The translations under genes and the position numbers were made by a program. A stretch of 64,000 nucleotides of DNA from an uncultured Acidimicrobiales bacterium (GTDB taxonomy: Bacteria > Actinomycetota > Acidimicrobiia > Acidimicrobiales > Aldehydirespiratoraceae): positions 1,004,277 through 1,068,276 of the forward strand of contig CATQHS010000001.1 in NCBI GenBank assembly GCA_958296055.1. Direction: 5' to 3'. Below the pieces are notes generated by a model. The model ran no database searches and was not told the origin of the DNA. It worked only from the letters and a program-made list of their open reading frames with translations. This document shows, piece by piece, positions 1 through 64,000 of this stretch (the first letter of the stretch is position 1; the number at the start of each line of letters is the position of its first letter).

Positions 1-639
1 GCCGTGCTCGACGCCCTGGCCATCGACCGGGCCCATCTGGTGGGCCTGTCGATGGGCGGCTTCACCGCTCTGCACACCGGGCTGCGCCATCCCGACCGGG
101 TGAGGTCGGTGGTGGCCGCCGGGGTCGGCTACGGGACCGCCCGCGACGACGCCTGGAAGGCCGACGTTGAGAGCCTGGCCGCCTTCTACGCCGACGACCC
201 TCAAGGAGCGGCCGCCTCCCACGGGTCGGCGTCGGTGCGGGTGCCGTTCATGGTCAAAGACCGGCGGGGCTGGCAGGAGTTCGCCGACGCCCTGGCCGAG
301 CACCCGGCGGTCGGGTCGGCCAACACCCTGCGCCGGGTGCAGGGGCGGCGCCCGAACCTGTACGGCCTCGAGGCCGAGTTGGCCGGGTTGGAGGCGCCGC
401 TGCTGGTGATGACCGGCGACGAGGACGAGCCGTGCCTGGAGCCGAGCCTGTGGCTGAAGCGGGCCGTGCCCATGGCCGGCCTGGCCATCCTGCCCCGCAG
501 CGGCCACACCCTCAACTTGGAGGAGCCGGCCCTGTTCAACCAATTCGTCCGCGAGTTCCTAGACACGGTCGAGGCGGGAGCCTGGACGCCCCGCGACCCC
601 CGGTCCGACCCGGCCGCCCGACCCCTCGGGGGCCGCTGA
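1..639 (+). CDS. alpha/beta hydrolase, 5'-truncated by window edge
   Basis: GLSMGGFTALHTGLRHPDRV nucleophile elbow (GxSxG), C-terminal SGHTLNLEEPALFN catalytic His context. Confidence 0.85.
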   Translation, partial: AVLDALAIDRAHLVGLSMGGFTALHTGLRHPDRVRSVVAAGVGYGTARDDAWKADVESLAAFYADDPQGAAASHGSASVRVPFMVKDRRGWQEFADALAEHPAVGSANTLRRVQGRRPNLYGLEAELAGLEAPLLVMTGDEDEPCLEPSLWLKRAVPMAGLAILPRSGHTLNLEEPALFNQFVREFLDTVEAGAWTPRDPRSDPAARPLGGR

Positions 640-640
640 G

Positions 641-1744
641 ATGCCGCCACCACCGCCGCCGAAGGAGGAGGGAGCCGGGGCCGCTGAGATGCCGCCGCCA
701 CCGGAGGAGGCGGCGGAGGCCTGCCCGCCCGGCGACGCCCTGGCCGGGCTGATCGACGTCCACAGCCACCACTACCCCGACGCCTACCTGGATGCCTGCC
801 GGCGAAGCGACAGCGGGCTGGACCATTACGTCCGCGACGACGGCCGCCTGGTGATCCTGCAGGATCGGGCGGTGGCCGCCGCGGTGCCCCAGCCCCTGCC
901 CGGCCTCTCCCACCGCTTGGGGCTCATGGACGAGGCCGGGGTGGCCGTGCAGGTGCTGTCGATCTCCGCCCCCAACGTCTTCCGCCTCCCGGCGGGGGTG
1001 CGGGTGCCTTTGACCCGCGACCTCAACGACGAGCTCACGGCCATGGCCGCCGGCGCCCGTCTGCGGGTGTTCGCCAACCTGCCCCTGCCCGACGTGGATC
1101 AGTCCCTGGCCGAGCTGGACCGGGTGCTGGGCCGAGACGGGATCGTCGGGGTGATGCTGTGTACCACCATCGACCGGCGCACCCTCGACGACGAGCTCTT
1201 CGGGCCACTGTGGGAAGAGCTGGACCGCCGGTCGGCGGCGGTGTTCGTGCATCCGACCACGCCGTGCTGCACCGAGGGGGTGCGCGACTTCGCCCTGTCG
1301 CTGGCCCTGGACTTCCTGGCTGAGACCACCAACGCCATCGGCCGGCTGGTGTACTCCGGCGCCTTCGAGCGCTACCGGAAGATCCGCTGGATTTTCTCGC
1401 ACCTGGGCGGGACGACGCCGTTCTTGGTGCATCGGTTCGACAACTACGCCCGCCAGTTCCCCGAGGCCCGGGCCCGCATCACCGAGCCGCCCTCGGAGTA
1501 TCTGCGCCGCCTGAACTTCGACACGGTGTCCACCCACGCCGAGGCCATGCGCTGCGCCTTCGCCACCTTCGACCCGGGCCAGTTCGTGTTCGGCACCGAC
1601 TACCCCCACGTCCCTGGCGGGCTCCGGATCTTCGTCGACACCCTGCGAGCCGCCGGGCTGTCACCCGCCGACCAGGCCCGAGTCGGCCACCAGAACGCCG
1701 CCGCCCTCCTCGGCATCGACCGTCCCGGCGGCGGCGACACCTGA
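641..1744 (+). CDS. amidohydrolase family protein (ACMSD-like)
   Basis: IDVHSHHYPDAYL metal motif near N-terminus, FSHLGGTTPFLVHR, FGTDYPH; long ORF immediately downstream of hydrolase. Confidence 0.85.
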   Translation: MPPPPPPKEEGAGAAEMPPPPEEAAEACPPGDALAGLIDVHSHHYPDAYLDACRRSDSGLDHYVRDDGRLVILQDRAVAAAVPQPLPGLSHRLGLMDEAGVAVQVLSISAPNVFRLPAGVRVPLTRDLNDELTAMAAGARLRVFANLPLPDVDQSLAELDRVLGRDGIVGVMLCTTIDRRTLDDELFGPLWEELDRRSAAVFVHPTTPCCTEGVRDFALSLALDFLAETTNAIGRLVYSGAFERYRKIRWIFSHLGGTTPFLVHRFDNYARQFPEARARITEPPSEYLRRLNFDTVSTHAEAMRCAFATFDPGQFVFGTDYPHVPGGLRIFVDTLRAAGLSPADQARVGHQNAAALLGIDRPGGGDT

Positions 1745-1842
1745 TCGCTGACGGCTGTTCATCTAAAAATATTTTTCAGATTTTTCTGAGATATTTCAAG
1801 TAATTGAGTGTGGTTGTCTCACCAGTGGTGTATAGTGATCGC

Positions 1843-3195
1843 ATGTTCGCTGAAGTGAGGGCCTTCGAACAATTCGGCAGCCGTCTCACCCGGCTGCTGG
1901 ACGCGGTGCGCTCCGGTGAGGTGTCGGTGGCGCGCTCGAAGGATTTGCTGGCGGCCAGCCGGTCGGTGGAGGCCAAGATGGCCGTGCTGCAGACTGAGTT
2001 GGCCCGGTTGATCGCGTTGCGGGAGCGTCACGGTGACGGCGGCACCTCGGTGCTGTGCGACTCCGCCGGCAAATCCCGGGCCCAGGCCCGCCGCAGCCTG
2101 GCCACGGCCGAGAAGCTCGATGAGATGCCCGAGTTGCGTTCGGCAGTGGATTCCGGCGAGGTGTCGCCAGCTAATGCCGAAACCCTGGCCCGGGCCGCCG
2201 ACAAGACCGCCCCCGAAACCGTGGACGAAGCCGCCGGTCTGTTGGCCCAGGCCAAGGAACTGCCGCCGGACCGCTTCGCCCGCGAAGTCGATACCTGGAC
2301 TCAGCGCCAGCAGGCCGACCACGGCCACGGCGACTACCTGCGCCAGCGCCAACAGCGCTACCTCAGAATCCGCAAGGAGAACGACACAGTGCGCCTCGAC
2401 GGCCGGTTCGACCTCGAGTTCGGCACCCGGCTGGCCTCGCGCATCCAGCGAACCGCCGAAGCGCTCCGCCGCCAAGACGACCGAGCCGCCCGCACCGGAA
2501 ACGGGTCTGGCACCGGCGAGGACCGCCGATCCTGGGATCAACTCCAGGCTGACGCCCTCGATCAGCTCACCTCAGGCGCCGCCGGGCCGAGCGACCGCAA
2601 CGACTCCGCCAGCAGGCCCAAAGCCGAGGTGATCGTGGTGGCCGACATCGGCGTGCTCACCGGCGACAACCCCGCCGGGCGCTGCGAGATCCCCGGCGTG
2701 GGCCCCGTGCCCCCGGCGGTTCTGGAACGAATCGCCTGCGATGCCGAATTGACCGGCCTCCTCTTTCACAAAGGCAAGCCCCTGTACCACGGGGCCACGG
2801 TGCGCACCGCCACCAAAGACCAATGGCGGGCCCTCATCGCCCGCGACGGTGGCTGCATCGGCTGCGGCGCCGAACCCCGACGATGCCAAGCCCACCACAC
2901 CGTCCCCTACGCCCAATCCCGCCGCACCGACATCAACCAGTTGGTGCTGGTGTGCTGGCGCTGCCACCACAACATCCACGACCACAACTGGCGGATAACC
3001 CTCAGAGACGGCCGGCGAGTCCTAGAACCCCCCGACCCCCTCGCACCCCCCGCCCCAGCCGGCAACCGCAACCACCCAAGACCAGAGCGTCACCCACCCC
3101 CGAGCAGAAACCGAGCCGCCCCCGACCCGCCCAACCCCCGTACATGCCACCCCACCCCGGAACACCAGCAGACACCAGCCCTCTTCCCGACCTGA
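1843..3195 (+). CDS. DUF222 / 13E12-type HNH endonuclease domain protein (copy 1)
   Basis: DUF222-like N-terminus, C-terminal CIGCGAEPRRCQAHHTVPYAQSRRTDINQLVLVCWRCHHNIHD HNH motif; paralogous to 51800-53257; ATG at 1843 aligned with copy 3 start. Confidence 0.85.
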   Translation: MFAEVRAFEQFGSRLTRLLDAVRSGEVSVARSKDLLAASRSVEAKMAVLQTELARLIALRERHGDGGTSVLCDSAGKSRAQARRSLATAEKLDEMPELRSAVDSGEVSPANAETLARAADKTAPETVDEAAGLLAQAKELPPDRFAREVDTWTQRQQADHGHGDYLRQRQQRYLRIRKENDTVRLDGRFDLEFGTRLASRIQRTAEALRRQDDRAARTGNGSGTGEDRRSWDQLQADALDQLTSGAAGPSDRNDSASRPKAEVIVVADIGVLTGDNPAGRCEIPGVGPVPPAVLERIACDAELTGLLFHKGKPLYHGATVRTATKDQWRALIARDGGCIGCGAEPRRCQAHHTVPYAQSRRTDINQLVLVCWRCHHNIHDHNWRITLRDGRRVLEPPDPLAPPAPAGNRNHPRPERHPPPSRNRAAPDPPNPRTCHPTPEHQQTPALFPT

Positions 3196-3217
3196 CCCTC
3201 GGACTCAGACCGATGGC

Positions 3218-4678
3218 TCAATCCTCGTGGATTTGCAAATCAGAGTCCGAATAACCAAACCGTTCGAGCAGTTGGCGCGACTTTCCCTTGCATTCTATAT
3301 GTCCAGACCAGCCCGCCTCCACAAAGATATCTGACGATCCGATCCGGCGTGGGCTGGTCATGCTGCGAGTATCCTTTGATACCAAATCTCGCTTAGGGCC
3401 CTTAAGATCGCGAGTCTTTTCCAAGAAGTCATGAGGGTGGCAGGCAAGCAATCGTTCCGCCGTAAAAACCACCAATCCTGTCCAGGTACTCACTTGCTTG
3501 TAGACCCCAAGAACAGTCGCGCCCGTGATTCTTTGGGATTCGCCGGTCCTCCCAATCTCCCTGACACTGACCCTAGTATCTATCGGTTTGATGCTAGAGG
3601 CTGGATCCTCGTGGATTTGCAAATCAGAGTCCGAATAACCAAATAGCTTGAGCAATCGGCGCGAAAGATCTTCAAATTCGTCTATAGTGAAGTCTGTTTC
3701 AACAAATACTCCGGTATCTCCGACTTCCTCAGGTCTGTTCTTATTTCGATAGTCCCCCGATACAAACTCGCGTTTGCTGCCTCTGAGATGAGCAGCTTTC
3801 CCTAGGAAGTCCTGTGGGTGGCGAGCCTGTACTTGTTCCACCACGAAAATCCACATGCCCTTCCCGGAGCGCAACTCTCTGTAAACCCCAAGAACGGTCG
3901 CGCCTAAGATTCTACGACGTTTCCTCGTCTCTCTCCTAACCTTCTCATTACTCAAGCTAGGAAACGCCGATTTGACACTAGGGGCTGATTGGCTCGGCAC
4001 AATCGTGGCAGCTAGGAATTCAGCAATTTGATTGGCAGATGGGCTAAACCTCAACTCGGCGTACACTCTGCTCCTTACCCGATCTATTAGTTCTTTATCT
4101 GGCTCGGTCAACATCTTGTGCCATATTTCTGGCAGACTCCGGGCGATATCACTTTCTTCCCGGAGCCGCTTCAGAACCTTGGCGGCATCTTGTTCGGCCT
4201 TACCGCTCATTACCGCTGAACGAGACAGGAATGTTTCCAAGTCGTCGGTGATCTGCTCAATCGGGTCCTCTTGGAGTCGCAGACGAGCGAACAGACGATC
4301 TACGGGAGGACCAGCCTCGCGGGGCAGATACAGCCTCCACTCCAGCCCATCGGTAAGCACACAGACGGTAACGCCATCGTGGAACGCGTATCTCAAGAGC
4401 TGCGCCACATGATCATCCAGGTTGACGCCGGGTTTCTTGGCCTCCACGAAACATTCACACCGGCCACGCTCACCCATCAAGGCGATGTCAACCCGGCCGC
4501 CTTCCTTCGCCCCGCCCACCGGATGCTCAAACCGCACCTCACCGGTCCCCTTGTTCTTGTAGACATCCCATCCCAGGTCATTCAGAATGGGCACAATGAT
4601 CTGGAACTTAGTGGTCTCTTCGTTGACCGGAACGCCGCCGTCGTTCCGAATTCGCTCCAACCTCTCTCGCAATGCCAT
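3218..4678 (-). CDS. HsdR N-terminal-domain-like protein with duplicated C-terminal module
   Basis: FQIIVPILNDLGWDVY...RVDIALMG...CFVEAKKPG (HSDR_N-like PD-(D/E)xK-type core); two copies of ITGATVLGVY...LLERFGYSDSDLQIHED. Confidence 0.75.
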   Translation of the reverse strand: MALRERLERIRNDGGVPVNEETTKFQIIVPILNDLGWDVYKNKGTGEVRFEHPVGGAKEGGRVDIALMGERGRCECFVEAKKPGVNLDDHVAQLLRYAFHDGVTVCVLTDGLEWRLYLPREAGPPVDRLFARLRLQEDPIEQITDDLETFLSRSAVMSGKAEQDAAKVLKRLREESDIARSLPEIWHKMLTEPDKELIDRVRSRVYAELRFSPSANQIAEFLAATIVPSQSAPSVKSAFPSLSNEKVRRETRKRRRILGATVLGVYRELRSGKGMWIFVVEQVQARHPQDFLGKAAHLRGSKREFVSGDYRNKNRPEEVGDTGVFVETDFTIDEFEDLSRRLLKLFGYSDSDLQIHEDPASSIKPIDTRVSVREIGRTGESQRITGATVLGVYKQVSTWTGLVVFTAERLLACHPHDFLEKTRDLKGPKRDLVSKDTRSMTSPRRIGSSDIFVEAGWSGHIECKGKSRQLLERFGYSDSDLQIHED

Positions 4679-4683
4679 GCCGT

Positions 4684-5754
4684 TCACTCCTGATGAATTT
4701 GCAAGTCGGAAGCCGAGTACCCAAACAACTCAAGTAATTGATGCGAGCGCTTCACTATGTGATCTGCCGAGAGACTCGTCTCAATGAAAATACCTGACAT
4801 CCCGATCTCACGAGGTTGCTTCATGTATCGATCATCTCTGGACACATAATCATATTTATGGCCTTTGAACTTTGATGTCTTATCTAAGAAAGTCTCTCGG
4901 TGGCGTGCTTGCATCTTCTCTGCCACAAAAAGTAAAGCGCCTTTCCATGTATTCAATTCCATATAATCACCGAAAAGGGTCGCACCCGTGATCTTCTGTG
5001 GCCTCACTGGTGTCTTCTTGACTCTAGACTCCGATGATTCTGGTGCTTTGGCGCCGGACGCTGGTCGGCTTGGGGCGGCCTCTCTGCCGGATAGCACTGC
5101 GACCACCTGTTCTGCGGAGGGGCTCAGTCTCAGCTCGGCGTACACCTTGCTTCTGACCAGATCGACGAGTTCTTCGTCGGGCTTGGCCAACATCTTGCGC
5201 CAGATTTCCGGCAGTCGCCGGGCGATGTCGCTCTCCTCTTGGAGTCGTCTCAGGACTTTGGCCGCGTCGCGCTCGGCTCTGCCGCTGCGCACTGCATCCC
5301 GGGACAGGAACGCTTCCAGATCGTCGGCCGACTGCTCGACCGGGTCGTCTCGAAGGCGCAGCAGGGCGAACCGGCGCTTGTCGGGCGGGCCGGCCTCGCG
5401 GGGCAGGTACAGCCGCCACTCCAGCCCGTCGGTCAAGGCGCAGACGGTCACCCCGTCGTGGAACGCGTACCCCAAAAGCTGGGCCACATGGTCGTCGAGG
5501 TTGACGCCGGGCGACTTGGCCTCCACGAAGCAGGCGCACTGGTCGTGCTTGCCCATCAGGGCGATGTCCACTCGGCCGCCGCCCTTCGTCCCGCCCGCTG
5601 AGTGCTCGAACCGGACCTCATCGGTCCCCTGGCTGTTGTAGACGTCCCATCCCAGGTCGCCGAGGACCGGCACGATGATCTGGAACTTGGCCGCTTCCTC
5701 GTTGGACGGCGTGCCGGCCTTGGCTATGCGCCCCAGCGTCTCTCTCAGCGTCAT
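4684..5754 (-). CDS. HsdR N-terminal-domain-like protein, paralog with single C-terminal module
   Basis: same architecture as 3218-4678 (FQIIVPVLGDLGWDVY, RVDIALMGK, CFVEAKSPG) with one C-terminal ITGATLFGDY...LLELFGYSASDLQIHQE. Confidence 0.75.
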   Translation of the reverse strand: MTLRETLGRIAKAGTPSNEEAAKFQIIVPVLGDLGWDVYNSQGTDEVRFEHSAGGTKGGGRVDIALMGKHDQCACFVEAKSPGVNLDDHVAQLLGYAFHDGVTVCALTDGLEWRLYLPREAGPPDKRRFALLRLRDDPVEQSADDLEAFLSRDAVRSGRAERDAAKVLRRLQEESDIARRLPEIWRKMLAKPDEELVDLVRSKVYAELRLSPSAEQVVAVLSGREAAPSRPASGAKAPESSESRVKKTPVRPQKITGATLFGDYMELNTWKGALLFVAEKMQARHRETFLDKTSKFKGHKYDYVSRDDRYMKQPREIGMSGIFIETSLSADHIVKRSHQLLELFGYSASDLQIHQE

Positions 5755-5862
5755 GGCTTCCGCTCCTGACCCCTTCCGCAACCCGTCGGGTCGCCTGTAT
5801 TCTCCTAACAGTAACGCTCGCTCCTCTCCGACATAAGCCATAAACAGAAAGAGGCCACTGCC

Positions 5863-7356
5863 GTGCCCAAGCGCTCCGCTCACCTCCCCCTGGCAGCCGC
5901 CCTAGCCCTAGGGCTCGCGGCCGCCATCGCCTCCGCCTGCAGCGGCGACGACGACTCGGCCATGCGATCCGAGACGCAGGCCGAGATGGCCGCGCTGCAA
6001 GCCAACACGAACAACGAGATGGCCGCGCTCGAGTCTGAGATGCAGGGCCAGATGGACCAGATGGCCGAGATGGGTTCCCAGATGCAGAGCGCTATGGCCG
6101 AGATGGAGTCGAGGCTGGACTCGCTGGAATCGCTCGAATCGGAGATGCAGAGCCAGATGGCCGGGATGCAGGCCGAGATGATGTCTGAGATGCAGGGCGG
6201 GATGGCCGACATGGCGGCCGAGATGCGAAGCGAGGCGACCGGCGTGGTCGAGCGGGTCAAAAAGCAGGTCGCAGGAGCCATCGAGCGCTACGAGGAGGTC
6301 GGCGAGGCCGTCTTTGAGGAGATCACCTCCAGCGGCGACTACATCGACGGCGAATTCTACGTTTACGTCCTAGACGCCGACGGCGTGATCCTCGCCCACC
6401 CCGTCAACCCCGACACAGTCGGCGAGAACAACTACGACATGCAAGACAGCACCGGGACGTTCATCGTGCGGGGCATCCTCGACGCCGCCACCCCCGAAGG
6501 CGCCTGGACCGCCTACCGGACCATCAACCCGGTCACCGGCCAAGAGGAGCCCAAGCGAAGCTGGGTGGTCACCCACGACGGCCTGGTGTTCGGCTCCGGC
6601 TACTACAACGATGTGGTCGCGCAGGTCAAGGACCAGGTGGCGGCGGCCATCGAGCGCTACGAGGAGGTCGGCGAGGCCGCCTTAGGGGAGATCACCTCCA
6701 GCGGCGACTACATCGACGGCGAAGTCTACGTTTTCGTCGGGGACGCCGAAGGCGCGATCCTCGCCCACGCGGCCAACCCGGACCTGGTCGGCCAGAACCT
6801 CTACGACCTGCAGGACAGCACCGGGGCGTTCATCGTGCGGGGCATCCTCGACGCCGCCACCCCCGACGGGGCCTGGACCACCTACCGATTCGCCAACCCG
6901 GTCACCGGCCAAGAGGAGCCCAAGCACACTTGGGCGGTCGACCACGACGGCCTGGTGTTCGGCTCCGGCTACTACATCAACGAGGCCGAGCTGGCCCAGG
7001 ACATGGTGGCGGCCGCCATCGAGCGCTACCAGGAGGTGGGCCCCGCCGCCTTCGAGGAGATCACCTTCAGCGGCGACTACGCCAGCGGCGAGGTCTATGT
7101 GTACGTCGCGGGGCCCGGCGGCGTGGAACTCGCCCACGCCGCCAACGCCGACCTGGTCGGCCAAGACCTGTCCGACACGCAGGACAGCACCGGGGCGTTC
7201 ATCACCCGGGGCATCTTCGACAACGCCACCCCCGACGGGTCTTGGACCACCTACCGGTTCATCAACCCGGTCACCGGCCAAGAGGAACCCAAGCATAGCT
7301 GGGTGGTCCTCTACAACGGCCTGGTGTTCGGCTCCGGCTACTACACCGACCCCTGA
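5863..7356 (+). CDS. secreted lipoprotein with coiled coil and three tandem Cache-like domains
   Basis: lipobox ASAC, Met/Glu-rich heptad segment, three repeats of AIERYEEVGEA..EITSSGDYIDGE.YVYV.D..G.ILAH..NPD.VG... Confidence 0.8.
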   Translation: MPKRSAHLPLAAALALGLAAAIASACSGDDDSAMRSETQAEMAALQANTNNEMAALESEMQGQMDQMAEMGSQMQSAMAEMESRLDSLESLESEMQSQMAGMQAEMMSEMQGGMADMAAEMRSEATGVVERVKKQVAGAIERYEEVGEAVFEEITSSGDYIDGEFYVYVLDADGVILAHPVNPDTVGENNYDMQDSTGTFIVRGILDAATPEGAWTAYRTINPVTGQEEPKRSWVVTHDGLVFGSGYYNDVVAQVKDQVAAAIERYEEVGEAALGEITSSGDYIDGEVYVFVGDAEGAILAHAANPDLVGQNLYDLQDSTGAFIVRGILDAATPDGAWTTYRFANPVTGQEEPKHTWAVDHDGLVFGSGYYINEAELAQDMVAAAIERYQEVGPAAFEEITFSGDYASGEVYVYVAGPGGVELAHAANADLVGQDLSDTQDSTGAFITRGIFDNATPDGSWTTYRFINPVTGQEEPKHSWVVLYNGLVFGSGYYTDP

Positions 7357-7416
7357 ACCGAGCCGACACCGGCCCGGCATCGGCCCGACTGCCGGCTCAG
7401 CATCGGGCCGGCCGGG

Positions 7417-8979
7417 TCAGGCCGCGAACCGGGGAACGGGGTCGCTGTCCTGGGCGTCCATGACCTTGGCCAGCAGCAGATCCGACAGCTCCTGCTGGAG
7501 CCGGCGGGCGTCGGGCCGGCCGTGGAGGTTCTCCAGCTCGCAGGGGTCGCCGCGGCGGTCGTACATCTCGCCGAAGGGCTGGCCGCCGTAGACGGTGAGC
7601 CGGGCCGACGGGGTGATCAGCGTGCGCATGCGGACCGGGCCGGGCAGGCCGGGGAGCCCGAACACCTCGTCCTCCTCGACCAGCAGCCCGTCCCGGCCGG
7701 GCCCGGCCGGCGCCCTCCCGGTGACCGCGCCGCTGAGGTCGGTCCCGTGCAGGTCCCGGTAGGGCTCGGCGCCGGCCAGCCCCAGCACGGTCGGCGCCAG
7801 GTCGAGGGAGCTGGTCAGCGCCCCGGTCCGCCCGGCCGGAGCCCCGGGCGCGCCGACCACGAACGGGACCCGGATGCAGGCCTGGTAGTGGACGCAGTGC
7901 TTCAGCAGCAGACCGTGGTCCCCGAACATGTCGCCGTGGTCGCTGGTGAACACCACCGCGGTGCGCTCGGCCAGCCCGGTCCGGTCCAGCGCGGCCATGA
8001 TCCGGCCGGCCGCGTCGTCGATCATGGCGATCATGCCGTAGGCGGCGGCCAGCGAGGCCCGAAGCTGCCGCTCGTCGGGCGCCCAGCAGTCGAAGGGCCT
8101 CGTCTGGACCCCGCGCCGGGCGGCCATGGCCCGGACGTGGGCCGGCGCCCGGGTCAGCGGGTCCCCGAAGGTGGGCGGGATCACGACGTCGGCCGGGTCG
8201 AACCTGTCGAAGTAGCGGCCGGGCGGGGTGAAGGGGTGGTGCGGATCGGGGAACGACGCCCAGAAGAAGAAGTCGTCGCCCGCGGCCGCGGCCTCTTCGA
8301 GAAACCGGACGGTCCGGTCGGCGATGTAGCTGGTGGGATACAGGTCCTCGGGGACAGCCGTCTTGTAGACCTGATCCCAGCCGTCGAAGGCGGCCAGCGC
8401 GTTGTCGCGGCCCTGCACCCGCTCCGGTTCCACTCCTCGGTCGCAAAGCCAGTGCCGGTAGTGCCCCTCGGCGGTGTCGGAGCCGCCGATCACCAGATCG
8501 ACGCGGTCGAACCCGTAGTAGTCCGGGGGCAGCTCCACCGGCCCGGACCGGTGGGTCGCCGTCATCTCCCAGCGGTCCCAGCCCGGTTCCCCGCCGCCGG
8601 CCACGGCCACGGCCGCCGGCGCCGCCCCGACCAGCGACCGCGTCGCCTCCTCGGCCGCGCCGTAGGGCTGGAGGTGGAGCTTGCCGGCGGCACCGGTCCG
8701 GTAGCCGCGGCGGCGCAGGACCCGGGCGACGGTCTCGGACCCCGGGCTCAGCCCGATGCCGTTGACCCGGGCGCCGTGGCTGGACGGGTAGCGGCCGGTG
8801 AGCAGCGACGCCCGGTTGGGCATGCAGGTCGGGTTGGCCGCGTAGGCCGCGTCGAACACCATCGAGCGAGCGGCCAGACCGTCGAGGTTGGGGGTGGCCG
8901 CGACCGGGTCGCCGGCGAAGCCCAGGGCGTGGGCCGGGAGCTGGTCGGCGATTATGACGAGAAACGAGAGCGGCCTCAG
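7417..8979 (-). CDS. sulfatase (alkaline phosphatase superfamily)
   Basis: N-terminal LVIIADQL, CMPNRASLLTGRYPSSHG sulfatase signature, VFTSDHGDMFGDHG; start uncertain (no ATG/GTG upstream; CTG at 8979 in frame). Confidence 0.85.
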   Translation of the reverse strand: MRPLSFLVIIADQLPAHALGFAGDPVAATPNLDGLAARSMVFDAAYAANPTCMPNRASLLTGRYPSSHGARVNGIGLSPGSETVARVLRRRGYRTGAAGKLHLQPYGAAEEATRSLVGAAPAAVAVAGGGEPGWDRWEMTATHRSGPVELPPDYYGFDRVDLVIGGSDTAEGHYRHWLCDRGVEPERVQGRDNALAAFDGWDQVYKTAVPEDLYPTSYIADRTVRFLEEAAAAGDDFFFWASFPDPHHPFTPPGRYFDRFDPADVVIPPTFGDPLTRAPAHVRAMAARRGVQTRPFDCWAPDERQLRASLAAAYGMIAMIDDAAGRIMAALDRTGLAERTAVVFTSDHGDMFGDHGLLLKHCVHYQACIRVPFVVGAPGAPAGRTGALTSSLDLAPTVLGLAGAEPYRDLHGTDLSGAVTGRAPAGPGRDGLLVEEDEVFGLPGLPGPVRMRTLITPSARLTVYGGQPFGEMYDRRGDPCELENLHGRPDARRLQQELSDLLLAKVMDAQDSDPVPRFAA

Positions 8980-9773
8980 GTGTCCATGATCCCTTTGCGC
9001 TGGGCGCCGTCGATGGGGATGTGGGCGCCGTTGACGAAGCTGGCCCGGGGCGAGGCGATGAAGGCCACCAGGTTGGCCACCTCATCGGGCTCGCAGATCC
9101 GGCCGATGGGGATGCTGGCCACGGCCAGGTCGTGGGCCGTGGCCTGGTCCACTCCCTTGTCCCGGGCGAACGCCTTCTCCAGCCCGTCCCAGCGGTCGGT
9201 GTTGACCGGACCGGGGTTGACCGTGTTGGTGCGTATGCCGTGGGGGGCGTACTGCTCGGCCAGCGACGAGGCGAAGTTGATGTCGGCGGCGTTGGCGATC
9301 CCGGCGGTCATCTCCCAGTAGCTCGGCTTCAGCCCGTCGTTGCCCACCACCAGCACTATCGAGCCCTCGCCGGCCGCTTTCATGTGGGGGATCACCGCCC
9401 GGCAGGTGCGCACGTACCCCATGAACTTCAGGTTGAGGCTCCCGAAGAACTGCTCCTCGGTGAGATCCTCGAGCAGGCCCCCGGGCGAGCTGCCCGCGCA
9501 GGTGATCAGGATGTCGATCCGCCCGAAGCGGTCCATGGTGGCGTCGACGGCCCGCTGCACGTCGTCGGTTCGGCCCATGTCCCCGGCCACGACCAAGACC
9601 TCCGCCTCGCCCTCGGCCCGCAGCTTGTTGGCCGCCGCCTCCAGGTTCTCGGCGTTGCGGGCGGTGATTACCACCGCGCAGCCCTCGCCACCGAGCAGCC
9701 GGGCGCAGGCGAACCCGATGCCCTTGCTGGCGCCGGTTATCAGCGCCACCTTGTCTCGCACTCCTAAGTCCAT
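8976..9773 (-). CDS. SDR family oxidoreductase
   Basis: ALITGASKGIGFACARLL Rossmann motif; NPGPVNTDRW; VNGAHIPIDGA. Confidence 0.85.
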   Translation of the reverse strand: MDLGVRDKVALITGASKGIGFACARLLGGEGCAVVITARNAENLEAAANKLRAEGEAEVLVVAGDMGRTDDVQRAVDATMDRFGRIDILITCAGSSPGGLLEDLTEEQFFGSLNLKFMGYVRTCRAVIPHMKAAGEGSIVLVVGNDGLKPSYWEMTAGIANAADINFASSLAEQYAPHGIRTNTVNPGPVNTDRWDGLEKAFARDKGVDQATAHDLAVASIPIGRICEPDEVANLVAFIASPRASFVNGAHIPIDGAQRKGIMDT

Positions 9774-9888
9774 GCCGCCTCCGATCCTGTTTCTCCGGGC
9801 TGCCCCGGGTTGCGAACCGCGGGGCCAGAGTACCCGAGCGGTCCGGGCCGGTTTCGCGGCGGGCCTCGGGCCGTGCCAGACTCGGGCC

Positions 9889-10269
9889 ATGGCGCAGAAC
9901 GTGCTGGGGCGAGAGCTGGAGCCCTGCTCTTACGACCCGCTGACCGGCTGGTTCCGGGACGGGTGCTGCAACACCGACACCGACGACCACGGGGTGCACA
10001 CGGTGTGCGCGGTGGTCACGGCCGAGTTCTTGGAGTTCTCGGCCTCGGTCGGCAACGACTTGGCCGCCCCCAACCATCGGATCGGCTTCGACGGACTCCG
10101 GCCCGGCGACCGGTGGTGCTTGTGCGCGTCGCGCTGGGCCGAGGCCTTCGAGGCCGGGGCGGCGCCGCCGGTCGTCCTCGAGGCCACCCACGCCCGGACC
10201 CTGGAGTGGGTCAGCCGCCGCGACCTGGAGGCCCACCGGTTCGAGCCGGCCCCTGAGGGCGAGGGCTGA
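9889..10269 (+). CDS. DUF2237-family protein
   Basis: NVLGRELEPCSYDPLTGWFRDGCCNT..DDHGVHTVCAVVT pattern. Confidence 0.8.
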   Translation: MAQNVLGRELEPCSYDPLTGWFRDGCCNTDTDDHGVHTVCAVVTAEFLEFSASVGNDLAAPNHRIGFDGLRPGDRWCLCASRWAEAFEAGAAPPVVLEATHARTLEWVSRRDLEAHRFEPAPEGEG

Positions 10270-10355
10270 TCATCCCGCGGGCTCGGGTTCATCCGCTTCA
10301 CGCGCTGAACCTCGCCATGAGAACCATCCGCGCCCGCTTCTAGGCTGATCCGCCG

Positions 10356-11120
10356 GTGGACGACATCGCCATCCAGCGCCGCTCCGGCGCCCGCGTCCTG
10401 GAGATCAACCGGCCCGGCCGGGCCAACGCCCTGCGGCGCCAGACCATTCGGCGGCTGGCCGAGGCTCTCGGGGAGACCGAGGAGCAGGCCGCGGCGGACA
10501 GCTCGCTCCGCGGCGTCGTCATCGCCGGCGGCGGCGGCCGGTTCAGCGCCGGGGCCGACCTGGCCGAGCTGGAGGGAACGGCCGTCGACACCGGCTTCGA
10601 CCGCGAGTTGGCGTCGCTCACCGCGGCGATCGAGCGCTGCCCCCTGCCGGTGGTCGCCGCCGTCGAAGGGGCCTGCGTCGGGGCCGGCGTCGATCTGGCC
10701 TGGTCGTGCGACGCGGTGGTGGTGGCTCGGGCCGCCCGGGTGTGGCTGCCGGCGGCTCGGCTCGGGATCCTCTACAACCCCGCCGCGCTGGCCCGGCTCC
10801 ACGCCCGCCTGGGCGCCATGCCCCTCCGCCGGCTGGTGGTGCTCGGCGACCAGCTCAGCGGCGCCGACTTGGCGGCGGCCGGGGCGGCCGTGCCCGCCGA
10901 CGAGGGCCATGCCGTGGCGGTGGCGGTGGGGATCATCGACCGGGCCCCGGGGGCCTCCCCGGCCGTGGCGGCCGCCAAAGCCCTGCTGGCCTCGCTCGAC
11001 GCCGGATCGTTCGAGGCCTCGGCGTGGGAGGAGCGGCGCCGGGCCCTGGCCGACTCGCCGGAACGGCGCCGGCTCCTGCTGGACCACCGGAACTCGCTCG
11101 AAGGGCTCACCGAGGGATAG
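10356..11120 (+). CDS. enoyl-CoA hydratase/isomerase family protein
   Basis: EINRPGRANAL, GGRFSAGADLAEL, GACVGAGVDLAWSCD. Confidence 0.85.
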   Translation: MDDIAIQRRSGARVLEINRPGRANALRRQTIRRLAEALGETEEQAAADSSLRGVVIAGGGGRFSAGADLAELEGTAVDTGFDRELASLTAAIERCPLPVVAAVEGACVGAGVDLAWSCDAVVVARAARVWLPAARLGILYNPAALARLHARLGAMPLRRLVVLGDQLSGADLAAAGAAVPADEGHAVAVAVGIIDRAPGASPAVAAAKALLASLDAGSFEASAWEERRRALADSPERRRLLLDHRNSLEGLTEG

Positions 11121-11195
11121 CCGAACCCCGTAGTCCGGTTCGCTCGAGGGGCTCACCGAGGGATAGCCGAACCCCTCGGTCCGGTTCGCTCGACG

Positions 11196-11768
11196 CTACC
11201 CACTCGGGGAGGGGACCGGGGTTCTGGGTGGGAGGAAACGGGCCGTGCTGCGGGCCCCGTCCACCTCCCACACCACCGCCGTCTCCCCGGTGGGCAGGGT
11301 CTGCACCTCGATGGCCCCGTCGTCGAGGTGCTCGTCGGTGTGGTCGGCGGAGTCCACGTAGAACTCGGCGTCGCACACCAGCCGGGTCTGGCCGTCGGTG
11401 TGCTCGACGTGGCGGGGGACCACCTCAAGGACTCGCAGCGCCCGGATCTCGTACACGTGGGCGCTGATCAGGGCCCAGCGCTCGACGATGGCCGGCGCCC
11501 CGGTCACCGCGGCGACGACCTCGGCGTCTTCGCACCCGGGAAGATCGGCGGGCCACTCCTCCAGCGGGTGGCGCGACCGCATCTCCAGCACGATCGCCAG
11601 CACGACCACGGCGATGGAAGCGCCCATCATCAGCAACATCGGCACCCAGAAGACAGCGCCGAGCTTGAAGCTGTCCCCGGCGGCGGCCTTTCGCCTCGAC
11701 TTCCTGCCCGTCTTCTCTTCGGTCTTTTCGTTCTCGGCCTTTTCGTTCCCGGTCTTCTCGTCGGTCAC
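11196..11768 (-). CDS. hypothetical membrane-anchored protein
   Basis: single TM (VFWVPMLLMMGASIAVVVLAIVL) after a Lys/Glu-rich N-terminus. Confidence 0.5.
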   Translation of the reverse strand: MTDEKTGNEKAENEKTEEKTGRKSRRKAAAGDSFKLGAVFWVPMLLMMGASIAVVVLAIVLEMRSRHPLEEWPADLPGCEDAEVVAAVTGAPAIVERWALISAHVYEIRALRVLEVVPRHVEHTDGQTRLVCDAEFYVDSADHTDEHLDDGAIEVQTLPTGETAVVWEVDGARSTARFLPPRTPVPSPSG

Positions 11769-11865
11769 CGCAAGCCCCCGTGATCGCGCCAGTCGGGGGA
11801 AGACCTGAACTCACAATACACTGTAAATATTCAAAATCAACTTGGATGCATTAACCGGGTTGAGA

Positions 11866-13404
11866 TCAGGGTTCGAGTATCCAGCCCGGCGGCAGATCAG
11901 CCCGGGCATGGGCGGCAAGGTCTGCGCCGGGATCGACCAGCCGGCGGGCCGGGCGGCCGTTCATGGCCACCCAGGCTTCGGCCCGCACCTCCGGGTCGGC
12001 CACCCCCCGGTCGCGGTAGTGGTCGGCGATGAGACGGGCGGCGGCGTGGATCAGGTCGGGGCGGGTGGCGGCGTGAGCGGCCTGCCAGTCGGTGAGCACC
12101 AGGCGAGGGTCGACCGTCCAGGTGTCGCCGGTCGCCGAGTCGGTGACGGCGTATTCGAGATGGCCGGCCTTCTCGGTGAGCATGACCCGCCAGGCCAGGT
12201 AGTAGCCCTCCTCGGTCCATCGGACGTTGCCGTCGGCGGCATAGTGGCGCAGGGGAAGGGCCAACTGCACGACGGCCAGCAAGCCCAGCAACGCCAGCCG
12301 GACCCGCCCCACCTCGGGGGGAGCCCCTCCCCCGCTGGCCGGCTCGGCATCGCCAGTCAGGCCCTCCCCGCCGGTCTGGCCCTCTCCCGCTCGGACGGGG
12401 CCGGAGACAAAGGCGCGGGCGCGGGCGGCGCGGGCGAGGCGGCGGGGCCAGTCGGGATCGAAGAACACCAGGGCGGCCAGGATCATCACCCCCGGGAAGA
12501 TCCCGATCTGGAACAGAGCGCCAGTGGCCAGGTGGAAGGCGACCAGTGCGGCGAAGGCCCAGGGCCGGGTGCGCCGCCACAGCAGCCAGCCGACGACGGT
12601 GCAGTCGAAGAACGCCCCCGACCAAGAGGCCAGGTAGGCGACGGCGGGCTCGTCTAGCAGCGGGCCGATCAGCAGGAGGTGAGTCCGGTCGGCCAGCCAG
12701 ATGCGCAGGGGCTGGGCCTCCAAGAGCCAGTCCGGGTTGAGCTTGGCCAGCCCGGCGAACCCGTAGACGACGGCGACCTGGGCCCGCAGCGCCCACACCG
12801 CACCGGCCGGGACCATCGGCGAGGCCGCCACCCGGCCCCGGGCCGCGTCCAGCGACCAGTGATGCCCGACCGGCAGCAGCCACAGCAACACCCCGGCCAG
12901 GGTGACGAACCAGTAGTGGTTGAGGTACAGCGACGCTTCGATCAACTCGGCGTAGGAGAACCCGACCACGAACAGCGCCGCGGCCAGGCGGTGGCGGTAG
13001 CCCGCGGCGATGCAGAGCCCGAGGCCGGCCAGAGCGGCCATGTGGAGGTGCATCCACGGGGCGGCCAGGGGGCGGACCCACTCGAACCCGGGGTAGGTGA
13101 GATGGTGGGCCGGTTCGAGATAGAGGGCGCCGACCCAGCCCTTCGCCAGGAAGCGGATCGAGCCGAAGGCGACCAGCAGGCCGTAGGCCATCCGGAAGGC
13201 GGCTGCCGAGTCGGCCGGCACCGGTCGCTTCGCCGCAGTCGCCAGCCTCCCGAGGAGGGCCCGGGCCGCGGCGGCCGGGCCCGAGACGGCCGGGGCCGGT
13301 GCGGCCGCGGCGGCCGGGGTCGGTGCGGCCGCGGCGGCCGGGGTCGGTGCGGCCGCGGCTACGGGAGCGGCGGGCGGGTCAGGCTCCGGTATCCCCGTCG
13401 GCAT
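11866..13404 (-). CDS. HTTM / vitamin K-dependent gamma-carboxylase-like membrane protein
   Basis: FRMAYGLLVAFGSIRFLAKGWV, YLNHYWFVTLAGVLLWLLP, multiple TMs; end of iron-type cluster. Confidence 0.75.
   Translation of the reverse strand: MPTGIPEPDPPAAPVAAAAPTPAAAAAPTPAAAAAPAPAVSGPAAAARALLGRLATAAKRPVPADSAAAFRMAYGLLVAFGSIRFLAKGWVGALYLEPAHHLTYPGFEWVRPLAAPWMHLHMAALAGLGLCIAAGYRHRLAAALFVVGFSYAELIEASLYLNHYWFVTLAGVLLWLLPVGHHWSLDAARGRVAASPMVPAGAVWALRAQVAVVYGFAGLAKLNPDWLLEAQPLRIWLADRTHLLLIGPLLDEPAVAYLASWSGAFFDCTVVGWLLWRRTRPWAFAALVAFHLATGALFQIGIFPGVMILAALVFFDPDWPRRLARAARARAFVSGPVRAGEGQTGGEGLTGDAEPASGGGAPPEVGRVRLALLGLLAVVQLALPLRHYAADGNVRWTEEGYYLAWRVMLTEKAGHLEYAVTDSATGDTWTVDPRLVLTDWQAAHAATRPDLIHAAARLIADHYRDRGVADPEVRAEAWVAMNGRPARRLVDPGADLAAHARADLPPGWILEP
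13289..13360. repeat. 24-bp tandem repeat x3 encoding PTPAAAAA-type linker
   Basis: ggccgggg(c/t)cggtgcggccgcggc repeated three times in frame. Confidence 0.85.
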
Positions 13405-14436
13405 CGCTGAACCCGATGGTCACCCCGAGTTGGCTCACCACCTCGGTGGCGACGGTGATCTGCAGATCCTTGATGGCGGCGCGGGCCGCGCTGACCGTCT
13501 GGGGCGAGGCCGCAACCGCGTCGAGCAGGGGCGGCTCGATGGCGGCCACCGCGGTTGCGGCCGCGGCGAACCGGGCAGCCAGGCTGCCGGCCAAGTCGTC
13601 GCCGAGCAGGGGGCTCAGGCCGCCGGGGGTCTCGTCTGTGCCTATCAGCACGGCCCTCAGTCCCTCCAGGCGACCGGCCAGGTCAACCGCGCCCAACCCG
13701 GCCGGGCCCTCGGCGATCCGGCTCGGGTCGGCCTCCCGGCCCATCTCCCCCAGGGCAGCGCCCAGTTCCAGGTCGGTGATGGACTCGAGCAGGAAGACGG
13801 CGTCGTTGACCACGGCATCAAGGCCGGACCCGTCAGGGTCGGCGAAGACGGCCCGGTAGGGGCCGCCGCTCTCAAAGTCGGCGGTCCAGTCGGCGGGCAG
13901 CAGGGCGGCCTCGGCCGCGATCACCTCGGCCACTCCGGCCAGGTAGGCGCAGCGCCGCTCGTCAGCCAGTTCGTCCAGCACGGCCGCGGCGCCGGGGGGT
14001 CCGAGCAGGTAGTCGACCGCGCCCAGGCCGCGCTGGTCGGCGCCGATGCGGCGGGCCAACCGGTCATAGTCGATCTCGACGGCGGCGTCGGCGATCAGAT
14101 CCTCGATCTCTTCGGCCGAGACCGGCCAGTCGATGACGGCCCAGGACCTCCGTTCCATGACCGGGCCGACCCACATCGCCTCGCTGAAGGACCAGTCGGC
14201 CCGGGCCGCCTCCAAGGCCCGGCGGGCGGCGGCCAGGTCGCCGGGCTCCAGGGTCGAGCAGAGCTCGGCGGCCGCGCCGGCCAGCGCCTCGGCGCTGGCC
14301 GCCAGCCGCTCATAGGCCGGGATGATCACCTCGTCGGCCAAGTCCCCGAGCACGTCGGCCCGCTCGGGAGGCCCGCCTCCGCACCCGGCCGCCAAAGCCC
14401 ACGCGGCGACGATGACCGCCGCGGCCGGCCGAAAGG

Positions 14437-14440
<4 letters not shown>
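13379..14440 (-). CDS. imelysin family protein (lipoprotein)
   Basis: AAGCGGGPPERAD lipobox; WSFSEAMWVGPVMERRSWAVIDWPVS; LGAVDYLL imelysin motifs. Confidence 0.75.
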
Positions 14441-15828
<1,388 letters not shown>

Positions 15829-15887
15829 GGCTCAGCTCGTGTTGACGGTTGCGTTGACGGTCACGCCGATGGCCCGAGCTGTAAGGC

Positions 15888-17060
15888 TCAGCTCACGTTG
15901 ATGGTCACGCCGATGGCCTCGGCCGCGTCCACGATGGTGTCGGTCTGGGCTTCGAGCGCCTCGATGCCGGCCAGGACCGAACGGCGGCCGGGGTCGTCGT
16001 CGGACACGCCGTCCACCAGATGCCGGTCGAACGGGGATGGGATGGCCCGGACCGCGGCCAGGCTGGCCGAGACCTCCGACTTCAGCTTGCCGGCCAGGTC
16101 GGCGTCGGCCTCTCTCACCAAGTCGAGGACCCCCGGTCCGGACACGCCGCCGGGGTAGCTGCCGATGAGGACCATCTCGATGCCCCGGGCATTGCCGATG
16201 ATGTCGCTGACCGTGTTGTCGGAGAAGCAGGAGTGCTCGTCCTCCTGGGACCGCTCGGAATAGGCGACGTTCATCCGCTCTCCGGCCAGCTCGCCCCGGG
16301 ACAGCTCGCCGATGCCGGTGATCATCCGCCGCAGCGCCTCGCCTCGGCCGGCCGACTCGAACTCGGCCCGGTAGTTGCCGCCGCCGGGGGCCCAGGCGTC
16401 CACCAGTTCCCGGAGGTGGGACACCAGCAGGTCCGAGGCGGTGGCCAGGTAGGCGGCTCGGCGGTCGGCGTTGGGGGCGGTGGTGTAGTCGGCGAACGGC
16501 CGGTCGCCGGGCCCGTCGAGGCTGAGGTCCTGGCCCCACAGCAGGAACTCAATGGCGTGCCAGCCGGTGGAGACGTTGGCCTCGCCGCCCTCTTCGTTCA
16601 GCGACGCCAGCACGCCGGCGTCGATGACCGGGAAGGCATCGGGGTCGTTGACGATGCCTGCGCCCGAGGCGCCTTCGACGTAGTCGATGTAGGCCTCGTC
16701 GAGGGGCCAGGCGTTGATGAGCCCCTCGGTGCCCGTCGCCTCGTCGTCGATGGGGCCCCCGTAGAACCGGAAGGCTTCGGTGGGGCCGTAATCGTCCCTG
16801 GCCACCAGCCAGGCCTGCCGGGCCGCCTTCAGCGACGCGGGGCCGGGGGCCTCGACGAAGGCGTCGATGGCCGCGTCCATGGCCATGGCCGACTGGAGGC
16901 TCACCCGGTAGGACGAGTGAACGCCGGCCGCGTAGTTGGCCACGGCCGCGTCGAGCGAGGCCGGGTCGGGGGACGAGTTGTCGGAGCCGCAGGCCGCGAC
17001 GGTCAGGCCGAGTATGGCCAGGATCGCGGCGAGCAGGGGGAATGGGCTGTTTCGCTTCAT
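15888..17060 (-). CDS. imelysin family protein (second)
   Basis: TVAACGSD lipobox; GWHAIEFLLWGQDLS imelysin GxHxxE motif. Confidence 0.85.
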   Translation of the reverse strand: MKRNSPFPLLAAILAILGLTVAACGSDNSSPDPASLDAAVANYAAGVHSSYRVSLQSAMAMDAAIDAFVEAPGPASLKAARQAWLVARDDYGPTEAFRFYGGPIDDEATGTEGLINAWPLDEAYIDYVEGASGAGIVNDPDAFPVIDAGVLASLNEEGGEANVSTGWHAIEFLLWGQDLSLDGPGDRPFADYTTAPNADRRAAYLATASDLLVSHLRELVDAWAPGGGNYRAEFESAGRGEALRRMITGIGELSRGELAGERMNVAYSERSQEDEHSCFSDNTVSDIIGNARGIEMVLIGSYPGGVSGPGVLDLVREADADLAGKLKSEVSASLAAVRAIPSPFDRHLVDGVSDDDPGRRSVLAGIEALEAQTDTIVDAAEAIGVTINVS

Positions 17061-17070
17061 GAGTAGATGA

Positions 17071-17082
17071 TAGGTATACCTA
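17071..17082. promoter_or_regulatory. 12-bp perfect palindrome TAGGTATACCTA, candidate metal-regulator operator
   Basis: perfect inverted repeat 10 nt upstream of imelysin ATG (complement). Confidence 0.5.
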
Positions 17083-17134
17083 ACAACTACTAGCAACTCT
17101 GCCGATCAGTTTCTCATGGCCTCGGCTAACGCGA

Positions 17135-17680
17135 TCAGGTCACCGCCTCTATCAGGGGGCTAGGGGCGTGCCGGGCGGCCGGGAGGCGCAGGCAGGCGTC
17201 GTCGGGGATGTCGCTCTCGTCCAGGGTGCGGGCGTCGGCCAGCCGGAAGGTCATGGGCTGGTGGGGCAGGCCGTGGTAGGCGATCAGCGGGCCAGCCCTG
17301 TCCCAGCCCAGGCGCTCGAAGAAGGTGACGTTCTGCACCTGCACGATGGCGTCCATGACGTCGCCGCCGGCCGCGGCGGCCGTGGCCACCGCGAAGCGCA
17401 CCAGGCGGGCGCCGACCATCCCGGCCCTATGTCCGGCCAGCACGGCCAGGCGGTCGCCCTTCCACCGCCCGGCCCCGTCGGTGCGGTACAGCCGGACCGT
17501 GCCCACCGCCGCCGACCCCCGGCCGGCCACGACGTGGATGGTGGACAGGTCCCGGTCCCGGTCGTCGAGGTCGGTGATGGGTATGACCCGCTGCTCCTCC
17601 ACGAAGACCCGGTGCCGGATGCGGAAGTGCCAGTTGCGGGCCTGGGGGGTGACCGCCCGCCAGCACTCGACCCGGTTCAT
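17135..17680 (-). CDS. GNAT acetyltransferase, MSMEG_0567/Sll0786-like
   Basis: FRIRHRVFVEEQ, VQNVTFFERLGWDRAGPLIAYHGLPHQPMTF; overlaps the expected neighbour radical SAM gene. Confidence 0.75.
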   Translation of the reverse strand: MNRVECWRAVTPQARNWHFRIRHRVFVEEQRVIPITDLDDRDRDLSTIHVVAGRGSAAVGTVRLYRTDGAGRWKGDRLAVLAGHRAGMVGARLVRFAVATAAAAGGDVMDAIVQVQNVTFFERLGWDRAGPLIAYHGLPHQPMTFRLADARTLDESDIPDDACLRLPAARHAPSPLIEAVT

Positions 17681-17755
17681 GCGGCCTCAGCCCAGGGCCC
17701 GGGCGGGGGCGCCGACCGCCGCTGCTGCCACCGTTGCCGCCGAGTCCATGCGGCC

Positions 17756-18874
17756 TCAGCCCAGGGCCCGGACCGGGATGAGGTTGCGGTCGGCGGGAGC
17801 CTGCAGTTCCCGCTCCATGGCCCCCACCGGCGAGCAGGCCTGACAGCGGGCGCAGCCGGCCGTAACCCGGTCGGCGGTGAGGCCCCGCTCCACCAGGTAG
17901 GGGGCCACCTGGCGAGCCACCCGGTCCACGTAGTCGGGCGCAGGGGGCAGCACGTCGGCCATGAGCGAGCCGGGAACGGGCCGCAGCGGCACGATGAAGG
18001 GGTAGACGCCGATGTCCACCGCCCGCCAGCAGCCCTCGACGATGAGGTCGGGGTCCTCGCCCATGCCCAGGATCACGTAGGTGGACACCTGGCCCTCGCC
18101 GAACCGCCCCACCGCGTGCTCCCAGGCCTCGAAGTAACGCTCGATGCCGGTGCGGTGCTTGGGCGGGGCTACCCACTCCAGCACGGCCGGGTCGAAGGTC
18201 TCCACGTGGATGCCGACCGAGTCGATGCCCCTGTCGGCCACCTTGTCGATCACGGCCAGGTCGTCGGGCGGCTCGAACTGGACCTCCACCGGCAGGCCCG
18301 ACGCCTCCTTCATGGCCTGGCCGCAGCGGGCCGCGTACAGGGCGCCCTTGTCGGGGCCGTAGGTGGAGCCGGTGGTGAGGGTGATGTCCACCGCGCCGTC
18401 GAGTTCTTTGGCCGCGGCGGCCACCTCGGCGAGTTGGGCCGGGCGCTTCACCGTCACCGTGTTGCCCGAGGCCAGCGACACGCCGATCCCGCAGAACCGG
18501 CATTGGTCGTCGTTGCCCCAGTAGGCGCAGGTCTGGAGCACGGTGCTGGCCAGCGAGTCGAGGTGCATGAGGGCGAGCTGCCAGTAGGGGACGCCGTCGG
18601 CGGTGGTGAGGTCGTAGAAGCGGGGCCGGTCGGCGGGGGCGGCTGCGGCCAGGCGCACCCCGTCGGCGTAGATGCCGAACCCGGCGTCTTCAGGCTCGAG
18701 CGTGTAGGGGGAGCCGGCCACGAACCCGGCGTCCACCGGCACGGTCACCGCCGTGCCCTCGATCCAGATCATCCCGGCGTCGGAGGGCCCGGCCCCGCCC
18801 GGCCGGCGCTCGAACGGGGCGTTGACCCGCAGCCCCCGGTACTGCAGATCAATGATCAGGTCGGCCAGCTTCAC
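17756..18874 (-). CDS. radical SAM protein, MSMEG_0568-like
   Basis: CAYWGNDDQCRFCGIGVSLASGNTVTVKRPAQLAEVA (variant Cys cluster), DITLTTGSTYGPDKG; C-terminal CARCQAC. Confidence 0.75.
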   Translation of the reverse strand: MKLADLIIDLQYRGLRVNAPFERRPGGAGPSDAGMIWIEGTAVTVPVDAGFVAGSPYTLEPEDAGFGIYADGVRLAAAAPADRPRFYDLTTADGVPYWQLALMHLDSLASTVLQTCAYWGNDDQCRFCGIGVSLASGNTVTVKRPAQLAEVAAAAKELDGAVDITLTTGSTYGPDKGALYAARCGQAMKEASGLPVEVQFEPPDDLAVIDKVADRGIDSVGIHVETFDPAVLEWVAPPKHRTGIERYFEAWEHAVGRFGEGQVSTYVILGMGEDPDLIVEGCWRAVDIGVYPFIVPLRPVPGSLMADVLPPAPDYVDRVARQVAPYLVERGLTADRVTAGCARCQACSPVGAMERELQAPADRNLIPVRALG

Positions 18875-19011
18875 GGCGCCGCGGCCGATCGGAGTCGAGA
18901 CGGGTCACGCGTCATCGGCTCTGACCGTAGCCGGGAAGACTCCGCAGCGTCACCCTCGGCCGCCTCCCCCGGCACTGTGGTTTACCTCACATATTACTGT
19001 AAAATCATTAG

Positions 19012-19257
19012 ATGATACAAAATCACCACCCGAAGAAGGGGATCAGGGCTGCGATCAAAGAGTTAGAAGCCGCAGGGTGGCGCGTTGAGCAAAGCCGAGG
19101 CCATGCTTGGGGTGTGGCCTATTGTCCAGCAGCAAGCCGCAAAGGGTGCAAAGTGACCATCTACTCGACACCCCGCGATCAATACGCACACGCCCAATCG
19201 ATCCGGCGCGCACTCAGAAGATGCCCGCCGGAACACAAGACACAGGAGATGCGCTGA
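19012..19257 (+). CDS. small basic protein, HicA-like fold suspected
   Basis: KELEAAGWRVEQSRGHAWGVAYCPAASRKGCKVTIYSTPRDQYAHAQSIRRALRRCPP; ATG 7 nt after TAAAAT; overlaps next ORF by 1 nt. Confidence 0.6.
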   Translation: MIQNHHPKKGIRAAIKELEAAGWRVEQSRGHAWGVAYCPAASRKGCKVTIYSTPRDQYAHAQSIRRALRRCPPEHKTQEMR

Positions 19258-19685
19258 TGCCTATTTTCAAATTCACGGTAATAGCGGTGGGGGCAGACCT
19301 GCAGGCCGACGAGAACCTAAAGACGTTGCTCGACGCGGGCTGCGACGACGCCACGGTCGGCCGAGTCGACGACCTCCAGTATCTCGATTTCTACCGGGAG
19401 GCCGCCAGCTTCGGAGAGGCGGTCCTGTCCGCCGTGAACGCCGTCGAGAAAGTCGACGGCGTCAATGTGATCGACGTGAACACGGACGGCGCCGTCAGTC
19501 CGCCGCCGGTGGCATCTGACCCGGCGCAGGCAGCTCTCAACGGGTTGTTGGCATTCCGTTTGCACTCCGCCGGGCTCAACCTCGACCTCCAGCGCTGCCT
19601 GATCGACATGGGGCGCCGCCCGACGGACGGCGTTCGGCGCTGGGCGGCGCAGAACCCCGGCCACGCTCACGCCGCGACTGGCTGA
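19257..19685 (+). CDS. conserved-looking partner protein of 19012-19257
   Basis: TGATG stop/start overlap; MPIFKFTVIAVGADLQADENLKTLLDAGCDDATVG. Confidence 0.6.
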   Translation: MPIFKFTVIAVGADLQADENLKTLLDAGCDDATVGRVDDLQYLDFYREAASFGEAVLSAVNAVEKVDGVNVIDVNTDGAVSPPPVASDPAQAALNGLLAFRLHSAGLNLDLQRCLIDMGRRPTDGVRRWAAQNPGHAHAATG

Positions 19686-19687
19686 GA

Positions 19688-20599
19688 TCATCGGGTGGGC
19701 GTCACATAAAGCTCGTAGTCGCCGTCGCGCTCGCTGGTGAACAGGATGAGGGACCCGTCCGGCGACCAGACCGCGTAGAAGTCCTCGTGGTCGTTATCGG
19801 TCAACTGCTGCACATCTGAGCCGTCGGCGTCCATGGCGTAAACCTCGAAGTCGCCGTCGCGCTCGCTGGTGAACAGGATACGGGACCCGTCCGGCGACCA
19901 ACTGACGCTGCCGATCCAGTCGCCGTGGCCGCTGTCGGTCAACTGCTGCACATCTGAGCCGTCGGCGTTCATCACGAAAACGTCTCTGTTGCCGGGACCG
20001 TACTGGTAGCCGGCGAAGAGAATGCGGGCGCCGTCCGGCGACCAGACGGGGATCAGGTCGTCGTGGCCGTTGTCGGTCAACTGCTGCGTGTTCGAGCCGT
20101 CGGCGTCCATGACGTGGATCTCAAAGTCGCCGTCGCCGTCATTGGCAAAGAGGATGCGGGCGCCGTCGGGCGACCAGCCCGCATCCCAGTCGTTGGAGTC
20201 GTTGTCGGTCAACTGCTGCACATCAGAGCCGTCGGCGGCGGCGACATACACCTCGAAATCGCCGCCACGGTCGCTGGTGAACAGGATGCGGGCACCGTCG
20301 GGCGACCATCCCGCGCCGACTACCCAGTCGAGGTAATCGTTGTCGGTCAACTGCCGCACATCGGAACCGTCGGCGTCGGCGACATAGACCTCGAAATCGC
20401 CGTCATGGTCGCTGGCGAAGAGGATGCGGGCGCCGTCGGGCGACCATCCCGCGTTGCTCCAGCCTTCGTAGCCGCCGTCGGTCAACCGCTGCGCCTCCAC
20501 ATCGATCGAGTCGGAGCCTCCGCCGCATGCACCGGCAGCGATCGCCAGCACCCCCAACGCCAGAGCGCACCTCGCCGGACGATCGACCAGCGGTTTCAT
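19688..20599 (-). CDS. PD40/TolB-like beta-propeller lipoprotein
   Basis: lipobox AGACG; repeated WSPDGARILFASDHDGDFEVYVADADGSDVQQLTDN. Confidence 0.85.
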   Translation of the reverse strand: MKPLVDRPARCALALGVLAIAAGACGGGSDSIDVEAQRLTDGGYEGWSNAGWSPDGARILFASDHDGDFEVYVADADGSDVRQLTDNDYLDWVVGAGWSPDGARILFTSDRGGDFEVYVAAADGSDVQQLTDNDSNDWDAGWSPDGARILFANDGDGDFEIHVMDADGSNTQQLTDNGHDDLIPVWSPDGARILFAGYQYGPGNRDVFVMNADGSDVQQLTDSGHGDWIGSVSWSPDGSRILFTSERDGDFEVYAMDADGSDVQQLTDNDHEDFYAVWSPDGSLILFTSERDGDYELYVTPTR

Positions 20600-20874
20600 C
20601 AGGTGCCGGACTGTGAATCCCCGGCCGGGTCGGCGCGGGCGATCACGGTGACGGCTTTGCGGCCGAGGCCCGACGCTTCGGCCACTTGCCGCAGCGACGC
20701 CCCGACACGGCAGGCGAATCTGATCATGTCGTCGCGGATCGCAACCTCGTGAGTCGCCCGCTCGGAGGACAGCCCGACTACCGCCAGCGCCGCGCCAACC
20801 TCGCCGTCAGCCGAGCCTCGGTACTTAGCCATCGACGACTCAGCCGCCATTACTCGGTCTTCGGAGTAGCTCAT
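20599..20874 (-). CDS. small HTH-like protein
   Basis: IRFACRVGASLRQVAEASGLGRKAVTVIARAD. Confidence 0.5.
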   Translation of the reverse strand: MSYSEDRVMAAESSMAKYRGSADGEVGAALAVVGLSSERATHEVAIRDDMIRFACRVGASLRQVAEASGLGRKAVTVIARADPAGDSQSGT

Positions 20875-20948
20875 CTTCCCTCCTCCCGCAGAAGCGTTGC
20901 GAGCTTGTCTCGAATGCTCATGAGCGTGGCCACCCCAGGATATAAGCG

Positions 20949-21656
20949 TCACTCTTCGACGGTTTCTACGAGGCGGCGCATGGCTTGGCGGTTGCGTTGG
21001 AACTGCTCGGGGTCGGCCGTCTCCAGATCCTCGAAGGAGGCGGGGTCGAGGTCGGCGGTTCGGCCGTTCTCGTCGCCCGCAGCGGCCACCGACACCACGT
21101 GGTTGGGGGTCATGGTTGAGGGGTCGGGCTCGACCGTGCTCACCACGGCCAAGCCGGTGGCCAGATGCAGTTCCATGCACTGGTAGGGGTCGGCCAGCCC
21201 GGCGGCCGGGTCGCCCCGCTCGTGCAGCACCGCCCAGGCCCGGCCAGCCCGGCGGGCGGCGGCGACGGCCTCCCGGCGGCGGCTCTCGGACCGCTCGGCC
21301 AGCAGCTCCCGGCGGCGCAGGGCAAACCCGGCCCCGGCCGCCTCGGTCTCCCCTACCAATGAGCCGGCCGATGAACCGGGCCGGGGGCCGCTGGCCCTCT
21401 TCGCTTCGGACATCAGCTCGGACCGGCGGTCCCAGCGCTCGGCCAGCTCGTCGAGGGTGGCTACGCCGGCCAGTTCGTCGGCCACCGCCCGCACCAGCTT
21501 CACCGCCTCCATGTAAGCGTCGGCGTCCACGGTGGCCAGCGGGTACAGGCGCCGCTCGCCCTCGGCCCAGTAGGCGGCCAGCACCTCGGTGGGGTCGTGC
21601 TCGCTCCCGGCGGGGTCGTCGCTCACGCCGAAGGGTCCTTCGGCTGAGGCTGCCAT
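20949..21656 (-). CDS. hypothetical protein
   Basis: MAASAEGPFGVSDDPAGSEHDPTEVLAAYWAEGERRLYPLATVDADAY..., open in-frame, follows DUF222 gene. Confidence 0.5.
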   Translation of the reverse strand: MAASAEGPFGVSDDPAGSEHDPTEVLAAYWAEGERRLYPLATVDADAYMEAVKLVRAVADELAGVATLDELAERWDRRSELMSEAKRASGPRPGSSAGSLVGETEAAGAGFALRRRELLAERSESRRREAVAAARRAGRAWAVLHERGDPAAGLADPYQCMELHLATGLAVVSTVEPDPSTMTPNHVVSVAAAGDENGRTADLDPASFEDLETADPEQFQRNRQAMRRLVETVEE

Positions 21657-21700
21657 CGCCTCACTATAGGAACAGGCCTGTCGCCCCGGCCCCGGATTGG

Positions 21701-22984
21701 TCATGGCCCGGCTCGGATGCTCGCCAGCGACCCTGCTGAGGAGGTGTGGCCGTTGCAGTGGTCCGGGTCTCGGCCGACGGGTTTTCGGGCGGGGCGGGCA
21801 GCCCGCGGCTGCTCGGGGGTGCTGGTGGTCCATTGGCCGTCGGGTTGGCGGGCGAGGGTGAGGTTGTGCTGGTGGACGTGGTGGTGGTGTCGGTTGCAGA
21901 CCAGAGCGAGGTTGTCGATGTCGGTGGGGCCTGCGGCCGGGGATGTCCAGGCCACGATGTGGTGGGCGTGGCAGTAGCCGGGGCTGGCCGCGCACAGGAC
22001 GCAGCCGCGGTCTCGGGCTATAAGCATTCGCCATTGCTGGGGGGTGACGGTTCGGACCCGCCGGCCATGCCACAGGGGCAGCCCGTCGCGGGAGAACAAG
22101 GCCCCGAACAGTTCTGATTCGCAGGCCAAGCGTTCGAGTTCAGAGCGGGGGATGGGGCCGGTTCCGGGGATTTCGCAGCGGGCACCGGGGTCGGCGCCGG
22201 TGATGGCGTCGGTGTGGGCGATGACGAGGATCTGGTTGCGCAGGCTCAAGGGCTTGTCCCGGCCGGCGGGCCCTGCCGCGGGGGCGGGGGTTAGACCTAG
22301 GGCGGCAGCGAAGGCGTCGGCATTGCGCTGGTCCCAGGTGCGGACCTGGTCCGCTTTGGCGTCCCGGCCACCGTCGGCTTTGTACAGGCGGTTGGAGATG
22401 TCGTCGAAGACGGCCCGGGCCTGGGCGCCGGTGACGGGATCCAACCGGGTGCGGAAGTTGACCATGCCGTTGGCGTCGTCCCAGGTGCGGTGGCTGCGCA
22501 TAGCCCGCTGGCGACGGAACTTGGCTTCGCGGTCCTCCATCGCCTGGTGGCGGCTGGTCCAGTCGGCGACCTCGCGAGCGGCCAGATCGGCGGGCAGCGC
22601 CTTGGTCTTCTCCAGCAGCCCGATGTCGGTGTCCACGGTCTCAGCCGAGGTGGCCTCGGCGGCCCGCACCAAGGCGTCGGCGTGCTCGGCGGTGATGTCG
22701 CCCCCGGCTAAAGCACCGGCCACGGCGGGCATCTGGTCCAAGACCTGAGCCCGGCGGTGGCGGCGGCGGGCCTCGCGCTGGGAACAGCCACCCCCGTCGC
22801 GCATCAACTCGATGCCCGCCCCGGGGTCGAAGGTCCGATCCTCGGCTTTGACCAGCAGCCGAGCCTCCAAGGCGTCCAGCGCAGCCCGCACCCGCTTCAC
22901 CCCGGCCGCGGCGTCGCGCAGCTCGTCCAAGCCCATCCACGACAGGTCCAGAGCCCTCAATTCGGTGACGAACCGGTGGAACAT
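21701..22984 (-). CDS. DUF222-HNH endonuclease domain protein (copy 2, divergent subfamily)
   Basis: CVLCAASPGYCHAHHIVAWTSPAAGPTDIDNLALVCNRHHHHVHQ. Confidence 0.85.
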   Translation of the reverse strand: MFHRFVTELRALDLSWMGLDELRDAAAGVKRVRAALDALEARLLVKAEDRTFDPGAGIELMRDGGGCSQREARRRHRRAQVLDQMPAVAGALAGGDITAEHADALVRAAEATSAETVDTDIGLLEKTKALPADLAAREVADWTSRHQAMEDREAKFRRQRAMRSHRTWDDANGMVNFRTRLDPVTGAQARAVFDDISNRLYKADGGRDAKADQVRTWDQRNADAFAAALGLTPAPAAGPAGRDKPLSLRNQILVIAHTDAITGADPGARCEIPGTGPIPRSELERLACESELFGALFSRDGLPLWHGRRVRTVTPQQWRMLIARDRGCVLCAASPGYCHAHHIVAWTSPAAGPTDIDNLALVCNRHHHHVHQHNLTLARQPDGQWTTSTPEQPRAARPARKPVGRDPDHCNGHTSSAGSLASIRAGP

Positions 22985-23219
22985 GACTCTCACTCCCCTA
23001 CAACGAACAACAATGACAAGGTATCAGGACCCTGTGACAGTCGCAACACCAGTTCGCAAAAACTCGGAAGTTCTTGCCTGTGGTCGAGAAGCCCGGCCGT
23101 CGGACCCGCCAAGACGCCGTTTCGTCTACTATAGGAAAAACCGATTCTGCTATCGGCGAGCCTCCGGGGCGGCTCGCCCGGCCCTGACGAGATCGAAACC
23201 CCCCGAGGAGCGCAACCCT

Positions 23220-24218
23220 TTGGCCGGAATCGCAGTTCTCGCTCTCGGCGGCAACGCCCTCACCCGCCAGGACCAACGCGGCACCATGGAGGAGCAGTAC
23301 GCCAACGCGCTGGCCATGGCCCGCTCGGTGCGGTCGCTGATCCGCAAGGGCTGGGACATCGTCATCGTCCACGGCAACGGCCCCCAAGTCGGGAACCTGG
23401 CCATCCAGCACGAGGAGTCGGCCGACCTGGTGCCGGCCCTGCCCCTGTTCACCCTGGGGGCCATGACCCAGGGGGCGCTGGGCAGTCTCATCTGCCTGGC
23501 CCTCCACGAGGTGTGCCGCCAGGAGATACCGGGGGCGGTGTCCGTCGTCACCCACGTCGAGATCGACCCCGCCGACCCGGCCCTGCTGGCGCCGACCAAG
23601 CCGATCGGCCCCTTCTTCAGCCGCTCCGAGGCGGCCAGCCTGGAAGCCCGGCGGGGATGGGCCATGACCGAGGACTCCGGGCGGGGGTACCGGCGGGTGG
23701 TGCCGTCTCCCCGCCCGATGGTGCCCATCGAGGCCGACGCCATCTCCACCCTGGCCGCCACCGGGTACGTGGTGGTGGCCGGCGGCGGGGGCGGCATCCC
23801 GGTGGCCCGCTCCGGCGACGGCGCCTACCAGGGCGTGGACGCGGTGATCGACAAGGACTTCGCGGCCGAGCGCATCGCCCACTCGGTGGGGGCCCAGGCC
23901 CTGGTGATGGTCACCGGGGTGCCCGCGGTGCGGATCGACTTCGGCACCCCCGCGGAGCGGTCGGTGGCGGAGATGACCGCGGCCGAGGCCCGCCGCCACT
24001 TGGCCGACGGCCAGTTCCCGCCGGGCAGCATGGGTCCCAAGGTGTGGGCCGCGGTGGAGTTCGTGGAGGAGCCGGGGGCGGCGCCGGGCCGGCTGGCGGC
24101 CATAACCACCCCCGAGCTGGTCTACGCCACCCTCGACGAGCCGGCCGGGGTGATCGAGGGCCCCGGCGGCACCCGCATCGTCGCTGACCCGGTGCCGGTG
24201 CCGGCCCTGGTCCCGTGA
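23220..24218 (+). CDS. carbamate kinase
   Basis: VLALGGNALTRQDQRGTMEEQ, VIVHGNGPQVGNL, GAMTQGALG; TTG start. Confidence 0.9.
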   Translation: MAGIAVLALGGNALTRQDQRGTMEEQYANALAMARSVRSLIRKGWDIVIVHGNGPQVGNLAIQHEESADLVPALPLFTLGAMTQGALGSLICLALHEVCRQEIPGAVSVVTHVEIDPADPALLAPTKPIGPFFSRSEAASLEARRGWAMTEDSGRGYRRVVPSPRPMVPIEADAISTLAATGYVVVAGGGGGIPVARSGDGAYQGVDAVIDKDFAAERIAHSVGAQALVMVTGVPAVRIDFGTPAERSVAEMTAAEARRHLADGQFPPGSMGPKVWAAVEFVEEPGAAPGRLAAITTPELVYATLDEPAGVIEGPGGTRIVADPVPVPALVP

Positions 24219-24282
24219 TCGCCAAGGCCCATGACGAGCGCCAGCCCGTGACCGGCCCAGGCGCCGCTCCCGCCGCGGTCCC

Positions 24283-25851
24283 ATGACCGGCTTCGCCAAG
24301 GCGGAGGTGATCGCCGACTCCTACGCCGACAGCGTCCGGCTGCTGGAGGCCACCCGGGCCATGCTGGAGGCCGACGGCGTCGACTGGGCCTGGGCGGCGA
24401 TGGCTACCCCGGCCAACCTGGAGACCCTGGCCTCAGAGGGCTTCGCCGACGGAGGCGATGGGCTCGACGGCGCGGGCGTCAACGACCTGGTGCTGGCCTT
24501 GCGGGCCGCCGACGACCGGGCTGCCGTCGCCGCCCTGGAAGCGGGCCGATGGGTCCTGTTCGAGCCGGCCGCCCAGACCTGGGTCGACACCGAGGGGGCG
24601 CCCCGGCCCCAGGATCTGGACGAGGCCCTGGCCGCAGGCCCGAAGGCCAACGTCGCCATAGTCTCGGTGCCCGGCGAATACGCCGCCCTCGAAACCCAGA
24701 AGGCCCTGACCCGGGGCCTCGACGTGCTGCTGTTCAGCGACAACGTACCGGTGGCCGACGAGATCGCCCTGAAGGCCCGGGCCGCCTCGATGGGCAGGCT
24801 GGTGATGGGGCCGGGAGCCGGCACTGCCGCGCTGGCCGGGGTGGGGCTGGGGTTCTCCAACCGGGTGGCGGCCGGGCCGGTGGGGGTGGTGGCCGCGGCC
24901 GGCACCGGGGCCCAGGAGGCGATGACCCTGCTCCACCGGTGGGGGTCGGGGGTGTCGCACGTGATCGGGGTGGGCGGCCGGGACCTGTCGGCCGAGGTCG
25001 GCGGGCTGATGACCGGCGCGGCCATCGGCGCCTTCGCTGAGCACGATGCCACCGAGCTGGTGCTGTTGGTGTCCAAGCCCCCAGCCCCGGAGGTGGTGGA
25101 GAAGCTGCTGGGCGCCGAGCCGGCCAAGCCGCTCGTGGCGGCCCTGATCGGGCTGGACGAGCCGGTGTCCGTGGCCGCGGGCGTGACCGTGTGCAACACC
25201 CTGGAGCAGGGGGCGGCCGAGGCCCTGGGGAGGCTGGGCCTGCCCCGGCCCGACCCGGTGGGCGGCACCGACGCCGAGATCGCCCGGCTGATCACCGGCC
25301 TCGACCCGGAGCGGCGGCGGCTGGTGGGGCTGTTCAGCGGGGGGACGCTGTGTTATGAGGCCATGACCATCGCCAGCCGCCACATCGGGCCCATTCACTC
25401 CAACACCCCGCTGCGGGCGGACTGGGGCCTGCCCGGCCCGCCCGGCGCCCACGTCTGCCTGGACTTGGGCGAGGAGGAGTACACCCGGGGCCGGCCTCAT
25501 CCCATGATCGACCCTCTGGCCCGGGCGGAGCTGCTGGCCGAGCAGGCGTCGGACCCGGCGGTGGCCGCGGTGCTGTTGGACGTGGTGCTCGGCGACGGTT
25601 CCCACCCCGACCCGGCCGGGGAGCTGGCCCCGGTGGCGGCCGAGGTGGCCGCGTCGGGGGCGGCGGTGGTGGCCTACGTGCTGGGCGCCGACCGGGACCC
25701 GCAGGGCTTCGACGCCCAGCGCCGGATTCTGCGGGAGGCTGGGTGCGTGGTGGCCGAGACCGGGGCCAGGGCGGCCCTGGCCGCGGCCGCGTTGGTCAAC
25801 CGGGACCCGGCCCTGGTCCACGAAGAGCTGACCGTGACGCTAACCGCGTGA
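24283..25851 (+). CDS. fdrA: FdrA-like acyl-CoA synthetase-fold protein (oxamate carbamoyltransferase subunit family)
   Basis: GVNDLVLALRA, VMGPGAGTAALAGVGLGFSN, GAQEAMTLLHRWGSGVSHVIGVGGRDLS, GLFSGGTLCYEAM. Confidence 0.8.
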   Translation: MTGFAKAEVIADSYADSVRLLEATRAMLEADGVDWAWAAMATPANLETLASEGFADGGDGLDGAGVNDLVLALRAADDRAAVAALEAGRWVLFEPAAQTWVDTEGAPRPQDLDEALAAGPKANVAIVSVPGEYAALETQKALTRGLDVLLFSDNVPVADEIALKARAASMGRLVMGPGAGTAALAGVGLGFSNRVAAGPVGVVAAAGTGAQEAMTLLHRWGSGVSHVIGVGGRDLSAEVGGLMTGAAIGAFAEHDATELVLLVSKPPAPEVVEKLLGAEPAKPLVAALIGLDEPVSVAAGVTVCNTLEQGAAEALGRLGLPRPDPVGGTDAEIARLITGLDPERRRLVGLFSGGTLCYEAMTIASRHIGPIHSNTPLRADWGLPGPPGAHVCLDLGEEEYTRGRPHPMIDPLARAELLAEQASDPAVAAVLLDVVLGDGSHPDPAGELAPVAAEVAASGAAVVAYVLGADRDPQGFDAQRRILREAGCVVAETGARAALAAAALVNRDPALVHEELTVTLTA

Positions 25852-27017
25852 CGGGGCCGCGGATCGCGCTGGCCACGTACTCGGTGAGGCCCCGGGGCGG
25901 GGCAGTGCATTCGGTGGAGCTGGCCGAGGCCCTGGCCGCCGAAGGGGCCGACGTGACCCTGGTGGCCCTAGGCGACCCGGCCAAGGGGTTCTTCCGCCCC
26001 GCTGAGGTGCCCGTGCGCATCGTCGAGGCCCCCGACACCGAGGGCACCACCCTCACCGAGCGGGTGTTCTCCCATGTGGACGCCTTGGCCGTAGGGCTGG
26101 CCGGGATGAGCGGCCGGTTCGACATCGTCCACGCCCAGGACTGCATATCGGCCCGGGCCGGCGCCCGGGTCCGCGACGGCGGCGCGGCCTTCTCGGTGGT
26201 CCGCACCGTGCATCACATCGACGACTTCACCACCCCGGCGTTGATCGAGTGCCAGGACGCGGCCATCGTCGAGCCCGACCGGGTGCTGGTGGTGAGCGAA
26301 CCGTGGCGGCGGCGGCTGCTCGACGAGTACGGGGTGGATGCGGCGGTAGTCCCCAACGGGGTGCGGGCCGAGCGATTCGCGGCTCCCGAGGCGGCGGCCC
26401 GGCGGGAAGAGCTGCGGGCCCGGATCGGGGCCGGGGACCGCCACCTGCACCTGACCGTGGGCGGGATCGAGCCCCGCAAAGGGTCGCGGTACCTGGTCGA
26501 GGCCTTGGGGATGTTGAAGGCCCGGCCGGGGCGGCCGTCGATGCTGGCCGTGGTGGGCGGCCATTCCTTCCAGGACTACCGCGGATACCGCGATGAGGTC
26601 CTCGGGTGCCTAGGGGGGCTGGGGCTGAGCCTGGGCGACGACATGGCGATGGTCGGCACCGTGGCCGACGAGGAGTTGCCCGGCTGGTTCCACGCCGCCG
26701 ACAGCTTCGTGTTCCCGTCGATCAACGAAGGCTGGGGCCTGGTGATCCTCGAAGCCCTAGCCGCGGGCCTGCCGGTAGTGGCCTCCGACATCGAGGTGTT
26801 TCAAGAGTTCCTGACCGACGGGGAAGACGCGGTGCTGACCGCCGCAGCCGACCCGGCCTCGCTGGCCCAAGGCATGGCCAGAGTGCGCGACGATTCCGAG
26901 TTAGCCAACCGGCTTCGGGCCAACGGACCGGCCACCGCCCGGCGCTACACCTGGTCCGCCGCCGCCCGCCGCCACTTGGAGATCTACTCCGAAGTCGCCG
27001 CCACATCAACCGGCTGA
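25848..27017 (+). CDS. glycosyltransferase, MSMEG_0565-like
   Basis: GTG overlapping fdrA stop; ALATYSVRPRGGAVHSVELAEAL, DIVHAQDCISARAG, VRTVHHIDDF, PSINEGWGLVILEALAAGLPVVASD. Confidence 0.8.
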   Translation: MTGPRIALATYSVRPRGGAVHSVELAEALAAEGADVTLVALGDPAKGFFRPAEVPVRIVEAPDTEGTTLTERVFSHVDALAVGLAGMSGRFDIVHAQDCISARAGARVRDGGAAFSVVRTVHHIDDFTTPALIECQDAAIVEPDRVLVVSEPWRRRLLDEYGVDAAVVPNGVRAERFAAPEAAARREELRARIGAGDRHLHLTVGGIEPRKGSRYLVEALGMLKARPGRPSMLAVVGGHSFQDYRGYRDEVLGCLGGLGLSLGDDMAMVGTVADEELPGWFHAADSFVFPSINEGWGLVILEALAAGLPVVASDIEVFQEFLTDGEDAVLTAAADPASLAQGMARVRDDSELANRLRANGPATARRYTWSAAARRHLEIYSEVAATSTG

Positions 27018-27087
27018 ACAACCCTCACATGACTGAAAGTGCAATGACAAACTAAGATTGATGGGGAATTTTTGGACGCAAGAAGAT

Positions 27088-28890
27088 CTATTGAGGAACC
27101 TGAATCACATAAAGATCCACATTGCTGTCGCCAGGATCCACATCGTCGTCGGGGTCGCTGTATATTAGTATGCGAGAACCATCCGGAGACCACCGACCTC
27201 GCTCGTCGCCGGGCCAGTCAGTCAACCGAATCCAGTTCAACCCATCAACACCCACCACATAAACATCCCTGTTCTTGTCGCCGTCGGGGTCGCCGTTGAG
27301 TAGTATGCGAGAACCATCCGGAGACCATTCACCCCACTCGTCGCCGGGCCAGTCAGTCAACCTAACCCAGTTCAACCCATCAACACCCACCACATAAACA
27401 TCCCTGTTATCAACATACTGCTTCTTTTCGTTGTAGAGGTTGCGGTATATTAGTATGTGGGAACCATCTGGAGACCATTCACCCCACTCGTCGCCGAGCC
27501 AGTCAGTCAACCTAACCCAGTTCGACCCATCAACACCCACCACATAAACATCCCCGGTTACGTAGTGGCTGTCATTGACTTCTATTGTGCGTATTAGTAT
27601 GCGAGAACCATCTGGAGACCACGTAGGCCACCTGTAGGCGGGCCAGTCAGTCAACTCAACCCAGTTCGACCCATCAACACTCACCACATAAACGCTCCCG
27701 TTGCCTTCTATTAATATGTGAGAACCATCTGGAAACCAATCACCCCGCTTGTAGCCGGGCCAGTCAGTCAACCGAATCCAGTTCAACCCATCAACACCCA
27801 CCACATAAAGATCCACATTGCTGTCGCCAGGATCCACATCGTCGTCGGGGTCGCTGTATATTAGTATGTGAGAACCATCTGGAGACCACTCACCCCACTT
27901 GTCGCCGGGCCAGTCAGTCAACTGAACCCAGTTCGATCCATCAACACCCACCACATAAAGATCCCGGTTGTCGTAGTCGTCGGGGTCGTCGGGGTTGCTG
28001 TATATTAGTATGTGAGAACCATCTGGAGACCACTCACCCCACTTGTAGCCGGGCCAGTCAGTCAACTGAACCCAGTTCGATCCATCAACACCCACCACAT
28101 AAACATCCCTGTTCTTGTCGCCGTCGGGGTCGCCGTTGAGTAGTATGCGAGAACCATCTGGAGACCACTCACCCCACTCGTAGCCGGGCCAGTCAGTCAA
28201 CTGAACCCAGTTCGATCCATCAACACCCACCACATAAACATCCCTGTTCTTGTCGCCGTCGGGGTCGCCGTTGAGTAGTATGCGAGAACCATCTGGAGAC
28301 CACTCACCCCACTCGTAGCCGGGCCAGTCAGTCAACTGGAATACGTCACCATAGACTGGCTCTTCTGAGGGTGGCGCAGCGACCGCCGGCAACTCAGACA
28401 CTGCTTGCCCCTCAACAACCGACTCTTGCACAGGTGGCACTTGCCCCTCAACAACCGACTCTTGCACAGGTGGCGCAGCGACCGCCGGCAACTCAGACAC
28501 TGCTTGCCCCTCAACAACCGACTCTTGCACAGGTGGCACTTGCCCCTCAACAACCGACTCTTGCACAGGTGGCGCAGCGACCGCCGGCAACTCAGACACT
28601 GCTTGCCCCTCAACAACCGACTCTTGCACAGGTGGCGCAGCGACCGCCGGCAACTCAGGCACTGCTTGCCCCTCAACAACCGACTCTTGCGCTGGCACTG
28701 CTTCCGATGTACCACCCGCACCTTCACCATTGCTACATGCCTGAATGATGATAAACAGAATCACAAAAGGCGACGCCGCAACCCTCGTGATCCATCTCCT
28801 CGGCCCGGTCGCCTGACCAGCCCAGAATCCTTCAAATCTAACTCGCTCAGCCCAGCCGCGCCAAGCACCAACCGCAGATGAATCGCTCAT
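27088..28890 (-). CDS. PD40-repeat beta-propeller protein with N-terminal low-complexity repeats
   Basis: about nine VVGVDGSNWVQLTDWPGYEWGEWSPDGSRILL repeats; N-terminal VQESVVEGQAVSELPAVAAPP repeats. Confidence 0.85.
   Translation of the reverse strand: MSDSSAVGAWRGWAERVRFEGFWAGQATGPRRWITRVAASPFVILFIIIQACSNGEGAGGTSEAVPAQESVVEGQAVPELPAVAAPPVQESVVEGQAVSELPAVAAPPVQESVVEGQVPPVQESVVEGQAVSELPAVAAPPVQESVVEGQVPPVQESVVEGQAVSELPAVAAPPSEEPVYGDVFQLTDWPGYEWGEWSPDGSRILLNGDPDGDKNRDVYVVGVDGSNWVQLTDWPGYEWGEWSPDGSRILLNGDPDGDKNRDVYVVGVDGSNWVQLTDWPGYKWGEWSPDGSHILIYSNPDDPDDYDNRDLYVVGVDGSNWVQLTDWPGDKWGEWSPDGSHILIYSDPDDDVDPGDSNVDLYVVGVDGLNWIRLTDWPGYKRGDWFPDGSHILIEGNGSVYVVSVDGSNWVELTDWPAYRWPTWSPDGSRILIRTIEVNDSHYVTGDVYVVGVDGSNWVRLTDWLGDEWGEWSPDGSHILIYRNLYNEKKQYVDNRDVYVVGVDGLNWVRLTDWPGDEWGEWSPDGSRILLNGDPDGDKNRDVYVVGVDGLNWIRLTDWPGDERGRWSPDGSRILIYSDPDDDVDPGDSNVDLYVIQVPQ
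28365..28692. repeat. 63/36-bp mixed tandem repeat array in PD40 gene
   Basis: alternating ccgccggcaactcagacactgcttgcccctcaacaaccgactcttgcacaggtggc units. Confidence 0.85.
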
Positions 28891-28991
28891 TATTCAAACC
28901 ACCCTATCCCCGACCAACATCTTCATGCAGTCGAAGGGCGGACTCAGGCCAACCGCCACACCTGGGCCACCGCCCGCCGCTGTTTGGATGT

Positions 28992-29711
28992 CTACGCCGA
29001 GGTTTCAGCCGCTGCCGTGCCTGCGAGTTGGGCGGCTCCGCCTGTCGGCGGCCAGCGCGTCAGCAGGGTGCCGGTTGCCAGGGCCAAAGCGGCCCAGGCT
29101 GCGGCCAGGCCTCCCAGCGAGGCCATGCGGAAGCGCCACACCAAATCGGCGGGGGCGTCGAGGGAGTCGGGGTTGGCGGGCAGGGCCAAGAAGATGACGG
29201 CCAGCCCGGCGGCGTAACAGACGGCGGTCGCCCACGCCCCGGCAACCGATCCCGCCCCGAGCCTGACCCGAAGGCGCCACACAACCAGGGTCAACAGGAT
29301 CGACAGCACCAAGGCCGCGAAGTAGGCCAGAGTGCGCTGGCTGACGGTGTCGGGATCGCCCACCGCCGGGGGGTTGGCCGGGTACTTGAGAAAGGGGACC
29401 AGCACCACCGTCGCAAAGCCGACCCACCCGAGCCTCACGGCCGCGCCCATGGGGGTGACGGCCCCGAGCCGAGGCCCGACCGCGGCCAAGACCACGGCGA
29501 AGACGACACCCAGGGCCAGCCCGAACACGATCAGGCCCAGCGCCCCGCCGATCTCCTGGACGCCCCGACTGAACAGGTCCTGATGATGGGAGGCGCCGTT
29601 CTCGAGCATGACGAAATACGAGGCCGCCGCGGCCAAGGCAACGATTAACCAGGCCCAGGCCGGGACTCGGATCTGGGGCAGGGCGGGGGCAGCGACGGCG
29701 GGGATCTCCAT
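28992..29711 (-). CDS. CbtB-CbtA fusion (degenerate duplicate of cbtBA)
   Basis: CbtB N-terminus PAWAWLIVALAAAASYFVMLENGA joined directly to CbtA segment SHHQDLFSRGVQEIGGALGL. Confidence 0.75.
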   Translation of the reverse strand: MEIPAVAAPALPQIRVPAWAWLIVALAAAASYFVMLENGASHHQDLFSRGVQEIGGALGLIVFGLALGVVFAVVLAAVGPRLGAVTPMGAAVRLGWVGFATVVLVPFLKYPANPPAVGDPDTVSQRTLAYFAALVLSILLTLVVWRLRVRLGAGSVAGAWATAVCYAAGLAVIFLALPANPDSLDAPADLVWRFRMASLGGLAAAWAALALATGTLLTRWPPTGGAAQLAGTAAAETSA

Positions 29712-29722
29712 GGCTTCAGTTG

Positions 29723-29835
29723 CGCGACGACCTCGAGTTGGCCAACCGGCTTCGGGCTAAAGGGCCAGCCACCGCCCGGCGCTACACAGCCCGCCGCCGC
29801 CCGCCGCCACTTGGAGATCTACTCCGAGGTCCCTC
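29723..29835 (+). pseudogene. duplicated 3' tail of the glycosyltransferase gene
   Basis: cgcgacgacctcgagttggccaaccggcttcgggctaaagggccagccaccgcccggcgctacac... matches 26885-27000. Confidence 0.75.
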
Positions 29836-30003
29836 GGATGCGAGAATCATCCAAAAACTGCCCATCGCCCTTTTCATAGTCGGGCAAGTCGGTCACTTGA
29901 ACCAAATTTGATCCATCAACATCCACCGGCACGTAACCCAGCCCAATCGCCCTTAAATCCGACTCGATCAGCCCAACCGCGCCAGCACCATCAGCAGACG
30001 ACA
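29835..30003 (-). pseudogene. remnant of a second PD40 propeller gene
   Basis: MSSADGAGAVGLIESDLRAIG...VDVDGSNLVQVTDLPDYEKGDGQFLDDSRI resembles ends and one blade of 27088-28890. Confidence 0.6.
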
Positions 30004-30011
30004 TGGATATT

Positions 30012-30836
30012 TCAGTCTCTCCGAACTGGTTCATCACAGATGAATACTGCTCCACCGACTGTGAGCGATATCTGACCATCACCAAACCTATCTATAAGGA
30101 TGTCAGCCATCAGATTTAACAATCTTATTCGATCTGCTTCGGAATCGAATGCTATCTTATAATATGCCGAACTACGGTAGTATTCAAGCACTTCAGAAAT
30201 ATCTGGAAAGGCTAGAATACCGGACCAACTCAATGTTCTAACACGATAAAACAATGATGTGAGTTTGTGCTCACCATTCTCGGCGTCAAACACCTGGGAT
30301 ATCCGTTCTAAAAGCCTCCCTCCAAGTTCACTTACCGCTTCTCGATGAGCGTCTTGCAGTTCGGGCCGACTGTGTGAGCTGTTCGTAGTCGCGATAAAAA
30401 TACCGTCATCTCGGATAACACGTGCTGCTTCTGCTATGGCTATTTGAGGGTTATGTACATGATAGAGCATATGGCGAGCAAGCACCGCGCCAAATGAGTT
30501 GTCAGGAAAAGGCATCTGGATGGCATCAACTTGAAGCAGTTTTGGTATCGGATTTTTGGCACTATCGCGAATTGACCGCAACTGGCGCAGCGATAAATCT
30601 ATCGCGATAAAATCTTGCCTGTCAAAGACGGTTGGTCCTACTGGTAATAGCGGTATTCCAACTCCACAGCCAATATCTAGAATAGGTGACTTATCTGCCA
30701 AAAGTTGTGAGACGTGGTTGAATACAGATCGAGATGCTTCATCAACTATGAGGTAGCGGCTAAATGCATTTACTTTCGTTCTCAACGGACTTTCTGTTTT
30801 ATATAGATAGCGCGGGTCGATAAACTGAGAGCGCAT
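30012..30836 (-). CDS. class I SAM-dependent methyltransferase, AT-rich
   Basis: SPILDIGCGVGIPLLPVG motif I; DAIQMPFPDNSFGAVLARHMLYHV; visibly lower GC than flanks. Confidence 0.8.
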   Translation of the reverse strand: MRSQFIDPRYLYKTESPLRTKVNAFSRYLIVDEASRSVFNHVSQLLADKSPILDIGCGVGIPLLPVGPTVFDRQDFIAIDLSLRQLRSIRDSAKNPIPKLLQVDAIQMPFPDNSFGAVLARHMLYHVHNPQIAIAEAARVIRDDGIFIATTNSSHSRPELQDAHREAVSELGGRLLERISQVFDAENGEHKLTSLFYRVRTLSWSGILAFPDISEVLEYYRSSAYYKIAFDSEADRIRLLNLMADILIDRFGDGQISLTVGGAVFICDEPVRRD

Positions 30837-30846
30837 ATCGGCGTCT

Positions 30847-31587
30847 CTACGCCGAGGTTTCAGCCGCTGCCGTGCCTGCGAGTTGGGCGGCTCCGCCTGT
30901 CGGCGGCCAGCGCGTCAGCAGGGTGCCGGTCGCCAGGGCCAAAGCGGCCCAGGCTGCGGCCAGGCCTCCTAGCGAGGCCATGCGGAAGCGCCACACCAGA
31001 TCGGCGGGGGCGTCGAGGGGGTCGGGATTGGCGGGCAGGGCCAAGAAGATGACGGCCAGCCCGGCGGCGTAGCAGGCGGCGGTCGCCCACGCCCCGGCGA
31101 CCGAGCCTGCCCCGAGCCTGGCCCGAAGGCGCCACACGGCCAGGGTCAGCAGGATCGACAGCACCAAGGCCGCGAAGTAGGCCAGGGTGCGCTGGCTGAC
31201 GGTGTCGGGGTCGCCCACCGCCGGGGGATTGGCCGGGTACTTGAGAAAGGGGACCAGCACCACCGTCGCGAAGCCGACCCACCCGAGCCTCACGGCCGCG
31301 CCCATGGGGGTGACGGCCCCGAGCCGAGGCCCGACCGCGGCCAAGACCACGGCGAAGACGACGCCCAAGGCCAGCCCGAACACGATCAGGCCCAGCGCCC
31401 CGCCGATCTCCTGGACGCCCCGGCTGAACAGGTCCTGATGATGGGCGGCGCCAGCGGCATGGGCCCGGGCCTCCTCCAGGGCGATGGCGTCGGCTATCGG
31501 CCCCCGGCCCACCGTGGCCAAGAACACGGCCGAGGCGACACCGGCGGCCAGCCCGGCCAGGGCACCGATGCCCAGCAGCCGCCTCAT
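30847..31587 (-). CDS. cbtA: CbtA family cobalt transporter subunit
   Basis: HHQDLFSRGVQEIGGALGLIVFGLALG..., TMs, adjacent to cbtB. Confidence 0.75.
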   Translation of the reverse strand: MRRLLGIGALAGLAAGVASAVFLATVGRGPIADAIALEEARAHAAGAAHHQDLFSRGVQEIGGALGLIVFGLALGVVFAVVLAAVGPRLGAVTPMGAAVRLGWVGFATVVLVPFLKYPANPPAVGDPDTVSQRTLAYFAALVLSILLTLAVWRLRARLGAGSVAGAWATAACYAAGLAVIFLALPANPDPLDAPADLVWRFRMASLGGLAAAWAALALATGTLLTRWPPTGGAAQLAGTAAAETSA

Positions 31588-31641
31588 CAGAACGCCGGTG
31601 GGCAGCCGATCCCTGGCAGCCGCCTCACCGGGCGGGGCGGG

Positions 31642-31848
31642 TCAGTGGCAGGGAACGCCGACGAAGTGACGGCCGTCGTGGAAGAACTCGTGAAGGGTGT
31701 GGGCGGCCTGGCCGAACAGGGCGCCGTTCTCGAGCATGACGAAATACGAGGCCGCCGCGGCCAAGGCAACGATCATCCAGGCCCAGGCCGGGACTCGGAT
31801 CTGGGGCAGGGCGGGGGCGGCGACGGCGGGGATGGCGTGGGTCTCCAT
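31642..31848 (-). CDS. cbtB: CbtB family protein, His-rich C-terminus
   Basis: single TM followed by HTLHEFFHDGRHFVGVPCH. Confidence 0.75.
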   Translation of the reverse strand: METHAIPAVAAPALPQIRVPAWAWMIVALAAAASYFVMLENGALFGQAAHTLHEFFHDGRHFVGVPCH

Positions 31849-31895
31849 GGCTCCAGTGTGGCACAGACGGCAGTGGGTTTGCTTAGGGTATCGCC

Positions 31896-33167
31896 ATGCC
31901 GTCTGAAGCTCCGCTGCTGGCCGGGGTGAGGGTGATCGAGTCGAGCCTGCTCGGGCCGGGGCAGGTCGGCACCTTCCTGGCCGACCTGGGCGCGGACGTG
32001 ATCAAGGTCGAGGCCCCCGGCGGCGACTACATCCGCCAGATGACCTGGCCCATCGTCGAGGGGGTCTCGCTGCTGCACCTGCACATCCACCGGGGCAAGC
32101 GCAGCGTCGTCCTCGACCTCAAGAACCCCGAGGGCCGCCGGCTCTACCGGGAGCTGGCCGCGGGGGCCGACGCAGTGGTGGAGGCCATGCGGGCCGGGGC
32201 GCTGGCCCGCCTCGGCCTCGGCTACGACGAGCTGTCCGAGGCCAATCCCCGCCTGGTGTTCGCCACCCTGTCCGGCTACGGAGCCACCGGCCCCTACAAG
32301 GACATGCCCAGCCACGGCATCGCCTACGACACCTGGTCGGGGATCGTGCGGCCGGTCACCGACGACGAGGGGTTCGCCCGCATCCCCCCCGACATGCCCA
32401 ACGTCGGCATCAACGTCGGCCCCATGCTGGCCGCCGCGGCCATCCTGGCCGGGGTGATCCGGGCTCGGGCCACCGGGGTCGGCTGTCGCCTGGAGCTGGC
32501 CCAGTCCGACGCCTCGGCCTACATGGACTGGTACCGGATCGAGACCGAGCGGGCCTACCGGCGGCCGGCCGAGGAGGTGACCGGCAACCCGTCCGACGGC
32601 TACGAGCGCCGCCCGGCCGGGCTGGCCGGCATGTGGGAGGGGGTGCGCTACCAGGCTTATGCGGCCGCCGACGGCCATGTGCTGTTCATGGCCTCCGAGC
32701 GGGCCCTGTGGCGCAACTTCTGTCAGGGTGTCGGCCGCATGGACCTGTTCGAGCGCTGGCCCGGTGCCGTCTACGCCGACCACGCCCGGGGCAACGCCGA
32801 GCTCCAGCGAGAACTCAAGGAGATATTCGCGGCCCGCACCGTGGCCGAGTGGCTCCGGTTCGGGACCGAGGCCAACACTCCCATCGCCCCGTTCAACACC
32901 ACCGCCGGCATCGGCGACGACCCCCAGTTCCAGGCCCGCATGGGTTTTTATCCGGCCGAGGCGCTGGGCTGCGAGCAGTTGCCGCTGCCGGTGTTCGCGG
33001 ACGACCGGCCCCTGCCCGAGCCGTCGATGGCCCCGACCCCGGGCCAGCACACCGAGGAGGTGATGGCGGACGTGCTCGGGCTCGATTCAGCCGAAATAGC
33101 CAGCCTGCGGGCCGCCGGCGCCTTCGGCCCCGATCCCGACTCCGACTCCAGCGCCGGCGAGCGGTGA
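31896..33167 (+). CDS. CaiB/BaiF (family III) CoA-transferase
   Basis: VRVIESSLLGPGQVGTFLADLGADVIKVEAPGGDYIRQ, RSVVLDLKNPEGR, GYGATGPYKD. Confidence 0.9.
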   Translation: MPSEAPLLAGVRVIESSLLGPGQVGTFLADLGADVIKVEAPGGDYIRQMTWPIVEGVSLLHLHIHRGKRSVVLDLKNPEGRRLYRELAAGADAVVEAMRAGALARLGLGYDELSEANPRLVFATLSGYGATGPYKDMPSHGIAYDTWSGIVRPVTDDEGFARIPPDMPNVGINVGPMLAAAAILAGVIRARATGVGCRLELAQSDASAYMDWYRIETERAYRRPAEEVTGNPSDGYERRPAGLAGMWEGVRYQAYAAADGHVLFMASERALWRNFCQGVGRMDLFERWPGAVYADHARGNAELQRELKEIFAARTVAEWLRFGTEANTPIAPFNTTAGIGDDPQFQARMGFYPAEALGCEQLPLPVFADDRPLPEPSMAPTPGQHTEEVMADVLGLDSAEIASLRAAGAFGPDPDSDSSAGER

Positions 33168-34264
33168 TGGCCGGAGGCGAGGCCGAGGTGACCGATCAGG
33201 CCCCGGCCGGGATCGACCCCGGACCGGTGTCGGCCTGGCTGGCCGCCCACGCCGGGGCGGAGCCGCCGCTGCGGTTCGAACTCTTCGCCGGGGGGCGGTC
33301 CAACCTGACCTTCGAGGTGACCGACGCGGCCGGCCGCCGCCTGGTGCTGAGGCGGCCTCCGACCGGGCACGTGCTGGCCAGCGCCCACGACATGGCCCGC
33401 GAGCACCGGGTGATCTCGGCCCTTCACCCCACCCCGGTGCCGGTGCCGCCGCCGGTGGGGCTGTGCACCGACCCGGCGGTCACCGGGGCCGACTTCTACG
33501 TCATGGGCCACATCGAGGGGTCGATCGTTTTCACCGCCGACGACGGGCTGGCCGTGGACGAGGCGTTGAGGCCGGTGATGACCGGCTCGCTGGTGGACAC
33601 CCTGGCCGCGCTGCACGACACCGACCCCGACGAGGTCGGCCTGGGCGACCTGGGCCGCCGAGAGGACTACTGCGCCCGCCAACTCCGGCGCTGGCAGCGC
33701 CAGGTGGATGAGGGCTCGGACCGGAACCTGCCCCGGCTGCGGGAGATCCACGACCGGCTCAAGGCCTCCATCCCCCGCCAGCAGGGGGCCGGGATCGTGC
33801 ACGGCGACTACCGGCTCGACAACTGCATCATGGACGCCGACGGCGCGGTGGCCGCCGTGTTGGACTGGGAGCTGTGCACCCTGGGCGACGTGCTGGCCGA
33901 CGTGGCCGGCATGGTCATGTGGTGGGGTGACCCCTCCGACGCCGCCGAGGCCGATAGCGGTCCAGCCCGCCCCGACACGGCCGGGGGCGCGACCCGGGTC
34001 CCCGGCTTCGGCACCGCCGCCGACGTGGTGGAGCGCTACGCCCGGTCCTCGCCCCGAGACCTGTCGGCCATCGACTGGTACCTGGCCTTCCAATACTGGC
34101 GGATGGCCTGCATCTACGAAGGGGTGCGGGTGCGCTACGCGGCCGGAGCCATGGGCGACAAAACCGACGACGACACCACCGGCCCATCCTTCGTGGACGA
34201 TCTGGCGGTGATGGTCGACTACTCCCTGGACCTAGCCCGCCAAAAACTCGCTGAGACGAGCTGA
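33167..34264 (+). CDS. phosphotransferase (APH) family protein, ACAD10/11-type
   Basis: FAGGRSNLTFEV, IVHGDYRLDNCIMDADGAVAAVLDWELCTLGDVLADVA. Confidence 0.9.
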   Translation: MAGGEAEVTDQAPAGIDPGPVSAWLAAHAGAEPPLRFELFAGGRSNLTFEVTDAAGRRLVLRRPPTGHVLASAHDMAREHRVISALHPTPVPVPPPVGLCTDPAVTGADFYVMGHIEGSIVFTADDGLAVDEALRPVMTGSLVDTLAALHDTDPDEVGLGDLGRREDYCARQLRRWQRQVDEGSDRNLPRLREIHDRLKASIPRQQGAGIVHGDYRLDNCIMDADGAVAAVLDWELCTLGDVLADVAGMVMWWGDPSDAAEADSGPARPDTAGGATRVPGFGTAADVVERYARSSPRDLSAIDWYLAFQYWRMACIYEGVRVRYAAGAMGDKTDDDTTGPSFVDDLAVMVDYSLDLARQKLAETS

Positions 34265-34469
34265 CCCGGACCGCCCTCAACCAACAACGAACCACCATTC
34301 GGTTGTTTACCCACCATCAAAGGTGCGAAAACCGCCACCGCCGGGATGGACCGCTCCGCGGTCGCCCGGATACTCAAGGCCGAGATGGGCTGACCCGGTA
34401 CTGGCCGTAACGAACTCGACCGGCTGGGGAAGGGCTCCCCCCAACCAGCCAGCAAAAGCGGCCCGAAAC

Positions 34470-34970
34470 TCAGGCCAGGGCGGCGAGGGCGGCGTCGTAG
34501 TCGGGCTCGTCGGCGACCTCGGCCACGAGCTGGGAGTGGGCCACCGTTCCGTGCTCGTCGATCACCACCACCGCCCGGGCGCACAGCCCGGCCAGAGGCC
34601 CGTCCACCGTGCCCACGCCGTAGTCGTCGAGGAACTCCGGGTTGCGGAAGGTGGAGCCGGTGGAGACGTTGCTGATCCCCTCGGCCACGCAGAACCGGCT
34701 GGCCGCGAAGGGCAGGTCGGCCGAGACGCACACCACCTCGGTGTTGTCGAGGCTCCCGGCCCGCTCGTTGAAGGTCCGCACGCTGGTGGCGCAGGTGGGG
34801 GTGTCTATGGACGGGAAGATGTTGAGCACCACCCGCTTGCCGGCCAGGCCCTCCGACGAGACGGCGCTGAGGTCGCCCCCGGTCAGCGAGAAGGCGGGGG
34901 CGGGCGAGCCGACGGCCGGGAGGTCGCCGCCGGTGTTGAACGGGTCGCCGCGGAACGTGAACTGGGCCAT
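34470..34970 (-). CDS. tpx: thiol peroxidase
   Basis: VVLNIFPSIDTPTCATSVRTFNERA, SADLPFAASRFC. Confidence 0.9.
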   Translation of the reverse strand: MAQFTFRGDPFNTGGDLPAVGSPAPAFSLTGGDLSAVSSEGLAGKRVVLNIFPSIDTPTCATSVRTFNERAGSLDNTEVVCVSADLPFAASRFCVAEGISNVSTGSTFRNPEFLDDYGVGTVDGPLAGLCARAVVVIDEHGTVAHSQLVAEVADEPDYDAALAALA

Positions 34971-35072
34971 GGGGGATCTCCTGGGTGGGGGCGAAGAGGC
35001 CGAGGCGGGCGCCGGGCAGGCGCCGCGCTCAGGGCCGGAGGCTAGCCGCCGTCGCCGTTAGCCTGACCGGCG

Positions 35073-36500
35073 ATGACAGCCGGTCCCGCCCCCCGAGGCC
35101 CCGGCCCCTTGGACCTCGACGAGTTCCGCCGCAACGGCCACCGGATGATCGACTGGATCGCCGACTACCTGGCCAACCTGGACCAGCGCCCGGTGCGCGA
35201 ACCGGTCGAACCCGGCGAGGTGCGGGCCAAGCTGCCCGACCAGGCCCCCGAGCGGCCCGAGCCCTTCGACCAGATAGCGGCCGACCTGGATGAGATCGTG
35301 GTGCCCGGGCTGGCCCACTGGCAGCACCCGGGCTGGTTCGCCTACTTCCCGGCCATGTCGTCGCCGCCGTCGGTGCTGGGCGAGCTGGCCTCGGCCGGGC
35401 TGGGGGTGCAGGGGATGCTGTGGTCCACCGCCCCGGCCGCCACCGAGATCGAGTCCTGCGTCCTGGACTGGCTGGTGGGGGCCATGGGCCTGCCCGATGC
35501 CTGGAGGACCACCGGGGCCGGGGGCGGGGTCATCCAGTCCAGCGCCTCGGACTCCACCCACGCCGCTTTGGTGACCGCCCGGGAGCGGTGCCGACAGCGA
35601 ACGGGGGCGGCAGCCGAGTCGATGGTGGTCTACGCCTCCGGCCAGGCCCACTCGTCGATGGAGAAGGGGGCCCGGATGGCCGGGTTCGGCCACTTCCGGC
35701 CCATCGCCGCCGACGAGGCGTTCGCGGCCCGGCCCGACGACTTGGAGCGGGCCGTAGCCGAAGACCGCCGGGCCGGGCTGGCCCCGGCCTTCGTGGGCTC
35801 CACCGTGGGCACCACCGCCACCACCGCGGTGGACCCGCTGCGCCGGATGGGCGAGACGGCCCGGGCCGAGGGCATGTGGCACCACGTGGACGCGGCCTAC
35901 GCCGGGTCGGCCATGATCTGCCCCGAGATGCGAGGACATCAAGACGGGCTGGAGCTGGCCGACAGCTACACGTTCAACCCCCACAAGTGGCTGGCCACGA
36001 ACTTCGACTGCTCGGTGTTATGGGTGGCCGACCGCCGGCCGCTGGTCGAGGCCATGAGCATCACCCCCTCCTACCTGCGGGACGCGGCCTCCGAGTCGGG
36101 GCAGGTGATCGACTACCGGGACTGGCAGGCGCCGCTGGGCCGCCGGTTCCGGGCCCTGAAGCTGTGGTTCGTGCTCCGCTCCTTCGGGCTGGAGGGGCTG
36201 CGGGCCATGATCCGGACCCACGTCGGGTGGGCTCGGTCGCTGGCCGAGCGGATCGAGGCCCACCCGCGCCTGGATCTGATCGCCCCCGTCCCCTTCGCCC
36301 TGGTGTGCTTCGCCCACACCGCCGGCGACGAGGCCACCGACGCCCTAGCCGAAGCAGTCAACGCCGGCGGCCGGTCCTACGTAACCACCGCCGCCGCCGG
36401 TCGCCGCTTCATCCGAGCCGCGGTCGGCTCCACTTGGACCACCCGGGCCCACGTCGACCGGCTATGGGATGAAATCGCCGCCAACGCCGAAAGGATGTAA
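35073..36500 (+). CDS. PLP-dependent aromatic-amino-acid-type decarboxylase
   Basis: HPGWFAYFPAMSSPPSVLGELASAGLGVQG, NPHKWLATNFDCSVLWV. Confidence 0.9.
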   Translation: MTAGPAPRGPGPLDLDEFRRNGHRMIDWIADYLANLDQRPVREPVEPGEVRAKLPDQAPERPEPFDQIAADLDEIVVPGLAHWQHPGWFAYFPAMSSPPSVLGELASAGLGVQGMLWSTAPAATEIESCVLDWLVGAMGLPDAWRTTGAGGGVIQSSASDSTHAALVTARERCRQRTGAAAESMVVYASGQAHSSMEKGARMAGFGHFRPIAADEAFAARPDDLERAVAEDRRAGLAPAFVGSTVGTTATTAVDPLRRMGETARAEGMWHHVDAAYAGSAMICPEMRGHQDGLELADSYTFNPHKWLATNFDCSVLWVADRRPLVEAMSITPSYLRDAASESGQVIDYRDWQAPLGRRFRALKLWFVLRSFGLEGLRAMIRTHVGWARSLAERIEAHPRLDLIAPVPFALVCFAHTAGDEATDALAEAVNAGGRSYVTTAAAGRRFIRAAVGSTWTTRAHVDRLWDEIAANAERM

Positions 36501-36503
36501 GCA

Positions 36504-37289
36504 ATGCGCAACAATCCGATGCGGGAGCGCTGGGCCGCGGGCGAGCCCGCCCTAGGGGCCTGGCTGGCCATACCCAGTTCGTTCTCGGCCGAGATCGTGG
36601 CCCGGGCCGACTTCGACTACGTGTGCGTCGACACCCAGCACGGGCTGAACGACTACAGCGACACCTGGCAGATGCTCCAGGCCGTCAACCTGGGCTCAGC
36701 CACCCCGGTGGTGCGGGTCCCGTGGAACGAGCCGGGCGTCATCGGCAAGAGCCTCGACGCCGGGGCCCGGGCGGTGATCATCCCCATGGTCAACACCGCC
36801 GAACAGGCCGCGGCCGCGGTGCGGGCCTGCCGGTATGCCCCCGACGGGTCCCGCAGCTTCGGGCCGTCCCGGGTCACCCGCCAGGAGGGGGCCGACTACT
36901 TCGAGCACGCCAACGCCGACGTGGCCGTGATCCCCATGGTCGAGACGGCCGAGGCGGTGGGCAACCTCGACCAGATCCTGTCGGTGCCGGGGGTGGACGC
37001 CATCTACGTCGGCCCCTCGGACCTGTCGGTGAGCTTGGGCCTGCCGCCGGCCAACAACGACGGGGTGCCTGCCTTCGACGAGGCCTACGCCGCCATCTTG
37101 GCCGCCTGCCGCCGCCACTCGGTGGTGCCCGGCTGCCACACCGTCGCCTCGCTGGGCCCCAAGCGGGTGGAGCAGGGGTTCGGCATGATCACCGTCACCG
37201 CCGATACCGTGGCCCTCACCCGGGGCCTCAGCGAGGACTTGGCCGCGGTCCGGGGGGCGGCCGCCGCTGGCTCGGGCTCGATGTACTAG
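36504..37289 (+). CDS. HpcH/HpaI aldolase family protein
   Basis: GAWLAIPSSFSAEIVARADFDYVCVDTQHGLND, VDAIYVGPSDLSVSLG. Confidence 0.9.
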   Translation: MRNNPMRERWAAGEPALGAWLAIPSSFSAEIVARADFDYVCVDTQHGLNDYSDTWQMLQAVNLGSATPVVRVPWNEPGVIGKSLDAGARAVIIPMVNTAEQAAAAVRACRYAPDGSRSFGPSRVTRQEGADYFEHANADVAVIPMVETAEAVGNLDQILSVPGVDAIYVGPSDLSVSLGLPPANNDGVPAFDEAYAAILAACRRHSVVPGCHTVASLGPKRVEQGFGMITVTADTVALTRGLSEDLAAVRGAAAAGSGSMY

Positions 37290-37319
37290 CTCCGGGAGAC
37301 GGGAGACGGGAGCCGCATC

Positions 37320-38543
37320 ATGGACTTCGAGTTCTCCGAGGACCAGATGGCCTTCGCGGCCGAGGTGGAGGACTTCCTCGACGCCCGCCCCGACCCCGAC
37401 GTCTTCGACCCCACCCGGGAGAACATGGCCCAGGTGGTGGACACCCCGGCCCGGCGGGCCTTCATGAGGGAGCTGGGCCGGCGGGGGTGGCTGGGACTCA
37501 CCTGGCCCGCCGAGTACGGCGGCGACGACGGCGAGGGCGTCTACGAGTACATCCTCAACGAGGCGCTGGCCGAGCGGGGCGGGCCCCAGATCGGCAAGGG
37601 GGTGGGCATCATCGGCAAGACCCTGATCGCCCACGGGTCCGACAAGCTCAAGGCGGAGTTCCTGCCCAAGATCCTCGACAACGAGGTGGAGTTCGCCATC
37701 GGCTACTCCGAGCCCGAGGCCGGCTCCGACGCCGCCGCCATGCGGCTGCGGGCCGAGCGCCACACCCGGTCCGACGGGGCGACCGGGTGGCTGCTCAACG
37801 GTCAGAAGACTTGGACCACCTCCGCTCACTTCGCCGAGTGGTACTGGGTGGGGGCCCGCACCGACCCGTCCACCAAGCACATGGGCATCACCTTGATGCT
37901 GGTCCCCCTCGACCAGGAGGGGATCACGGTCAGGGGCATCTGGACCATGGGCGACGAGCGCACCAACGACGTGTTCTTCGACGACGTGTTCGTCTCCGAC
38001 GACTACGTGGTGGGCGAGGTGAACCACGGGTTCCGCTACATCAGCCAGGCCCTGGACCTGGAGCGCTTCACCATGTTCGCCCTCTCCCCCATCCGCCGAC
38101 GGCTCGATCTGCTCACCGCCTACGTCCGGGGCGCCGAGCGCGACGGCGAGCCCCTCCGGGACGACCCCCGCATCCGGTCCCGGCTGGCCAACCTGCACGC
38201 CGAGGCCGAGGCGGCCCGGGGGCTGGGGCTGAAGTTCGTGGCCGAGTCCATGAAGGTGGAGGAGGCGGCCCGCCGGGGCGCGGAGGGCTTCCAGCCCCCG
38301 ACGGTGGCCGCCTCGGAGTACAAGCTGTTCGCCACCGAGTTGTCCAAGCGGCTGGCCGACGCGGCCATGGACATCGCCGGTCCCGGGTCCCAGCTCCGGG
38401 TCCACACCGACGAGGCCCCCATGCGGGGCCGGTCGGAGTCGACCTACCGCTACACCGTGCTGGACACCATCGGCGGCGGGTCCTCAGAGATCCAGAAGAA
38501 CATCATCGCCCGGCGGGGCCTCGGCCTTCCCAAGAACTTCTGA
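37320..38543 (+). CDS. acyl-CoA dehydrogenase
   Basis: GWLGLTWPAEYGG, AIGYSEPEAGSDAAAMRLRA, GGGSSEIQKNIIARRGLGLP. Confidence 0.9.
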   Translation: MDFEFSEDQMAFAAEVEDFLDARPDPDVFDPTRENMAQVVDTPARRAFMRELGRRGWLGLTWPAEYGGDDGEGVYEYILNEALAERGGPQIGKGVGIIGKTLIAHGSDKLKAEFLPKILDNEVEFAIGYSEPEAGSDAAAMRLRAERHTRSDGATGWLLNGQKTWTTSAHFAEWYWVGARTDPSTKHMGITLMLVPLDQEGITVRGIWTMGDERTNDVFFDDVFVSDDYVVGEVNHGFRYISQALDLERFTMFALSPIRRRLDLLTAYVRGAERDGEPLRDDPRIRSRLANLHAEAEAARGLGLKFVAESMKVEEAARRGAEGFQPPTVAASEYKLFATELSKRLADAAMDIAGPGSQLRVHTDEAPMRGRSESTYRYTVLDTIGGGSSEIQKNIIARRGLGLPKNF

Positions 38544-38554
38544 CCGGGCCGGAT

Positions 38555-39799
38555 GTGACCGCCGACGCTGAAGCCTTAGGCGGGGGCGAGGACGGGGGCG
38601 CCTTGGGCGGGGGACCCGACGTGACCGCCGACGCTGACGGGGGCGCCCTGGGCGGGGTCCGGGTGCTGGATCTGGCCTCGGTGGGGCCGGGGGCCCGGGC
38701 CACCCGGGTGCTGGCCGACTACGGCGCCGAGGTGATCAAGGTCGGCCCCGCCCCCCGCCGGGACGGCGCGGTGATCGCCCCCCCGTTCTGGGCCTACGGC
38801 GGGCATCGGCTCATGCGCCGGGCCAGGATCGACCTCAAGGCCGAGGCCGGACGGGAGGCGTTTTTGGCCCTGGCCGCCGGCGCCGACGTCGTGGTGGAGA
38901 GCTTCCGGCCGGGGGTGGCCGACCGGCTCGGCATCGGCTGGGCCCATGTGTCGGCGGTCAACCAGCGGGTCGTCTACTGCTCCACCAGCGGCTACGGCCA
39001 GACCGGGCCCCGCCGGGGCTGGGCCGGCCACGACCTCAACTACCTGGCCGCCTCGGGCTACCTGCACTGCAGCGGCCGCCGGCCCGGCGGGGTCCCGGCC
39101 CTGCCCGGCGCCACCGTGGCCGACGCGGCCGCGGGGGGCCTGCACGCGGCCATGGCGGTGATGGCCGCCCTGCTGCGGCGGGAGCGCACCGGCGCCGGGG
39201 CCTGCCTCGACGTGTCGGTGGCCGACGGGGCCTTCGGGCTCATGGCCCTGTTCGTCGACGAGCACCTGGCCACCGGGGTCGAGCCCGGCCCCGGCCACTA
39301 CGTCCTCACCGGCCGCTATGCCTGCTACGACGTCTACGCCTGCGCCGACGGCCGGCACCTGGCGGTGGGGGCCATCGAGGCGGTCTTCTGGCGCAACCTG
39401 TGCCGGGCCCTGGGCCTGGAGCGCTACGCCGAGGCCCAGACCGACGACGACCGCCAGGACGAGATCCGGGCGGCGGTGGCGGCCCGGCTGGCCGAGCGGG
39501 ACCGGGACGACTGGGTGGCGGAGCTGGGGCCGGCCGACTGCTGCGTGGCCCCGGTCAACACCGTGGCCGAGGCGGTGAGCGACGAGCAGTACCGGGCCCG
39601 GGGGCTGGTGGTCTCCGCCGAGCACCCGGTCCGGGGGTCCTTCCGCCAGACCGGGCCGGTGTGGGCCGGGACCCTGGCCCCCGACGGTCCCTATGAGGTG
39701 GCCGACGAGGAGGCCACCGACACCGCCGAGCTGCTGTTGGCCGCCGGATACGACCAGGGCCGGGTGGCCGAGCTGGAATCGGCCGGGGTGATCGCCTGA
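38555..39799 (+). CDS. CaiB/BaiF CoA-transferase with repeated N-terminal extension
   Basis: VRVLDLASVGPGARATRVLADYGAEVIKVG, GYGQTGPRRGWAGHDLNYLA; C-terminal third of the 36623-39799 ORF. Confidence 0.85.
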   Translation: MTADAEALGGGEDGGALGGGPDVTADADGGALGGVRVLDLASVGPGARATRVLADYGAEVIKVGPAPRRDGAVIAPPFWAYGGHRLMRRARIDLKAEAGREAFLALAAGADVVVESFRPGVADRLGIGWAHVSAVNQRVVYCSTSGYGQTGPRRGWAGHDLNYLAASGYLHCSGRRPGGVPALPGATVADAAAGGLHAAMAVMAALLRRERTGAGACLDVSVADGAFGLMALFVDEHLATGVEPGPGHYVLTGRYACYDVYACADGRHLAVGAIEAVFWRNLCRALGLERYAEAQTDDDRQDEIRAAVAARLAERDRDDWVAELGPADCCVAPVNTVAEAVSDEQYRARGLVVSAEHPVRGSFRQTGPVWAGTLAPDGPYEVADEEATDTAELLLAAGYDQGRVAELESAGVIA

Positions 39800-40398
39800 T
39801 GGCCCCCGACCCCGTCGGCAAGCTCCCTGGGGGCGGGGCGGCCACCGAAGACCTGCCCGCCGAGGCGGCCTCCGACGAGCTGCCTGTGGAGGTGGCCGAG
39901 ATGATCGGGCGGCCCTGCTATCCGGCCACCGCCGACTTCGCCGCCGAGTCGGGCTACGGCTGGAACACCCTGGCCGCCACCGAGAACCCCAACCCGCTGT
40001 ACTGGGACCGGGCGGTGGCCGACGAACTGGCCGGGGGGCCGCTGATGCCGCTGGCCACCCTGTCGCTGTGGATGCGGCCCCATCGGTGGTCGCCGGGGTC
40101 CGACGGCGAGCAAGTGGCGATGCAGGTCCACTTCGACCTCAAGGAGCGCCTGGGCCTGCCCGAGGCCATCATGACCGACAACGCCCTGGTGTTTCACGAG
40201 CCGGTCCGGCCCGGCGATGTGATCAGCCATCATCAGGTCCTGCGGTCGGTGAGCGGCGTCAAGACCACCAGCCTGGGCGCCGGGCGCTTCTGGGTGATCG
40301 ACGTGGAGTACCGCAACCAGCGGGGCGAGCTGGTGGGGGTGGAGTCCTACACCGGTTTCGGCTACCGCCGCCCCACCCCGGACGGGGACCGGCCGTGA
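39799..40398 (+). CDS. MaoC-like N-terminal / FAS1-type dehydratase domain protein
   Basis: ATENPNPLYWDRAVADELAGGPLMPLA; position in beta-oxidation-like operon. Confidence 0.75.
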   Translation: MAPDPVGKLPGGGAATEDLPAEAASDELPVEVAEMIGRPCYPATADFAAESGYGWNTLAATENPNPLYWDRAVADELAGGPLMPLATLSLWMRPHRWSPGSDGEQVAMQVHFDLKERLGLPEAIMTDNALVFHEPVRPGDVISHHQVLRSVSGVKTTSLGAGRFWVIDVEYRNQRGELVGVESYTGFGYRRPTPDGDRP

Positions 40399-40447
40399 CC
40401 GCCGCCGGCCGCCTCGCCTTCGGTCCTCGGCCAGTCCAGGGCGAGCC

Positions 40448-40927
40448 GTGACCGCCGCCGGCCTCGCCTTCGGCCGGGTGGCGGTAGGCGACGCCCTGCC
40501 CCCCCTGGCCTGCGACGTGACCGCCACCACCGTGGTTCTGGGGGCGCTGGCCAGCCGGGACTGGCGGCCCATGCACCACGACCACCGTTTCGCGGTCGAG
40601 CGCAGCGGCACCCGGGACATCTTCTTGAACACCCCCAACCAGGCCGCCTGGTTCGAGCGGTTCGTCACCGACTGGACCGGCCCCCGGGGCCGGATCGGCC
40701 GCATGGCCTTCCGGATGCGCAAGCCGGTCTGCCCCGGCGACCGCATGGTGATCTCGGGTTCGGTGACCGGCCTGGAGACCGACGCCACCGGGTGCGGCTG
40801 GGCCAAGGTGGACTTGGCCCTGACCGTGGGCGAGGTGACCTGCTCCACCGGCTCGGTGAGGGTGGCGCTGCCCGCGGACGGCAGCGACAATCCCTGGGCC
40901 CGCCGCGGCGACGACTGGAAGCCATGA
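40448..40927 (+). CDS. MaoC-like hotdog dehydratase partner
   Basis: ASRDWRPMHHDHRFAVERSGTRDIFLNTPNQAAWFERFVTDWTGPRGRI. Confidence 0.75.
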   Translation: MTAAGLAFGRVAVGDALPPLACDVTATTVVLGALASRDWRPMHHDHRFAVERSGTRDIFLNTPNQAAWFERFVTDWTGPRGRIGRMAFRMRKPVCPGDRMVISGSVTGLETDATGCGWAKVDLALTVGEVTCSTGSVRVALPADGSDNPWARRGDDWKP

Positions 40928-40979
40928 GATCGGACCGGACGGGCGCCACCCGTCCCCTCCACCGGGAGCACCTACCGCC

Positions 40980-42260
40980 ATGCTAAACCTCGACTTCACC
41001 CCCGAACAGGACATGCTGCGAGACGCGGTTCGGGGCCTGTGCGGGCGGCTGTCACCCCTGGAGCGGGTCCGGGAGCTGGAGGACGACCCCGACGGCATCG
41101 CCCGGGAGTTGTGGGACCAGCTCGGCCAGCTCGGCCTGTGCGGCTTGATGGTCCCCGAGTCGCTCGGCGGGTCGGAGATGAGCCTGATCGACGGGGTGGT
41201 GGTGTACGAGGAGCTGGGCCGGGCCCTGGCCCCGGTCCCCCATTTCGTGAGCTGCGTGCTGTCGGCCGCCGCCATCGTCGCGGCCGGCGGCGGCGGCCCG
41301 GCCAGCAACGGCCCGGCCAGCGGCGGCCCGGCCAACGACGGCCCGACCAGCGGCGGCCCGGCCAACGACGGCCCGACCAGCGGCGGCCCGCCGGAGGGGC
41401 CGGCCGCGGATCTGCTGGCCGAGATCGCCTCGGGCGCGGCCATCGTCACCCCGGCCTGGCTGGAACCCCAGGGCGGCTTCGGTCCCAAAGGGGTGCGCCT
41501 GACCACCGCCGCCAGCGGCGCCCACGGGGGGTTCAGGCTGGACGGGGTGAAGGCGCACGTGGCGTTCGCGGCCGCGGCCGACTGGCTGCTGGTGCTGGCC
41601 CGCACCGGCCCGGCACCCGCCGAGGTGGACCTGTTCTTAGTGCCCGCCAGCGCCGACGGGCTGACCATGGAGCAGCGCCTGTCGATCGCCTCCGATGCCC
41701 AGTACCTGGTCTCCTTCGACGAGGTGGCGGTGCCGGCGGAGTCCCGGCTGGGGGCGGCGGGCGCCGGTTGGGGGATCTGGGAGAAGGCCATGGCCGCTGG
41801 GGCGGTGTTGGCCGCGGCCCAGGCGGTGGGCGGGGCCGAGCACGCCTTGGAGATCACCGCCGAGTACACCCGGAACCGCCGCCAGTTCGGCAAGGCCCTG
41901 GCCGAGTTCCAGGCCATCTCCCACTACCTGGCCGACGCCCGCACCAACCTGGACGGAGCCCGGATACTGGTCCACGAGGCGGCCTGGGCCCATTCGACCG
42001 GCCGCGACACCGACCGCCTAGCCCCGATGGCCAAGCTGTTCGCCTGCCGGGTGTTCCGCGACATCACCGCCATGGCCCAGCAGGTCTTCGGCGGCGTCGG
42101 CTTCACCGTCGACTACGACATCCAGCTCTACTTCCGCCGGGCCAAGCAGCTCCAGTTGAGCTGGTGGGACACCGCCGCCTGCGAAGACAAGATCGCCGAC
42201 GCCGTCCTCGGCCCCGTCGAGCCCCCCCAAGCAACTTCCCTGGCTGCCGACGGCTCTTGA
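40980..42260 (+). CDS. acyl-CoA dehydrogenase with internal GP/S-rich repeat insert
   Basis: GLMVPESLGGSEMSLIDGVVVYEELGRALAP, EYTRNRRQFGKALAEFQAISHYLADA, QQVFGGVGFTVDYDIQLYFRRAK. Confidence 0.85.
   Translation: MLNLDFTPEQDMLRDAVRGLCGRLSPLERVRELEDDPDGIARELWDQLGQLGLCGLMVPESLGGSEMSLIDGVVVYEELGRALAPVPHFVSCVLSAAAIVAAGGGGPASNGPASGGPANDGPTSGGPANDGPTSGGPPEGPAADLLAEIASGAAIVTPAWLEPQGGFGPKGVRLTTAASGAHGGFRLDGVKAHVAFAAAADWLLVLARTGPAPAEVDLFLVPASADGLTMEQRLSIASDAQYLVSFDEVAVPAESRLGAAGAGWGIWEKAMAAGAVLAAAQAVGGAEHALEITAEYTRNRRQFGKALAEFQAISHYLADARTNLDGARILVHEAAWAHSTGRDTDRLAPMAKLFACRVFRDITAMAQQVFGGVGFTVDYDIQLYFRRAKQLQLSWWDTAACEDKIADAVLGPVEPPQATSLAADGS
41291..41390. repeat. 30-bp tandem repeat x3 plus partial inside acyl-CoA dehydrogenase
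   Basis: cggcggcccggccaacgacggcccgaccag repeated in frame (GGPANDGPTS). Confidence 0.9.
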
Positions 42261-42527
42261 CATCCAAAACGTTATGAAACAGTATTATAATTGGGTTTTG
42301 GCTAGAGAGGAGGACCATGCTCTGTATCGGTGGAGGTAGAAAGTCCGGCCGCATCCCTTGGAAAAGGGTAGCACAGACGTTCACATTGCTCCCCGCTTTT
42401 CCTCGTAGTTCGTCCTCTTTGAGTTCCGAGGAAGCGCTGGCCAAGGACTGGGAAGTCATAATGAACGACATGGCTATCGTGATGGGTGACCTAGCCGTTG
42501 CATGGCAAGTATTCGAAAGAGAACTTG

Positions 42528-42983
42528 ATGCAGAACAACCAAGAGCCAAGTGATCTAGACGAGGCCCAACAGTCAGAATCCGAACAATCCCCTATCGTCC
42601 GCGATCCAGATTCTGATAGCCCAACTGACCTGCCCGACAGTTACACGACTCAACAGATCCAGCTCTCCTATAGAGGTCCCGTTCCAGATCCGATAACATT
42701 GAGAGCCTATCAGGAACTGTACCCGAAAGCAGCAGAGCAGATATTTAATCTACATAATCGACAAGCTGAGCACAGAATGGAGTTAGACCGTGAAGAATTC
42801 AGGGCAACATTTCGCGGTCAGTGGATGGCTTTTTGTCTCGGCATAGGTGGTCTAATTGTAGCGTTGGTGCTCGCCCTCAATGACAATGGCGGGTGGGCTA
42901 CGGGAATGGCATTGGGTTCCACCGCGATCTTGGCGGGTTTGTTCATCACCAGCCGCTTGAATCAAGACCGCTCCGCAGAGTAA
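42528..42983 (+). CDS. DUF2335-like membrane protein
   Basis: SYRGPVPDPITLRAYQELYPKAAEQIFNLHNRQAEHRMELD followed by two TMs; AT-rich locus. Confidence 0.65.
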   Translation: MQNNQEPSDLDEAQQSESEQSPIVRDPDSDSPTDLPDSYTTQQIQLSYRGPVPDPITLRAYQELYPKAAEQIFNLHNRQAEHRMELDREEFRATFRGQWMAFCLGIGGLIVALVLALNDNGGWATGMALGSTAILAGLFITSRLNQDRSAE

Positions 42984-43045
42984 TTCGACCCAGCGGGCAG
43001 TAGACCCCCGCGCGGTTACGCGAGCTGACCTAGCATCCCGGCGCG

Positions 43046-43330
43046 ATGTGCGAGTTCCTGCCCGAGCGGGATTCCATCGGGTGGTCGGCCCCGGAGGGCT
43101 TCCGGCGTCGCTCGCTCCAAAACATGCCGAGCGACGTGCATCGGACCCTGAAACGGCGGGCCGGCGGCGCGGGCCAGTCGCTGCAGGAGTACCTGCTGAA
43201 TCTGTTGTGCATCCAAGCCCGATCAGCGACGGTAGAGGAGGTGCTGCAGCGAGCGGCAGGGCGAACCGGAAGCACCTTCAGCCCGGAGGAAGCAGTGGCG
43301 GCGGTGCGGGCTGAACGCGATTCCCGGTGA
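43046..43330 (+). CDS. VapB/FitA-type antitoxin fused to duplicated methylase N-terminus
   Basis: NMPSDVHRTLKRRAGGAGQSLQEYLLNLL RHH-like; first about 20 aa copy [19 protein letters not shown]. Confidence 0.65.
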   Translation: MCEFLPERDSIGWSAPEGFRRRSLQNMPSDVHRTLKRRAGGAGQSLQEYLLNLLCIQARSATVEEVLQRAAGRTGSTFSPEEAVAAVRAERDSR

Positions 43331-43395
43331 TCGTCACCGACGCCAGCGTCGTGGTGCTGGCTCTGATCTCTCCGGCGAACGCCGTCCCTCATGCA
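43327..43395 (+). pseudogene. truncated VapC (PIN) toxin start
   Basis: GTGA overlap with antitoxin; VIVTDASVVVLALISPAN typical PIN N-terminus, then loss of similarity. Confidence 0.55.
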
Positions 43396-43441
43396 CTCCG
43401 GCCAGCGGATTCTGTCACCGAGTCGGCCGCCGCCGCGCCGG

Positions 43442-43765
43442 TTACGGCTCCCGTGCCACCTGGAGGTGGTCGAGCGCCCGGCCGCAGACCCTACAGGTCG
43501 CCGCCGCCGCGCCGGTCACGGCTTCCGTGCCACTCCCCGGCTTGGCCCTCGACGATGGCTCGCCGTCGGACAGGGGGTCTTCCCAATCCTCCCAGGGCAA
43601 CCGGTAATCGGACGGTTTGATTGATTTGGGCGCGTCAAGATCAGGCCACGAGTACGAGTAGCCGGGGACTTCCTCAATCGGAACCCAACGTATGGGACGC
43701 CGAGCATGACGTTCGGCACGACGTTCGGCGCGGCGCTCAGCCCGTTCAGAGCGACTCCCAAACAT
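43442..43765 (-). CDS. hypothetical protein with CxxC, possibly a gene remnant
   Basis: RRPIRWVPIEEVPGYSYSWPDLDAPKSIKPSDYRLPWEDWEDPLSDG...CRVCGRALDHLQV. Confidence 0.35.
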   Translation of the reverse strand: MFGSRSERAERRAERRAERHARRPIRWVPIEEVPGYSYSWPDLDAPKSIKPSDYRLPWEDWEDPLSDGEPSSRAKPGSGTEAVTGAAAATCRVCGRALDHLQVAREP

Positions 43766-44041
43766 CAGTCCTCCTCCCCGCTCTTGACAAAGACCCTAGC
43801 GATCAGAACATCGTCAAAGCGAACCAGAACCCCTTCGTCAAGGGGTTCCCACTTGTCCCCACGAGCGGCACCGGGCCCGTCCGCTCAGATCTCCTGCCGC
43901 CCAGGGGAGTGCTACAGCCACGGGGAGGCCCGCCCATCCCCAGAGAGGCGGGTGTCGGTGTTTGAAGCCCGCTCCGGTAGCGACCAAGAGGGCAAACAGC
44001 AAAGCACGCGTGTCGGAGGGGTGACCTAGCATCCCGGCGCG

Positions 44042-47000
44042 ATGCGCGAGTTCCTGCCCGAGCGGGATTACATCGGGTGGTCGGCCCCGGAAGGGTTTCC
44101 GGCGTCGCTCGCTCCGGCGGGCCTGTTCACGCAGGACGCGCCCAACGGGCTAGAGGTGGCGCTGGCGCAAAGCCCCCGAAAGCCCAGCGCCGCCGACCTG
44201 CGCCGGGCTTGGTCCAAGCGCCGGGCCGGTCGGGCGAGCCCGGTGCTGATCGTCGCCTGCTACCCGACCGCCGAGGGCGAGCGGGTCTCGCTGTGCGGCC
44301 CGGCGGGCGAGCCGCCGATCGTGCAGCCCGATGTGGAGGTGTCGCAGGCCGAGCGGCTGGCCGGAGTGGCGCTCGACGAGCCCAACCGCCACGCCGCCAC
44401 CCGGTTCCTGCTGGCCCACCTGCCCGAGCTGGACCAGCCCATGCCCGGCCTGCGCAACGTCGGCCTGCTGGCCACCCAGGAACTGAAGGCCGGAGTGCCC
44501 CGACGAACCGACTGGCCCGAGGCCAGCCGCCGGGCCCAGCCTCTGCTGAGCCTGAGGGGCCGCCCGCTGGCCGAAGGCCTGGGGTTCGGCGTGGAGGTCC
44601 TGTCCACCAACACGTCGATGCTCACCATCGGCGGGCGCAACCGGGCCATTGCCGTCTTCTGCGACGAGGACGAGCCGTTCGACGCCCCGGCCCAGCGATT
44701 CGACGGCGCCTCCCCGGTGTCGAGGGCCCTGGCCGTGGCCGACCAGAAGGCGGTGGACTGGGTGATCCTCACCCGGTCCGCGGAGATCCGCCTGTACGCC
44801 GCCCGGGCCGACACCGGCGTGGGCCGCAAGGGCCGGGCCGAGACCTTCGTGGAGCTGAACCTCTCGCTGCTGCCCGCCGAGTTGGCCGGCTATCTGCACT
44901 TGCTGTTCTCGCCCGCCGCCCTAGCCGAGAACGGGACGCTGGAGCAGATCCTCAACCGCTCGGCCGACTTCGCCGCGGAGTTGGCCGTGCGGCTGCGGGA
45001 GCGGGTCTACTTCCAGACGGTTCCGGCCCTAGCCGAGGCCGTCGCCCGCAGGCTGGGCCGCCACCGGGACGACGCCGACTTGGACGACGCCTACGAGCAG
45101 GTGATGGTGATCCTGTTCCGGCTGCTGTTCGTGGCTTACGCCGAGGACAAGGACCTGCTCCCCTACCGCACCAACAACCACTACACCCACCACTCCCTGA
45201 AGCGCATGGCCCGCCGCCTCACCGAGGACCGCCGGTCCGGCCAGGAGCGCTACGACGACCAGGCCGCGTCGCTGTGGGACTACGTGCAGCAGCTCTGGCG
45301 GGCAGTCAACCAGGGCAACACCGGCTGGGGCGTGCCCGCCTACAACGGCGGCCTCTTCTCCGACGACCCGGCCGTGAGCCAGCCCGGGGCGGCGCTGACC
45401 TCGCTGCGGCTCACCGACGCCGAGCTGGCCCCGGCCCTGTCGGGGCTGCTGATCGACGAGGGCCCCGAGGGCACCGGGCCGGTGGACTTCCGGTCGTTGT
45501 CGGTCCGTGAGTTCGGCACCATCTACGAGGGGCTGCTCGAGTCGCGGCTGTCGGTGGCCCAAAGCGACCTCGCGGTGCGAAGGGTCAAGGGCCGTGACGA
45601 ATACGTCCCAGCCTCGGGCCGCGGCCCGGTGGCGGTCCCCGCCGGGGCGGTGTACGTACACAATCGGTCCGGGGCCCGCAAGGCCACCGGCTCCTATTTC
45701 ACCAAGCCGTTCGCGGTGAAGCACCTGCTCGACCACGGGCTGGAACCGGCGCTGGACAACCACATCGCCCGGCTGGAGGGGCTGAGGCAGGCCGGGGACG
45801 ACGCCGCGCTGGCCGACGCGTTCTTCGACTTCCGCAGCGCCGACATCGCCATGGGCTCGGGCCATTTCCTGGTGGCCACACTGGACCGGATCGAGGCCCG
45901 GCTGTCGGTCTGGCTGGCCCTGAACCCGGTCCCGGCGGTGACCGCCGAACTGCGGCGGCTGCGGGAGACGGCCGTGGAGGCTCTGGGCGATCTGGCCGCC
46001 GGGGTCGAGGTGGAGACCAGCTCGTTGTTGCGCCGCCAGGTGGCCCGGCACTGCATCTACGGCGTGGACCGCAACCAGGTGGCGGTCGAGCTGGCCCGCC
46101 TGGCCGTGTGGGTTCACACCTTCGTGCCCGGCCTGCCGCTGTCGTTCCTCGACCACAACCTGGTGTGCGGCGACAGCCTCACCGGCGTGGGCACTCTCGA
46201 CGAGGCGCTGGCCGCCTTTGACCCCGATGCCGAGCCCGACGCCCCGAGCCTTTATCGCAGCCAGTTGGAGGAAATGCTGGCCGCGGCCGAGAGCGCACTG
46301 CGGAGACTGGCCCGCACTTCCGACGCCACCAAGCGGGAGATCGACGAAGCCCGAACCGCCCACCGGGATGCCCAGCGAGCGGTAGTCGGGGCCCGGGCGC
46401 TGTTCGACTTGATCACCGCCCACCGGGCCGGGGCCTGCGCCCTGCCCGAGCACTTTGACCAGTCTGTCTTCATCCGCGAGAGCGGCCGGCCCGCCGTGGT
46501 CGAAGCGGTGGAATCGCTGGCCCCGGTGCACTTCCCGGCCGCCTTCCCGGAGGTGTTCCTGCGGGAGCGCCCCGGCTTCGACTGCCTGCTGGGCAACCCG
46601 CCCTGGGAGAAGGTGATGGTCGAACTGAAGGTTTGGTGGGGGCGGCACATACCGGGAGTGCGATCTCAGAACGAGCGGGAGATGAACGACGCCATCGACG
46701 AGATGCGCCGGTCCCGGCCTGACCTGGAGGCCCTTTACCAGAGCGACATCCTCCACAACAACCGGATGAGGGCCGTGTTGTTGGCCGGGCCCTATCCGGG
46801 GATGGGCCGCTCCCATCCCGACCTGTACAAGGCCTTCGCCTGGCGGAACTGGCACCTTGCCCGTCCCGAAACCGGCCATGTCGGAATCGTGCTGCCCCGA
46901 ACCGCCTTCGCCGACCACGGCATGTCCACCTGGCGACACGACATGCTCTTACGAGCTTCTCTGCACCTGACCACCCTGCGGAACAAAGTGCACTGGGTTT

Positions 47001-47599
47001 TCGACGACATTCACCAGCAATACCAGGTCTGTTTGGTGGCCATCCATAATTCGTCGGACGCCGATCGAACGCTCGCCCTCATGGGGCCCTTCCATGACCG
47101 CGTCCACTACATGATGGGGATGGCGCTTCAGCCGAGCAGGATCCCCATCGACGAGTTCAATGCGTGGACGTCGAACGCGGCCGTGCCCATGCTGCCGTCC
47201 GATCAGGCGCTCCGGGTGTTCCGCAAGATGCGCCTGCATCCGCGGTTCGACGGGTCCACCCCCAGCGTTGACTCACCAAGTAGAATTAGTAGGCTAAGTA
47301 CCGGGATGTACCGGGATGTACCGGGATGTACCGGGATGTACCGGGATGTACCGGGAGCCGGTTCCGGTTACTTCAGGAACTCAACGCCACTGCGGACCGG
47401 GGGCTGTTCCGCCGGGGGATCAATCCGGATGGCAGTCCCGTCTCATCTGGGAGTTCGACGCGGGCAAGGACAAGGTCCTCTTCGTCCGAGACGCCGGAGC
47501 GGGGGCAGTGAATTCCGACCGCGACTTCTGGCCGGTGTACACGGGAAAGTCGTTCAACCTGTGGAACCCCGACACCGGGGAGTACTCGTCGTCGGCTGA
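44042..47599 (+). CDS. Eco57I/PglX-like N6-adenine DNA methyltransferase, N-terminal and catalytic part, frameshifted at the 10-bp repeat
   Basis: [21 protein letters not shown] motif [12 protein letters not shown] motif IV; similarity lost after about 47290. Confidence 0.8.
47299..47356. repeat. 10-bp tandem repeat TACCGGGATG x5 plus 8-bp partial
   Basis: direct reading of the tract; unit length not divisible by 3. Confidence 0.97.
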
Positions 47600-48257
47600 C
47601 CCCGAGACGGTGACGGAGGCGCTTCAGCGGAAGCGCCGCAACGGCCACCGGAACCGGCGGTCGGCCTTCTCGGAGATGCCCGCGGCCTGGATCGAGGACC
47701 CGCAGACCCTGCCCTGCCTCCGCCCCCGGATCGCCGTCCGCGACACCGCAAGAAGCTCGGACACCCGAACGGTGATCGCCGCGCTGGTGCCCGGCGAGTT
47801 GGTCATCACCCACCAGGCCCCCTACCTGCTGCGGATCAGGGGCACCGAGAGGGACGAGGCCTTCCTGATCGGGGTGCTCTCGTCGATGATCCTCGACTGG
47901 TACGCCCGGCGGGTGGTGGAGCTGCACCTCACCGCCAGCATCCTCGACAACTTCCCCATCCCCGACGCCGACATCAACAACGACCCCACCGCCCGCCGAA
48001 CGGTCGAGATCGCCGGCCGGCTGGCCGCCGTCGACCACCGGTTCGCCGGATGGGCCGCCGCGGTGGGGGTGCCGGTCGGCTCAGCCAACGACGAGCCCAT
48101 CAAATCCGACCTCATCTGCGAACTCGACGCCTGCGTCGCCCGCCTCTACGGCCTCGACGAGGACGACCTGGCCGTCGTCTACGGCACCTTCCACGAAGGC
48201 GCCGACTACTCCGACCGTCTGGCCGCGGTGCTCGCCCACTTCCGGCGGCTGCCGTGA
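47316..48257 (+). CDS. C-terminal part of the same methyltransferase in a different frame
   Basis: [51 protein letters not shown] typical C-terminal region; overlaps helicase start. Confidence 0.7.
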   Translation: MYRDVPGCTGMYREPVPVTSGTQRHCGPGAVPPGDQSGWQSRLIWEFDAGKDKVLFVRDAGAGAVNSDRDFWPVYTGKSFNLWNPDTGEYSSSADPETVTEALQRKRRNGHRNRRSAFSEMPAAWIEDPQTLPCLRPRIAVRDTARSSDTRTVIAALVPGELVITHQAPYLLRIRGTERDEAFLIGVLSSMILDWYARRVVELHLTASILDNFPIPDADINNDPTARRTVEIAGRLAAVDHRFAGWAAAVGVPVGSANDEPIKSDLICELDACVARLYGLDEDDLAVVYGTFHEGADYSDRLAAVLAHFRRLP

Positions 48258-51200
48258 CCCCGAACCAAGCCGGCCCAGCCGCCGGTCCGCCGCCGGGCAC
48301 CGCTGCCGACACGCGGCCGGAAGCCGCCAGCCCGCCGGGCCCAGCCGCCGACCCGAAGCCGGAGTTGGCCGTCAACCGGGGCGGGCGGACGGTGGCCGAT
48401 TCGGTCAACGAGTTCATAACCCATGCCGCCACCGGATTCGCGGCCGGCGCCCGCCTCGACATCGCCACCGCCTTCTTCAACGCGGGCGGCTACTCGCTGC
48501 TGGCCGACTCGCTGGACCGGCTGACCGGGGCCCGGCTGCTGCTGGGCGCCGAGCCCGCCCCGCCGGAGAAACGCCGCCGGATGCTGGGCGTCGAATCGGC
48601 CAAGCCGGAGCGGGCCGGCCGCGCCCGCCTCAACCGGGCGCTGGAAAGCCACGAGCGCCATCTGGCCGACGACCGGGACCTGATCGGGTTCACCTGGGAG
48701 GCCGACGCCGCGGCCCGCCGCCTGGTCGGCTGGCTGCGGTCGCCCGAAGTGCGGGTGCGCCGGCTGGAGGGGCGGTTCCTTCACGGCAAGGCCTTCCTGA
48801 TCGCCGACAACAGCCACGGCGTGGTGGCCGGCTCGTCCAACTTCACCCGGGCCGGGCTGACCGCCAACGTCGAGCTGAACCTGGGCAACTACTCGCCCCA
48901 CACCGTGAGGCTGGTGCGGGAATGGTTCGACGAGCTGTGGGACGAGGCCGCCGACTACGACCTGGCCGCCCTGTTCGAGGCCCGCTTCGAGCCCCACCCG
49001 CCCCAGCTCGTCTACCTGCGGATGCTGTGGGAGCGCTACGGCGCCGAGCTGAGCGCGGAGGCCGAGGCCGAGGGCGTGCCGCAGATCCACCTCACCTCCT
49101 TCCAGGCCGACGGGCTCTGGCGGGCCAAGCGCATCCTGGCCCAACACAACGGTGTGCTCGTGGCCGACGAGGTGGGCCTGGGCAAGACCTTCCTGGCCGG
49201 CGAGCTGATCCGCGAGGCGGCCATCGACCGGCGCCAGCGGGTGCTGGTGATCGCCCCGGCCACGCTGCGTGACGGGCTCTGGCGGGCGTTCCGATCCGAG
49301 CACACCCTCCCCATGGAGCTGGTCTCCTACGAGGAGCTGATGGCCGACCGGCGGCTCAACCCGGACCACGCCGCCGGACCGAGGCTCGAAGCCAAGCGGA
49401 TCGACGACTACGCCATGGTGGTGATCGACGAGGCTCACAACCTCCGCAACCCGGCCACCCAACGGGCCGAGGCGCTGCGCCGCCTGCTGGCCGGGTCGCC
49501 GCCTAAGAAGCTGGTGCTGCTCACCGCCACCCCGGTGAACAACAGCCTCTGGGACCTCTACCACCAGCTCGGCTACTTCCTGCGCAACGACGCCGCCTTC
49601 GCCGACGCGGGCATTCCGTCGCTGCGCGACCACTTCGCTCGGGCCATGTCGCTGAACCCCGACGACCTGACCCCCGAGCACCTCTTCGACGTCCTCGACG
49701 CGGTGGCGGTCCGGCGCACCCGGTCGTTCGTGAAGCGCTACTACCCCAACGACACCGTGCGGGTCGGCGGCTCCGAGCAGACGATCACCTTCCCCACGCC
49801 GCGGGTGCTCAAAGTGACCTACGACCTCGACGCGGTGCTGCCCGGCTTCTTCGACCGCATCGCCCGGGCCCTCGACCCCGACGGGCCCGTCGACGCCCCC
49901 GACACCCTCACCCTGGCCCGGTACGCCCCGTCGATGTACCGCCTCGACCAGCCCCCCGAGGGCTACGAGATGCAGCTCGCGGGGCTGCTGCTGTCGGGGC
50001 TGCTGAAGCGGTTCGAGTCGTCGCCTCACGCCTTCGCCGAGACGTGCGAGCGGATGGCCAACAGCCACGACGCCTTCCTGGCGCTGCTGGACCAGGGCCG
50101 GGTGGCCACCGGCGACGCCCTGGCCGACTGGATCGCCACCGACTCCGACGACCTCGAAGAGGTGGACGCCTACCTCGACGCCCATCTCGGGCTGACCGAC
50201 GCCGCCGCCGGCTACGACACCGAGGGGCTGCGCCGCCACGTGGCCCGAGACCGCGACCTCCTGGTTTCGTTCGCGGCCACCGCCCGCACCGTGACCCGCT
50301 CGGAGGACCCCACCCTGACCGAGCTGACCCGACAGCTCGGCGACATCGCCGAGGAGGCGGCCGCGGCCGGGATCGGCCCCGAGGACGTGCGCAACCGGCG
50401 CAAGGTGCTGATCTTCAGCTACTTCACCGACACGGTGGACTGGATCTACGGGCACTTGGACGAGGCCGTGAAGGCCGACGAGCGGCTGGCCCCGTACCGG
50501 GGCCGCATCGCCTCGCTGGGCGGGCAGAGCGGGGCGGCCGGCAAGGAGGCGGTGGTGTGGGGGTTCGCGCCCCGCACCTCCGACGCCCCCGAGGGCTCCG
50601 ACGACGACCTCTACGACATCGTGGTCACCACCGACGTGCTGGCCGAGGGGGTGAACCTGCAACAGGCCCGCCACATCATCAACTACGACCTGCCGTGGAA
50701 CCCGATGCGCCTGGTGCAGCGCCACGGCCGCATCGACCGGATCGGCTCGCCCCACCGCGAGGTGTTCGTGCGCTGCGTGTTCCCCGACGCCCGCCTCGAC
50801 GACCTCCTCAACCTGGAGGAGCAGCTCCACCGCAAGATCAAGCAGGCCGCGGCCAGCGTCGGCGTGGGCGAGGTGCTGCCCGAGCAGCGGGGCCAGGACC
50901 TCACCTTCGCCGAGACCCGGGAGGAGATCGAGCGCATCCGCCGCCAGGAGGCCGGCCTGCTGGAGCGGGGCGGCACCACCCGGGGGGCTCTGTCGGGCGA
51001 GGAGTACCGCCAGGAGCTGCGCCAGGCCATCGAGCAGGGGTGGCGCGAGCCGATCGAGCGGCTGCCGTGGGGCTCGGGTTCGGGCATGGCGGCCCGGGCC
51101 GGGAGCGGCGGCCGTGTGGGCTACGTGTTCTGCGCCCGGGTAGGCGACTCGGACCGGGCCCTGTTCCGCTATGTGGAACCGGGCGAGGGCGGCGGCGGAG

Positions 51201-51691
51201 GCAACGGCGGGAGCGGCCCGACGGTGGTGGCGGACACGCTGGCCTGTCTGGACCGGGCCCGGCCGCCCGACGGGTTCGACACGCCTAGAGCGCTCGACGA
51301 CGATGCCTACCGCCGGGCCTTCGGCGCTTGGGGGATCGCCCGGGCTGACATCGTGGAGCGCTGGAACCACCTGGCCGACAAGGCCAACCTCGAGCCGCGG
51401 GTGCCGTCGGCGCTGGTCCGGGCCGCGGAGATCCTGCGGGCTCACGCTCCGGCCGATCTCACCCAAGACGAGATCGACCGGGCCATCGACAGCCTCAGCG
51501 CTCCCTATCCCGAGCGCACCATCCGCACCGTCCGGGCCGCCGTGGCCGCCGACGACGACCCGGTCGGGCAGGCCGAGAGGATTCTCGGGGTGATCCGCAG
51601 CCTCGGCCTAGAGCCCTACGTCCCGCCCAAGCCGCTGCCGGAGATCACCGGCGACGACGTCCACCTGGTCTGTTGGCTCGCCCTGGTCTGA
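48254..51691 (+). CDS. PLD-domain SNF2-family helicase
   Basis: FLHGKAFLIADNSHGVVAGSSNFTRAGL (PLD HxK), ADEVGLGKTFLAGEL Walker A, VVIDEAHN, NPMRLVQRHGRIDRIGS; GTGA overlap with upstream ORF. Confidence 0.9.
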   Translation: MTPNQAGPAAGPPPGTAADTRPEAASPPGPAADPKPELAVNRGGRTVADSVNEFITHAATGFAAGARLDIATAFFNAGGYSLLADSLDRLTGARLLLGAEPAPPEKRRRMLGVESAKPERAGRARLNRALESHERHLADDRDLIGFTWEADAAARRLVGWLRSPEVRVRRLEGRFLHGKAFLIADNSHGVVAGSSNFTRAGLTANVELNLGNYSPHTVRLVREWFDELWDEAADYDLAALFEARFEPHPPQLVYLRMLWERYGAELSAEAEAEGVPQIHLTSFQADGLWRAKRILAQHNGVLVADEVGLGKTFLAGELIREAAIDRRQRVLVIAPATLRDGLWRAFRSEHTLPMELVSYEELMADRRLNPDHAAGPRLEAKRIDDYAMVVIDEAHNLRNPATQRAEALRRLLAGSPPKKLVLLTATPVNNSLWDLYHQLGYFLRNDAAFADAGIPSLRDHFARAMSLNPDDLTPEHLFDVLDAVAVRRTRSFVKRYYPNDTVRVGGSEQTITFPTPRVLKVTYDLDAVLPGFFDRIARALDPDGPVDAPDTLTLARYAPSMYRLDQPPEGYEMQLAGLLLSGLLKRFESSPHAFAETCERMANSHDAFLALLDQGRVATGDALADWIATDSDDLEEVDAYLDAHLGLTDAAAGYDTEGLRRHVARDRDLLVSFAATARTVTRSEDPTLTELTRQLGDIAEEAAAAGIGPEDVRNRRKVLIFSYFTDTVDWIYGHLDEAVKADERLAPYRGRIASLGGQSGAAGKEAVVWGFAPRTSDAPEGSDDDLYDIVVTTDVLAEGVNLQQARHIINYDLPWNPMRLVQRHGRIDRIGSPHREVFVRCVFPDARLDDLLNLEEQLHRKIKQAAASVGVGEVLPEQRGQDLTFAETREEIERIRRQEAGLLERGGTTRGALSGEEYRQELRQAIEQGWREPIERLPWGSGSGMAARAGSGGRVGYVFCARVGDSDRALFRYVEPGEGGGGGNGGSGPTVVADTLACLDRARPPDGFDTPRALDDDAYRRAFGAWGIARADIVERWNHLADKANLEPRVPSALVRAAEILRAHAPADLTQDEIDRAIDSLSAPYPERTIRTVRAAVAADDDPVGQAERILGVIRSLGLEPYVPPKPLPEITGDDVHLVCWLALV

Positions 51692-51799
51692 CCCGACCGA
51701 CCGCCCCGCCGCCGGAATATTTTAGATAAATTCAAAGAAATTTCAAGAAATATCAAGATAAGGGGTGTGATTGTCTCACCCCTGTTGTAGAGTGATCAT

Positions 51800-53257
51800 A
51801 TGTTCACGGAAACGGTCGAGTGCGTCGACAAGGACCTAGCCCGGCTGCTGGAAACGGCCCGGTCCGGGGAACTGCCGGTGGCCCGGCTCAAGGACCTGAT
51901 CGCGGCCAGCCGGTCCTGGGAGGCCAAGGTGGCCGCGTTGCAGACCGACGTGGCCCGGCTGATCGCGGCTCGGGAGCGCCACGGCGACGGCGGGGCCTCA
52001 GTGCTGCGCAACCAAGCCGGCAAGTCGAAGCTCCAAGCCCGCCGCAGCCTGGGCGCGGCCGAAGCGCTCGACGAGATGCCCGGGCTGCGCTCGGCGGTGG
52101 ACTCCGGGGAGGTGCCTTTGGCCAACGCCGAACGCCTGGCCGACGCCGCCCGCCGCACCAACCCCGAAACAGTGGACTCCGCCACCGACCTGGTGGCCAT
52201 GGCCAAAGAACTGCCCCCGGACCGGTTCGCCCGCGAAATCGGGGCCTGGACCCAGCGCCACCAGATCGACCACGGCCACGACGACTGGCTGAACAAGCGC
52301 CGCCGCCGGTATCTGCGGACCTGGAAGCAACAAGACGGCATGGTCCGCCTCGACGGCCTGTTAGACCCCGAGACCGGCACCCGCATCTGCAGCCGACTGG
52401 AAGGCACCGCCGAGGAGTTGCGCCGCCAAGACCAACAAGCAGCCCGCACCGGCAACAGCCCCGCCGCCAGCGCCAGCGACGGCCCGGCCGGCGACGGTCC
52501 GGCCGGCAGCCAAGGATCAGCGGCCGCCAGCGGCCCGGTCGGCGGCGAGGAGACCCGGTCTTGGGACCAACTCCGAGCCGACGCCTTGGATCTCTTGACC
52601 TCAGGAGAGGCGAAAGACCGCGGCAGCTCCAGCGGACGGCCCAAGGCCGAGGTGATCGTGGTGGCCGACATCGGAGTCCTCACCGGCGACAACCCCGCCG
52701 GGCGCTGCGAAATCCCCGGCACCGGGCCCGTGCCCCCCGCCGTACTCCAGCGCATCGCCTGCGACGCCCAACTCACCGGCCTCATATTCGCCGACGGCAA
52801 ACCCCTCTACCACGGCGCCACCGTGCGCACCGCCACCACCAAACAATGGCGAGCCCTCATCGCCCGCGACGGAGGCTGCATCGGCTGCGGCGCCGAACCC
52901 AACCGCTGCCACGCCCACCACGTCATCCCCTACGCCCAATCCCGACGAACCGACATCGAAAACCTCGTGCTCGTCTGCTGGCGCTGCCACCACAACATCC
53001 ACGACCACCACTGGCAAGTAACCCACCAAAACGGCAAACCCGCCCTCAAGCCCCCCGACCCCCAAACCCCGCCCAACCCCGCCGACGAAGGCGGGCACAG
53101 CCACAGCAGCGGCAACGCTCGCCGACCGCGACCAAGCCGCAGCCCGCAGCCAACCCGAGACCGAACCCGCCCCGCCCCGAGTCGCCCCAACCCGGGCCAT
53201 CCGGCCAGCAGCCCCGACCCACCCCGACAACCAGCACCCGCCCTCTTCAACCCCTGA
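51800..53257 (+). CDS. DUF222-HNH endonuclease domain protein (copy 3)
   Basis: CIGCGAEPNRCHAHHVIPYAQSRRTDIENLVLVCWRCHHNIHDHHW; close paralog of 1843-3195. Confidence 0.85.
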   Translation: MFTETVECVDKDLARLLETARSGELPVARLKDLIAASRSWEAKVAALQTDVARLIAARERHGDGGASVLRNQAGKSKLQARRSLGAAEALDEMPGLRSAVDSGEVPLANAERLADAARRTNPETVDSATDLVAMAKELPPDRFAREIGAWTQRHQIDHGHDDWLNKRRRRYLRTWKQQDGMVRLDGLLDPETGTRICSRLEGTAEELRRQDQQAARTGNSPAASASDGPAGDGPAGSQGSAAASGPVGGEETRSWDQLRADALDLLTSGEAKDRGSSSGRPKAEVIVVADIGVLTGDNPAGRCEIPGTGPVPPAVLQRIACDAQLTGLIFADGKPLYHGATVRTATTKQWRALIARDGGCIGCGAEPNRCHAHHVIPYAQSRRTDIENLVLVCWRCHHNIHDHHWQVTHQNGKPALKPPDPQTPPNPADEGGHSHSSGNARRPRPSRSPQPTRDRTRPAPSRPNPGHPASSPDPPRQPAPALFNP

Positions 53258-53618
53258 CCCGAGCAAACCCGGGGTCACAAAACCCCGAACACCGACACGC
53301 TAGGCAGCGGACGACGCAGGAATCAGGAGCGAGCCACGGGATACCGGATCCACGGTCCCAGACGCCGACACACCAAGTCGGGGCGGCACGGGGACCAACA
53401 GCGAACCCGCGGTCACGAGGGGGCCCCGGACGCCAATGCGCCAGGCCGGGGGGTGGCACGGGGGTTAGCGTCGGCGCCGCTTGCAGCGACGACCGCCCCC
53501 GTGACAGGACCCGCCGGCCGGACACAGCAACCGCTCAAAGAGGACGAAAAGACCCGCCGGCCGGACACAGCAACCGCCGGCCGTTGGTTCACATACTCGG
53601 GCGATTGCTGCCCGTCGC

Positions 53619-54527
53619 TCAGGTGGCACCGCGCTCGAAGCCCTTGCCCAGGGAGCCCGGGGCTCGGTGGCGGCGGGCGAACAGGGCCATGGTGGCCAGC
53701 GTGACCACGTAGGGCAGCACGATGAGGAACTGCGGAGTCAGCGTCACCCCGAACGCCGGGAGCGAGACCCGCAGGGCCTCCGTCGAGCCGAAGAGCAAGG
53801 CGCCGCCGATGGTTCCGATGAGCGTCCATCCGCCGAAGATGACGGCGGCGATGGCGATGAACCCCCGCAGGGCGGTCATGTCGGGCGTGAAGCTGCCGAT
53901 GAGGCCGATCGACAGGTAGCTGCCCGCGACGCCGCTCAGGGCGCCGCAGAAATACACGGCCTGGCGACGGCGGCGCAGCACGGCGATGCCGCTCACGTCC
54001 GCGGCCTGCGGATTCTCCCCGACCGCTTGGAGTTCGAGGCCCCAGCGGCTGCGCCGCAGTATCCACCACACCAGCGGGATCGCCCCGTAGAGGAGGTAGA
54101 AGGGGGCCCGCTGCTCGAACAGCGCCCCGCCGATGATCGGGATCGAGGCCAACCCGGGCACCCGGACCAGCGGGAACTGCTCGGGCTTCACGTCTATCTC
54201 GGCGATGAGGAAGCTGGTCGCGCCCAGGATCAACAGGTTGACCGCCAGCCCGACGACGAACTGGTTGATCCGCATCCGGTGGCTCAGATTGGCCTGGACC
54301 GACGCCACCATCACCGCCGCAGCCACCCCGACCGCGAAGCCGACATAGGCCGATCCGGTGACGTGCGAGCCGTAGGCGGCCGCGAACGCCGAGCCCAGCA
54401 TCATCCCCTCCACGGAGATGTTGAGCGTCCCCGCCTTCTCCGCCACCAGCTCCCCCAGCGCCGCGAACAGCAGCGTCGCGGCCAGCCGCACGCCGCTCTC
54501 GGCCAGGAAGGCGGCGTCGGCGATCAT
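53619..54527 (-). CDS. ABC transporter permease (nucleoside/BMP type)
   Basis: ALGELVAEKAGTLNISVEGMMLGSAFAA; operon with 54568, 55689, 57330. Confidence 0.85.
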   Translation of the reverse strand: MIADAAFLAESGVRLAATLLFAALGELVAEKAGTLNISVEGMMLGSAFAAAYGSHVTGSAYVGFAVGVAAAVMVASVQANLSHRMRINQFVVGLAVNLLILGATSFLIAEIDVKPEQFPLVRVPGLASIPIIGGALFEQRAPFYLLYGAIPLVWWILRRSRWGLELQAVGENPQAADVSGIAVLRRRRQAVYFCGALSGVAGSYLSIGLIGSFTPDMTALRGFIAIAAVIFGGWTLIGTIGGALLFGSTEALRVSLPAFGVTLTPQFLIVLPYVVTLATMALFARRHRAPGSLGKGFERGAT

Positions 54528-54567
54528 GTCCCGGGCCTCGGCTCGGCGGCCAGAACGGCGGCGGCGG

Positions 54568-55692
54568 TCACGTCCGGGCCGCCGCTGTTTGCTCGGCCAA
54601 GGCCCGGCGGCGGCGGTGCTGCATGTACAGCGACGGCAGAGCCACCGCCAGCAGGATCAGGGCCTGCACGACCCCGACGATCCGGGGGCTGACCCCGGTG
54701 GAGGCCAACACTCCCCCGCCGGCCCGCAGCGCGCCGTACAGAAAGGCGGCCGGGATGGCCAAGGCGGCCCGGGCGCCGGCGATCAGCGCGACCAAAAGGC
54801 CCTCCCACCCGTAGTTGCTGGAGAAGCCGTCGTTGACCCGGAACGCGGTCCCGGTGAGCAGTATCCCCCCGGCCAGGCCGGCGAAGGCGCCGGAGGCCAT
54901 CAGCGCCCCGGCCCCGACCGCCACCGGCGAGATGCCCGCCCGCTTGGCCGTCCGCTGGTTGAGGCCGACCATGCGCAGGTTGAACCCCCACCGGGTGCGG
55001 GCCAGCAGGAAGGCCACGATCAGCGCCCCGGCCAGGGCCAGCAGTATCCCGCTGTGCAGCCGGAACCCGGGCCCGCTGATCAGGGTCGGCAGCCGGCCGG
55101 CGGCGGGGAGCGGGTCGGACTGGGGGCTGGCCGACAGGACCGAGCCCTCGGGCAGGGTCTCCTGCAGCAGCCAGGACCGGTTCACCGCGAACGACACGAC
55201 CTGGAAGGCGACGAAGTTCAACAGCAGGGTGGTGATCACCTCGCTCACCCCGCGGCCGAACCGCAGGGCGGCCGCGGCGCCAGCCCACAGCCCTCCGGCG
55301 GCGGCGGCCGCGGCCAGGATCGTCACCAGGGCGATGGGGCGGGGGGCGGCGACGGCCAAGCCGACCGCGGCGGCGACCATGGCCCCGATGGCGATCTGGC
55401 CCTCCTGGCCGATGTTGAGCAGCCCGGAGCGGACGGCGATCACCGCGCCGAGGGCGACGGCGAGGATGGGGCCCATGTGGTTGAGGGTGGCGGCCAGCGC
55501 CACCCTCGACCCCAGGCTGCCCTCGACCATGGTGCGGAAGACCGTGGTCGGGGCGCTGCCGGTGGCCGACAGCAGCAGGGCGGCGATGGCGACCGCGCCC
55601 AAGATCGAGGCGGCCAGCAGGGCGGCGAACAGGGCGTAGCCCGACAGCGGCGGCCGGGGAGGCCGGACGGGAACCGGTACGGCAGGGGTCAC
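54568..55692 (-). CDS. ABC transporter permease (nucleoside/BMP type)
   Basis: GAVIAVRSGLLNIGQEGQIAIGAM, FGRGVSEVITTLLLNFVA. Confidence 0.85.
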   Translation of the reverse strand: MTPAVPVPVRPPRPPLSGYALFAALLAASILGAVAIAALLLSATGSAPTTVFRTMVEGSLGSRVALAATLNHMGPILAVALGAVIAVRSGLLNIGQEGQIAIGAMVAAAVGLAVAAPRPIALVTILAAAAAAGGLWAGAAAALRFGRGVSEVITTLLLNFVAFQVVSFAVNRSWLLQETLPEGSVLSASPQSDPLPAAGRLPTLISGPGFRLHSGILLALAGALIVAFLLARTRWGFNLRMVGLNQRTAKRAGISPVAVGAGALMASGAFAGLAGGILLTGTAFRVNDGFSSNYGWEGLLVALIAGARAALAIPAAFLYGALRAGGGVLASTGVSPRIVGVVQALILLAVALPSLYMQHRRRRALAEQTAAART

Positions 55693-57278
55693 GCCGCCGT
55701 GCCTCCCATGAGCAGCCCCAGCTCTTCGAGATCGACGTCGGCGCCGGGCATCTCACCGACGATGCGGCCCCGGTAGATGACCGCGATCCGGTCGGCCAGC
55801 GCCAGGATCTCGTCGAGGTCGCTCGACACCAGCAGCACGGCCGCGCCCTCGGTGGCCGCAGCCCGCAGGCGACCCCACAAGTACTCCATGGCCCCCACGT
55901 CGAGCCCGTGAGTGGGCTCGGCCGCGACGAGCACGTTCGGGCGGCTCGACACCTCCCGGGCCAGCACGACCCGCTGCTGGTTCCCGCCCGACAGCGAGCC
56001 CAGGGGGGCGCTGAGGCTGGAGGTGGCGATTCCGAATTCGGCGACGAGCTGCCGGGCGCAGCCGTGAAGGAGAGACCGGTCGATGACGCCGTTGCGCATG
56101 ACCGAGCCGATGCGGTTGAGGACCAAGTTCTCCGCCACCGTCATCTCCAGCACGCACCCCGAGTCGTGGCGGTCGGCCGGTACCACCCCCACTCCCGCGT
56201 CCAGCAAGGACCGCCCCCGGCCGGGCTCCACCGCCTCCCCGCCGACCAAAACCCGGCCCGAGTCGGGCCGGATCAGGTTGGACAGCATGTCCACCAGCGC
56301 GGCCTGGCCGTTGCCCTCCACCCCGGCCACCCCGAGGATCTCGCCCGCGGCCACCGAGAGGCTGAGGCCGTCGAGCTGGCGATGGCCGCCGGAGGCGACA
56401 TAGCCGACGGCCCGCAGCTCCAGCGCCGGAGGGGCGCCGTTCGACTCGCCGTCGCTCGGCGGCCCAGCGCCGTCCGACTCGCCGCCAACCGGCCCGACAC
56501 CGTCCGGCTCGCCGCTCGGGGCCGGAGTCGGGGCTCGTCTACCGCCGAGGGTCACCTCCCGGCCCAGCATCGCCCGGGCCAGCAGGCTCGGGGTGGCGGC
56601 CGCGGCCTCCACCGTGGAGACGACCCGGCCGTCGCGCAGGATGGTGATCTCATCGGCGGCCTCGAGAGCCTCGTCGAGGCGGTGGCTGATGAGCACGACG
56701 CCCCGGCCGGTCCGCTGGATCAGCTCCCGGAGGATGTCGAAAAGGGCTTTGGACTCGGCGATGGTGAGCACCGAGGTGGGCTCGTCGAGGATCACCACCT
56801 CGGGCTCGCGGCGCAGGCACTTGATGATCTCCACCCGCTGGCGCTGCCCGATGGTGAGGTCGGCCACCCGGGCGTGCGGGTCGACCTGGAGCCCGTACAG
56901 CCCGCTGATGCGCTCCACCTCGGCGACGGAGCGGTCGCGGTCCACCCGGCCCCGGTCGCCGAGGGTGACGTTCTTCCACACCGGCATCGGCCCGATGAGG
57001 CTGAAGTGCTGGTGCACCATGCCGATGCCGTTGGCGGCCGCGGCGGCGGGGTCGCCGATGCCGACGACCTCGCCCCGCACTGCGATCTCGCCCGAGTCGG
57101 GCTCGACCACGCCCGCCGCCACCTTCATCAAGGTCGATTTGCCCGCGCCGTTCTGGCCCAGCAGCCCCCGGATCTGACCGGGCTCTATGGCCAGGGTGAC
57201 GCCGTCGCAGGCGGTGACCCGCCCGTAGCGCTTGGTGATCGAGCGCAGCTCCAGAAGCGGAGCCCCGCCGGGGGACAC
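55689..57278 (-). CDS. ABC transporter ATP-binding protein, two ABC domains (nucleoside/sugar type)
   Basis: GLLGQNGAGKSTLMKVAAG, second domain GVAGVEGNGQAALVDML and SLSGGNQQRVVLAREVS. Confidence 0.9.
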   Translation of the reverse strand: MSPGGAPLLELRSITKRYGRVTACDGVTLAIEPGQIRGLLGQNGAGKSTLMKVAAGVVEPDSGEIAVRGEVVGIGDPAAAAANGIGMVHQHFSLIGPMPVWKNVTLGDRGRVDRDRSVAEVERISGLYGLQVDPHARVADLTIGQRQRVEIIKCLRREPEVVILDEPTSVLTIAESKALFDILRELIQRTGRGVVLISHRLDEALEAADEITILRDGRVVSTVEAAAATPSLLARAMLGREVTLGGRRAPTPAPSGEPDGVGPVGGESDGAGPPSDGESNGAPPALELRAVGYVASGGHRQLDGLSLSVAAGEILGVAGVEGNGQAALVDMLSNLIRPDSGRVLVGGEAVEPGRGRSLLDAGVGVVPADRHDSGCVLEMTVAENLVLNRIGSVMRNGVIDRSLLHGCARQLVAEFGIATSSLSAPLGSLSGGNQQRVVLAREVSSRPNVLVAAEPTHGLDVGAMEYLWGRLRAAATEGAAVLLVSSDLDEILALADRIAVIYRGRIVGEMPGADVDLEELGLLMGGTAA

Positions 57279-57329
57279 CGAACCGGCGCCGGGAGCCGGA
57301 AGGGCCGCCGCCGGCCTAGGCGCCCTCGA

Positions 57330-58523
57330 TCAACCGGAGACCTCGGTGCCGATCAGCGCGTTGACGTCGATCTCGCCGCCGCTGATGGCGGCCCTCACCT
57401 CGTCGAGGATCGACTGCTCGTCGGCGGAGGCGTCGCAGAGCTTGGCCCCCACCCCGGTGCCGGACCCGACGCCGTAGATGGCCAGCAGCTCGCCCTCGCT
57501 CAGACCTCCGGAGAGGAAGGACGAGATGATCTCGCCCAAGTACAGCGCCGGGTTGTACATGATCGACATGGTCATGAACCCCAGGTCGGGGATGCCGCAC
57601 AGATCCATCGAGGTGGCCATGACGCCGACGCCGGACTCGGCCGCCGTCCCCCACACCGCGGGCAGGGCGCCGCCGAGATAGGGGTAGATGATCTCGCAGC
57701 CCTGGTTGATCTGGGCGGTGGCCGCCTCCTGGGCCAGGGAGGCGTCCTCGAAGTCGCCGGTGAAGGTGACCAGCATCTCGGCCTCGGCGGCCTGGCCGTA
57801 GCCGTCTTGGAGGTGGGCCAGCCCCGCGTTCATGGAGGCGGCCATGTTCTTGACGAAGTCGAGCTCGGGGCCGGCGGTGATGCAGGCGGTAGTCCCCCCG
57901 GTGCGCTCCAGCAGGAGCCCGGCGGCCACGCCGCCCATGAAATGGGCCTCGTTCTCGTTGGCCGCGGCGGTGGCGTACCCGCCCGAGGTGGGCGGGAAGC
58001 CGGCCACCAGGATGAAGTTGATGTCGGAGAAGGTCGGGTCATCCGACACCGGGATGAAGCCGTCGCGCAGCTCCGAGCCGCCGCCGATGATGAGATCGAC
58101 CCCTTGGCGGGCCAGGTTCTCGAAGGCCTCCCGGGCCGCGCCGGGGTTGATCTGATCGACGACGATGGCGGTGTGCCCGTTCGCCTCGGCGAAGGCGACC
58201 ACCGCGTCCACCTGACCCTGATAGAAACCGCCGTCGTTGCGGTCGCCCGCCACCACGTGGCCGATGGTGATATGGCCGTCGCCGTTCACATCCACCCCGG
58301 GCGGGAAGTTCATCGTCTCGCCCGGCGACTCCATGGGCTCTTCCTCGGCCTCGGCCGGGGCCGCGGCGGGGGCCTCCTCGGCGGGCTGGGTGGCGGGCGG
58401 CTCGTCGGCGGCGTCAGCGGCGTCTCCGTCGTCTCCGCCGCAGCCCGCGGCGATCAGCGCCAGCGCCAGGAGAGCAAACGCAGCTCGGGCCGGGAACCAG
58501 CTTCGGAGTCGGTCATGTGTCAT
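57330..58523 (-). CDS. BMP family substrate-binding lipoprotein
   Basis: IAAGCGGDDGD lipobox; GHVVAGDRNDGGFYQGQVDAVVAFAEANG. Confidence 0.85.
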   Translation of the reverse strand: MTHDRLRSWFPARAAFALLALALIAAGCGGDDGDAADAADEPPATQPAEEAPAAAPAEAEEEPMESPGETMNFPPGVDVNGDGHITIGHVVAGDRNDGGFYQGQVDAVVAFAEANGHTAIVVDQINPGAAREAFENLARQGVDLIIGGGSELRDGFIPVSDDPTFSDINFILVAGFPPTSGGYATAAANENEAHFMGGVAAGLLLERTGGTTACITAGPELDFVKNMAASMNAGLAHLQDGYGQAAEAEMLVTFTGDFEDASLAQEAATAQINQGCEIIYPYLGGALPAVWGTAAESGVGVMATSMDLCGIPDLGFMTMSIMYNPALYLGEIISSFLSGGLSEGELLAIYGVGSGTGVGAKLCDASADEQSILDEVRAAISGGEIDVNALIGTEVSG

Positions 58524-58600
58524 CGGTGTGTCCCTCCCGCCTGGCGGCGTCCTTCATCTCGTCCACCATGCATCACCGGCCGACGAGCCTGTCAAGCCGA

Positions 58601-58619
58601 TTAGGTTAGGGCAGCCGAA
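58601..58619. promoter_or_regulatory. IdeR/DtxR-box-like sequence TTAGGTTAGGGCAGCCGAA
   Basis: 15/19 identity by eye to TTAGGTTAGGCTAACCTAA; upstream of Rieske oxygenase. Confidence 0.35.
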
Positions 58620-58643
58620 CCGGGAGGACATAGGGAGGACATC

Positions 58644-59867
58644 ATGGCCGCACTGAGATCACCGATCCCCATCGAGGAGCTGGCCCGCTCGTCGGGTGAG
58701 TTCAGCACCGCCGTCGGGCTGCCGCCCGCCGCCTACTCCGACCCGGGGTTCTTCGAGTTCGAGATGCAGGCCGTCTACGAGCGCGAGTGGATCTGCGTCG
58801 GCCGAGCCGACCAGATACCCGACCCCGGCGACTTCTACACCATCACCGTCGTCGGCGAGCCGTTCATCGTCGCCCGCAACAAGCAGGGCGAGGTGAACGT
58901 GATGAGCTCGGTGTGCCAACACCGGGCCATGTGCATAACCGCCCCGGCGCAGCGGACGCCGGCCGAGTGGTTCGAGCTGCCGCCGGAGACCTCGGGCCAC
59001 GGCAACACCTTCCGCTGCCCGTACCACTGGTGGACATATGACCTCGACGGCCGGCTCGTCGGCGCGCCCGACATGGACCGGACCACGGGGTTCGACAAGT
59101 CCGACATCCGGCTGCCCCGGCTGCGCACCGAGACATGGCAGGGGTTCATCTTCGTGAACTTCGACGCCGGGGCCGAGCCGCTGTCGCCCCGACTGGGCCG
59201 CCTCGACGAGGCGCTGGCCAACTTCTGCATCGAGGACATGGTCACCGTCGATCCGGCCACCGTGCCCGGCCTGCCCTTCAACTGGAAGATCATGGCCGAG
59301 AACTTCATGGAGGGCTATCACCCGAGCCGGCTCCACAAGGGCATCCACGACTTCGCGCCGTCGTCGGGGGCCGAATACGCCCCTTACGAGCCGGGGGACG
59401 CAGCTTTGTTCGGGGCCATGCACGCCATCCATCCCGACGGGGGCTTCAACCCCACCGAGAAGATCATCTTCCCCCTCATCGAGACGCTCACCGAGCCGGA
59501 GCGCTGGAAGATCCAGTTCGCCTACATCCCGCCCAGCCTGCTGATCGGCTTGCAGCCCGATTCGGCGTTCTGGTTTACGGTGCAGCCCACCAGCGTCGAC
59601 TCCCACACGCTGTCCATGGCCTACATATTCCCGCCCTCGACCCCGCAGATACACCTCTTCGCCGAGAAACTCCACGCCGCCATACAAGGCGTGGAGCTGT
59701 TCAACAACCAGGACCTGCCCACCAACACGGCCGTGCATGCGGGCATGAAGTCGCGCTTCGCCCCCCGGGGCCGCTACTCGTGGCAGGAGAGCGTGCTGGC
59801 CAGCTTCAACACCTGGCTGGTAGAGCGGTACGCGGCCGCGGACGAGCGTGCCCGGGCGGCAGCGTAG
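58644..59867 (+). CDS. Rieske aromatic-ring-hydroxylating dioxygenase alpha subunit-like
   Basis: VCQHRAMCI...CPYHWWTYDLDGRLVGAPDM Rieske; NWKIMAENFMEGYHPSRLHKGIHD iron site. Confidence 0.9.
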   Translation: MAALRSPIPIEELARSSGEFSTAVGLPPAAYSDPGFFEFEMQAVYEREWICVGRADQIPDPGDFYTITVVGEPFIVARNKQGEVNVMSSVCQHRAMCITAPAQRTPAEWFELPPETSGHGNTFRCPYHWWTYDLDGRLVGAPDMDRTTGFDKSDIRLPRLRTETWQGFIFVNFDAGAEPLSPRLGRLDEALANFCIEDMVTVDPATVPGLPFNWKIMAENFMEGYHPSRLHKGIHDFAPSSGAEYAPYEPGDAALFGAMHAIHPDGGFNPTEKIIFPLIETLTEPERWKIQFAYIPPSLLIGLQPDSAFWFTVQPTSVDSHTLSMAYIFPPSTPQIHLFAEKLHAAIQGVELFNNQDLPTNTAVHAGMKSRFAPRGRYSWQESVLASFNTWLVERYAAADERARAAA

Positions 59868-59882
59868 GCGGCCCGCCGACCC

Positions 59883-60440
59883 TCAGCCGGCTTCGGGCTC
59901 GGGCTCGACTTCGAGGGTCTGGGGGGAGATGTAGCGGACCTTGGCCCAGCCGTCTTCGTAGGGGCACACGAAGCGGTCGCGGTAGCGCAGGTGCGATATC
60001 AGCCACTGGCCGCCGGATCGCACGAAGTCGTTCTCGTACCACGCCGCCATCCACACACCGGTGCGGCGGTCCTTGAGGGTGGCTGCCTCCAGGGTGTGCC
60101 AGCGCCCGAACGCCCGGTCGCCGTCGGCTGAGACCTCGATGTCGGGGTTGGTGAGGAAGTGGGCAGTGAAGGGCAGCATGGTCGGGTTGTCCACGAACAT
60201 CTCGCGGATGGCGGCGCGGCCTTCGGTGGCCCCGAACTCGGCGAAGTGGCCCTGGCCCTCCCACACCGCGTCCTCGGTGAAGAACGACGCGATGCGCTCG
60301 GCGTCCTTCAGTTCGTCGCAGGCGTGGACGTAGCGGTACATGAGCCGACCGACGGCCCGCTCCGACTCGAGCCGATCCAGACGGGCCTCGAGCCCTTCGA
60401 GCCGCTCGGCTAAAGGCCCGACGGGATCATCCGGCGACAA
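59883..60440 (-). CDS. SnoaL/NTF2-like (ring-hydroxylating beta-like) protein
   Basis: YRYVHACDELKDAERIASFFTEDAVWEGQGHF...; TTG start at 60440 likely. Confidence 0.75.
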   Translation of the reverse strand: MSPDDPVGPLAERLEGLEARLDRLESERAVGRLMYRYVHACDELKDAERIASFFTEDAVWEGQGHFAEFGATEGRAAIREMFVDNPTMLPFTAHFLTNPDIEVSADGDRAFGRWHTLEAATLKDRRTGVWMAAWYENDFVRSGGQWLISHLRYRDRFVCPYEDGWAKVRYISPQTLEVEPEPEAG

Positions 60441-60490
60441 GGCCGGTCTCCCCGAATCCGCACACCGGCGACTCACCCGACGACGGCGAT

Positions 60491-61693
60491 TTACCCGGCG
60501 ACAAGGCCGGTCTCCTCGGCGTATTCGGCGTAGCGCTTGTGCAGCCAGCGGTTGAGCTGGGCCACCGTCGTCTCCTTCCAGGAGAACCGGCCCCGGGGGG
60601 CGAAGCGGGACCGCAGGCCCTTTTGCACGCTGGTGTCGGCCTCGACGTCTTGGTTGTTGTACATCATGATCCCGTCCACGATCCAGTCCACGATCTTGCC
60701 GAAGTTGCGGACCTCCAGCGATGCCGGCGGGAAGCACAGCCCGACCCGGATGGTGATCTGGTTGGCCCCCTGGGGCAGGACCAGGAAATAGAACATGTGG
60801 TCGGGGACTAGGCCCAGCGGCATCATCGGCGGGATCATGGCGAACATGACCTGGCGGCGCTGCTGGTCGCTCAGCCCGTTTATCTCGGGCAGAAGGGCCT
60901 TGTGGAGGGGGTTGAAGGCGCCCAGCTCCCGGTCGAACCCGGTGGGGTGCATGATGACGTTCTCGTCGGGGGAGTGCTCGACGAAGCCGTGGCCGAGGGC
61001 GAAGTCGTGGATGCCCTTGTGCAGGTAGGCGTTGTGGTACGGCTCCATGAAGTTCTCGAGCATCACCTTCCAGTTCCACGGATAGCCCTCGATGTCCATG
61101 GGGGGAAGGCTCACCATGTTGGCCACGTCATAGTTGGCCATCTCGGCTTCGAGCTTCGACAGGGTGGGGGCCAGCGGCGGGGCTTGGTCGTCGAAATGGG
61201 CGAAGACGAAGCCCTGCCACAGTTCCACTTTGAGTTGGGGGAGGCAGATGTCGTTGCGGCTGAAGTCGTTGGTCCGGCCCATCTCCGGCGCATGGCGCAG
61301 CCGCCCCTTGAGATCGTAGGACCAGTGGTGCAGGGGGCACCGGAACAGCCCGGTTTCCTTGGTGCCCGAGTCCTCGGCCAGCAGGTGGCCGCGGTGCTGG
61401 CAGACCGACGACATCACCCGGATTTCGCCCTCGTCGTCCATCACCACCATCAGCGGGTCGTCATTGACGGTGATCGTGTAGTAGTCGCCCGGTTGGCGCA
61501 GCAGGTCGGCCCGGCCGACGCACAGCCAGGACCGGTCGTACACCGCCGCCTTCTCGAACTCGAACCACTCCTCCGACGCGTAGACGTGCGGGGGCAGGTA
61601 CTGGCCGTCGGCCACGTCGGCGATCGACGATTTCATCGAGTCGAGCACGCCGGCGTCGACGAGGTGGGCGAAGCGCTCCTTCGGGGTCTGCAT
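60491..61693 (-). CDS. Rieske aromatic-ring-hydroxylating dioxygenase alpha subunit-like
   Basis: VCQHRGHLLAEDSGTKETGLFRCPLHHWSYDLKGRLRHAPEM; NWKVMLENFMEPYHNAYLHKGIHD. Confidence 0.9.
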   Translation of the reverse strand: MQTPKERFAHLVDAGVLDSMKSSIADVADGQYLPPHVYASEEWFEFEKAAVYDRSWLCVGRADLLRQPGDYYTITVNDDPLMVVMDDEGEIRVMSSVCQHRGHLLAEDSGTKETGLFRCPLHHWSYDLKGRLRHAPEMGRTNDFSRNDICLPQLKVELWQGFVFAHFDDQAPPLAPTLSKLEAEMANYDVANMVSLPPMDIEGYPWNWKVMLENFMEPYHNAYLHKGIHDFALGHGFVEHSPDENVIMHPTGFDRELGAFNPLHKALLPEINGLSDQQRRQVMFAMIPPMMPLGLVPDHMFYFLVLPQGANQITIRVGLCFPPASLEVRNFGKIVDWIVDGIMMYNNQDVEADTSVQKGLRSRFAPRGRFSWKETTVAQLNRWLHKRYAEYAEETGLVAG

Positions 61694-61820
61694 GGTCGAT
61701 CCGATCTCTCAGGTCCGGTTCCTGGGGCGGGCCGATAGTACCCACCCTCCCGGCTCGCTCTCGCTGGCCGGGTTCGGGGGGCGGCGGCCCGGGCATACTG
61801 GGGCCCGGGCATACTGGGGC

Positions 61821-64000
61821 ATGGCCCGTTGGGGCAGACTGGATGCGGGTCGGATCGCCATTTTGGCCGTGCTGGTGGTGGGGGCGGCGGTCTTCGCCAC
61901 CCGGAGCCAGTGGGACTGGATCTTCGCCAGCAGTGAGCCCGAGACCCGGGGCGTGTTCGCCGCCCCCATCGCCGAGGCCGAGGTGGACCCCGAAGTCGAG
62001 CGGCTGTACCGGATCCGGCCCGACGACGGCTCGGTGGTCAGCTACGAGATCACCGAGCGGCTGGCCGGGACGGCCCGCACCACCGTGGGCGCCACCACCG
62101 TGGTGGCCGGCGACATCGCGGTCAACACCGCCGACCCGGCCCGCAGCCGGGTGGGCGAGATCGTGGTCAACGTGGAGATGCTCCACTCCGACTCGAACCT
62201 GCGGGACAAGCGGATCCGCCACGACTACCTGGAGTCGAGCCACTGGCCCTTCGCCCGGTTCGCCCCCGCCTCCATAGAGGGCCTCGACGGCGCCTTCGCC
62301 GACGGCGCCGCCTACGAGGTGGCCGTCACCGGCGACCTCACCGTCAAGGAGACCACCCGGGCCGAGACCTTCTCCGGCACCGTCACCGTGGGGCCCGACC
62401 GGCTCGTCGCCCGGGTCTCGGCGGTGGTGCTGGCCAGCGACTACGGCGTCGGCCCCATCCACATCGCCCGCCTGGCCCACACCTCCGACGAGGTGACCCT
62501 CACCTTCGACCTGGTGGCCCGCCGGGTCGATCTGGGCTCGCCGTCGGGCGGCGACGACCTGCTGCGGCCGGTCCCGGTGGTGCGGGCCGGCGGCGGGGCC
62601 TTCGCCCAGACGGTCCAGCCCGTGCTGGAGCACAACTGCGTGAGCTGCCACCGCTCGGGGGGGCCGGGACACAGCACCGTGGCCCTGGACACCGCGGCCG
62701 ACGCGGCGGCCATCGCCGACGACATCGCCCTGGTCGTCGGGGCCGGGTTCATGCCGCCCTGGCTGCCCTCGGATCTGAGCCCGGACTTCGAGCACGACTG
62801 GTCGCTGACCGAGGCCGAGAAGGCGGCCGTCGCCGAGTGGGCCGGAGCGGGCGGCGGCCTCGACGTGGCGGGCGACACACCCCTGGTGGCCCGCAGCCGG
62901 GCGGTGGCCGTGATAGAGGAGGACCAGCGGATCGGCCCCCGGGACGGCCCGTACACCGGCTACGCCTCAGCGGACGGCACTCCGGTCAAGCAGGACGACT
63001 ACCGCTGCCAGGTCCACGAGGTAGCCGACTCTGGCAATGGCACCTGGATCAGGGCGTTCGAGTTCCGGCCCGACCAGACCGACATCGTCCACCACGCCAT
63101 CGTCTATCGGGTCCCGGCCGCCGCGGCCGACGCCATCGGAGCCCGGATCGCGGCCGAGGACCGCGTCGAGGCCGACGAGGGGCTGTCCGACGAGCCGGGC
63201 TGGACCTGCTTCGGGCTGTCCGGGCTGGAGGGGGCCGGGGCAGTGCCCGTGCTGGGCTGGGCGCCGGGCCAGTCGCCGACCGTCTACCCCGAGGGATACG
63301 GCCTGTTCTTCGCCCCCGGCGACGTGATCGTCAACCAGATCCACTACCACTTCGACCACGAGACCCGTCCCGACGAGTCGCTGATAATCCTCGATGAAGC
63401 CACACCGGCCGAGGTGGCGGCCGGGATCACCCACATAACCGGCGGCAACTACCTGACCCCGGCCGAGGTGCCCTGCACCCCCGCGGAGGCGGCGGTGGCG
63501 GCCGAGCGGGCCGCGTCGGTGGAGGGCTACATGGACCTGTGCGTGCGGGGCAACGTGCTCGACGACATCGCGGCCAAGTACGGGTTCCTGGCCCGGTTGA
63601 TCCCCAACGGCCTGATCCTGTTGTGCGGCGGGACCGTCGACGACTACGACGACCTCGACGGCACCGTGGGCCACAGTTCCTGCGACATGCCGGCCCAGAA
63701 CACCGGCATCATCCACACCGTTCTGGGCCACATGCACGAGTTCGGCGCCGCCTACCGGATGACGCTGCACCCCGACACCGCGCAGGAGCGGATCCTCCTC
63801 GACATAGGCGAGTGGGACTTCGAGTGGCAGCTCAACTACGAGCCCGTCGAGGACATCCGGATCGAGCGGGGCGACACGGTGCGCTTCGAGTGCTGGTGGG
63901 ACCGGTCGCTGCAATACATGGCCGAGCCCCGCTACATCACCTGGAACGAGGGCACCGTCGACGAGATGTGCTTCTCCATCATCACCGTCCTCCCCGACCG
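61821..64000 (+). CDS. YceI-like domain + CxxCH + copper type II monooxygenase-like fusion, 3'-truncated by window
   Basis: manual translation: MARWGRLDAGRIAILAVLVVGAAVF..., YceI-like, HNCVSCHRSG, VHHAIVYRV, NQIHYHFDHE, VLGHMHEFG; not in the ORF track. Confidence 0.8.
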   Translation, partial: MARWGRLDAGRIAILAVLVVGAAVFATRSQWDWIFASSEPETRGVFAAPIAEAEVDPEVERLYRIRPDDGSVVSYEITERLAGTARTTVGATTVVAGDIAVNTADPARSRVGEIVVNVEMLHSDSNLRDKRIRHDYLESSHWPFARFAPASIEGLDGAFADGAAYEVAVTGDLTVKETTRAETFSGTVTVGPDRLVARVSAVVLASDYGVGPIHIARLAHTSDEVTLTFDLVARRVDLGSPSGGDDLLRPVPVVRAGGGAFAQTVQPVLEHNCVSCHRSGGPGHSTVALDTAADAAAIADDIALVVGAGFMPPWLPSDLSPDFEHDWSLTEAEKAAVAEWAGAGGGLDVAGDTPLVARSRAVAVIEEDQRIGPRDGPYTGYASADGTPVKQDDYRCQVHEVADSGNGTWIRAFEFRPDQTDIVHHAIVYRVPAAAADAIGARIAAEDRVEADEGLSDEPGWTCFGLSGLEGAGAVPVLGWAPGQSPTVYPEGYGLFFAPGDVIVNQIHYHFDHETRPDESLIILDEATPAEVAAGITHITGGNYLTPAEVPCTPAEAAVAAERAASVEGYMDLCVRGNVLDDIAAKYGFLARLIPNGLILLCGGTVDDYDDLDGTVGHSSCDMPAQNTGIIHTVLGHMHEFGAAYRMTLHPDTAQERILLDIGEWDFEWQLNYEPVEDIRIERGDTVRFECWWDRSLQYMAEPRYITWNEGTVDEMCFSIITVLPD

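Follow-up and report, generated by a model that had tools for sequence, protein, structure and literature searches.

The tandem repeat that interrupts an adenine-methylase gene in the window (the whole stretch of 64,000 nucleotides analyzed here) likely acts as a phase-variable selector of the reading frame, which would swap alternative DNA-recognition segments and fuse the recognition domain to the methylase or separate it. In the proposed mechanism, slipped-strand slippage in a non-triplet repeat would set which of the three frames the ribosome takes when leaving the tract. Past the tract, it would meet paralogous versions, in different frames, of one segment of about 20 residues that lies at the entrance of the target-recognition domain. 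The likely products would be a single-chain enzyme, a two-chain enzyme formed by coupled re-initiation, and a truncated form. The tract, the frames, their products, the conservation and the length variation in close relatives are all observed in the sequence.

Organization of the methylase gene in the window

The N-terminal (44042-47599) and C-terminal (47316-48257) open reading frames of the methylase gene lie in different frames and match the same PADLOC Type IIG model, in line with the original prediction of a methylase split at the repeat. The N-terminal part combines an RM-like N-terminus with a gamma-class methylase domain and matches the model up to profile position 1093. The following features were assigned:

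44042..47254, + strand: N-terminal methylase part, up to ...LHPRFDG (PADLOC PDLC03620, E 2.7e-208; Pfam Eco57I, E 5e-9)
46943..47050, + strand: equivalent of site A, a single in-frame segment without repeat (comparison with homologues)
47299..47356, + strand: switch tract, site B, (TACCGGGATG)5 then TACCGGGA
47353..47439, + strand: alternative unit 1, 29 residues, third frame (homologue unit array)
47427..47513, + strand: last unit, 29 residues, same frame as the C-terminal part, 74 bp past unit 1 (homologue unit array)
47496..47511, + strand: GGAG (47496-47499) and a GTG start (47508-47510) overlapping a TGA stop (47509-47511) (sequence)
47529..48257, + strand: C-terminal recognition part (PDLC03620 positions 1099-1372, E 7.8e-56)
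48254..51691, + strand: PLD + SNF2 helicase, DrmD-like, with a GTG start overlapping the methylase stop (profile matches)

The tract contains five perfect 10-bp copies (47299-47348) and an 8-bp partial copy (47349-47356), exactly as first described. Its run of period-10 matches spans 49 bases, against a maximum of 11 in 30 shuffles of the window. A genome search revealed no second occurrence in its own genome, and the tract was not found in 50 other genomes of the family. We also considered that an inserted repetitive element had carried the tract; this was rejected, because the 121-bp junction occurs just once in the genome. As background, the host genome was represented by the window and 400 kb of sampled stretches. 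Within these 464 kb, one further multi-base non-triplet array is comparable, a (TC)8.5 tract (L089 15436-15452; G000:C1 about 1555436), which is apparently intergenic. The window also contains long in-phase tandem repeats at 6243-7350, 19707-20454, 27143-28336 and 28370-28690 (units of 369, 138, 135-150 and 99 bp, respectively), which may encode repeat proteins and are unrelated to the finding.

The three frames of the window have three outcomes: a fusion, unit 1 followed by a stop at the C-terminal start codon, and OFF. With one copy fewer, a single open frame of 1401 aa is computed, which bears out the expectation that copy number shifts the frame and that removal of one unit joins both reading frames; this state would give the single-chain enzyme with the last unit. 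With one copy more, a product of 1159 aa results, since the frame of unit 1 ends at TGA 47509-47511 (assembled coordinates). Here, the unit-1 protein would be made and the C-terminal part would be produced separately from the overlapping start codon, with GTG 47508-47510 as a possible restart point. The copy number as assembled yields 1185 residues with an unrelated tail and would give neither product (OFF).

Conservation of the repeat site among homologues

Searches of 85,462 species together with family and class relatives yielded 26 distinct clade members, nearly all of them metagenome-assembled Acidimicrobiia or MAGs named just ‘bacterium’, several from sponges. A repeat is present at the identical point in all 23 homologues with a complete junction. 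Two further contigs (L041 and L045) end inside the tract, with the repeat at the same point, and the stretch of L018 stops before the junction and is counted outside the 23. The place is kept while the repeat sequence is replaced: the units comprise C or G runs, CT/TC, GA, CCGA, GTCC/GACC, CAGC, CGGT/CGGA, CCAT/CCAA, CGAGC, AGGCCGAC and the 10-bp unit, with sizes of 1, 2, 4, 5, 8 or 10 bp and never a multiple of 3 in the 23 complete junctions. The 26 members form one clade (100/100) in the tree, with one repeat-free member (L070) nested inside, and the other 12 homologues in the tree have no repeat. The repeat-free homologues that were checked encode one long open reading frame with no tract at the switch sites and, where the motif is readable, a single in-frame unit. 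The repeat sequence has been swapped many times, yet its frame-shifting property was kept except in one lineage with a single plain gene.

Some loci show additional peculiarities. One assembled genome (MPNQ01, Sva0996 bin134) encodes two different loci of this methylase kind (L044 and L045). In L017 (71-104), runs of A11 and C16 that precede the methylase start by about 100 bp may represent a further switch of the promoter type. A second, probably decayed gene copy is found in G019 (L030 2758-3804); its two C-terminal domains are separated by about 750 bp.

A frame-rotated array of units behind site B

All parts follow the same order in the homologues: the HPRFDG end of the N-terminal part, the repeat tract, an array of units, and the C-terminal part starting from WPVYKGxSF. 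Each unit encodes W-x-x-R-P-x-x-E-x-x-A-T-x-D-K/R-x-x-F in its own frame. There are two or more units per locus, each of about 65 bp (74 bp in the window), and neighboring units are 65, 71 or 74 bp apart; as this distance is always 2 mod 3, successive units lie in successive frames. Three conserved unit types can be distinguished by their cores, being QGD-x-N (unit 1, which has one residue more than the others), AE-x-H (unit 2), and RE-x-D (unit 3). These cores are invariant across loci except for the drifted units of the window, which have strayed furthest from the consensus (WEFDAGKDK for RELDATNDK). For 52 of the 53 units, the nearest neighbor in another locus belongs to the same type, making the types orthologous across loci. 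The conserved-looking stretch that the original prediction had seen in the third frame (47362-47409) is real and represents unit 1 of this recurring array in its rotated frame, so the second indel suggested in the GGGGG runs is not needed. In one locus (L020 5186-5513) the array has grown to five units of 65 bp, which are 97% alike across four copies.

Judged from substitution patterns, each unit type appears to be under purifying selection in its own frame, with own-frame pN/pS values of 0.26, 0.33, and 0.40 for units 1, 2, and 3, respectively, versus 0.8-2.0 in the other frames (related, non-independent homologues). Unit 1 contains no stops in its other frames, versus 18.3 in synonymous shuffles (counts from related sequences, uncorrected for phylogeny), which fits the demand of the model that unit 1 be readable in every frame. 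Unit 2 has no stops in one other frame and nine in the second, and the count for the last unit is as expected. Stop codons in the middle unit of L035 count against the frame-selector reading.

The fate of each frame depends on the number of units. In two-unit loci, one frame reads the last unit and runs on into the C-terminal part, while the unit-1 frame mostly stops at a TGA that overlaps an NTG start in the C-terminal frame, 20 nt (14 in two loci) before WPVY, and the third frame reads no unit. In loci with three units, every frame reads one of them. The frame of the last unit often ends there at NTGA 11 nt before WPVY, and the frames of the earlier units end at GTGA or ATGA within the next unit. 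Several three-unit loci have no frame that yields a full fusion, so function there would depend on re-initiation. Both re-initiation and the translation of all frames are presumed. The ATGs that had been pointed out in the repeat of the window do occur in all three frames, and a restart inside the tract, as also suggested earlier, may take place; most homologous tracts are free of ATG, so this is not the conserved feature.

Additional switches at sites A and C

Many homologues contain a second repeat switch, and some a third one that chooses between tandem recognition domains. Site A is located about 100 residues upstream of site B and has its own tract in 18 homologues (poly-G/C, CT, GA-rich, AACAG, GCCGA, or 10-bp units). 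Behind this tract, two versions of a segment (SVATVINHKGWVFEGVHNSYTVAL / SVVTCLNTKQWAFDGVDGRYTVAL) are encoded in different frames, 92 or 104 bp apart (2 mod 3), with an own-frame pN/pS of 0.21 for both (related homologues). In L016 and L039, site A has no tract and the second A unit contains a stop codon; loss of the switch goes along with decay of the spare segment.

Some homologues have a G run within their C-terminal recognition part, termed site C, and most other long non-triplet arrays in 286 kb of homologous loci sit at this site. The poly-G tracts of site C are located as follows:

L042 10273-10283
L053 10281-10292
L043 10283-10304
L044 10260-10280
L019 5801-5824
L021 5598-5609

The first recognition domain is complete in L042 (G11). 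With the G12 run of L053, the domain is truncated at an ATGA, from which a second recognition domain, arranged in tandem, begins. Judged from these frames, the length of the tract in both loci would determine whether the first recognition domain is completed or terminates at the start codon of the second one.

Length variation between close relatives

Over 3740 bp, L042 and L053 share 99.55% identity, and exactly two indels separate them, each located in a repeat (G9 vs G11 at site A; CT 11.5 vs 14.5 at site B). L042 and L043 (98.74% identical) likewise differ by exactly two indels, at the site A and site B tracts. This confinement of indels to the tracts reflects slippage in otherwise intact genes, and repeat length thus differs between close relatives with intact flanks in these three homologues. 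By extension, the window's own tract may vary within its population.

Predicted position of the switched segments in the enzyme

The repeat-free relative L070 was modeled with AlphaFold (mean pLDDT 83). The fold of the model matches BrxX-DNA, CamA-DNA, M.BseCI, M.TaqI, and MmeI, with PglX/BrxX being the best structural match. A phmmer sequence search for a solved relative gave no match, and profile searches gave weak matches only. Site A corresponds to a strand-loop-strand element at residues 611-643 of the L070 model and is placed by hhalign, in a weak profile alignment, at BrxX residues up to 615. Loop 587-601 of the BrxX methylase domain reads base pair 6 (PMC11842806), and the same alignment suggests that site A lies at or next to this loop. 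Site B is predicted, with moderate model confidence, at the entrance of the recognition domain; single-copy repeat-free relatives vary at the site-B slot (RELD, AEFH, NQELN, LGDLH). The profile alignment, weak as it is, and the fold similarity suggest with moderate confidence that the switches choose recognition segments. When units A and B were mapped residue by residue to the DNA contacts of BrxX (hhalign), the alignment got as far as the region of loop 587-601 only; we therefore infer the link between switch and specificity, and the swapped segments may alter DNA specificity or activity.

Alternative explanations

The original prediction combined a slippage-prone, frame-shifting tract with a simple ON/OFF switch. 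The non-triplet repeats across the clade and the differences in repeat number between near-identical relatives speak strongly for the former, and the latter turned out to be incomplete. Plain ON/OFF phase variation of one fused enzyme, with the extra units as duplication debris, would suit the two-unit loci, where only one frame gives the full fusion, and has a precedent in the G tracts of Cj0031 and PglX. Nevertheless, we consider it unlikely, because the extra units are under purifying selection in their own frames and fixed in order, unit 1 avoids stops in all frames, and several three-unit loci lack any fusing frame. It is far less probable that the tract is a variable-length linker between the methylase and the recognition domain with incidental effects on the frame. 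The open frame of the tract does encode low-complexity linkers (PASQ repeats in L036) and the number of 65-bp units varies, but a length device would favor units that are a multiple of 3, none of which is seen at site B, and the spacing is always 2 mod 3 with alternative frames that are conserved as protein.

Least probable of all is that unrelated frameshifts break the gene in the window and its relatives, as a pseudogene or an assembly error. The window gene is indeed out of frame as assembled, and two contigs (L041, L045) terminate within the tract. Against this, assemblies made independently from many samples all have a non-triplet repeat at this position, near-identical relatives have indels in the tracts only, and coding constraint is intact in the units and on both flanks of the tract. 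A pseudogene was rejected based on the own-frame pN/pS, the confinement of indels to tracts, and the avoidance of stops in unit 1.

Comparison with known phase-variable systems

The closest systems in their working are the two-tract Type IIG enzymes of Helicobacter pylori, NgoAV, and C-terminal phase variation. The H. pylori enzymes JHP1272 (Hpy99XIV) and HP1353-HP1354 (HpyAXVI) are, as here, single-chain adenine methylases with two slippery tracts, one of which switches activity while the second changes the motif by adding a C-terminal recognition domain (PMC3936762). They differ in having homopolymers only and no homologous spare segments in different frames, and their switch adds a domain instead of choosing among variants of one segment. 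C-terminal phase variation in Helicobacter canadensis (PMC2823697) and Neisseria gonorrhoeae (PMC5320596) shares a late repeat with different C-termini in the three frames, some fused with the downstream gene; a different protein end from each frame is also what we found here. However, the alternative ends in those species are not described as homologous conserved modules, and there is no rotating-frame array or stop/start overlap. In N. gonorrhoeae, slippage of a poly-G tract in NgoAV hsdS joins specificity parts or splits them and alters the target motif (PMC9577141, PMC6789123), although this is a Type I system with a separate S subunit, one tract, and two states. The Type IIG gene Cj0031 of Campylobacter jejuni is also split into two open reading frames by an internal tract (PMC4889913), but it is an ON/OFF switch with a G9 homopolymer and no alternative segments. 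The pglX gene of Streptomyces coelicolor encodes an actinobacterial anti-phage adenine methylase under a repeat switch (PMC4365076), which works ON/OFF by G8/G7 and, unlike this locus, is part of BREX/Pgl.

Known slippage switches mostly toggle a gene between ON and OFF, or attach or detach one of its ends, whereas here selection retained homologous alternatives of a segment, each in a different frame, downstream of a repeat whose sequence was often replaced. In the open-access literature, we found no case in which a repeat is followed by homologous segments that are maintained in different frames, and there is a fair chance that such frame-multiplexed spare segments deserve their own name. 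A broader reading, which we offer tentatively as a serious possibility, is that the frames store alternative modules. Two or three homologous recognition segments behind one slippery repeat, with up to three switches per gene (motif-VIII loop, recognition-domain entrance, and tandem-domain choice), could form a combinatorial generator of specificity that works by slippage alone, without recombination. If the frame-selector reading holds, one gene could yield several variant enzymes in sponge-associated Acidimicrobiia; if confirmed, this would be a compact route to diversify a DNA-recognition enzyme, with a bearing on phage defense in sponge symbionts. Annotation pipelines will label such genes as broken.

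Gene neighborhood and type of the defense system

The pair of the methylase and the PLD-SNF2 helicase is conserved in the homologues. Methylase and recognition domain are encoded in one gene, PDLC03620 matches both halves, and the fold matches gamma-class methylases that have a recognition domain, in agreement with a Type IIG enzyme; no match to a nuclease family was found in the methylase N-terminus. The BREX-like assignment of the original prediction does not hold, as the best PglX score is 19.7 versus a cut-off of 400 (homologue L036) and the conserved neighbor is a helicase. DISARM does not appear to fit either, with the helicase scoring 168 bits for DrmD versus a cut-off of 610. Just downstream of the system, the window encodes a DUF222/HNH endonuclease (13E12-type; 51800-53257), and a gene resembling it sits inside the operon in L036.
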